Origin: an uncultured Lachnospiraceae bacterium | Lineage (GTDB): Bacteria > Bacillota > Clostridia > Lachnospirales > Lachnospiraceae | DNA length: 32,595 nt | Direction of reading: 5' to 3' | Assembly: GCA_947589095.1 (NCBI GenBank) | Contig: CANQBX010000044.1 | Location: 1-32,595 of the forward strand | Shown here: piece after piece, positions 1 to 32,595 of the stretch | Position numbering within the stretch: the first letter of the stretch is position 1 | Layout: each line of letters begins with the position of its first letter | Notes under the pieces: generated by a model | Database searches by the model: none | The model's input: only the letters and a program-made list of their open reading frames with translations | What the model was told of the DNA's origin: nothing | Position numbers and translations under genes: made by a program

Positions 1-1
1 A

Positions 2-1459
2 GCCCTTAACACCGGAATATGGCTGACAATCTCGGTGCTGGAAATCTTATGTGAGAAATCTGCATCCCACGCAATCCTGGTCATGAACAACCAAGTCAGG
101 CAGGATATGGCCGCCACGCTGCTGCACAAAACGCATCAAGATTACCACGCCCAGGAGAGCGGAGAATACCTGTCCTGGCTCACCACCGGGGTAGAGCGCA
201 TCGAGTCCTCCGCATGGAACTCATTTTTCGGCTTTACTGCCTATGTGACCCGGGTGATTACCAGTTTGGCGGCGCTGGCTGCCCTCCACTGGTCCCTGCT
301 GTTGGCCTCGGTATCGGCGGGATTGATCCTGCTGGCTGTTCCACAACTGTTTCAAAAGAGGATGGAGCGTTTGGGGGAGGTCTGCGCCCAGGAGCAGGCC
401 GCGGCCACTGGAAAGCTGAAAGAGCTGCTGGGTGGGTTTGATGTATTGTGCTTCTTCGGCAGAAAAGACCGTTTCCTCCGGGGCATTGAGCAGGCCAGCA
501 ATCAGATCGAGGAACCAAAATACCGGCAGGCATATATCCAGCGGGCAGTTTCTTCCGGTATCATCGGGAATGTCCAGACCCTGCTGAGTATTGGCACCAC
601 CGTCCTGGTAGCCATGCTGTCTCTCCAGGGGATCATCATCCAGGCTGCGCTCACCGGCACAGGCAATCTTTGCAGTTACGTCAGCAGCGGCATCAAAGAG
701 ATCGCGGCGCTGCGTCTGGCACTGGCATCCTCCAAGGCGTATTTTGACCGTATTGCCGTTCATAGCAATGGGAGCGATTACCAGTCCAAGGCGGGCATTG
801 ACCCGGTGAAAAGCACCATTACTGTGGAAAATCTTAAATTTGGGTATGGCGAGAAAACCGTTCTTCAAGACTTGTCCCTCCAGTTCCAAAAGGGCGGCAA
901 GTACGCCCTCACCGGCCCTTCCGGGTGCGGAAAGTCCACCCTTTTGAAGCTCCTGCTGGGCTGGCTGCCGGACTATGCCGGGGCTATCCGCTTCGACGGT
1001 AAAGACGCCAGGGACTTCACCCCGGAACAGCTTCAGCAGCAGATGAGCTACATCGAGCAGAACGTGTTTCTGTTCAACTCCACCATCCGGGACAACATCA
1101 CTTTGGGCGAGACGTTTACCGACGAACAGATGGAAAAGGCCCTGCGGGACAGCGCCCTCATGGGTGATCTGGCCTCTATGCCGGACGGGTTGGATACCAT
1201 CGTGGGCGAGGAAGGCGGCAATCTCTCCGGCGGTCAGAAGCAGCGTGTGGCCATTGCCCGCGCACTGATCCACGACCGCTCCATCCTCCTTGTGGACGAA
1301 GGAACCAGCGCATTGGACCAGAAGAACGAGGACATAGTGGAAAAGAGTTTGCTGGCGAATCCCGACCTGACGCTGATTTTGGTCAGTCACCATCTCACTC
1401 CCGAACGGAAAGAACAGTTTACCCAAGTGTACAACTTACAGCCGGTGGCTTCCATCTAA
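2..1459 (+). CDS. ABC transporter, fused permease/ATPase (5' partial)
   Basis: The reading frame is open from base 2 without a stop, so the gene begins outside the window; the internal GTG at 35 is unlikely to be the start. The visible N-terminal half is hydrophobic (the helices around 245-350 and 540-690) and matches the membrane domain of a type IV, MsbA-like half transporter. The C-terminal half is a complete nucleotide-binding domain: Walker A GPSGCGKST (914-940), signature LSGGQKQR (1223-1246), Walker B ILLVDE with D-loop SALD (about 1280-1318) and switch histidine in VSHH (1382-1393). Such proteins work as homo- or heterodimers exporting drugs, lipids or peptides; the substrate cannot be told from sequence. 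A partner half-transporter may lie upstream. Codon choice leans to gcc, acc, ctc and tcc, unlike the gcg/ccg/acg-rich genes downstream, which hints at a different origin. Confidence 0.9.
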   Translation, partial: ALNTGIWLTISVLEILCEKSASHAILVMNNQVRQDMAATLLHKTHQDYHAQESGEYLSWLTTGVERIESSAWNSFFGFTAYVTRVITSLAALAALHWSLLLASVSAGLILLAVPQLFQKRMERLGEVCAQEQAAATGKLKELLGGFDVLCFFGRKDRFLRGIEQASNQIEEPKYRQAYIQRAVSSGIIGNVQTLLSIGTTVLVAMLSLQGIIIQAALTGTGNLCSYVSSGIKEIAALRLALASSKAYFDRIAVHSNGSDYQSKAGIDPVKSTITVENLKFGYGEKTVLQDLSLQFQKGGKYALTGPSGCGKSTLLKLLLGWLPDYAGAIRFDGKDARDFTPEQLQQQMSYIEQNVFLFNSTIRDNITLGETFTDEQMEKALRDSALMGDLASMPDGLDTIVGEEGGNLSGGQKQRVAIARALIHDRSILLVDEGTSALDQKNEDIVEKSLLANPDLTLILVSHHLTPERKEQFTQVYNLQPVASI

Positions 1460-1520
1460 AATCGGCATACATAGAATCGTGAGCGGTTTACAATCTCATT
1501 ACGTCAGTATGCAAAAAATG

Positions 1521-1545
1521 CGCCAGTGCAGGCGGTTTCCTTTTT
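1521..1545 (+). terminator. weak candidate terminator after ABC gene
   Basis: A short CGCC/GGCG stem (1521-1524 with 1531-1534) is followed by a T-rich run ending in TTTTT at 1541-1545. The stem is only 4 bp, so this is a weak call. An outer inverted repeat GCATAC (1465-1470) and GTATGC (1507-1512) lies just upstream. Confidence 0.3.
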
Positions 1546-1582
1546 CAGACAGAAATAATCATGATATAAATCTATGGTTTGC

Positions 1583-1611
1583 TTGCCAAAATGTTTGGTT
1601 TGATATAAAAT
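1583..1611 (+). promoter_or_regulatory. candidate sigma-A promoter for the GTPase-nuclease/greA operon
   Basis: TTGCCA (1583-1588), a 17-nt spacer and TAAAAT (1606-1611) fit a housekeeping promoter. It lies in an AT-rich gap and would give a leader of about 115 nt containing a hairpin and a perfect palindrome before the ATG at 1734. Confidence 0.5.
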
Positions 1612-1651
1612 AAGTTTGGATTATGAAAATAATAAATTGATTCCCAGGCTG

Positions 1652-1668
1652 CCTGTACTGGGTACAGG
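1652..1668 (+). other. small hairpin in the leader
   Basis: CCTGTAC-TGG-GTACAGG forms a perfect 7-bp stem with a 3-nt loop. No T-run follows, so it is not a standard terminator. It lies in the proposed leader of the gene at 1734 and could act in mRNA stability or regulation. Confidence 0.45.
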
Positions 1669-1690
1669 AATGACCGTATCTCAATGCAGC

Positions 1691-1706
1691 AGAAAATATA
1701 TTTTCT
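1691..1706. promoter_or_regulatory. 16-bp perfect palindrome upstream of the GTPase-nuclease gene
   Basis: AGAAAATATATTTTCT is its own reverse complement. It lies 27 bp before the ATG at 1734 and downstream of the candidate promoter. An AT-only core with no loop is more like a dimeric repressor site than an RNA hairpin. The binding protein is unknown. Confidence 0.45.
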
Positions 1707-1733
1707 AAGGATAGAAAACGGAGTCCCTTCATT

Positions 1734-4700
1734 ATGTCCCACCTCACCCTGGGCATCCTCGCTCACGTCGATGCCGGCAAGACAACTTTATCCGAAGCGA
1801 TCCTCTACCAGACGGGAACCATCCGTCGCCTGGGACGTGTCGACACCCGCGACGCCTTCCTGGACACCTATGCCCTGGAGCGCGCCCGCGGGATTACGAT
1901 CTTCTCCAAGCAGGCCGTTTTCGATCTGGGCGGCATCCATGTCACCCTTCTGGACACCCCTGGCCATGTGGATTTTTCTCCGGAAATGGAGCGAACGCTG
2001 CAGGTTCTTGACTGCGCCATTCTCGTGGTCAGCGGCGCCGACGGCGTCCAGGGACACACGGAGACTCTGTGGCACCTCCTGAAGCGCTATCAGGTTCCCA
2101 CATTCATTTTCGTCAATAAAATGGATCAGCCCGGAACGGACTGGCAGGTCGTTCTGGCCGATATGCGGAAACGTCTCGACGGAAACTGCGTTCCGTTCAA
2201 CGGACTGGCCCTGCCGCATGCCGGGAATTCCGTCAGGGACGGGCAGAAGAAGCCGGGTGATGAGGCTGCGCCGGTGCTGGCGGATATCGCGTCTCGTGCG
2301 GATGAGGCGGTGGAAGCGCTGGCCATGTGCGATGAGGATGTTCTGGAGCGCTATCTGGAGAGTGAAACGGTAAGTCCGGAAGATATCCGCCGTCTGACTG
2401 CGGCCCGGAAGGTATTCCCGTGCTATTTCGGTTCTGCGCTAAAGCTTTGGGGCGTGGAAGAACTGCTGCGCGGTCTGGAAGAGTTTGGCCGGGAAACTGC
2501 ATGGGAGAACAGAGCCGTGGCGGCCGAACGGGCCGGTCATATTGACAGGAATAACTTCGGCGCCCGCGTCTTTAAGATCTCCAGGGATGATTCGGGGAAC
2601 CGGCTGACCCATATGAAGATAACCGGAGGCGTGCTGAAGGTGAAGGACGTGCTTCCGGCTGCGATTTCCGCCGCCGTTGGATCAACGGCGCCGGGCCATT
2701 CTTCCGAGACGGAGATGTCATTCGGATCCGCTGCCGATGGAGGAACAGCAGCGCCGGGCCATCCTTCCGCGGCGGCGCTGTCATCCGCTTCTGCCGCCGG
2801 CGAAGCGGTGGAACCGGAGAAGATCAATCAGATCCGGATCTATTCCGGCGCAAAGTATGAGTTGGTAAATGAAGCCGGTCCCGGTGTGGTCTGCGCCGTG
2901 ACAGGTCCTGTTTCCACCTATGCCGGGCAGGCCCTGGGTATCGAGGCGAAATACGGTCAGGAGACGCCGGTTCTGGAGCCGGTTCTCACCTATCAGGTCA
3001 TTCTTCCTCCGGGAAGCGACGTCCACAGCATGCTTACGAAGCTGCGCCAGCTGGAAGAGGAAGAACCGATGCTTCGCATTGCGTGGAACGAAGCTCTGGG
3101 CGAGATCCAGGCCCAGGTCATGGGGCAGGTGCAGATCGAGATATTAAAGAGCCTGATCAAAGACCGATTCGGCGCGGATGTGGAGTTCGGAAACGGACAT
3201 ATCGTGTATAAGGAGACGATCACGGCTCCCGTGGAGGGAGTGGGCCATTATGAGCCTCTGCGTCATTACGCGGAGGTGCATCTGCTTATGGAGCCGGCGC
3301 CCCGCGGCAGCGGTCTGAGCTTCGGAACGGCCTGCAGCACGGATGTGCTGGACCTGAACTGGCAGCGGCTGATTCTGACGCATCTGGAAGAAAAGGAGCA
3401 TGCCGGCGTGCTGACCGGCGCACGGATCACGGATATGAAGATCACGCTTCTGGTGGGGAGGGCCCACCTGAAGCATACGGAGGGCGGAGATTTCCGTCAG
3501 GCCACATACCGCGCGGTCCGCCACGGGCTGATGCAGGCCCTTACGGCGGGCGACTATCAGCTTCTGGAGCCGTACTACCGGTTCCGGCTGGAGGTTCCGG
3601 CGGAATCGGCAGGCCGGGCCCTTTCGGATCTGGAGCGGATGAACGCCAGGTTCGCCGGGCCGGAGATGGAAGGAAGCATGGCGGTGATCACCGGCGAGGG
3701 TCCCGTGTCGACCATGGGAAATTACCAGATGGAGGTGGCTTCCTACTCGAAGGGGAGAGGCAGGCTGAACTGCAGCCTGAAGGGGTATGAACCGTGCCAT
3801 AATACGGAGGCGGCTGTTTTGGCGGCTGCTTATGATCCCGAACTGGATACGGAGAATCCCTGCGGTTCCGTATTCTGCGCCCACGGCGCGGGATTTGTGG
3901 TGGACTGGCGGGACGTGAAGAAATATATGCATCTGGAGAGTCCGCTGGAGCTGGCGGCCCGAAGGGACCGCGCGGCTCGGGCGGACAGGATCGGGGCGGA
4001 TGGGACCGCGGGCGGAATCGGAGCCGGTGCGGGTATGTCCGGAGCGGAAGCGCCGCAGACGGATACGCCCGGAGCGGAAGGACCGCGGGCGGATACACCC
4101 GGATCGGAAGCGCCGCAGGCGGATGTGCCGCATAGGCCCGACAGCGGCACGGAAGCTTCTGACCGGACGGCTGCCATCGGTCAGTCCGGCGGGAGCGAAA
4201 AACGGAGTTCCCGCCCATCCGCGTCCTGGGGAGCGGAAGACAGGGAACTGGAAGCCATTTTTACCCGAACCTACGGGGAGCAGAAGCGCCGCCTGCCGTC
4301 TGAGACCGGTCCGCGGCATGTCAGCTTCGACAAGAAGAATTCGGAGAAAGCGGAAACGGCGGCGGAAGAGGAATACCTCCTGGTGGACGGATATAATATC
4401 ATCTATGCCTGGCCCGACCTGCACGAGCTGGCGGAGGCTTCCATCGACGGAGCCCGGCAGCGGCTTATGGATATTCTGTGTAATTACCAGGGATATACAG
4501 GGTGTATTCTGATTCTGGTCTTCGACGCATATAAAGTGGAAGGCGGCTTGGGACAGGCCATCCGCTACCATAATATCAATGTAGTCTATACGAAGGAAGC
4601 CGAGACTGCCGATCAGTACATTGAGAAGCTGGCTCACCGGATGGGTAGGAATCGTCAGGTCACCGTTGCCACGTCCGACGGACTGGAGCAGCTGATCATT

Positions 4701-4916
4701 CGGGGCCAGGGCTGCCGGCTGATGTCGGCCCTGGATCTTAAGGAAGCGGTGGATTATGTAAATGAGCAGATCCGGACGGAGCATCTTGCGCAGTTTCCGT
4801 CCCGCAGCGGTAATTATCTTCTGAACCATGCGGATGGAGGGCTGCGGGAATATCTGGAGGATGTAAGACTTGGAAGAGAGGGAGAGTATCATGGCAGAGC
4901 AACTGACAAAAAGTGA
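1734..4916 (+). CDS. Tet(M)/EF-G-like ribosomal GTPase fused to a Rae1/YacP NYN endoribonuclease domain
   Basis: Residues 1 to about 740 are an elongation-factor-G-like GTPase of the ribosomal-protection family: G1 AHVDAGKT (10-17), G2 RGITI (52-56), G3 DTPGH (74-78), G4 NKMD (128-131), then EF-G domains II to V. A Gly/Ala/Ser-rich insert (about 315-361) interrupts domain II. After a low-complexity linker (about 742-870) with three 10-residue repeats comes a YacP-type NYN domain (about 878-1030) with LVDGYN, VFDA, TKE.ETAD and VATSD, which carry the acidic residues expected of the nuclease. In Bacillus subtilis YacP is Rae1, an endoribonuclease that cuts mRNA in the ribosomal A site. The domain IV loop aligning with YSPVS of Tet(M)/Tet(O) reads HLKHTEGGDF, so tetracycline protection is doubtful. 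The ATG has a modest GGAG site upstream. The stop overlaps greA by 26 bp. Domain calls are firm; the joint function is inference. Confidence 0.92.
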   Translation: MSHLTLGILAHVDAGKTTLSEAILYQTGTIRRLGRVDTRDAFLDTYALERARGITIFSKQAVFDLGGIHVTLLDTPGHVDFSPEMERTLQVLDCAILVVSGADGVQGHTETLWHLLKRYQVPTFIFVNKMDQPGTDWQVVLADMRKRLDGNCVPFNGLALPHAGNSVRDGQKKPGDEAAPVLADIASRADEAVEALAMCDEDVLERYLESETVSPEDIRRLTAARKVFPCYFGSALKLWGVEELLRGLEEFGRETAWENRAVAAERAGHIDRNNFGARVFKISRDDSGNRLTHMKITGGVLKVKDVLPAAISAAVGSTAPGHSSETEMSFGSAADGGTAAPGHPSAAALSSASAAGEAVEPEKINQIRIYSGAKYELVNEAGPGVVCAVTGPVSTYAGQALGIEAKYGQETPVLEPVLTYQVILPPGSDVHSMLTKLRQLEEEEPMLRIAWNEALGEIQAQVMGQVQIEILKSLIKDRFGADVEFGNGHIVYKETITAPVEGVGHYEPLRHYAEVHLLMEPAPRGSGLSFGTACSTDVLDLNWQRLILTHLEEKEHAGVLTGARITDMKITLLVGRAHLKHTEGGDFRQATYRAVRHGLMQALTAGDYQLLEPYYRFRLEVPAESAGRALSDLERMNARFAGPEMEGSMAVITGEGPVSTMGNYQMEVASYSKGRGRLNCSLKGYEPCHNTEAAVLAAAYDPELDTENPCGSVFCAHGAGFVVDWRDVKKYMHLESPLELAARRDRAARADRIGADGTAGGIGAGAGMSGAEAPQTDTPGAEGPRADTPGSEAPQADVPHRPDSGTEASDRTAAIGQSGGSEKRSSRPSASWGAEDRELEAIFTRTYGEQKRRLPSETGPRHVSFDKKNSEKAETAAEEEYLLVDGYNIIYAWPDLHELAEASIDGARQRLMDILCNYQGYTGCILILVFDAYKVEGGLGQAIRYHNINVVYTKEAETADQYIEKLAHRMGRNRQVTVATSDGLEQLIIRGQGCRLMSALDLKEAVDYVNEQIRTEHLAQFPSRSGNYLLNHADGGLREYLEDVRLGREGEYHGRATDKK
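4041..4130 (+). repeat. three tandem 30-bp repeats in the interdomain linker
   Basis: Units begin at 4041, 4071 and 4101, each starting ggagcggaag or ggatcggaag. They encode a 10-residue unit of the form G-[AS]-E-[AG]-P-[QR]-[AT]-D-[TV]-P, giving an acidic, proline-rich flexible linker between the GTPase and the nuclease. Copy number may vary between strains. Confidence 0.9.
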
Positions 4917-5394
4917 TGTGGAGAAGATCCGTGAGGAGATCGAGTACCGGAAGCTGGTAGTCCGGAAGGAGGCTCTGGAGGCCGTAAAGGAGGCCCGATC
5001 CCACGGAGACCTGAGCGAGAATTTCGAATATCACGCGGCAAAGAAGGATAAGAATCAGAATGAAAGCCGGATCCGGTATCTGGAGAGGCTGCTGAAGACG
5101 GCGGTTATCGTATCGGATGAATCGAAGGAGGATGAGATCGGTATCAATAACACCGTACAGCTGTATATGGAGGACGACGATGAGGTGGAGACATACCGTC
5201 TTGTGACATCGATACGCGGCAGTTCCCTGCGCGGGCTTATCAGCACGGAATCGCCGCTCGGAAAAGCGATCCTGGGCCATAAGCTGGGCGAGCGCGTCTA
5301 TGTGCGGATCAATGATACATCCGGATACTATGTAGAGATCCGTTCCATTGACAAAACCACCGGGGATGCGGAAGATAAGATCCGCAGTTTCTGA
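4891..5394 (+). CDS. greA: transcription elongation factor GreA
   Basis: This protein has 167 residues, close to the usual GreA length of about 158. The N-terminal coiled coil carries the tip motif GDLSENFEYHAAK, whose Asp and Glu hold the Mg ion that stimulates cleavage of backtracked RNA in RNA polymerase. The C-terminal FKBP-like domain has the family pattern I-S-x-x-S-P-x-G-x-A-x-L-G. An in-frame TTG lies at 4870, but the ATG at 4891 is preferred because AGAGGGAGA (4877-4885) sits at proper spacing before it. The start lies inside the end of the upstream GTPase-nuclease gene, so the two are probably translationally coupled. A hairpin follows the stop. Confidence 0.95.
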   Translation: MAEQLTKSDVEKIREEIEYRKLVVRKEALEAVKEARSHGDLSENFEYHAAKKDKNQNESRIRYLERLLKTAVIVSDESKEDEIGINNTVQLYMEDDDEVETYRLVTSIRGSSLRGLISTESPLGKAILGHKLGERVYVRINDTSGYYVEIRSIDKTTGDAEDKIRSF

Positions 5395-5432
5395 TTCCGG
5401 CAGCGCGTCAGCCCTCGTACCGGCATAATCAA

Positions 5433-5464
5433 ACAGCCGCGGCTTCCTGAGAAACCGCGGCTGT
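5433..5464. terminator. hairpin terminator between convergent genes
   Basis: ACAGCCGCGG (5433-5442) pairs perfectly with CCGCGGCTGT (5455-5464) around a 12-nt loop. The T-tract is poor on the plus strand but better on the minus strand (TTTGATTAT), so it probably serves both greA and the minus-strand gene ending at 5536. Confidence 0.7.
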
Positions 5465-5535
5465 CCTATTCCGTGCGGGCGGAGCGCCGGTAACGCGCTG
5501 CCCCTATTCTGCCATTAAACATCCGGATCTTCCGT

Positions 5536-5859
5536 TTACCGGATTCCTTTCATCTTGCCTTCCGAGTTAACATAGTAGTTATCGATCCACTGATCTCTGG
5601 CCAGGACTCCGTCCTCATCGAAATAATACCAGGAACCCTTCAGCTTGAACCAGCCGGTCTTAAGAACGCCGTCCTCGTCCAGGTAGTAGGTTTTCTCTCC
5701 GTCTTCGATCCAACCGGTAACGCTTTCACCGTTATCATCCACATAGGTCCAGGTCTTGTCCTCGTGTTCGGTCCAGGTACCGGCGTATACCGGAACGGAC
5801 ATAGAAAGAAGCATCAGAAAGGAAATCATGACTGCACAGATCCGTATTCTTTTCATCAT
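5536..5859 (-). CDS. small secreted cell-wall-binding-repeat protein
   Basis: This protein has about 107 residues. It starts with a basic MMKRIR head and a hydrophobic segment ending in VPVYA-G, a classical signal peptide. The rest is four to five aromatic/glycine repeats of the choline-binding/glucan-binding family (TWTYVDDNGESVTGW, TYYLDEDGVLKTGW, WYYFDEDGVL). Such repeats bind choline or other wall polymers outside the cell. No catalytic domain is present, so it may be only a wall-associated binding module. AGGAGG (complement of 5865-5870) lies 5 nt before the ATG at 5859 and 8 nt before the ATG at 5856; either could be used, and a GTG at 5862 is too close. It shares its repeat type with the larger gene at 6979-8322. 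Confidence 0.85.
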   Translation of the reverse strand: MMKRIRICAVMISFLMLLSMSVPVYAGTWTEHEDKTWTYVDDNGESVTGWIEDGEKTYYLDEDGVLKTGWFKLKGSWYYFDEDGVLARDQWIDNYYVNSEGKMKGIR

Positions 5860-5947
5860 CACAGCCTCCTTCCCCTGATCGTTCTGATTGCCGAAGAGCG
5901 GGCCCGATACCTGTCGGTATTACGCGCAGCTCTCTGCTTACGTGCCC

Positions 5948-5956
5948 AGTATACCA
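5948..5956 (-). promoter_or_regulatory. extended -10 promoter for the small wall-repeat gene
   Basis: Read on the minus strand, TGG-TATACT is a good extended -10 element about 90 nt upstream of the start. No clear -35 is visible, as is typical for extended -10 promoters. Confidence 0.55.
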
Positions 5957-6177
5957 CATGGTTTGTTGTTTGGCTAGGGGGTAAAGACGGATAAAATCTT
6001 ACGATTTTTGAACATTAATCTTACCAAAAATATTTCGACAGAATCCGCCATTTACCGGGCTGAAAGCAGCTCCAGAAATGGTATCCGGGGCGGCGGAGGA
6101 ACAGCATATTTTGTGGTCGGAAGGGATATGAAAATTTGCGGTATAAAATCCGTGTCGAATCGCGCGTACGAATTTGC

Positions 6178-6206
6178 TTTTCAAACCCGGAAAAATGTTT
6201 TATATT
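6178..6206 (+). promoter_or_regulatory. candidate promoter for the coiled-coil microprotein
   Basis: TTTTCA (6178-6183), a 17-nt spacer and TATATT (6201-6206) lie 30 nt upstream of the GTG start at 6237. The -35 match is weak. Confidence 0.4.
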
Positions 6207-6236
6207 GGGAAGCAGCCAGGAAGGAGGGGGGACCAA

Positions 6237-6380
6237 GTGGCCGACGAAGAAAAGATTTCTGTTTTGGAGGAAGAAAATCGCAGACTGAAGGAAGATAACG
6301 AAAAACTGATGAATATCGTAGTGCAGATGCGGGTGACGTTGAATCGCCTGGTTCTCAGATATGTTACGGAAGAAGGGTGA
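6237..6380 (+). CDS. 47-residue coiled-coil microprotein, function unknown
   Basis: A GTG start at 6237 follows a strong AAGGAGGGGG site (6221-6230) at good spacing. The product (MADEEKISVLEEENRRLKED...) is a highly charged helix with leucine/isoleucine at heptad spacing, like a short leucine zipper, then a more hydrophobic MNIVVQMRVTLNRLVLRY segment. I do not recognise the family. The gene has its own candidate promoter and a good terminator at 6408-6442, which supports a real gene. It converges on the gene 6423-6827, whose product also ends in a coiled coil, so a heteromeric interaction is conceivable but untested. Confidence 0.65.
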   Translation: MADEEKISVLEEENRRLKEDNEKLMNIVVQMRVTLNRLVLRYVTEEG

Positions 6381-6407
6381 CGGGTCGTAGAATAAAACCG
6401 CAGGCGG

Positions 6408-6442
6408 GCGCGGGGAGAACGGTTATCTCTCCCTGCGCTTTT
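6408..6442 (+). terminator. terminator of the microprotein gene
   Basis: GCGCGGGGAGA (6408-6418) pairs with TCTCCCTGCGC (6428-6438), 11 bp with one G-T pair and a 9-nt loop, followed by TTTT (6439-6442). It overlaps the 3' end of the convergent minus-strand gene. Confidence 0.75.
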
Positions 6443-6827
6443 CCAGTTCTTCAACCTTAAGTTCCAGCTCCTTCATGCGGCGCAGCTGCTCCCAGATGGT
6501 TTTGTGCATCCAGTCCACAGTCTGATTCAGCGACTGGTTTTCGTTTTCCAGTTTTGAATATTCTTCGGTCAGGCGGCCGATCAGGCGGCGCTGGTCGTAA
6601 AGCTTGTCCGGTGCGCAGATCCGGTGCGCGAGCGAGGGAGTTGTTTCAATGATCCGGCAGGAAATATACCGGTCTCTTTCCTCGCAGTCCATGTCCATAA
6701 ACCGCTGAAAAGGCATGTTGATGCGGCGCATGCTTATGTGGCATCCGCAGCACACCGCGTTTTTGGGAAGCTGGAAATATGCGTAGTGACCGCATTTGGG
6801 GCAGAAGTAAGCAGAAAGCTCTCTCAT
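6423..6827 (-). CDS. zinc-ribbon and coiled-coil hypothetical protein
   Basis: This protein has 134 residues. A zinc-ribbon-like head has CPKCG (Cys9, Cys12) and CCGCH (Cys26/27, Cys29), spaced to bind one zinc. The middle is unremarkable, and residues from about 85 to the end form a charged coiled coil rich in Leu, Glu, Lys and Arg. No signal peptide is visible, so it is probably cytoplasmic. I do not recognise a named family. A weak AGGAT-type site precedes the ATG. It lies downstream of the wall-repeat gene on the same strand but is separated from it by a strong terminator, so it is probably transcribed on its own. Confidence 0.75.
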   Translation of the reverse strand: MRELSAYFCPKCGHYAYFQLPKNAVCCGCHISMRRINMPFQRFMDMDCEERDRYISCRIIETTPSLAHRICAPDKLYDQRRLIGRLTEEYSKLENENQSLNQTVDWMHKTIWEQLRRMKELELKVEELEKRRER

Positions 6828-6905
6828 GATGTCATCCTATCCTTTGAGTTGTATTTTAATACCCGCATTATACAAAATACGCAGTATTATGACATATGTT
6901 TATGC

Positions 6906-6942
6906 AAAAAAGTGCCAGAATATTCCTATTCCGGCACTTTTT
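6906..6942. terminator. bidirectional terminator after the large wall-repeat gene
   Basis: GTGCC-a-GAATA (6912-6922), loop TTCC, then TATTC-c-GGCAC (6927-6937), flanked by A6 on the left and T5 on the right. On the minus strand the hairpin ends in six T residues, which suits the gene ending at 6979. Confidence 0.85.
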
Positions 6943-6978
6943 GAACGGGTTTTGTCATTATTTATGCATTTTTGCGTG

Positions 6979-8322
6979 TTACTGTACGTCGGGCTGCTGC
7001 ACGAGGCCGTTTACATCCACGGTCCAGACGGTATCGTTGGCGTCCCTCACGTCCCGGAAGCCGGCGCCCAGTTCGGGATGCACGGTGGATCTGGATGTGG
7101 AGGAGGCTTTCTGGATCGTTCCGGAGGCGTTGACCAGATAGTTCTGTCCCTCAAAGGTTACCGGGGCATAGCGCAGGTCGCTGTCCGCGTCCAGACGTAC
7201 GCCGTGGTTATAGATGGCGTTTCCGTGGATGCCGTGGAAGCCCTGGCCGCGGGCGGAACCGTCGGTCTGGAAATACCAGATCTGGTTCATCTCCGTATCG
7301 TCGTTGAAAATGGTCTGCTTGCCTGTTTTCATGGCTCCGTTGTCTCCGAAATAATAGTTGGCGGCAGAACCGTCGTCAAGAGTCACGACTGTAAGGCCGG
7401 TCTGCATCTCGCCCCTGCCGTTGAAGGCGTAGCGGTCGGAACCGATGCCGAATACCTGGATGCCGCCGTTTGAGGCGTAGTGCGGTACGCCGCTCTTGAA
7501 ATAGAAGCGGAAGGTCTCATCCTCTTCCGAGACGCCCGGAATACCTGTGATCGTGAGCCATCCGGAGGCGCGCTTTCCGCTTTCCTCATAGTACTGATAA
7601 CCGGAAGCGGGTGCGGCGGAAGCGGCTGTGGCTGTGTCCGCCTGCTCTTCGGTGTTTTCGGCGGGAACCCTGTACCATCCGGTGATCATAACGCCGTCCT
7701 CGAAGGTGTAATAGGCGCCGCCGATCTTCTTATCCAGCTGGTTCTCGATCCTTCGGCCATGGCTGTCGAAGTAGGACCATGCGGTTGCGTCGCCGAATTC
7801 GTCGGTTTCCGCGGGGAGCTCGACCCAGCCCTTTTTCATGGCTCCGCTGCCGGCGAAACAGTAAGTGCTTCCGTCGATCTCGGTTAATCCGGTGGCCATA
7901 CGGCCCTCTTCGTCAAAGTAGTAGGTAACGCCGTCGATCTCCTTGAATTTGGAGGAAACCATCTGCCCGTTGGCGCCGTAGTAGAACCAGTACTGCGCGG
8001 GGGCCGTTTCATCCCACACATCTTCGTTTTCGACGGATACCCATTTATCTGCCGTGCGTTTGCCTTCCGCGTCCACATAGTATTCATTGACCTGGCGGTT
8101 CATTGCCATATTGCCGTTTTCGTCCAGGTAGTACCAGTCGTCCCCGTACTTCTTCCAGGTATCGGTCAGGGCGTACCCGTCGCCGTCGTAGTATTTCCAG
8201 TTTCCGTTTTCCTGCGTCCAGCCGGCGCTCTCCGCCAGAGCCGCGGAAGCGGAAACGGGAGCCACGGCGCATAATGCTGCCGCTGCGAAGACCGCAGCCG
8301 TCCATTTGATGGAATTTCTCAT
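6979..8322 (-). CDS. secreted cell-wall-binding-repeat protein
   Basis: This protein has 447 residues. A signal peptide (MRNSIKWTAAVFAAAALCAVAPVSASA) leads to an almost continuous array of aromatic/glycine repeats of the choline- or glucan-binding type, such as WKYYDGDGYALTDTW, WYYLDENGNM, TYYFDEEGRMATGL and YYTFEDGVMITGWY. The later units are longer and degenerate. There is no LPXTG motif and no recognisable catalytic domain, so attachment to the wall is probably by the repeats, and the role may be structural or adhesive. The start is supported by AAGGAG 10 nt upstream. The gene is divergent from the polysaccharide operon and is followed by a strong terminator. The repeat family call is firm; the ligand (choline, teichoic acid or glucan) is not known. 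Confidence 0.88.
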   Translation of the reverse strand: MRNSIKWTAAVFAAAALCAVAPVSASAALAESAGWTQENGNWKYYDGDGYALTDTWKKYGDDWYYLDENGNMAMNRQVNEYYVDAEGKRTADKWVSVENEDVWDETAPAQYWFYYGANGQMVSSKFKEIDGVTYYFDEEGRMATGLTEIDGSTYCFAGSGAMKKGWVELPAETDEFGDATAWSYFDSHGRRIENQLDKKIGGAYYTFEDGVMITGWYRVPAENTEEQADTATAASAAPASGYQYYEESGKRASGWLTITGIPGVSEEDETFRFYFKSGVPHYASNGGIQVFGIGSDRYAFNGRGEMQTGLTVVTLDDGSAANYYFGDNGAMKTGKQTIFNDDTEMNQIWYFQTDGSARGQGFHGIHGNAIYNHGVRLDADSDLRYAPVTFEGQNYLVNASGTIQKASSTSRSTVHPELGAGFRDVRDANDTVWTVDVNGLVQQPDVQ

Positions 8323-8379
8323 AAAATAGATTCTCCTTTTTTGATCAGCCTCAAATCCGGTTCTGCATTACGGTCCGAT

Positions 8380-8388
8380 TATATACCA
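8380..8388 (-). promoter_or_regulatory. extended -10 promoter for the large wall-repeat gene
   Basis: On the minus strand the sequence reads TGG-TATATA-AT, an extended -10 about 60 nt upstream of the start, with TTTTCA (complement of 8402-8407) as a possible -35 at 16 nt. Confidence 0.55.
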
Positions 8389-8460
8389 TCCGGGCGGCCC
8401 CTGAAAAGTGCGTGTTGCTGGAAAGCATGGCAGGAACGGGCAGAACCGGTCCGATATAGA

Positions 8461-8472
8461 AAAGTACTTTTA
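8461..8472. promoter_or_regulatory. 12-bp palindrome overlapping the polysaccharide promoter
   Basis: AAAAGTACTTTT is a perfect palindrome that overlaps the expected -35 position (about 8469-8474) of the extended -10 at 8489-8497. That placement fits a repressor operator, but no regulator gene is visible nearby. Confidence 0.4.
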
Positions 8473-8488
8473 AGTAGAGCAAAAGTGT

Positions 8489-8497
8489 GGTATGATA
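8489..8497 (+). promoter_or_regulatory. extended -10 promoter for the polysaccharide operon
   Basis: TGG-TATGAT lies 63 nt upstream of the ATG at 8561, with only a weak TTTTAA in the -35 position. It is the only good promoter seen before the tightly spaced genes 8561-17971. Confidence 0.55.
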
Positions 8498-8560
8498 AAA
8501 TTGTTATGTTATGTGCATTTGACTGCGGCGCGGCGCGCCTGAAGAAAGCAGGTACAGAAT

Positions 8561-10447
8561 ATGAAGATAAAGGTTTCCGACTATATCGCCGGATGGCTTC
8601 CGGAGCATGGGATCACCCAGGTGTTTACAGTGACCGGAGGCGGAGCCATGCATCTGAACGACTCTCTGGGACATGAGAAGCGCCTTCACTGTCTTTATCA
8701 GCATCACGAGCAGGCGTGCGCCATGGCGGCGGAGAGTTACGCGCGGATCCATAATACCATTGCTGCCGTTTGCGTGACGACCGGGCCGGGCGGAACGAAC
8801 GCGATCACCGGAGTGGTGGGCGGCTGGCTGGATTCGATCCCGATGCTGGTGCTGTCCGGTCAGGTGCGGTATGATACGACAGCCCGCTGGTCCGGCGTCG
8901 GTATCCGCGCCATGGGCGATCAGGAATTCGACATTACGAAGGCGGTCGGATGCATGACCAAGTACAGCGAGATGGTGATCGATCCGGGGAGGATCCGGTA
9001 CTGTCTGGAGAAGGCTGTTTATCTGGCTTATTCCGGACGGCCCGGCCCGGCCTGGCTGGATATTCCGCTGAACGTCCAGGCGGCTTATGTGGAGACGGAT
9101 GAACTGGAGGGCTTTGACGCGGCGGCCTATGAGGCCGGAGACGGCGGGCAGGGGCTTCCCCCGAAGGTGACGGAGGAGACGGTCCGCAGGATCCTTGACC
9201 GGATCCGGCAGGCCAGACGGCCGGTGCTGAATGCGGGCAACGGTATCCGCATCGCCGGGGCGTATCCGGCGTTTGAACGGGTGGTCAGGCTTCTGGGCAT
9301 TCCGGTAGCGACCGGCTGGAACAGCCAGGATTGTATGTGTACGGACGACCCGCTCTATGTGGGGCGTGCCGGGAATATGGGCGACCGGCCGGGAAACTTC
9401 GCGGTCCAGAACAGCGATCTGCTGTTTTCCGTCGGAAGCCGCCTAAGCATCCGCCAGGTCGGTTTTAACTACAGGACCTGGGCCAGGGAGGCTTATACGA
9501 TCATCAACGATATCGATAAGGAAGAGCTGAAGAAGCCCAGCCTTCATGTGGATATGCCGGTTCATGCCGACGCGAAGGATCTGCTGGAGACGATGGAGAA
9601 AGTGCTCCTTACGGAGAGAACGCCGGTTTTTAACGGCGGAGAGGGCCTTAAGGGCATGAGCTGGCTGGAGACCTGCCGGATGTGGAAGGAGAGATATCCG
9701 GTGGTGACGAAGAAGCATATGGAACAGGACGACAGCCGCAGGGCCAATGTTTACGCCCTGGTTCAGGAGCTGAGCAGCCGCCTGCCGGAGAATCAGATCA
9801 CGGTGGTCGGCAACGGCTCCGCCTGCGTGGCCGGAGGACACGCCTATGTGATCCGGAAGGGGCAGCGCTTCATTACCAATTCCGCTATCGCGTCCATGGG
9901 ATACGATCTTCCGGCGGCGATCGGCGCGTGCATGGCGGCCTATGACCCGCGCTTCCGCCGGGAGGATGAGCCGGAGGATATTATCCTGCTGACCGGCGAC
10001 GGAAGCATTCAGATGAATCTGCAGGAGCTGCAGACGATCATCCACCACAGGATGCCGGTCAAGATATTCCTGATCAATAATGGGGGATATCATTCCATCC
10101 GCCAGAGCCAGAGGAATTTCTTCGAGGGGCCGCTTGTGGGCATCGGAGAGGACAGCGGGGATCTCAGCTTCCCGGATATGGAGAAGCTGGCGGCAGCCTA
10201 CGGATACCCGTATGTGAAGGCCTGCCATAACAGCCAGCTGGCGGCGGCGATTGAAAGGACGCTGGCGATGAAGGGCCCGGTGATCTGCGAGGTATTCGTT
10301 ACGACGGATCAGAATTTTGAACCGAAATCGGCCGGCCGGCGGCTTCCGGACGGGACTATGACATCGCCGCCGTTAGAGGATCTGTCGCCGTTTTTGCCGG
10401 ATGAGGAGATGGATGCCATGATGATCATTCCCAGGATCCGGGAGTAA
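8561..10447 (+). CDS. ThDP-dependent acetolactate-synthase-like enzyme
   Basis: This 628-residue protein has the three-domain fold of the acetolactate synthase/pyruvate oxidase family. The N-terminal pyrimidine-binding domain holds the activating glutamate (Glu50 in HHEQA) and the TTGPGGTNAITG segment. The C-terminal domain has the ThDP/Mg motif from GDGSIQMN (from about residue 479) to INNGGYHS. The family joins or decarboxylates 2-keto acids such as pyruvate. It is not in an ilv operon: it heads a polysaccharide cluster and is followed by a sugar epimerase/C-methyltransferase and a secondary alcohol dehydrogenase. That context recalls YerE, which transfers an acetyl unit from pyruvate onto a 4-keto-deoxysugar nucleotide. 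A biosynthetic acetolactate synthase is less likely, because no small subunit or ilv gene is present. The ribosome binding site is weak. Family call firm, substrate inferred. Confidence 0.88.
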   Translation: MKIKVSDYIAGWLPEHGITQVFTVTGGGAMHLNDSLGHEKRLHCLYQHHEQACAMAAESYARIHNTIAAVCVTTGPGGTNAITGVVGGWLDSIPMLVLSGQVRYDTTARWSGVGIRAMGDQEFDITKAVGCMTKYSEMVIDPGRIRYCLEKAVYLAYSGRPGPAWLDIPLNVQAAYVETDELEGFDAAAYEAGDGGQGLPPKVTEETVRRILDRIRQARRPVLNAGNGIRIAGAYPAFERVVRLLGIPVATGWNSQDCMCTDDPLYVGRAGNMGDRPGNFAVQNSDLLFSVGSRLSIRQVGFNYRTWAREAYTIINDIDKEELKKPSLHVDMPVHADAKDLLETMEKVLLTERTPVFNGGEGLKGMSWLETCRMWKERYPVVTKKHMEQDDSRRANVYALVQELSSRLPENQITVVGNGSACVAGGHAYVIRKGQRFITNSAIASMGYDLPAAIGACMAAYDPRFRREDEPEDIILLTGDGSIQMNLQELQTIIHHRMPVKIFLINNGGYHSIRQSQRNFFEGPLVGIGEDSGDLSFPDMEKLAAAYGYPYVKACHNSQLAAAIERTLAMKGPVICEVFVTTDQNFEPKSAGRRLPDGTMTSPPLEDLSPFLPDEEMDAMMIIPRIRE

Positions 10448-10460
10448 GGGGGACGAACGA

Positions 10461-12602
10461 GTGGAGATTGTCGTTACGGGAGCCACCAGCTTTCTGGCAC
10501 GCCCGCTGATCGGGCGGCTGCTTGGGATGGGGCACCGGGTATACGCTGTGGTCCGTCCCGGTTCTGCCAATCTGGGATTGCTGAAGAGGGAAACGGGAGA
10601 GGATCCGCGGCTTCGGCTGATCGAGCTGGATATGGACCGGTTCGACCGGCTTGACCGGCTTCTTCCGGGATCCTGCCGGATCTTCTTTCATTTCGGGTGG
10701 GACGGTTCCGGAAGCGAGAACCGCAAGGACGCCGCGGTGCAGCAGAAGAATGCGGAGAATTCCGTAAAGGCGCTCGCCGCAGCCCGGCGGATGGGCTGCC
10801 GCCGATTCATTTTCAGCGGTTCCCAGGCGGAATACGGGATCTGCAGCGGCGAGATGACGGAGGAGACGGAATGCAGGCCTGTGTCGGAATACGGCAGGGC
10901 GAAGCTGGAGTTCTGCCGCCGCGCCATGCGGATGACCGGAGAGTGGAGAGACAGCGGAGCGTCGGAGCTGGAATATATCCACGCGCGGATATTCAGCGTG
11001 TACGGACCGGGAGATCATGCGTGGTCCCTGGTAAATTCCTGCCTGAGGACGTTTGCGGCGGGACAGACCATGGAGCTGGGCGACGGCACCCGGATGTGGA
11101 ATTATCTGTATATTGACGATCTTGTGGAGGGGCTTCTGGCCCTGGCCTTTTGCGGGAATACGTCCGGCGGTATCTATAATCTGGCCGGAGACCGGACGGC
11201 TACCAGACCCCTGCGGGATTATGTGGAGGAGATGCGTATCCTGTGCGGGGGAAGGGGAAACTGCGTTTACGGTAAAGTCCCGCCCAACGCGGAGGGAGGG
11301 GCCCGCCTGTGTCCATCGATCGATAAGATCACGGCCGCGACCGGCTGGCGGCCGGCGATCGGTTTTGAAGAGGGGATTCGGAGAATGCTTAACGGAAAGA
11401 AACGCGGGCAATGTATCGTGTGCGGACGGAAGCTGCCGCATACCGCGCTGATGCGTTTTGAGGGGATGCCGGCCTCAGCCCAGGATATTCCGGGGGCGGA
11501 GGATCTGGCGGAGGATCGAGGGATCGAACTGGCTCTGTATCAGTGTCCGTCCTGCGGTCTGGTTCAGCTTGACTGCGAGCCGGTGGCATATTACCGGGAT
11601 GTGATCCGCTCAGGCGGATATTCTACCACCATGGCGGAGCTGCGCGCGCGTCAGTACAGTCATCTGATCGGGCGTTACCGTCTGGAAGGCAGGAAGTTCC
11701 TTGAGGTGGGCTGCGGCCGCGGGGAATTCCTTCAGATGCTGAAGAATTTCCCGGTGGAGGGTTACGGTATCGAGCACAGGCAGGAGCTGGCCGGTATGGC
11801 GAGAGACGCGGGGCTGAACGTGTTCGACGGCTTTACGGAAACGGCGGAGACGGTGCTCGGAGACGCGGGGCCCTACGACGTGTTCCTTTCCTTTAATTTT
11901 CTGGAGCATCAGCCGGAGCCGGGGGTGATGCTGGACTGTATCCGGAATAATCTGACGGATTCGGGCATGGGGCTGATCACTGTGCCCAGTCTGGAGTATA
12001 TACTGCGGTATGACGGGTATTATGAGCTGATCCGGGATCATATCGCCTACTATACGTTTGAGACGCTGCGGTATCTTCTGGAGCACCATGGGTTTGCGGT
12101 GCTGGAGGAGGAGACCGTGAACCGGGATACGCTGGCGGTGATCGTGCGGAAGGCCGCTTCCGGCGCCTCCGATGCTTTCACGGGGGATGAGACGCAGCCT
12201 GCGGGTTCTTCTGCCGTTTGCGCGGATGTCTCCGGCTGGAAGACAAGCTATGAACGGATCCGCGGCCAGATGCTTGCGCTTGCAAAGCAGTGTGCGGCGC
12301 AGGGGAAGACGCTGGCGGTCTGGGGGGCCAGCCATCAGGGGTTTACGCTGGTGGCCACCACCTGTCTGGGCGAGAAGGCGTCTTATATCATCGATTCCGC
12401 TCCGTTTAAGCAGGGGCGCTTCGCGCCCGCTTCCCATCTGCCCGTCGTGTCGCCTCAGTCGGCGGCCGAAGATCCGCCGGATGTGATCCTGATCGCGGCG
12501 CCGGGGTATACGGATGAGATCCGCGGAGAGATCCGCAGGCGGTTCGGGACGGGCGTGGGGATCTGGACACTGCGCAGCGAGAAGCTGGAGGAACTGACAT
12601 GA
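10461..12602 (+). CDS. bifunctional NAD-dependent sugar epimerase/dehydratase and C-methyltransferase
   Basis: Residues 1 to about 312 are an extended SDR sugar-nucleotide enzyme: Rossmann GATSFLA, a FSGSQAEYG segment and YGRAK as the catalytic Tyr-x-x-x-Lys. Residues from about 316 match a TylC3-type sugar C-methyltransferase: a zinc-binding pair CIVCG...CPSCG, a SAM-binding EVGCGRGEF (about 416), an HIAYYTFETL motif, and the C-terminal domain with WGASHQG and SAPFKQGRF. In the characterised family these enzymes methylate C3 or C5 of a 4-keto-deoxysugar nucleotide. Both halves look complete, so this is a true fusion. GTG is the start, after a purine-rich AAGGGGGACG. The stop overlaps the next start as ATGA, so expression is coupled to the dehydrogenase. 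The exact sugar is unknown. Confidence 0.87.
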   Translation: MEIVVTGATSFLARPLIGRLLGMGHRVYAVVRPGSANLGLLKRETGEDPRLRLIELDMDRFDRLDRLLPGSCRIFFHFGWDGSGSENRKDAAVQQKNAENSVKALAAARRMGCRRFIFSGSQAEYGICSGEMTEETECRPVSEYGRAKLEFCRRAMRMTGEWRDSGASELEYIHARIFSVYGPGDHAWSLVNSCLRTFAAGQTMELGDGTRMWNYLYIDDLVEGLLALAFCGNTSGGIYNLAGDRTATRPLRDYVEEMRILCGGRGNCVYGKVPPNAEGGARLCPSIDKITAATGWRPAIGFEEGIRRMLNGKKRGQCIVCGRKLPHTALMRFEGMPASAQDIPGAEDLAEDRGIELALYQCPSCGLVQLDCEPVAYYRDVIRSGGYSTTMAELRARQYSHLIGRYRLEGRKFLEVGCGRGEFLQMLKNFPVEGYGIEHRQELAGMARDAGLNVFDGFTETAETVLGDAGPYDVFLSFNFLEHQPEPGVMLDCIRNNLTDSGMGLITVPSLEYILRYDGYYELIRDHIAYYTFETLRYLLEHHGFAVLEEETVNRDTLAVIVRKAASGASDAFTGDETQPAGSSAVCADVSGWKTSYERIRGQMLALAKQCAAQGKTLAVWGASHQGFTLVATTCLGEKASYIIDSAPFKQGRFAPASHLPVVSPQSAAEDPPDVILIAAPGYTDEIRGEIRRRFGTGVGIWTLRSEKLEELT

Positions 12603-13702
12603 AAGCGTTTGTACTGAAAGAACCGGGAGTTGTGGGATGGGCCGATGTGCCGGAGCCGGAGCTGACGCCCTATGGGGCTGTTCTGGAGCCGGTAGCGGCC
12701 GCCCCCTGTTCATCGGACGTCCATACGGTCTTCGGAGGCGGTTCGCGGAAAGCGCCGAATCTGGTGCTTGGGCATGAATGCGTGGCCAGAATATGCAGGG
12801 CCGGAAGCCTGGTCCGGGATTTTACTCCCGGGGAGATCGTGGCGGTGCCTGCGATCACGCCGGACTGGAGGGATCCGGGGATCCAGGAGGGCAATTATAA
12901 GCATGCGGCGGAACCGTTTTCGGGGCACCGGCTGGGCCGAAGCCGGCCGGGGGTTTTCGCGGAGCGGTTCGCCATACCGGATGCGGATACCACCCTGGCG
13001 AAGATCCCTGCGGGAGTAACCATCGAACAGGCGCTGATGTGCGTAGATGTAGTGACGACCGGCTTTACCGGCGCGGAATACGCGGATATCAGGTTCGGGG
13101 ATACGGTGGTTGTGCTGGGAATCGGCCCCATCGGCCTGATGGCGGTGGCCGGTGCGGGACTGCGGGGAGCCGCCCGTATCCTGGCGGTGGGGAGCCGCCC
13201 GGTCTGCGTGGAGCGGGCTCTGGAATTCGGCGCTACGGAGGTGCTGGATTATCATAACGGCGATATCGTAAAGCAGGTGCTTGACCGGACCGGAGGCCGG
13301 GGAGCCGACAGCGTCATCGTCTGCGGCGGCGGCGACGAGGTGTTCGCCCAGGCGGTAGACATGGTCCGTTACGGCATCGGAACGGTTTCGAATGTAAATT
13401 ATTTCGGGGGCACGGGGAATCTCCCGTTTCCCAAGTTCTCGGGCGGCCGGGGGATGGCCGGCAAGACCATTCACACGGAACTGGCGGCCGGCGGCCGGGT
13501 GCGGATCGAACGGATGATGGCGATGGCCGCGGCCGGAAGAATATCGCCGGAGAGGCTGATAACCCACCGCCTGTCCGGTATGGACAGAATCGAAGAGGCA
13601 TTGTATCTGATGAAGGACAAACCACAGGACCTGATCAAGGTTATGGTCAGTGAGAAAAGAGGCACGGATGAAGACAGTCAGCGTCGTTGTACCCTGCTAT
13701 AA
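12599..13702 (+). CDS. NADPH-type zinc secondary alcohol dehydrogenase
   Basis: This 367-residue medium-chain dehydrogenase resembles, nearly colinearly, the secondary alcohol dehydrogenase of Clostridium beijerinckii. The zinc ligands Cys37, His59 and Asp150 occur at the same numbers (PCSSD, LGHE, CVDVVTTG), and the residues that set NADP preference in that enzyme, Gly198-Ser199-Arg200 and Tyr218, are all present. The known family reduces methyl ketones such as acetone and butanone. Its place here, directly after a ThDP carboligase and a sugar C-methyltransferase, suggests that it reduces a C-acetyl (methyl ketone) branch on a sugar rather than working in solvent metabolism. The start overlaps the upstream stop by 4 nt, and its own 3' end overlaps the next gene by 35 bp. 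Confidence 0.9.
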   Translation: MKAFVLKEPGVVGWADVPEPELTPYGAVLEPVAAAPCSSDVHTVFGGGSRKAPNLVLGHECVARICRAGSLVRDFTPGEIVAVPAITPDWRDPGIQEGNYKHAAEPFSGHRLGRSRPGVFAERFAIPDADTTLAKIPAGVTIEQALMCVDVVTTGFTGAEYADIRFGDTVVVLGIGPIGLMAVAGAGLRGAARILAVGSRPVCVERALEFGATEVLDYHNGDIVKQVLDRTGGRGADSVIVCGGGDEVFAQAVDMVRYGIGTVSNVNYFGGTGNLPFPKFSGGRGMAGKTIHTELAAGGRVRIERMMAMAAAGRISPERLITHRLSGMDRIEEALYLMKDKPQDLIKVMVSEKRGTDEDSQRRCTLL

Positions 13703-14702
13703 CGAGGAAGAGAACGTAAGAGCGATGGCGGATGCCCTGCGGGAGATGTTCGCGGCGGAGCTTCCCGGCTACCGGTACGAGATCATTTTCATAGACAACG
13801 ATTCCAGGGACAGAACCAGAGAGATCATCCGGGAGATCTGCGCGGAGGATCCGGATGTCCGCGGAATCTTTAATGCGAAGAACTTCGGACAGTTCAACTC
13901 CCCCTATTACGCCATGCTGCAGACCAGCGGCGACTGCACAGTCCTGCTGGCGGCGGATTTCCAGGATCCGGTGGAACTGATACCGCAGTATGTAAGGGAG
14001 TGGGAGAACGGCTACAGGATCGTCATCGGAATCAAGAAATCCAGCCGCGAGAATAAATTCATGTACTGGCTGCGCGGCTGCTATTACAAGACGATCAGAA
14101 AGCTGTCCGACGTGGAGCAGATCGAGCAGTTTACCGGTTTCGGCCTTTATGACGCCGCGTTTATCCGGGTGCTTAAGGAACTCGGCGATCCCACGCCGTT
14201 TCTCAGGGGCATCGTCGCGGAGCTGGGGTTCAAAAGGAAGGAGATTCCCTATGAACAGCCGGAGCGGCGGGCCGGCAGGACCAGCAATAATTTTTATCGG
14301 CTTTATGACGCCGCCATGCTGAGCATAACCTCCTATACGAAGGCGGGAATCCGTCTGGCGACGTTTATCGGCGCTATAAGCTGCGCGGTAAGCTTCGTGG
14401 TGGCTGTTATCTATCTGATCATGAAGCTGATCTGGTGGGACCGTTTCCCGGCCGGCATGGCGCCCATGCTGATCGGTATGCTGTTTCTCGGATCGGTGCA
14501 GATATTTTTTATCGGCATGATCGGCGAGTACGTACTGTCGATTAATCAGAGGGTAATGAACCGGCCGCTGGTAGTGGAGGAAGAACGGATCAACTTCCCG
14601 GAGGAGAAAGCGAAGCCGAAGGAAAAAGAAAAAAAGAAAAAGAAGGACGTCCGGGAAGAGCATGCAAAAGCCGGCAGGAAGAGGACGGAAGGTAATATAT
14701 GA
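13668..14702 (+). CDS. GtrB/ArnC-like polyprenyl-phosphate glycosyltransferase
   Basis: This is a family 2 glycosyltransferase of 344 residues. It begins VSVVVPCYNEEEN, continues with FIDNDSRD and a metal-binding AADFQDP, and ends with two membrane helices (about 230-256 and 265-290). That architecture is typical of enzymes loading a sugar onto undecaprenyl phosphate at the inner membrane face, for later transfer by a GT-C enzyme. A lysine-rich tail of about 45 residues follows the helices and should be cytoplasmic. The ATG at 13668 is chosen because AAGAGG precedes it by about 5 nt; a GTG at 13650 in the same frame lacks a site. It overlaps the dehydrogenase gene by 35 bp. No GtrA flippase or GT-C partner is seen in the window. 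Confidence 0.88.
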   Translation: MKTVSVVVPCYNEEENVRAMADALREMFAAELPGYRYEIIFIDNDSRDRTREIIREICAEDPDVRGIFNAKNFGQFNSPYYAMLQTSGDCTVLLAADFQDPVELIPQYVREWENGYRIVIGIKKSSRENKFMYWLRGCYYKTIRKLSDVEQIEQFTGFGLYDAAFIRVLKELGDPTPFLRGIVAELGFKRKEIPYEQPERRAGRTSNNFYRLYDAAMLSITSYTKAGIRLATFIGAISCAVSFVVAVIYLIMKLIWWDRFPAGMAPMLIGMLFLGSVQIFFIGMIGEYVLSINQRVMNRPLVVEEERINFPEEKAKPKEKEKKKKKDVREEHAKAGRKRTEGNI

Positions 14703-16924
14703 AGTATAAGATCGATGTCGTCAGGATACGGGAGAACTCGATCCAGATTAACGGCTGGGTCATCGGCAGGACGCCGGAATCAAAACCGGCGTTTCGCGTG
14801 CTTGACGAAAACCATGAAAATGTGGAGATCAAATACGTTTCTACCAGAAGAGACGACGTAAGTCAGATCTATTATAAGAAGATTTATGACAGGGATTTCG
14901 GTTTCGACATCCAGTTCCCTTATGAGAGGGGACGCAGCTACCGGCTGCTGATCCGCTGCGACAACAAAACAAGCCGGATCAAATTCAATGAAGAGCTGAT
15001 CGCGAAACGTTCCAGCGTTGCTTATAAGCGGCTGGAAAAGCTCCGCGATCTGATGAATATGGAGACAGTCCGTGTGGCTGTGGATTTCGGAAGAAAGCAT
15101 GGCCTGCGGGCGCTGTTTTTGAAATCGAAGCACAAGCTGCAGGGAATTGACAATGACTATGAGTACGCGGAATGGTATAATCTGACGAAGCCGGCGGAGG
15201 AAGAGCTGGCACGGCAGAGGGCGGAGGATGCGTCGCGGGGACCGCTGCTGTCCATTGTCATGCCGGTCTATAAGGCGCCGCCGGAATTTCTGCGCGTCAT
15301 GCTGGATTCCATTCTGGCTCAGACCTATTCGAAATGGGAACTGTGCATTGCCGACGGAAGCCCGAAAGGTGAGGAAGCGTCGGGGCTTGTGGGGGAGTAT
15401 GCGGAGAAGGACGCCCGCATCCGATACCTGCTTCTCGGGAAAAACGGAGGTATTTCGGAGAATACCAACGCGGCCATCGGACAGGCCCGCGGCGATTATA
15501 TCGTACTGGCGGATCAGGACGACGCCATGCCGGAGCATGCCCTTTATGAGATCGCGAAGGCTATTCGGGAGCATCCGGAATGCGATGTGATCTATTCGGA
15601 TGAGGATAAGATGGACATGGACGGAGGGGCGCTTTTTGATCCGCATTTCAAGCCTGATTTTAATCCGGATCTGCTCTGCAGCGTGAATTATATCTGCCAT
15701 CAGTTCGTGGTGAAACGGGAACTGATGGAGCGGGTGGGAGGTTTCCGCGGGGAATATGACGGCGCGCAGGATTACGATCTGATCTTCCGGTGTACGGAGG
15801 CGGCTGAGGGAATCTTCCATATTCCGAAGGTATTATACCACTGGCGCTGTCACCAGGGCTCCACGGCCAGCAATCCCCAGAGCAAGCTGTACGCCTTTGA
15901 AGCCGGATCCCGCGCGATCATGGATCATTACAGGCGGATGGGCATTGCCGCGGAGAAGGTGGAGAAGGGCGTAGACTACGGGATCTACCATACAAAGTTT
16001 ACGCTTCAGGGCGAGCCGCTGGTATCGGTGATCATCCCGAACAAAGACCACAGCGCGGATCTGGATCTGTATCTCCGTTCGGTAATCACAAAATGTACCT
16101 ACGGGAATCTGGAGTTCATCGTAGTTGAGAACAACAGCACGGATCCGGAGACCTTTGCCTATTATGACAGGATACAGAAGGAGTTTCCCCAGGTTCATGT
16201 TGTGCGCTGGGAAAGGGAGTTTAATTATTCCGCCATTAATAATTTCGGCGTGAAGCATTCCCATGGGGAGTATCTGCTGTTTTCCAACAATGATATCGAA
16301 CCCATCGCGGAGAATTTTATTGAGGAGATGCTGGGCTTCTGCCAGAGAGACGATGTCGGGGCCGTCGGGGCCAGACTCCTGTATCAGGACGGTACGATCC
16401 AGCACGCGGGGGTTGTTGTGGGGTTCGGCGGCATTGCCGGACATACGTTTATCGGGCTCCATGAAGCGGAGAACAGCTATTTCCACCGGGCCATGTGCGC
16501 GCAGGATTACAGCGCGGTTACAGCCGCCTGCATGATGAGCAAACGGTCTGTCTTCGACGAGGCGGGAGGCTTTTCCGAGGATCTTGCGGTGGCCTTCAAC
16601 GACATCGATTACTGCATGAAGGTGCGCGGCCTGGGAAAACGGATCGTCTATGCGCCCTTTGCCACGCTGTACCATTATGAATCCAAGTCCAGGGGGCTTG
16701 AGGATACGCCGGAGAAGGTGGCCCGCTTCAACCGCGAGGTGGCGAGATTTGCGAAGAAATGGCCCGATATCCTGCGGGATGGGGATCCTTATTATAATCC
16801 GAACCTGACCCTGCGTAAGTCGAATTTCGCGCTGCGGGATCTTCTGAAGGAGAAGATCGGGGAACCGTATCCGATGCCGGAGGAGATAAAGCGTCTCATG
16901 GAGGAGACACAGGACGGCCCGTGA
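14699..16924 (+). CDS. double-domain family 2 glycosyltransferase
   Basis: This protein has 741 residues. Residues 1 to about 110 form a beta-rich domain (DVVRIRENSIQINGWVIG...) like an accessory, possibly carbohydrate-binding, module. A first GT-A domain begins near 182 (SIVMPVYKAP) with ADQDD near 271-275. A second begins near 441 (VSVIIPNKDHS) with FSNNDIEP near 528-534 and a FNDIDYCMKVRGLG motif. Such tandem enzymes build polysaccharide backbones by adding two sugars, or alternate linkages, from nucleotide sugars; rhamnan synthesis enzymes of the RgpF/WbbL type are similar. No membrane helix is obvious. The start overlaps the upstream stop as ATGA. Acceptor and donor are unknown. Confidence 0.9.
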   Translation: MKYKIDVVRIRENSIQINGWVIGRTPESKPAFRVLDENHENVEIKYVSTRRDDVSQIYYKKIYDRDFGFDIQFPYERGRSYRLLIRCDNKTSRIKFNEELIAKRSSVAYKRLEKLRDLMNMETVRVAVDFGRKHGLRALFLKSKHKLQGIDNDYEYAEWYNLTKPAEEELARQRAEDASRGPLLSIVMPVYKAPPEFLRVMLDSILAQTYSKWELCIADGSPKGEEASGLVGEYAEKDARIRYLLLGKNGGISENTNAAIGQARGDYIVLADQDDAMPEHALYEIAKAIREHPECDVIYSDEDKMDMDGGALFDPHFKPDFNPDLLCSVNYICHQFVVKRELMERVGGFRGEYDGAQDYDLIFRCTEAAEGIFHIPKVLYHWRCHQGSTASNPQSKLYAFEAGSRAIMDHYRRMGIAAEKVEKGVDYGIYHTKFTLQGEPLVSVIIPNKDHSADLDLYLRSVITKCTYGNLEFIVVENNSTDPETFAYYDRIQKEFPQVHVVRWEREFNYSAINNFGVKHSHGEYLLFSNNDIEPIAENFIEEMLGFCQRDDVGAVGARLLYQDGTIQHAGVVVGFGGIAGHTFIGLHEAENSYFHRAMCAQDYSAVTAACMMSKRSVFDEAGGFSEDLAVAFNDIDYCMKVRGLGKRIVYAPFATLYHYESKSRGLEDTPEKVARFNREVARFAKKWPDILRDGDPYYNPNLTLRKSNFALRDLLKEKIGEPYPMPEEIKRLMEETQDGP

Positions 16925-16957
16925 GGCTGTCAGGGCCGGAAAAGGGAGAGAACAGAT

Positions 16958-17971
16958 ATGTCAGAGAAACAGGTAACCGTCATTATTCCCAACTATAACG
17001 GACTTCCGTTTATGGGCATCTGCATGGATGCGCTCAAACGGCAGAGGTGCCGGAGTTTTGAGGTGCTGGTAGTCGACAACGGATCCACCGACGGAAGCGC
17101 GGAATGGCTGAGATCGCAGGGGATCCCGGCGATATTCCTGCAGGAAAACACCGGCTTTTCAGGGGCGGTCAACGCGGGTATCCGTGCGGCGAAAACGCCG
17201 TATGTACTCCTGCTCAACAACGATACCGAGGCGGATCCGGATTTTGTGGGAGAGCTTCTCGCCGCGGTCAGCCGTTCGGAACGAATATTCGCGGTCAGCA
17301 GCAAGATGATCCAGATGTACCACCGGGAGCGGATGGACGACGCAGGAGATATGTACAGTCTGATGGGCTGGGCGTATCAGCGGGGCGTCGGGCGAAGCAG
17401 CAGGGGCTACAACCGTCCCATGGAGGTCTTTTCCGCCTGTGCGGGCGCCGCCATCTACCGGAGGGATGTATTTGACAGGATCGGCCTTTTTGATGAGATG
17501 CATTTCGCGTATCTGGAGGATATGGACGTCTCCTTCCGCGCGAAGATCTGCGGCTATCACATCCGCTATTGTCCGAAGGCGGTGGTTTACCACGTCGGGA
17601 GCGGAACCAGCGGCTCCCGGTATAATCCGTTCAAGGTGCGGCTGGCGGCCCGCAACAGCGTATATCTGAATTACAAGAATATGCCTCTGGGGCAGCTGCT
17701 TGTCAATTCCCCGATGATAGCCGCCGGAATCGTTCTGAAATATATGTTTTTCCGCCGGATCGGCTTCGGGAAGGAGTACATTGGGGGGCTTAAGGAAGGA
17801 ATCGCGACGGCCGGCCGCTGCAGGAAGGTTCCGTTCCGGCCGGAATTTATGGGAAATTATCTGGCGGTCGAGTGGGAGCTGATCGCGGGAAGCGCGCTCT
17901 ATGTCTGGGAGTTTTCCATGCGGCAGCTTGGAAAGCTGTTTCGCACGGGGCCAAATGTTACCAAAAATTAA
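16958..17971 (+). CDS. family 2 glycosyltransferase, WbbL/rhamnosyltransferase-like
   Basis: This protein has 337 residues: N-terminal VTVIIPNYNG, donor-binding VVDNGSTDGS, metal motif LLNNDTEAD (about 86), and the acceptor-side CAGAAIYRRDVFDRIG...LEDMDVSFR typical of the WbbL group that includes dTDP-rhamnose transferases. A hydrophobic stretch (LLVNSPMIAAGIVLKYMFF) near residue 250 may dip into the membrane. GGGAGAG lies upstream of the ATG. The gap to the previous gene is 33 bp, so it belongs to the same operon. Rhamnose as donor is only a family guess. Confidence 0.87.
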   Translation: MSEKQVTVIIPNYNGLPFMGICMDALKRQRCRSFEVLVVDNGSTDGSAEWLRSQGIPAIFLQENTGFSGAVNAGIRAAKTPYVLLLNNDTEADPDFVGELLAAVSRSERIFAVSSKMIQMYHRERMDDAGDMYSLMGWAYQRGVGRSSRGYNRPMEVFSACAGAAIYRRDVFDRIGLFDEMHFAYLEDMDVSFRAKICGYHIRYCPKAVVYHVGSGTSGSRYNPFKVRLAARNSVYLNYKNMPLGQLLVNSPMIAAGIVLKYMFFRRIGFGKEYIGGLKEGIATAGRCRKVPFRPEFMGNYLAVEWELIAGSALYVWEFSMRQLGKLFRTGPNVTKN

Positions 17972-18004
17972 GAGAATTTTAATACCACAGGACGTGATTT
18001 CGTG

Positions 18005-18010
18005 TATAAT
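18005..18010 (+). promoter_or_regulatory. possible internal promoter before the phosphotransferase gene
   Basis: A consensus TATAAT occurs in the 79-bp gap before 18051, but no convincing -35 or TGn is present. It could give extra expression of the initiating transferase and the LCP gene. Confidence 0.3.
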
Positions 18011-18050
18011 GTATGCGTTACGGCACCACATTATTTCAGGGTGAACGCTT

Positions 18051-19469
18051 ATGATAAAGAATAATCAGCAGATGCTGAACCGGCTGCATGTTTTTCTGGA
18101 CGCGGTTGTGATGGCTTTGTCCTATGTACTGGCGTGGGGAGTGCTGGTGCTTCGGACCGGGTTCTTTGCTCCGGACCGGGGGCTGCTTTCGCCGCGGTAT
18201 TATTTTTCGGCGCTGGTTGTCATTATTCCGCTGTATCTGATTTTATATACATGTTTTCATTTATACGAGCCGAAGCGGATCCGGTCGAAGCGGTTCGAGG
18301 TTGCGAATATATGCAAGGCGAACCTGTTCGGGCTGATGATCCTGGCGGTAGTATATTTTCTGCTTCGCAAGAACCCGTTCCTGCAGGAATTCTCGACACG
18401 GATGGTATTTTATTTCTTCGCCATTAATATCGTGACGGGATGCGCGGAGCGTGCGGGGATCCGTGTGCTTCTGCGCACCATGCGGGCGAAGGGGTACAAT
18501 CAGAAGCACATCCTGCTTATCGGTTACAGCAGGGCCGCGGAGAGCCTGATCGACCGGATGAAGGCGAATCCGGAGTGGGGATACCAGGTCGAGGGGATAC
18601 TGGACGACAGGGAGCCGGCGGGGAAGGAGTACAGGGGAGTGGAGGTCATCGGGACGATCGGCGGCCTGGACTCGATTCTGGAACAGAATACCCTGGACGA
18701 TATCGCCATCACCCTGGGACTGGACGAATACGGGCATCTGGAGGCGATCGTGGCCGCCTGTGAGAAGTCCGGCGTACACACCATGTTTATTCCGGATTAT
18801 AACAATGTGATCCCTACCAGGCCGTATACGGAGGATCTGCAGGGGCTTCCGGTCATCAATATCCGCCATGTGCCGCTTAATTCCACCTTCAACAGGCTGG
18901 TAAAAAGAGCGGTGGATATCGCCGGCGCCGTGGCGGGTCTTATCATTTTCTCTCCGGTCATGCTGATAACCGCGGCGGTGATCAAGATCACGTCTCCGGG
19001 TCCCCTGATCTTTAAGCAGGAGCGGGTGGGACTTCACAACCGTTCGTTCCAGATGTACAAATTCCGTTCCATGGACGTGCAGAAGCCGGCGGATGAGAAG
19101 GATAAATGGACGACTCCGCACGATCCGCGCGTGACGCCCTTCGGGCATTTCATACGGAAATTCAGTATTGACGAGATACCGCAGTTCGTTAATGTTCTGA
19201 AGGGCGAGATGAGTCTGGTAGGCCCCCGGCCGGAACGGCCATTTTTTGTGGAAAGATTTAAAGAAGAGATACCGAGGTATATGATCAAGCATCAGGTGCG
19301 TCCCGGAATGACCGGATGGGCGCAGATCAACGGATACAGGGGGGATACCTCCATCACGAAACGGATCGAATGCGATCTGTACTATATTGAGAACTGGACG
19401 TTGGGACTGGATTTTAAGATCATATTTCTGACGATTTTTAAAGGCTTCATCAATGAGAATGCATATTAG
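18051..19469 (+). CDS. undecaprenyl-phosphate sugar phosphotransferase (WbaP/CpsE-like)
   Basis: This 472-residue polytopic protein matches the long form of the initiating polyprenyl glycosylphosphotransferases. Four to five N-terminal membrane helices (to about residue 140) are followed by a nucleotide-binding-like middle domain (ILLIGYSRAAESL) and the catalytic C-terminal domain starting near 280 with a re-entrant helix. Hallmark motifs are KFRSM (337-341), DEIPQ (about 375) and VGPRP (about 391). It transfers a sugar-1-phosphate, usually glucose or galactose, from UDP-sugar to undecaprenyl phosphate, which starts the repeat unit. A modest CAGGGTGA site precedes the ATG. It lies between the glycosyltransferases and the LCP ligase, in keeping with a Wzx/Wzy-type pathway, though no flippase or polymerase is seen here. 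Confidence 0.93.
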   Translation: MIKNNQQMLNRLHVFLDAVVMALSYVLAWGVLVLRTGFFAPDRGLLSPRYYFSALVVIIPLYLILYTCFHLYEPKRIRSKRFEVANICKANLFGLMILAVVYFLLRKNPFLQEFSTRMVFYFFAINIVTGCAERAGIRVLLRTMRAKGYNQKHILLIGYSRAAESLIDRMKANPEWGYQVEGILDDREPAGKEYRGVEVIGTIGGLDSILEQNTLDDIAITLGLDEYGHLEAIVAACEKSGVHTMFIPDYNNVIPTRPYTEDLQGLPVINIRHVPLNSTFNRLVKRAVDIAGAVAGLIIFSPVMLITAAVIKITSPGPLIFKQERVGLHNRSFQMYKFRSMDVQKPADEKDKWTTPHDPRVTPFGHFIRKFSIDEIPQFVNVLKGEMSLVGPRPERPFFVERFKEEIPRYMIKHQVRPGMTGWAQINGYRGDTSITKRIECDLYYIENWTLGLDFKIIFLTIFKGFINENAY

Positions 19470-19504
19470 GAAGCCGGCTTGAACGGGAGAGACGAGGTTG
19501 GACT

Positions 19505-21355
19505 ATGAGTTTTGATTATGATGATGATTTAGATGTGCCGGTTCGGGGCCCGGAGAGCCGCCGGGGAACGGAAGGACGGAATGAGCGGCCGCGCCGGATG
19601 CCGGCGAAGGAGGAATCGTTCAGCGACCGGGTGGCCCGGATACGTCTGGAGCTGGACCGGAAGAAAAAGCGCAGAAGGCGCATCATTGCGATGATAATAG
19701 CCGAGTGCATTGTTCTGACGGGGATTTTTTCCTATGCGTATATGAGCCGGCTGTGGAATTTAATGCCGAAGCCGAATGTTAATAAGGAAAATGTGGAGAA
19801 TACGAATATTTCTCTGGAATCGATCAACAAGATGCAGGGGTATTGGATGATCGCGATCTTCGGCGTGGATTCCGGAACCGGAACCTCCAGCGCCCGCGGC
19901 AATTCCTCCGATGTGAATATGATCGCGTGCATCAACCAGGATACCGGCGAGATCCGGCTGGTCTCCGTCTACCGCGACACGTATCTTAAGGTCAACGATA
20001 AGGGGACTTACCGCAAATTTAATTACGCGTACTCGGAAGGCGGTCCGGAGCAGGCGCTGAAGATGCTGAATGAGAATCTGGATCTGAATATTACAGAGTA
20101 TATTATTTTCAACTGGAAAGCAGTGGCGGACGGAATCAATATTCTGGGCGGCGTGGATATGGAGATCACCAAGCCGGAATTTAAGTATATCAACGCGTTT
20201 ATTACGGAGACCGTGCAGGAGACCGGAGTGGCGTCCGTACACTTAAAGAGCGCGGGCATGAACCATCTGGACGGGATCCAGGCTGTAGCCTACGGACGTC
20301 TGCGCCTGATGGACAGCGATTACCAGCGCGTGGAGAGGCAGAAGAAGGTTATAGAAGCCGCCTTTGCCAAGGCCAAGAAAGCGGATTACGGGGTTCTTAA
20401 TAATATTCTTACGGTGTGCCTGCAGGAGGTCATGACGAATCTGGATTTTGTGGATCTGACCAACGCCGCGCTGAATATGACCAAATACCACATCGGGGAA
20501 ACGGCCGGTTTCCCCTTCGAGAGAAGCGAAGCGAATATGGGAAAGGCCCGGGGAGCCTGCATCATTCCGCAGTCGCTTGAATCGAATGTAAGCGAGCTTC
20601 ACCAGTTTCTGTTCGGGGACGAGGGCTACGAGCCGTCGTCTGCCGTAAAGAATATCAGCCAGAAGATATCTTCTGATTCAGGCGTTTACGCGGTGCAGAG
20701 CAAACCGGCTTCGACGACGGCGGCTTCCCAGCCCGAAACCGAACCGGAAGAGAGCGCGGCGGAAGAGTCGTCGGAAGTGCCGGAAACGGATGAGAACGGC
20801 GTATTTGTCGTTCCGGTTCCGGGCATCGGAGAGACGGATGAGAACGGCGAGCTGATCGACGGACCTGAGCCTGATAATACGAATCCTTCCGACGGCGCTT
20901 ACGGACCTACGGATCCGCATACCGGCTTGACGCCCGCATATCCCGGCGGACAGACACCGGGAGGCAGCGCGTCCCAGGGAACGACTCCGTTTATACCGGA
21001 AGAATCCGGCCCCGGGATCGGGCCCGGAACAGTCGGGGGACCGACCTCCGCGCCGGCCGGTTCGGAGAATAATAACGGCGTGGGAGGCCCCGGAGGGGCG
21101 ACAGCGCCGGGAGGAAGCATAACCCCCGGAGACAGCGTGACGCCGGAAGGGAACGCGGGGCCGGGTATCGGAACAACTCCGGGAGAGAACGCAGGGCCGG
21201 GCATCGGTACGACTTCGGGCAGCCCGGAAGGGCAGACAGGTCCTGCCGGAGGAGGCGGTCCGCTGGGCGCAGCGGGCGGAAGCGATACGGATACCGGCGT
21301 TATCACGGGACCGGGAGAAGGCTCGGAGAGCGGGCCGTTTGCGACCGGAGATTAA
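19505..21355 (+). CDS. LCP-family glycopolymer ligase with a long Gly/Pro-rich tail
   Basis: This protein has 616 residues. A charged cytoplasmic head (1-58) leads to one membrane helix (about 60-80) and an extracellular LytR-CpsA-Psr domain (about 110-315). The domain has the family residues: GNSSDVNMIACI, LVSVYRDTYL (Arg-Asp) and RLRLMDSDYQRVERQK (Arg and Asp of the active site). LCP enzymes move glycans from undecaprenyl pyrophosphate onto peptidoglycan. Here the domain is followed by an acidic Ser/Glu stretch and then a Gly/Pro/Thr-rich tail of more than 200 residues containing two copies of a 12-residue unit, an unusual extension that may span the wall. It follows the initiating transferase by 35 bp and probably attaches the product of this cluster. 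Confidence 0.92.
   Translation: MSFDYDDDLDVPVRGPESRRGTEGRNERPRRMPAKEESFSDRVARIRLELDRKKKRRRRIIAMIIAECIVLTGIFSYAYMSRLWNLMPKPNVNKENVENTNISLESINKMQGYWMIAIFGVDSGTGTSSARGNSSDVNMIACINQDTGEIRLVSVYRDTYLKVNDKGTYRKFNYAYSEGGPEQALKMLNENLDLNITEYIIFNWKAVADGINILGGVDMEITKPEFKYINAFITETVQETGVASVHLKSAGMNHLDGIQAVAYGRLRLMDSDYQRVERQKKVIEAAFAKAKKADYGVLNNILTVCLQEVMTNLDFVDLTNAALNMTKYHIGETAGFPFERSEANMGKARGACIIPQSLESNVSELHQFLFGDEGYEPSSAVKNISQKISSDSGVYAVQSKPASTTAASQPETEPEESAAEESSEVPETDENGVFVVPVPGIGETDENGELIDGPEPDNTNPSDGAYGPTDPHTGLTPAYPGGQTPGGSASQGTTPFIPEESGPGIGPGTVGGPTSAPAGSENNNGVGGPGGATAPGGSITPGDSVTPEGNAGPGIGTTPGENAGPGIGTTSGSPEGQTGPAGGGGPLGAAGGSDTDTGVITGPGEGSESGPFATGD
21149..21220 (+). repeat. two tandem 36-bp repeats in the LCP tail
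   Basis: Units 21149-21184 and 21185-21220 encode [GE]-N-A-G-P-G-I-G-T-T-[PS]-G. They lie within a longer Gly/Pro-rich tail and look like recent duplication. Confidence 0.85.
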
Positions 21356-21419
21356 TGACTGTCTGACACCCGTTTTCACAATTTTATTGTTTTTCTTTCA
21401 CAGATTGGACACAAAAGAC

Positions 21420-21428
21420 TGCTATAGT
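21420..21428 (+). promoter_or_regulatory. extended -10 promoter for the HtrA-like gene
   Basis: TGC-TATAGT lies 52 nt upstream of the ATG at 21481, in a T-rich gap after the LCP gene. No CIRCE-type inverted repeat was seen. Confidence 0.5.
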
Positions 21429-21480
21429 TAGACCATCGAAAGAAATAAACACAGTGTCAACTGGAAAGGGGTTGTCAATT

Positions 21481-23112
21481 ATGTACGATGAAGAAAACAG
21501 GAATATAGATCAGGAGCAGGAGCAGTCCTCAAACAGCGCCCAGGCGGAGACCGCGGCGGAGGGGAGCCGGCAGTCATCCCAGCCGGCGGATGAGAACCGC
21601 CAGACCGGCAGCTATGGTTACCAGGGGCAGAGCGGCACCGGTTATCAGAACCAGAGCGGTTATGGTTATCAGAGTCAGAGCGGCTCCGGTTATCAGGGTC
21701 AGAGCGGCTATGGTTATCAGAGTCAGAGCGGCTCCGGTTATCAGGGTCAGACCAGTTCCGGTAATCAGAGCCAGAGCGGCACCGGTTACCAGAGTCAGAC
21801 CGGCTCCGGCCAGCAGGGTTATTACTCCCAGATGAACGGGCAGACCTATCAGCCGAAGCAGACGCCGAAGAAGAAGGACAGGAAGCCCGGACGGTTTAAG
21901 AAGGCGGCCGGCCTTGTGGCAGCGGCTTTGGTATTCGGGTTCGTAGCCGGGGGCACGATGGTAGGCGTGAATATGCTGGCAGACTCCATGCAGGAGGAGA
22001 CCACGCCGGCTCCGAGCGTCAGCCAGCAGCAGGAACAGGTGAGCCTGTCCGATGAGGAACTGGATAAGATTGTGGGACGTCTGAATCTGGACGCCGACAA
22101 GACCGGCGCGACGGCCATGGATGTATCGGGTATCGTGGAGAACGCGATGCCTTCGGTAGTGGCGATCAATAACACGATGCTCTATCAGAGCGTGAACCCG
22201 TGGTTCGGGAGACCCCAGACCTATGAGGTACCCAGCGCCGGGTCGGGTATCATTGTAGGGCAGAACGATACGGAGCTTCTGATCGCCACCAACAATCATG
22301 TGGTGGAAGACGCGAATGAACTTTCGGTCGTATTTATCGACGATACAGAGCTGGAAGCGTCGGTCAAGGGAACGGATTCGGAGAGCGACCTGGCGATCGT
22401 GGCGGTGCCGCTTGACAGCATTCCGGCGGAAACGATGAATAAGATCTCGATCGCTCAGCTGGGCGATTCCGAGGAGCTTAAGATCGGCCAGGGCGTGATT
22501 GCCATCGGCAACGCTCTCGGATACGGGCAGGCAGTGACAGTAGGGTATGTAAGTGCGCTGAACCGGGAGGTGAAGACGGACGGCAACAGCAAGCATCTGA
22601 TCCAGACCGACGCGGCGATCAATCCCGGCAACAGCGGCGGCGCGCTGCTGAATATGCAGGGAGAGGTCATCGGCATCAATGAAGCCAAGTATTCGGATAC
22701 GGATGTGGAAGGCATGGGCTTTGCGATCCCCATTTCCCAGGCGCAGGAGATCCTGGATTCCCTGATGGTCCGCCGCAGCGGTGAAACGGTGAAGGAGGAC
22801 GAGGCAGGGTACCTTGGAATTCAGGGCGTGACGGTGGACGATACGATGCAGCAGCAGCTGGATATGCCGGCCGGCGTTTATGTCTACCGGATCGTGGAAG
22901 GCGGCGCCGCGGAGAAGACGGATCTTCATGAGAAGGACGTCATCACGAAATTTGACGGCCAGATGGTGAAGACCATGGCAAGCCTGCAGTCTCTGCTGCA
23001 GTACTATAAGAAAGGCGAAACGGTAGAGATGGTCGTCCAGTCTCTGGTCGACGGCGAATATGTGGAACGCACGATTACCATTACGCTTGGAGGACAGGTA
23101 AGCGCGGACTAA
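21481..23112 (+). CDS. htrA: membrane-anchored HtrA/DegP-type serine protease with a repetitive N-terminal tail
   Basis: This protein has 543 residues. The N-terminal 41 residues are polar and acidic, then residues 43-115 are nine copies of an 8-residue Gly/Tyr/Gln/Ser unit. A basic KKKDRKPGRFKK precedes one membrane helix (about 142-166), so the repeats should be cytoplasmic and the rest outside. The trypsin-like domain has His273 (NNHVVED), Asp303 (SESDLAI) and Ser385 (NPGNSGGAL), and one PDZ domain spans about 443-535. HtrA proteases degrade or refold damaged exported proteins. The ATG at 21481 is preferred over the in-frame GTG at 21454 because GGAAAGGGG (21462-21470) lies between them at suitable spacing. 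The repeat tail is not a usual part of the family. Confidence 0.93.
   Translation: MYDEENRNIDQEQEQSSNSAQAETAAEGSRQSSQPADENRQTGSYGYQGQSGTGYQNQSGYGYQSQSGSGYQGQSGYGYQSQSGSGYQGQTSSGNQSQSGTGYQSQTGSGQQGYYSQMNGQTYQPKQTPKKKDRKPGRFKKAAGLVAAALVFGFVAGGTMVGVNMLADSMQEETTPAPSVSQQQEQVSLSDEELDKIVGRLNLDADKTGATAMDVSGIVENAMPSVVAINNTMLYQSVNPWFGRPQTYEVPSAGSGIIVGQNDTELLIATNNHVVEDANELSVVFIDDTELEASVKGTDSESDLAIVAVPLDSIPAETMNKISIAQLGDSEELKIGQGVIAIGNALGYGQAVTVGYVSALNREVKTDGNSKHLIQTDAAINPGNSGGALLNMQGEVIGINEAKYSDTDVEGMGFAIPISQAQEILDSLMVRRSGETVKEDEAGYLGIQGVTVDDTMQQQLDMPAGVYVYRIVEGGAAEKTDLHEKDVITKFDGQMVKTMASLQSLLQYYKKGETVEMVVQSLVDGEYVERTITITLGGQVSAD
21607..21825 (+). repeat. nine tandem 24-bp repeats encoding a Gly/Tyr/Gln/Ser tail
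   Basis: The units encode variants of G-[STY]-G-Y-Q-[GSN]-Q-[ST], alternating Ser and Tyr at the second place, so that a 48-bp higher-order unit is visible in the middle copies. Later copies decay (GNQSQ, GQQGYY). The array is in frame and within the htrA coding region. Confidence 0.93.
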
Positions 23113-23191
23113 GCGTCCGGTGATGGCGCCGGAAGGAAATAAATACGAGCGGGGTGCCACTGGCGCCCTGCCTGCATAGAAATACGAACAG

Positions 23192-23226
23192 ATCAGGGCT
23201 TCGGTCTGCTGCCGAAGCCTGATTTT
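23192..23226 (+). terminator. terminator of the HtrA-like gene
   Basis: ATCAGGGCTTCGG pairs with CCGAAGCCTGAT (23212-23223), about 12 bp with one bulged G, followed by TTTT. It separates htrA from the ClpX-like gene. Confidence 0.85.
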
Positions 23227-23293
23227 GAGTTATTGCGAAGCTGCAGCACTGCGGGGCGGGAAATAATCGGCCGGTAAGAACAGGAGAATACGA

Positions 23294-24742
23294 GTGGACG
23301 AAAAAGATGCGAATATCACGGAAGAGACAAAAGCGGAAAACGGACAGAGCGGCAATGGCGGCGGGCGCGGAGATGACAACGACGCGTATGAGAAGATCTG
23401 CTATTCCTGCCGGCGGACCGAGAGCAAAGCCGGGCCCATGATCAATTTGCCGGGCGGCATGTGCCTCTGCCATGACTGTATGCAGAAGGCATTCGATACG
23501 GTACTGCAGAACGGCTTTGATTTCTCCAAGATCCAGAACATGCCGTTTATGAATATGAACCTGAGCGATATCTCCAAGCTGAACATTCCTCAGCCTGAGA
23601 TTCCGCAGAAGCAGAGGATAAAGAAAAAGACCCCGAAGGAGCAGCCGGCGTTCGATATCCGGGATATTCCCGCGCCCCATAGAATCAAGGCCAGCCTGGA
23701 TCAGTATGTGATCGGGCAGGAGCAGGCCAAAAAGGTGATCTCCGTGGCGGTCTATAACCATTATAAACGTGTATTCGCCGAGCAGTCCCGTCAGGCGGAG
23801 GAGAATGCGTCCGCCGCCGCGGACGACGTGATCATTGAGAAGTCCAATATCCTGATGATCGGACCTACGGGAAGCGGCAAGACCTATCTGGTGAAGACGC
23901 TGGCAAGGCTTCTGGATGTGCCTCTGGCAATCGCCGACGCGACTTCGCTTACGGAGGCCGGGTACATCGGCGACGATATCGAAAGCGTGATCTCCAAGCT
24001 GCTGGCGGCGGCTGACAATGACGTGGAGCGGGCGGAACACGGAATCGTCTTCATCGACGAGATCGACAAGATCGCGAAAAAGAAGGATATGAACAGCCGT
24101 GACGTCAGCGGCGAATCGGTGCAGCAGGAGCTTTTAAAGCTTCTGGAGGGCAGTATGGTGGAGGTACCGGTGGGGACGAACCAGAAGAACGCCCTTTCAC
24201 CCATGGCTACGGTGAATACGGATCAGATTCTGTTCATCTGCGGCGGCGCGTTCCCGGATCTGGAGCGGATCGTGAAGGAACGGCTGAATAAGACATCCTC
24301 TATCGGCTACCGTGCAGAGCTTCGGGACCGGTATGACGATGACCCGGATATCTTAAGCCACGCGACCAACGCGGACCTTCGGGCGTTCGGGATGATCCCG
24401 GAATTCCTGGGCCGTCTTCCGATCCTGGTGACGCTTCGGAAACTGACGGAGCCGATGCTGGTGAAAATATTAAAGGAGCCGAAGAATGCGATTCTGAAGC
24501 AGTACATAAAGCTCCTGGCGCTGGACGAAGTGAAACTGGTCTTCGAGGACGACGCGCTGGAGTGGATCGCGGCCGAGGCCATAAAGCGGGAGACCGGAGC
24601 CAGGGCGCTGCGGGCCATCATGGAAGAATTCATGCTGGATATCATGTTCGAGGTGCCCAAGGATCCGAATATCGGAACTGTGGTCATCACCCGCAGCTAT
24701 CTGGAGAAGAGCGGCGGTCCGCGGATCGAGATGCGGGGCTGA
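23294..24742 (+). CDS. clpX: ClpX-like AAA+ unfoldase
   Basis: This protein has 482 residues, longer than the usual 410-430. A polar N-terminal extension of about 30 residues precedes the zinc-binding domain (Cys36, Cys39, Cys59, Cys62, with an extra Cys57). A linker of about 70 residues containing Met/Asn/Phe-rich and Lys-rich parts leads to the AAA+ module: Walker A GPTGSGKT (about 190-197), Walker B VFIDEIDK (about 252-259), pore loop GYIGDD in place of the usual GYVGED, and sensor residues near ETGARALR. ClpX unfolds tagged proteins for ClpP. No clpP or tig is adjacent, unlike the standard clpP-clpX arrangement, so this may be a second ClpX paralogue. The GTG start has AGGAG (23282-23286) 7 nt upstream. 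Confidence 0.9.
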   Translation: MDEKDANITEETKAENGQSGNGGGRGDDNDAYEKICYSCRRTESKAGPMINLPGGMCLCHDCMQKAFDTVLQNGFDFSKIQNMPFMNMNLSDISKLNIPQPEIPQKQRIKKKTPKEQPAFDIRDIPAPHRIKASLDQYVIGQEQAKKVISVAVYNHYKRVFAEQSRQAEENASAAADDVIIEKSNILMIGPTGSGKTYLVKTLARLLDVPLAIADATSLTEAGYIGDDIESVISKLLAAADNDVERAEHGIVFIDEIDKIAKKKDMNSRDVSGESVQQELLKLLEGSMVEVPVGTNQKNALSPMATVNTDQILFICGGAFPDLERIVKERLNKTSSIGYRAELRDRYDDDPDILSHATNADLRAFGMIPEFLGRLPILVTLRKLTEPMLVKILKEPKNAILKQYIKLLALDEVKLVFEDDALEWIAAEAIKRETGARALRAIMEEFMLDIMFEVPKDPNIGTVVITRSYLEKSGGPRIEMRG

Positions 24743-24801
24743 AAGGATCCGCGTCCGCGCGGCGCCGGGGCATGCCGGCAGATTCTGGCGCGTGTCCGGG
24801 T

Positions 24802-26538
24802 TCAATTCCTCAGCGACAATAACGACTGATATAGATCCAGGGTACCATATCCCCACTCGTGGCTGGGATATGTGTAGCTTGGATTTCTTTTTGCGCCGCG
24901 GGTCAGATAGGCCTTTACGGTATTATTGCTGATGTAGGGGTCGTTGCCGTTTACGTATCCCCAGGAATACAGATCCGCCACGGCGCCGGCGGTGAGGGCG
25001 GCGGATACGGAAGTGCCGGTCATGCGGATCATGGGGTAGATGCCGGACGCCGGAGAGCTTCCCGGACCGTAGATATTTACGCCGGGGGCGGCAAGATCCG
25101 GCTTGATCCGTCCGTCGCGGGTGTAGCCGCGGCCGGAGTGGATATACAGGCTTTCGTTCAGATGATTGTAGGCGCCGGCGGTAATGGCGAAGGACGAGTT
25201 CGCCGGCGAGGTAACCGTGGTAAAAGGATCCGACCGGAGAAATACGGTGTCCTCCCGGATAAATCCATGTACCGGAAGCCACATATGATAGACGCCGGTG
25301 ATCCTGACTGTGGGATAGACCCGGATGCGCCAGATACCGGGCGACGGATCCGTGAAGCGCAGCAGGGCCAGGAAGCTGCTCTGGCCGCCGGGAATGGTCT
25401 CGTAGGAGACGGTCACGGTGGTCTGGTCGATGGGAAAGCGCACGGTTTCCACCTCGCCGGACCGCAGAGGGATCCGGTCGATGGCTTCGCCGGTGGGGGA
25501 GACGAGTCCGACGGTATATACCTCCGGCTGGTCTGCCCACAGCTCCACATCGAAGCCGCGTTCATTTTCTCCCGCGCGGAGTTCCACTTCGTCGTAGGCG
25601 GTGCCTTCGGGGATCCGGCCGATATAATGGTGCTGCCGTCCAGTCTCGTTGCCGGCGGCGCAGACGGCGGAGACCCCGAGAAAGATCTGCAGACGGTTGA
25701 GGATCTGGGCCAGCGGGGAGGAACCGTCGTGACCGCCCTGGTTGCTTCCGAGGCTTAAGCAGATCACGAGCGGCATACGGAAGCGGTATGCCAGGGTCAT
25801 AAGCCAGGTAACGCCCATCATGATATCGCTGCTCTGATAGGCCGCCGCGTCTCTGCGGATGCGGTAATAATCCCGCAGATACTGTTTGGCCGGCTTCAGC
25901 TTGACTATACCCAGGCGGCAGGACGGAGCGGCTCCGATGAAATTCATATCCGGGATCTCGCCGCCGGCGGCGGCGCCGGCCAGGAACGTGCCGTGGCCCT
26001 CCTCATCCACGGAAGGAACCACGGACAGAGGATCTTCGGAGCGGAGTGCCTCATCGATGGCGGGCTGCAGGAATTCCCGGCCGTAGAGAAAGCGGTAGGG
26101 GAAGCCGCCGGAGCCTGCGGCCTCGAAGCCGCCGCCTTCCAGCGTCTGGTCCCAGATGCCCAGGATACGGGTGCTGCCGTCGTCATTCTGAAACAGCGGG
26201 TTCCGGTAGTCGATGCCGGTGTCGATGAGGCCGATGATCACGTCCCTGCCGCGGGTGTTGAGGGACGGCTGGCGGAAGGCGGGCAGGATGCCCGCGGCTT
26301 CGACGCCGGTGCTGTCAAGGAGAGCGTAAAGCTTGGGAATCGCGGAATATGGATAGTTTTGCGGGGAAATGGGCGCAATCTCACTTAAAGGGACGTGCAG
26401 AACGGCAAACTCCTGATTGACATAGCTGAAGCAGCCGTTTTCCGCAAGCCGGCTCAGGGCCGATGGGCTGCTGTTGCCGTGGCGGTAGATGAAATCGGCG
26501 TAATCCTCCCGGGCAGGATTGCCCGCACAGTCGGTCAT
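24802..26538 (-). CDS. Csp-like subtilisin-family (S8) peptidase
   Basis: This protein has 578 residues with the complete triad: Asp106 (IDTGID), His182 (EEGHGTF) and Ser510 (MTGTSVSA). A prodomain-like N-terminus of about 95 residues is present but no signal peptide. A large beta-rich insert lies between the histidine and serine parts (about 300-440: VELWADQPEVYTVGLVSPTGE and onward). This layout matches the clostridial Csp proteases, which carry a jelly-roll insert and, in Clostridium perfringens, activate spore-cortex hydrolases. Many gut Lachnospiraceae have uncharacterised relatives, so a germination role is only possible. GGGAGG lies well placed upstream of the ATG. It converges on the ClpX-like gene; only a weak hairpin (GCCGG/CCGGC near 24760) lies between, with no T-run. 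Confidence 0.87.
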   Translation of the reverse strand: MTDCAGNPAREDYADFIYRHGNSSPSALSRLAENGCFSYVNQEFAVLHVPLSEIAPISPQNYPYSAIPKLYALLDSTGVEAAGILPAFRQPSLNTRGRDVIIGLIDTGIDYRNPLFQNDDGSTRILGIWDQTLEGGGFEAAGSGGFPYRFLYGREFLQPAIDEALRSEDPLSVVPSVDEEGHGTFLAGAAAGGEIPDMNFIGAAPSCRLGIVKLKPAKQYLRDYYRIRRDAAAYQSSDIMMGVTWLMTLAYRFRMPLVICLSLGSNQGGHDGSSPLAQILNRLQIFLGVSAVCAAGNETGRQHHYIGRIPEGTAYDEVELRAGENERGFDVELWADQPEVYTVGLVSPTGEAIDRIPLRSGEVETVRFPIDQTTVTVSYETIPGGQSSFLALLRFTDPSPGIWRIRVYPTVRITGVYHMWLPVHGFIREDTVFLRSDPFTTVTSPANSSFAITAGAYNHLNESLYIHSGRGYTRDGRIKPDLAAPGVNIYGPGSSPASGIYPMIRMTGTSVSAALTAGAVADLYSWGYVNGNDPYISNNTVKAYLTRGAKRNPSYTYPSHEWGYGTLDLYQSLLSLRN

Positions 26539-26715
26539 GGGTGTCCTCCCGGCGGCTTTTTCCGTATATCATATGCTGCGCGCCGCGGAACGGTTCAGCC
26601 GAAGCAGCTTCTTAAATTTCTATGAATGCATGATTCCTGACTGGACGGAAAAAGATATTTGGTGTATGATGGTACACAGATTTAGGACTTTAAATCCGGA
26701 AAGGAGAATTTGACT

Positions 26716-27183
26716 ATGCTGCTGCTGATTCTGATCGCCGCGGTTATTGCGGTCGATCTGGGCATTAAGGACATGATCGAGAGTACGGACGATAATGCGT
26801 TTCCGAGAGAGCTGGAGGGCTGCGGCGGTCTTGTGACGATTTTTAAGACCCATAATCCGGGCCTGCCTTTCGGGCGGCTGGCGCGTTTCCCGCAGCTGGT
26901 GCGGGAGATCCCGCTGGCGGTGGCGAGCGGGGCGGCCGGGATTTTCCTGTGGCTTTTTCCGCGAAAGGGGAACCGTCCGCAGAAGCTGGGGCTTGCGCTG
27001 ACCATCGGCGGCGCGGTAAGCAATCTGTACGACCGGTTCGTCCGCGGTTATGTGGTGGATTATCTCAATGTCCGCCTGCCGCGGCTCAAAAAGGTGATCT
27101 TCAATATCGGGGACTTCTGCATTCTGCTTGGCGCGGTGCTCTTCTTTATCGGAGAGACGGTCTCGGCGGCGCGGGAGAAGTAG
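26716..27183 (+). CDS. signal peptidase II (LspA)-like membrane protein
   Basis: This protein has 155 residues with four predicted membrane helices. It keeps the LspA signatures: HNPGLPFG (N-x-G-x-x-F-G), GGAVSNLYDRFVRGYVVDYL with the first catalytic Asp, and FNIGD with the second, where most LspA proteins have N-x-A-D. LspA removes the signal peptide of prolipoproteins within the membrane. Sequence around these motifs is rather divergent, so it may be a paralogue of the housekeeping enzyme. The ATG at 26716 is preferred over the TTG at 26710, since AAGGAG (26701-26706) lies 9 nt before it. It heads a short operon with glmM and glmS, 59 bp upstream of glmM. Confidence 0.78.
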   Translation: MLLLILIAAVIAVDLGIKDMIESTDDNAFPRELEGCGGLVTIFKTHNPGLPFGRLARFPQLVREIPLAVASGAAGIFLWLFPRKGNRPQKLGLALTIGGAVSNLYDRFVRGYVVDYLNVRLPRLKKVIFNIGDFCILLGAVLFFIGETVSAAREK

Positions 27184-27242
27184 GCGGCTGCCTGCGAAGG
27201 GCATATGCTGGAAATAAGAAATAAAAATCGGAGGATAAGAAC

Positions 27243-28598
27243 ATGGCGAAATATTTTGGTACGGACGGTTTTCGGGGGGAAGCCAACGTAGGGCTGAATG
27301 TGGAGCACGCCTATAAGATCGGGCGGTTTCTCGGCTGGTATTACGGTCAGAAGAGAGCGAACGGACCGGCGAAGGTGGTCATCGGCAAGGATACCCGCCG
27401 GTCCTCCTACATGTTTGAGTATGCGCTGGCGGCCGGACTTACGGCTTCAGGAGCGGACGCCTACCTGCTGCATGTTACGACTACGCCCAGCGTATCCTAC
27501 GTGGTGCGTACGGAGGATTTCGACGGCGGAATCATGATCTCCGCCAGCCATAATCCGTATTATGATAACGGGATCAAGCTGATCAACTACTACGGCGAGA
27601 AGATGGACGAAGATACCATCATGAAGGTGGAGGCCTATCTGGACGGTTACTCCGGGGAGATTCCCTACGCCACCCGTGAGAAGATCGGCCAGACTGTGGA
27701 TTACGCCATCGGACGGAACCGTTACATCGGCTATCTGATCTCGCTGGCGACCCGTTCCTATTCCGGGAAACGGGTGGGACTGGACTGCGCCAACGGAAGC
27801 GCCTGGATGATCGCCAAGAGCGTGTTCGACGCGCTGGGAGCCAAGACCTATGTGATCGGGAACAAACCGGACGGCCAGAATATCAACGCGGACTGCGGCT
27901 CCACCCATATCGCGAACCTCCAGAAATTCGTGAAGGAGAATAACCTGGATGTGGGCTTCGCCTTTGACGGCGACGCGGACCGGTGCCTGTGCGTGGATGA
28001 GAACGGCGATGTAGTGGACGGCGATAAGATCCTTTACATTTACGGCTGCTATATGAAGGAGCAGGGCGAGCTTCTGGGCAATAAGATCGTCACCACGGTC
28101 ATGTCCAATTTCGGGCTGTATAAAGCCCTCGACGCGGTGGGCATCGAGTATGAGAAGACCGCCGTGGGCGATAAATATGTTTATGAAAATATGGTTTCCA
28201 ACAACTACCGGATCGGCGGCGAGCAGTCCGGCCATATCATTTTCCGTAAATACGCCACCACCGGCGACGGCATCCTGACGGCGATCAAGATGATGGAGGT
28301 TATGCTGGAGAAGAAGCAGACGTTAAGCGAGCTGGGAGCGCCCATGGTCGCCTATCCCCAGGTGCTTGAAAATGTGCGCGTGAAGGATAAGAAAGCGGCC
28401 CGGGAGGACGCGGCGGTACAGGCGGCCGTGGATCGGGTGGCCGAGGCTCTGGGAGACGACGGACGGATCCTGGTGCGGGAGAGCGGCACGGAGCCGGTCG
28501 TACGCGTTATGGTGGAAGCCGGCAGCCTGGAGACATGCCGGGAATATGTGGACAGCGTGGTGAACACGATCATTGAAAGAGGTCATCGGGAGGCGTAG
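27243..28598 (+). CDS. glmM: phosphoglucosamine mutase GlmM
   Basis: This protein has 451 residues, the usual length. It converts glucosamine-6-phosphate to glucosamine-1-phosphate for UDP-GlcNAc synthesis. Visible motifs are the substrate-recognising KYFGTDGFRG start, the phosphoserine loop ISASHNP (active Ser102), the metal-binding DGDADR (about 242-247), the sugar-binding GEQSGH and the phosphate-binding RESGTEP near 412. GGAGG lies just upstream of the ATG. It is followed 3 bp later by glmS, which supplies its substrate, so the two steps are co-expressed. Confidence 0.97.
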   Translation: MAKYFGTDGFRGEANVGLNVEHAYKIGRFLGWYYGQKRANGPAKVVIGKDTRRSSYMFEYALAAGLTASGADAYLLHVTTTPSVSYVVRTEDFDGGIMISASHNPYYDNGIKLINYYGEKMDEDTIMKVEAYLDGYSGEIPYATREKIGQTVDYAIGRNRYIGYLISLATRSYSGKRVGLDCANGSAWMIAKSVFDALGAKTYVIGNKPDGQNINADCGSTHIANLQKFVKENNLDVGFAFDGDADRCLCVDENGDVVDGDKILYIYGCYMKEQGELLGNKIVTTVMSNFGLYKALDAVGIEYEKTAVGDKYVYENMVSNNYRIGGEQSGHIIFRKYATTGDGILTAIKMMEVMLEKKQTLSELGAPMVAYPQVLENVRVKDKKAAREDAAVQAAVDRVAEALGDDGRILVRESGTEPVVRVMVEAGSLETCREYVDSVVNTIIERGHREA

Positions 28599-28601
28599 CG
28601 C

Positions 28602-30551
28602 ATGTGCGGGATCGTAGGATTCACAGGCAGGCAGCAGGCGGCGCCGATCCTGCTTGACGGACTGGAGAAGCTGGAATACCGCGGCTATGACTCGGCGGGG
28701 ATCGCAGTGGCGCAGGAGGGCGCGGCAGGGTACGGCGGCGCGGCGCGCGGAGCGCAGAGCGGCAGCCGGCAGACCGCCGGAGCAGCGCGGCCGGAAGCAC
28801 AGGGGGAACGGCCGGAAGGCTCCGGCGCGGGCAGCACCGAGCCATCCATCGAGATCGTCAAGGCGAAGGGCCGTTTAAAGGTTCTGCGCGAGATGACGGA
28901 CGACGGCCGGTCGGTGCCCGGTACCTGCGGCATCGGACACACCCGTTGGGCGACCCACGGAGAGCCATCCGTAGTCAATTCCCACCCTCACTACGCGAAG
29001 AACAAGCGGGTGGCGGTGGTGCATAACGGCATCATTGAGAACTATCAGGAGATCCGCGACAGGCTTACGAAGGAAGGTTTTTCCTTTCTATCGGAGACGG
29101 ACACGGAGTCCGTGGCCCATCTTCTCGACAAATACTACGCCGGTAACCCGATCGAGGCCATCAGCAAGGTGATGTTCCGCGTCCGCGGTTCCTATGCGCT
29201 GGGCATCCTTTTCGCGGACCGTCCCGGCGAGATATATGCGGTGCGTAAAGACAGTCCGCTGATCGTGGGACGGTCGGACCAGGGGAATTTCATCGCGTCG
29301 GATGTGCCGGCGATCCTCAAATACACCAGGGATGTATGCTTCATTCCGAATCTGGAGATCGTGAAGCTGACGGCGGCGGAGATTCATTTCTATAATGTGG
29401 ATCAGGAAGAGGTCGAGGAGACATTTTCCGCGATCAACTGGGACACGGAGGCGGCGGAGAAGGGCGGATTCGCCCATTTTATGCTGAAGGAGATCTACGA
29501 GCAGCCCAAGGCGGTGCGGGACACGGTAAGCCCGCGGATCAGCGAGGGCCATGTGAATCTGGAAGAGCTGGGCATGAGCCGGGAGGAACTGGCGAAGGTC
29601 TCCCGGATCCAGATGGTGGCCTGCGGTTCGGCCTATCATGTGTGCATGACCGCCAAATACATGGTGGAGCAGACGGCCAGGGTGCCGGTGGATGTGGATC
29701 TGGCCAGCGAGTTCCGCTACCGGAACCCGGTGATGGAGAAGGATACGCTTGTGGTCGTGGTCAGCCAGTCGGGCGAGACGGCGGATTCTCTGGCGGCCCT
29801 CCGGGAGGCGAAGAAGCTGGGATACCGGGTGCTCGGCATTGTAAATGTGGTGGGAAGCTCTATCGCGCGGGAGGCGGACAGCGTATTCTATACCTGGGCC
29901 GGGCCGGAGATCTCGGTGGCGACGACGAAGGCTTACAGCACCCAGCTGGCAGCGGTGTATCTGCTGGCCATCGGACTGGGAAGGGCGAAGGGCGTGATCG
30001 GCGAGGCCGCTGAGAAAGAGATGACCGCGGAACTGCTGCGGCTGCCGGAGAAGATCGAGAGGATCCTGGAGGAGAAGGAGCGGATCCAGTGGTTTGCCAA
30101 CAAATTCTCCCACAGCAAGGACATTTTCTTCATCGGAAGGGGGCTGGATTACGCTTCCTCGCTGGAAGGATCGCTGAAGCTGAAGGAGATCTCGTATATC
30201 CATTCGGAGGCGTATGCGGCGGGCGAACTGAAGCACGGGACGATCTCGCTGATCGAGGATGGGATCCTGGTGGTCGGCGTGGCGACACAGAAGAGCCTTT
30301 TTGAGAAATTGATCAGCAACATGGTGGAAGTGAAGAGCCGCGGGGCCTATGTGCTGGGCGTGACCAGTTACGGGAACTACAGCATGGAAGACGTGGCGAA
30401 TTACACGATCTATGTGCCGAAGACGATGGAGTGCTTCGCGGCCAGCCTTACGGTGGTGCCGCTCCAGCTTCTGGCTTACTATGTGGCTCTGGGCAAGGGC
30501 CTGGACGTGGATAAGCCGCGGAATCTGGCGAAGTCGGTGACGGTGGAATAA
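28602..30551 (+). CDS. glmS: glutamine-fructose-6-phosphate aminotransferase GlmS with an insert
   Basis: This protein has 649 residues against about 600 for the family. It makes glucosamine-6-phosphate from fructose-6-phosphate and glutamine. The N-terminal glutaminase has Cys2 as nucleophile (MCGIVGF), YRGYDSAG and GHTRWATHG. Two SIS domains follow, with CGSAYHVC and VVSQSGETADS, and the conserved tail ends PRNLAKSVTVE. Residues about 41-84 are a Gly/Ala/Arg/Glu-rich low-complexity insert between AVAQEG and IVKAKGRL, absent from standard GlmS. GGGAGG lies 8 nt before the ATG, inside the end of glmM. The 3-bp gap leaves no room for a glmS ribozyme. A strong two-way terminator follows. Confidence 0.96.
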   Translation: MCGIVGFTGRQQAAPILLDGLEKLEYRGYDSAGIAVAQEGAAGYGGAARGAQSGSRQTAGAARPEAQGERPEGSGAGSTEPSIEIVKAKGRLKVLREMTDDGRSVPGTCGIGHTRWATHGEPSVVNSHPHYAKNKRVAVVHNGIIENYQEIRDRLTKEGFSFLSETDTESVAHLLDKYYAGNPIEAISKVMFRVRGSYALGILFADRPGEIYAVRKDSPLIVGRSDQGNFIASDVPAILKYTRDVCFIPNLEIVKLTAAEIHFYNVDQEEVEETFSAINWDTEAAEKGGFAHFMLKEIYEQPKAVRDTVSPRISEGHVNLEELGMSREELAKVSRIQMVACGSAYHVCMTAKYMVEQTARVPVDVDLASEFRYRNPVMEKDTLVVVVSQSGETADSLAALREAKKLGYRVLGIVNVVGSSIAREADSVFYTWAGPEISVATTKAYSTQLAAVYLLAIGLGRAKGVIGEAAEKEMTAELLRLPEKIERILEEKERIQWFANKFSHSKDIFFIGRGLDYASSLEGSLKLKEISYIHSEAYAAGELKHGTISLIEDGILVVGVATQKSLFEKLISNMVEVKSRGAYVLGVTSYGNYSMEDVANYTIYVPKTMECFAASLTVVPLQLLAYYVALGKGLDVDKPRNLAKSVTVE

Positions 30552-30576
30552 GAAAAAGGGTATCATTGCGAAAAAT

Positions 30577-30620
30577 AAGCGTCACAGGATATTCGGTTAA
30601 GAATGTCTTGTGACGCTTTT
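30577..30620. terminator. strong bidirectional terminator after glmS
   Basis: An 18-bp stem (30577-30594 with 30601-30618, a few G-T pairs) around the loop GGTTAA ends in TTTT on the plus strand, and in TTATTTTT on the minus strand. It serves glmS and the convergent phospholipase gene. Confidence 0.9.
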
Positions 30621-30639
30621 CATTTTCATGCGAGCAGGG

Positions 30640-30678
30640 CGCCAGTGACGCTCTTCTTGTATTGCAGCGTTCCTGGCG
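30640..30678. other. second hairpin in the glmS/phospholipase gap
   Basis: CGCCAG-tg-ACGCT (30640-30652) pairs with AGCGT-tc-CTGGCG (30666-30678). No T-run follows on either strand. It shares the GTGACGC word with the adjacent terminator. The remainder of the gap to 30798 shows nothing else I can name. Confidence 0.45.
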
Positions 30679-30798
30679 ACGCGCGTTTCCAACGGGTGAA
30701 AGCTCGGAATCCGCTGGGTGACACGTTTTTCGCGCCGCCGGGAATCGAAATATGTCCGGCATACTTTCTGCGACGGCATGGACAACACAGATTGCGCA

Positions 30799-31602
30799 TC
30801 AATTTTCGCCGAACGTATGGTCCAGCCGCGCGTCCAGCGGCGTCGTCCCTTCCGTATACGCCTGGAAATTCCGAATCAGCTCCGCGGCGAAGGGAACAGC
30901 GGTCTCATAGAGACGCAGCATCTCTGCGCAGATCGGCGTGCTTCCGGGCAGCGGCTGGGGTGTGATGACCATATCATGGATACTTCTCGGGCAGTGAACC
31001 AGCCGCATCAGAAACATGAGGATCCGCCGCTTCAGCGCTCCCTTCGGGGCCAGCAGCTTCAGATCGGTCCGCTGGGAGCGGATCGCGTGAAGGATCTGGC
31101 GCCTGGAGATCTCCGGGAAGAACGCGGCGATGATCCGGGCGTTAAAACGGGTGGCCTTCAGATGCCGGATCGGACGGAAGCGCAGCGGATCGTAGCCGTC
31201 CGCTTCCATCAGGATCCGGTCGAATTCGGATTCAATGGCGTTGTGGGTGAGAGGAACTTCGCGCGCCGTCTGTTCCACGTAGGGGTGGCAGGTGCTGTCC
31301 AGGGCGAAATGGCACAGAAAGCCATAGAGATACGCCATGGACGGGGCGATGTCCACCGACGGGACCGCGCGGAGAATATCCTCCGCACGCTCGAAGAATT
31401 CGAAGCCGGGCCGGGCATGCATGGCGAATCCGGTCTCGCTGACGGAATTCTTCTTCAGGGCCTTGTAGTAGAAGAGAACGTCCGGGCCATGGAGCCCGAT
31501 ACAGTAAAGCCCTATGTAGGGACGGATGCTTTCCCGCAGGTCGCGGGGGAGACTTTTGTAAACTTCGGTTCCGAAACGGTAGTGCGCATATGTTGTGGGC
31601 AT
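30799..31602 (-). CDS. zinc-dependent phospholipase C-like protein
   Basis: This protein has 267 residues and starts MPTTYAHYRFG, matching the zinc-dependent phospholipase C family widespread in Clostridia. Likely metal ligands are the His/Asp residues in THHE-like positions: AHYRFG, GLHGPD, MHARPG and CHFALDSTCHP. No signal peptide is visible, so despite the family name it may be cytoplasmic and the substrate is unproven. The start is set at the ATG whose A is the last base of the upstream stop (TGATG overlap), with GGAGG 9 nt upstream; an in-frame TTG three codons earlier is less likely. It is translationally coupled to the reductase gene. Confidence 0.87.
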   Translation of the reverse strand: MPTTYAHYRFGTEVYKSLPRDLRESIRPYIGLYCIGLHGPDVLFYYKALKKNSVSETGFAMHARPGFEFFERAEDILRAVPSVDIAPSMAYLYGFLCHFALDSTCHPYVEQTAREVPLTHNAIESEFDRILMEADGYDPLRFRPIRHLKATRFNARIIAAFFPEISRRQILHAIRSQRTDLKLLAPKGALKRRILMFLMRLVHCPRSIHDMVITPQPLPGSTPICAEMLRLYETAVPFAAELIRNFQAYTEGTTPLDARLDHTFGEN

Positions 31603-32333
31603 CAGATCCAACCTCCATCCAGACCTATGACCTGCCCGGTCAGATAGGCATTCGACTGTGTCAGCTGCCAGACCAGATCAGCCGCTTCCTCCGGCGTCCC
31701 CAGACGTCCGGCGGGAATCTGATCGGTCAGCGCAGCGAGTTCTTCCGGTGTCAGAAAATGATTCATCTCCGTGTCGATGGCGCCGCAGGCGACGGCGTTG
31801 ACCTGCACATGGCTGGGAGCCAGCTCCTTGGCCAGGGCCCGGGTAAAGGCGTTCAGCGCGCCCTTCGCCGCGGAGTAGGCGGTCTCGCAGGACGCGCCGA
31901 CACTGCCCCACACGGAGGATATGTTAATGATATGTCCGGCCTGGCGCGCGACCATGCCGGGAATGACCAGCTTGCTTAAGTTGAACGCGGCGGTCAGATT
32001 GGTCCGTATGATCCGGTCCCAGTCCCCGCAGCTCATATCCTGCAGCAGGCCGATATAGGAAATGCCCGCGTTATTGATCAGGATATCGATATGGCCGAAG
32101 CGCCGTTCGGCGAGGGAGAAGAACTCCCGGCAGCAGTCCATGTCGCCCATGTCGCCGGTGTAGGCGAGGCAGGTGCTCTGCAGCTTCTCGGCTTCCGCTT
32201 TCGTCTCCGCCAGCCGCTCGGTATTCTTCAGACAGCTGATCGCCAGATTGTTATGTTCTTTTGCGAATCGCAGGGCGACAGCCTTCCCGATCCCCCGGGA
32301 AGCGCCGGTCACCAGAACGGTTTTTCCGCGCAT
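31602..32333 (-). CDS. FabG-like short-chain dehydrogenase/reductase
   Basis: This protein has 243 residues, the classical SDR length. Cofactor loop TGASRGIG (from residue 9), the structural NNAG, catalytic Ser in INISSVWG and the YSAAK motif (Tyr-x-x-x-Lys) are all present, and it ends in the DGGW motif of FabG-type 3-oxoacyl-ACP reductases. NADPH use is probable from the Arg in the glycine-rich loop. The upstream in-frame extension to 32456 is rejected because AAGGAG sits 7 nt before the ATG at 32333. It lies alone with a phospholipase-like gene rather than in a fab operon, so the substrate may be another keto compound. Confidence 0.9.
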   Translation of the reverse strand: MRGKTVLVTGASRGIGKAVALRFAKEHNNLAISCLKNTERLAETKAEAEKLQSTCLAYTGDMGDMDCCREFFSLAERRFGHIDILINNAGISYIGLLQDMSCGDWDRIIRTNLTAAFNLSKLVIPGMVARQAGHIINISSVWGSVGASCETAYSAAKGALNAFTRALAKELAPSHVQVNAVACGAIDTEMNHFLTPEELAALTDQIPAGRLGTPEEAADLVWQLTQSNAYLTGQVIGLDGGWI

Positions 32334-32391
32334 ACGGGATCTCCTTGCAGCCTGGTCATTTGCATCATTACGGTTAGAATGGTACTTTACT

Positions 32392-32420
32392 ATGATACCA
32401 TGCCGGGGTGTGAAATGCAA
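32392..32420 (-). promoter_or_regulatory. promoter of the reductase/phospholipase operon
   Basis: On the minus strand: TTGCAT (32420-32415), a 17-nt spacer, then TGG-TATCAT as an extended -10 (-10 hexamer at 32397-32392). It lies about 60 nt upstream of the ATG. Confidence 0.65.
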
Positions 32421-32494
32421 GGTGCAGGGCGCTGTAAAATTCGTTCTAAAATTCACCGGAATAAATGCAGGATGAAGGGGACAGAAAAATATGT

Positions 32495-32524
32495 TTGGAT
32501 AATATGGGGATAGTATGGTATAAT
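32495..32524 (+). promoter_or_regulatory. strong-looking plus-strand promoter at the right edge
   Basis: TTGGAT (32495-32500), 18-nt spacer, TATAAT (32519-32524) preceded by TGG. This is the best match to consensus in the window. What it drives lies at or beyond the edge. Confidence 0.6.
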
Positions 32525-32550
32525 CCCGAGTTTGACACTTATGGAAATCA

Positions 32551-32594
32551 AAAACGGCTACAAACCCAGTAATAATGCGGGCTGCAGCCGTTTT
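32551..32594. terminator. terminator-like hairpin at the right edge
   Basis: AAAACGGCT (32551-32559) pairs with AGCCGTTTT (32586-32594), with inner CCC/GGG pairing. A-run and T-run flanks suit termination on either strand. It may end a minus-strand gene outside the window, or a very short transcript from the promoter just upstream. Confidence 0.7.
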
Positions 32595-32595
32595 C

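Follow-up and report, generated by a model that had tools for sequence, protein, structure and literature searches.

Gene content and organization of the operon

The window analyzed here, a stretch of 32,595 nucleotides from an uncultured Lachnospiraceae bacterium, contains three consecutive operon genes at positions 8561-13702, all of which are present with intact open reading frames. They encode a thiamine diphosphate (ThDP) enzyme, a fusion of a short-chain dehydrogenase/reductase (SDR) domain to a methyltransferase, and a zinc alcohol dehydrogenase (ADH), and they are followed by genes for three GT2-family glycosyltransferases and for other steps of glycan assembly (Table 1). The ThDP gene and the fusion gene are separated by 13 bp, the fusion and ADH genes overlap by 4 bp, and the 3′ end of the ADH gene overlaps the 5′ end of the GtrB-like glycosyltransferase gene. 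The initial annotation had described three coupled genes heading a polysaccharide operon, a description that these gaps and overlaps and the downstream glycan genes bear out. Promoter and terminator scans gave counts near the shuffled mean (10 vs 8.1 and 12 vs 10.6, respectively). Surface-protein genes found upstream of the ThDP gene in this and related loci, 18 in all with the divergent gene in Table 1, form one homology cluster; one homologue matches PspA/PspC models below cut-off.

Table 1. Features of the operon and its flank, in positions of the window.
Feature	Position	Strand	Remarks
Cell-wall/choline-binding-repeat type surface protein, divergent	6979..8322	-	Conserved operon neighbour
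YerE-like ThDP carboligase	8561..10447	+	628 aa; PDB/profile matches, RfbH co-occurrence
SDR-methyltransferase fusion (whole gene)	10461..12602	+	713 aa
SDR domain of fusion, residues 1-315	10461..11405	+	PF01370; proposed YerF-position ketoreductase
TylC3/TcaB9-type sugar C-methyltransferase domain, residues 316-713	11406..12602	+	PF08484, PF13489
NADP-type zinc secondary alcohol dehydrogenase, substrate pocket altered	12599..13702	+	367 aa; second reductase
GtrB/ArnC/PgfS-like polyisoprenyl-phosphate glycosyltransferase	13650..14702	+	Alternative start ATG at 13668
Double-domain GT2 glycosyltransferase	14699..16924	+	PF00535, two stretches; position kept in relatives
GT2 glycosyltransferase	16958..17971	+	PF00535; position kept in relatives
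WcaJ-type undecaprenyl-phosphate glucose phosphotransferase	18051..19469	+	TIGR03023 497 bits (cut-off 410.75)
LCP-family glycopolymer transferase	19505..21355	+	PF03816 99.1 bits; TIGR00350 82 bits (cut-off 62.3)

Of 80 named related loci, 62 have genes for an SDR, a methyltransferase and a second reductase after the ThDP gene. The methyltransferase gene is separate from the SDR gene in most relatives that have one, and the fusion recurs in seven of the 80. Given this recurrence, the gene set reflects neither chance nor an assembly error. The check on conservation of the trio put forward with the initial annotation came out in its favour, since 35 of 83 complete loci combine the ThDP enzyme, methyltransferase and ADH, which rules out that they are together only by chance. 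In 31 further complete loci, an SDR replaces the ADH beside the other two.

Enzyme families and acceptor supply

The ThDP enzyme contains the Pfam TPP_enzyme N, M and C domains, with a GDG...NN motif at residue 479 and an HHEQ motif at residue 48, whose glutamate we take to be catalytic. YerE itself is a flavoprotein. The nearest PDB sequence is that of JanthE from Janthinobacterium sp. HH01 (8rph; 390.9 bits), followed by an acetolactate synthase (212.2 bits). The JanthE alignment covers residues 2-622, including a C-terminal SPPLEDLSP tail. JanthE is termed YerE-like in PMC12188165, and PMC12247030 and PMC12188165 describe a CDG motif at its ThDP site, unlike the canonical GDG found here. 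ErwE and the caryophyllose-type enzymes that set longer branches belong to the same subclass. Acetolactate synthase models give broad matches to the ThDP enzyme, but its TIGR00118 score of 309 bits is below the cut-off of 538.35, whereas a second ThDP protein of the same genome scores 736 bits. On these matches, the enzyme groups with the YerE-like carboligases. The earlier assignment to a branched-sugar pathway is supported both by the JanthE score and by the partner genes for a CDP-3,6-dideoxy-4-ketohexose.

Many relatives of the ThDP enzyme adjoin genes for an HMGL-like aldolase and a HAD phosphatase, as if longer hydroxylated 2-oxoacids were used. No such genes lie beside the ThDP gene in the window, which makes pyruvate the likelier donor here. 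Three loci with close ThDP homologues (L192, L193 and L206) have no adjoining methyltransferase and none of the glycosyltransferases of the operon. A plasmid search gave two matches, at 31% identity, one of them annotated as acetolactate synthase.

RfbG (CDP-glucose dehydratase) and RfbH constitute the route to CDP-4-keto-3,6-dideoxyglucose, the acceptor of YerE. Both were found above cut-off in all 30 genomes of a set chosen for this locus type and including the genome under study. Across the family, 89 of the 96 genomes that have a YerE-like match encode RfbH, compared with 10 of the 203 that lack one. Glucose-1-phosphate cytidylyltransferase (rfbF) was found above cut-off twice in the genome under study, where rfbF, rfbG and rfbH lie outside the window; the operon contains no rfb genes. 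Of 108 related loci, 37 have at least two rfb genes no more than 9.5 kb from the ThDP gene. In one locus (L264), a single run comprises rfbF, rfbG, rfbH, GtrA, ThDP, SDR, methyltransferase, second SDR, GtrB-like transferase and PMT_2 protein genes. E. coli O3 has a yersiniose cluster; a search of E. coli with the rfb-ThDP stretch of another locus (L068) found no match.

The SDR half of the fusion protein matches Pfam Epimerase over residues 3-242, carries the motifs GATSFLA and YGRAK, and has epimerase models as its best matches. Of the 108 homologous loci, 71 have an SDR match above 100 bits no farther than 4.5 kb from the ThDP gene. The methyltransferase half matches Methyltransf_23 (residues 392-549) and Methyltransf_14 (residues 592-690) and contains two CxxC pairs and an EVGCGRG motif; Methyltransf_13 scores 19.8 bits, under its 31.3 cut-off, with both CxxC pairs present. 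PDB sugar 3-C-methyltransferases match at 78.8 bits or less. Both Pfam domains and the pattern of a four-cysteine zinc site are shared with TylC3 and TcaB9. Known members of that family methylate ring C-3 or C-5 of dTDP-4-ketosugars, whereas the pathway considered here would run on CDP-sugars, with the ketone perhaps located on the branch.

The ADH shares 49% identity with the Thermoanaerobacter secondary ADH. Residues C37, H59 and D150 together with R200/Y218 of the Thermoanaerobacter/Clostridium enzymes, presumably catalytic zinc ligands and NADP-binding residues as in the TbADH type, are kept in all 34 cluster ADHs. In contrast, W110 and C295 of the classical enzymes are replaced by H and A in 31 of the 34, and I49 by S in all of them; the ADH at this locus has H at residue 110. 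Among 12 other ADHs of the family, eight keep W110 and none has H. The initial annotation placed the enzyme in the methyl-ketone-reducing type; the family stands, but with W110 and C295 changed in most cluster ADHs it is not an ordinary methyl-ketone reductase.

An optional enzyme pair and the matching glycosyltransferase

The methyltransferase and the second reductase are optional but coupled to each other. Both are present in 66 of the 83 complete loci and both absent from 16, while one locus has the methyltransferase alone and none the reductase alone. Six of seven independent pairs agree with coupling (sign test, p 0.031). Among 57 complete loci from a family search, whose genomes are partly shared with the first set, 13 have both, 44 neither, and none is mixed. 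The second reductase is the zinc ADH in 35 loci and an unrelated SDR in 31, never both, and the ADH occupies the slot held by the second SDR in other genera. The methyltransferase of L191 lacks a second reductase; the ADH occurs beside the ThDP gene only with a methyltransferase, except in a cut-down locus (L131).

The ThDP enzymes of L264 and its sister locus L266 are 96.2% identical, although L266 has neither the methyltransferase nor the second SDR; this speaks for methylation after carboligation. The first SDRs of the two loci share 34.5% identity, so the SDR, methyltransferase, second SDR and GtrB-like transferase may have arrived as one block. In the wall-operon set, we rejected joint swapping of the first SDR with the methyltransferase, since the number of changes in methyltransferase state required on the SDR tree (six) is close to that on the other trees (seven). 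Sequence drift, used to probe the order of steps, showed no significant association with methyltransferase presence (permutation fractions: SDR 0.08, GtrB-like transferase 0.18, ThDP 0.36).

The GtrB-like transferase gives near full-length matches to GtrB-type sll0501 (141.8-144.6 bits) and ArnC (95.5-106.4 bits); against NF047588 it scores 158.5 bits, under the equivalog cut-off of 500, so that "PgfS" is used below as a label only. The form of PgfS splits exactly by reductase type, with 20 diagnostic columns, against one in the SDR and none in five other genes. Its tree needs one change of reductase type (branch 99.8), and the ThDP tree six. AU tests reject a split by reductase type for the methyltransferase (CMT; p 0.0006), GT2b (0.0005) and WcaJ (3.5e-9). 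Within one reductase type, we found no special correlation between reductase and PgfS (partial r 0.17 and 0.15), and loci without a second reductase keep either PgfS form.

The pairing could instead reflect physical linkage during recombination, with the ADH and the second SDR giving the same product. The reductase and PgfS genes are adjacent and overlapping, and the reductase-type changes on the ThDP tree are few. We nevertheless regard this account as rather unlikely: the methyltransferase gene is equally close, with its 4-bp overlap, yet does not follow reductase type in either the AU test or diagnostic columns, and PgfS diagnostic residues 92, 97, 99 and 101 directly precede the ADFQDP motif.

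Proposed pathway and comparison with known systems

In Hungatella-related gut bacteria, the probable product of the operon is an unusual branched sugar destined for a cell-wall glycan, and the gene patterns suggest that the optional pair adds one more carbon and yields two alternative versions of that sugar. RfbF, RfbG and RfbH, by the activities expected of their families, would supply CDP-4-keto-3,6-dideoxy-D-glucose. The ThDP enzyme is proposed to add a two-carbon acetyl unit from pyruvate at C-4, and the SDR domain, in the YerF position, would be the default ketoreductase. Where present, the methyltransferase and second reductase would act after carboligation on the same sugar, by one C-methylation and then one reduction. 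The simplest product would be a propionyl branch reduced to 1-hydroxypropyl, because the methyl of the acetyl group is the sole carbon with exchangeable hydrogens beside the ketone after carboligation. Two oxidoreductases for a single branch ketone speak against the simplest chemistry, and the model would have to include a further oxidation step or assign the first SDR a different role. Also counting against the model are the exceptions L191 and L131, the ThDP homologues of L192, L193 and L206, the drift and within-type correlation results, the survival of either PgfS form in loci with no second reductase, the possible block arrival seen in L264 against L266, and the absence of rfb genes from the operon. 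The ADH and the second SDR would give different products, probably of opposite hydroxyl configuration, each reductase type being paired with its own form of PgfS, the proposed acceptor of the finished CDP-sugar, which would load it onto undecaprenyl phosphate. The glycopolymer carrying the sugar would be wall-linked. Taken whole, this model of one branched CDP-sugar, made by carboligation, tailored by an optional methylation and reduction pair and passed to a reductase-matched PgfS, has in our judgement a moderate probability. More tentatively, the product could be a new wall sugar, a 3,6-dideoxyhexose whose ThDP-made branch is lengthened by a SAM-dependent C-methyltransferase (e.g., 4-C-1-hydroxypropyl), with either of two unrelated reductases, giving alternative configurations, exchanged between lineages with its matching transferase as a module.

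Two sugars might be made instead, the ThDP enzyme and SDR giving a yersiniose-type sugar and the methyltransferase and ADH a C-methyl 3,6-dideoxyhexose. In the mycarose-type order, C-methylation is followed by 4-ketoreduction, and the coupling of methyltransferase and ketoreductase is what such a route needs; the indifference of the ThDP enzyme to methyltransferase presence also fits. We consider this unlikely, as the same four glycosyltransferase genes, the only ones compared, occur with and without the pair, and the fusion here and in its recurrences suggests a single route. One sugar is favoured further by the L264 run, which joins the rfb, ThDP, SDR, methyltransferase and second SDR genes to only one sugar-lipid synthase, the GtrB-like transferase.

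In the initial annotation, the ADH took the place of YerF in reducing the C-acetyl group and the SDR domain was left as an epimerase, in keeping with the secondary-alcohol and methyl-ketone family of the ADH and with the best matches of the SDR half. The related loci speak against this role. Where the ThDP gene has two or more rfb genes nearby (37 loci), 32 loci show an SDR within 4.5 kb of it and none an ADH within 9.5 kb; moreover, all 16 loci without a methyltransferase have no second reductase, and the ADH pocket is changed. Since the ThDP neighbour in rfb-type loci is an SDR, the SDR domain fits the YerF position better, and the SDR half of the fusion is likely the YerF counterpart; we consider the ADH an improbable candidate for that role. 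TbADH-type enzymes reduce acetone- and acetoin-sized ketones, and acetolactate synthase models do match the ThDP enzyme, but ordinary metabolism, with acetolactate or acetoin made by the ThDP enzyme and butanediol or a small secondary alcohol by the ADH, is extremely improbable and was rejected on the TIGR00118 score, the JanthE match, RfbH co-occurrence and the separate acetolactate synthase, with the glycan operon context and the loss of W110 also against it.

YerE-like enzymes are of interest for the catalytic synthesis of chiral tertiary alcohols. A 2025 review puts the number predicted at more than 200, most by far lacking a known sugar structure (PMC12247030). Our locus set provides a large, testable YerE-like family in gut bacteria, in which L264 and L266 offer a natural comparison isolating the tailoring module, and culture-collection strains exist for both reductase types. 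According to the model, Hungatella, Enterocloster and Lacrimispora should have wall glycans that contain unusual branched sugars. If it is true, reductase and matching transferase would be an exchange module for surface-glycan variation, and the configuration of the branch could be read from sequence if the pairing concerns stereochemistry. Among the matches listed in a search of open-licence literature, no paper described this pathway in Lachnospiraceae.

The paulomycose ketoreductase Pau7 reduces a C-4 acetyl branch, the job proposed here for the SDR, but Pau7 is an aldo-keto reductase, and the proposed setter of the paulomycose branch is the pair Pau11/Pau12 rather than a single YerE-like enzyme (PMC4753412). 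The pathway also resembles that of yersiniose A in Yersinia pseudotuberculosis (ddhABC/rfbFGH, yerE, yerF): a YerE-like ThDP enzyme is common to both, and the CDP-4-keto-3,6-dideoxyglucose genes are present in the genome and, in relatives, in the same locus as the ThDP and SDR genes. Unlike the yersiniose pathway, it belongs to a wall-glycan operon of a Gram-positive bacterium that also encodes WcaJ and LCP proteins, has its rfb genes elsewhere in the genome, adds a C-methyltransferase and a second reductase, and carries its SDR fused to the methyltransferase.

The operon and its ThDP enzyme

The initial annotation described three coupled genes, and these are indeed closely spaced on the forward strand (see table). 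Downstream of the trio lie a GtrB/ArnC-like polyisoprenyl-phosphate glycosyltransferase (labelled PgfS here), two further GT2 proteins, a WcaJ-type initiating transferase and an LCP ligase. The SDR-methyltransferase fusion, in one frame and stop-free between both matches, was found in 7 of the 80 related loci. A surface protein of the cell-wall/choline-binding-repeat type adjoins the operon divergently and may bind its glycan; in related loci, too, homologues lie upstream of the ThDP gene (18 with the window's).

Operon-head features and adjoining gene in the window
Feature	Location	Strand
ThDP enzyme, SDR-methyltransferase fusion and ADH genes	8561-13702	+
Extended SDR part of the fusion	residues 1-315	
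TylC3/TcaB9-type C-methyltransferase part of the fusion	residues 316-713	
Surface protein gene	6979-8322	-

The ThDP enzyme is very probably YerE-like. Its top match among solved sequences is PDB 8rph (391 bits), followed by an acetolactate synthase (212 bits); 8rph is JanthE, a YerE-like enzyme according to PMC12188165. The JanthE alignment reaches residue 622 and includes the C-terminal SPPLEDLSP tail, of which the acetolactate synthase alignment stops short. The enzyme scores below the acetolactate synthase cut-off (309 vs 538 bits), which is passed by the only other protein found in the genome with this N-terminal ThDP domain (736 bits). In a FastTree phylogeny of 126 ThDP sequences, which we rooted on the latter protein, JanthE falls at an open fork among distant relatives, its exact place being unsure because of long branches. 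A loose form of the C-terminal pattern occurs in 84 of 125 tree sequences and is absent from the acetolactate synthase.

Among the best 80 of 313 relatives, the nearest (86-88% identity in the ThDP enzyme) come from uncultured Lachnospiraceae; Hungatella, Enterocloster, Lacrimispora and Lachnoclostridium are also represented. Of 341 genomes drawn from across the class, 27 gave a match no weaker than 1e-100, and 21 of these 27 belong to other families. Near the YerE-like genes of L059, L094, L096, L101, L115 and other loci lie genes for an HMGL-like protein (34 in the cluster, one of which reaches 83 bits against an aldolase model whose cut-off is 229) and for a HAD phosphatase (19 in the cluster); by analogy with erwiniose, the two may provide longer, hydroxylated 2-oxoacids as donors. 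In five loci (L078, L079, L082, L085 and L086), two CoA-ligase-like genes flank a third gene of no assigned role upstream of the ThDP gene; one of the ligase-like proteins matches an AMP-dependent ligase model at 105 bits, short of its cut-off of 300.

Methyltransferase, reductases and glycosyltransferase forms

We examined the window, 80 named loci and 43 of 108 ThDP loci fetched by a family search, and counted as complete the 83 that were intact from the ThDP to the GtrB-like gene and held no RfbH. The initial annotation had proposed looking for the trio in other glycan clusters, and ThDP, methyltransferase and ADH genes do stand together in 35 of these 83; the methyltransferase is accompanied by a second SDR in 31, both traits are missing in 16, the methyltransferase stands alone in one (L191) and a reductase alone in none. 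Of the named loci alone, 62 had both, one the methyltransferase only, 10 neither and, with a GtrB-like gene present, none the reductase only (seven were cut off or reduced, and a weak SDR match in L195 was scored as reductase); none carried ADH and second SDR together. The family-search loci, which overlap the named loci in some genomes, gave with the window 57 complete of 109: 13 with both, 44 with neither and none mixed. Each trait changes seven times on the ThDP tree, and across seven independent pairs the reductase tracks the methyltransferase in six and opposes it in none (sign test, p 0.031). The methyltransferase and the second reductase are thus almost certainly coupled. Genome G088 (L058) is only an apparent exception: another of its contigs carries an ADH gene directly followed by a GtrB-like gene (L272). 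A cut-down locus (L131) has the ADH without the methyltransferase, and L108, with a distant ThDP homologue and rfbF nearby, has both in a different order.

The two reductases are unrelated and exchangeable, each with its own glycosyltransferase form. On the PgfS tree, all 34 ADH loci and all 32 second-SDR loci lie on opposite sides of a branch with support 99, and 11 loci lacking a reductase are split six and five. Reductase type changes once on this tree and four to six times on those of the other genes. Grouping of the ADH loci (30 vs 30), defined after seeing a first tree, was rejected by AU tests for the C-methyltransferase (p 0.0006) and the downstream GT2b (0.0005) and WcaJ (3.5e-9) genes, the three that these tests covered. 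Comparing 31 with 31 loci, after prior removal of L057, L093, L095 and L264, we found 20 type-diagnostic columns in PgfS, one in the SDR and none in ThDP, the methyltransferase, GT2x2, GT2b or WcaJ. PgfS residues 92, 97, 99 and 101 (from the GTG start), directly before the ADFQDP motif, are diagnostic; without the 20 columns, two type changes are needed. The methyltransferase, equally close to the reductase on its other side, does not track its type. Speaking against the pairing, within types reductase and PgfS similarity show no special link (partial r 0.17 and 0.15).

All 34 cluster ADHs retain the zinc ligands C37, H59 and D150, plus R200 and Y218. The position of Thermoanaerobacter W110 holds H in 31, N in two and V in one, and that of C295 holds A in 31, G in two and C in one. 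Of 15 other family matches in 150 genomes, three (L270, L271, L272) belonged in or with such loci; the remaining 12 retain W110 in eight, have F or I in four and H in none, and 11 come from genomes without a YerE-like match (the twelfth genome, G019, has its own on another contig). Both residues line the ketone pocket of the secondary alcohol dehydrogenase, and the cluster sequences fit a substrate that would be unlike acetone.

Acceptor sugar and the YerF position

The acceptor is most likely a CDP-3,6-dideoxy ketosugar. For Yersinia YerE it is CDP-4-keto-3,6-dideoxy-D-glucose, according to PMC12247030. The genome encodes two glucose-1-phosphate cytidylyltransferases above cut-off, two CDP-glucose dehydratases and two RfbH, none inside the window. 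RfbH and the dehydratase were above cut-off in all 30 genomes picked for a window-type ThDP locus (rfbF was sought in the window's own genome only). Of 299 family genomes, 96 had a YerE-like match (best E <= 1e-90; next weaker match 8e-77), and RfbH was above cut-off in 89 of these vs 10 of the 203 others (Fisher p 2e-55, uncorrected for descent). In no fewer than two of the ten, G085 and G158, a remoter ThDP homologue adjoins rfb genes (L154, L156) and falls outside the JanthE fork. One of the genome's own rfbG-rfbH pairs lies within another glycan locus (L163, C8:20000-39900), which also encodes a LicD protein, a second PgfS/ArnC-like transferase and a product resembling phosphoheptose isomerase (145 bits, under the cut-off). 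The second CDP-3,6-dideoxyhexose set, rfbF, rfbG and RfbH, lies in L049 (C49:1-20000) with three proteins of ~600 residues, mutually alike at their starts and of no assigned function.

At least two of rfbF, rfbG and rfbH lie within 9.5 kb in 37 of the 108 fetched ThDP loci, 35 of which have RfbH (assigned by NF011936, 729 bits, on one representative) and 28 a GtrB-like gene. The ADH had been cast as a substitute for YerF, the yersiniose ketoreductase, a role these loci argue against: an SDR lies within 4.5 kb of the ThDP gene in 32 of the 37, and no locus among them holds a methyltransferase or ADH gene. Since wall-operon loci also retain an SDR directly 3' of the ThDP gene, the fusion's SDR half makes the stronger candidate, and we infer that it is probably the YerF counterpart. 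A remoter SDR follows the ThDP gene in L193 and L195, with no wall-operon trace in the sequence examined; L195, from the second genome analysed for the window's genus, ends at a contig edge.

Proposed order of steps and relation to known pathways

Locus L264 joins in a single run rfbF, rfbG, rfbH, GtrA (PF04138), ThDP, SDR, methyltransferase, second SDR, a GtrB-like transferase and a PMT_2-type protein. With one sugar-lipid synthase there, one product is the simplest reading, and the methyltransferase pair and the carboligase rather likely act on the same sugar. The stretch L264:6118-17690, from glucose-1-phosphate cytidylyltransferase to PMT_2 protein and including GtrA, is a self-contained decoration cassette well suited to reconstitution. 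The sister locus of L264, L266, carries rfbF, rfbG, rfbH and GtrA in identical order and lacks the methyltransferase and second SDR; the ThDP enzymes share 96.2% identity, the SDRs 34.5% and the GtrB-like proteins 78.2%. Carboligation thus seems unaffected by methylation, which we therefore read as a later step. Carboligation would come first and C-methylation afterwards, when C-4 would be quaternary and the acetyl methyl the sole enolisable carbon, so a propionyl branch would follow unless a ring hydroxyl were oxidised beforehand. A 1-hydroxypropyl branch as product is a tentative suggestion. Alternatively, ring-hydroxyl oxidation would precede methylation; both routes leave the retention of two oxidoreductases unaccounted for.

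The firmness with which each part is stated reflects our judgement. As a kind, the YerE-like branched-sugar pathway is already known; new here are its setting in a Gram-positive wall glycan, the optional methylation-reduction pair, and exchangeable reductases with matched glycosyltransferase forms.
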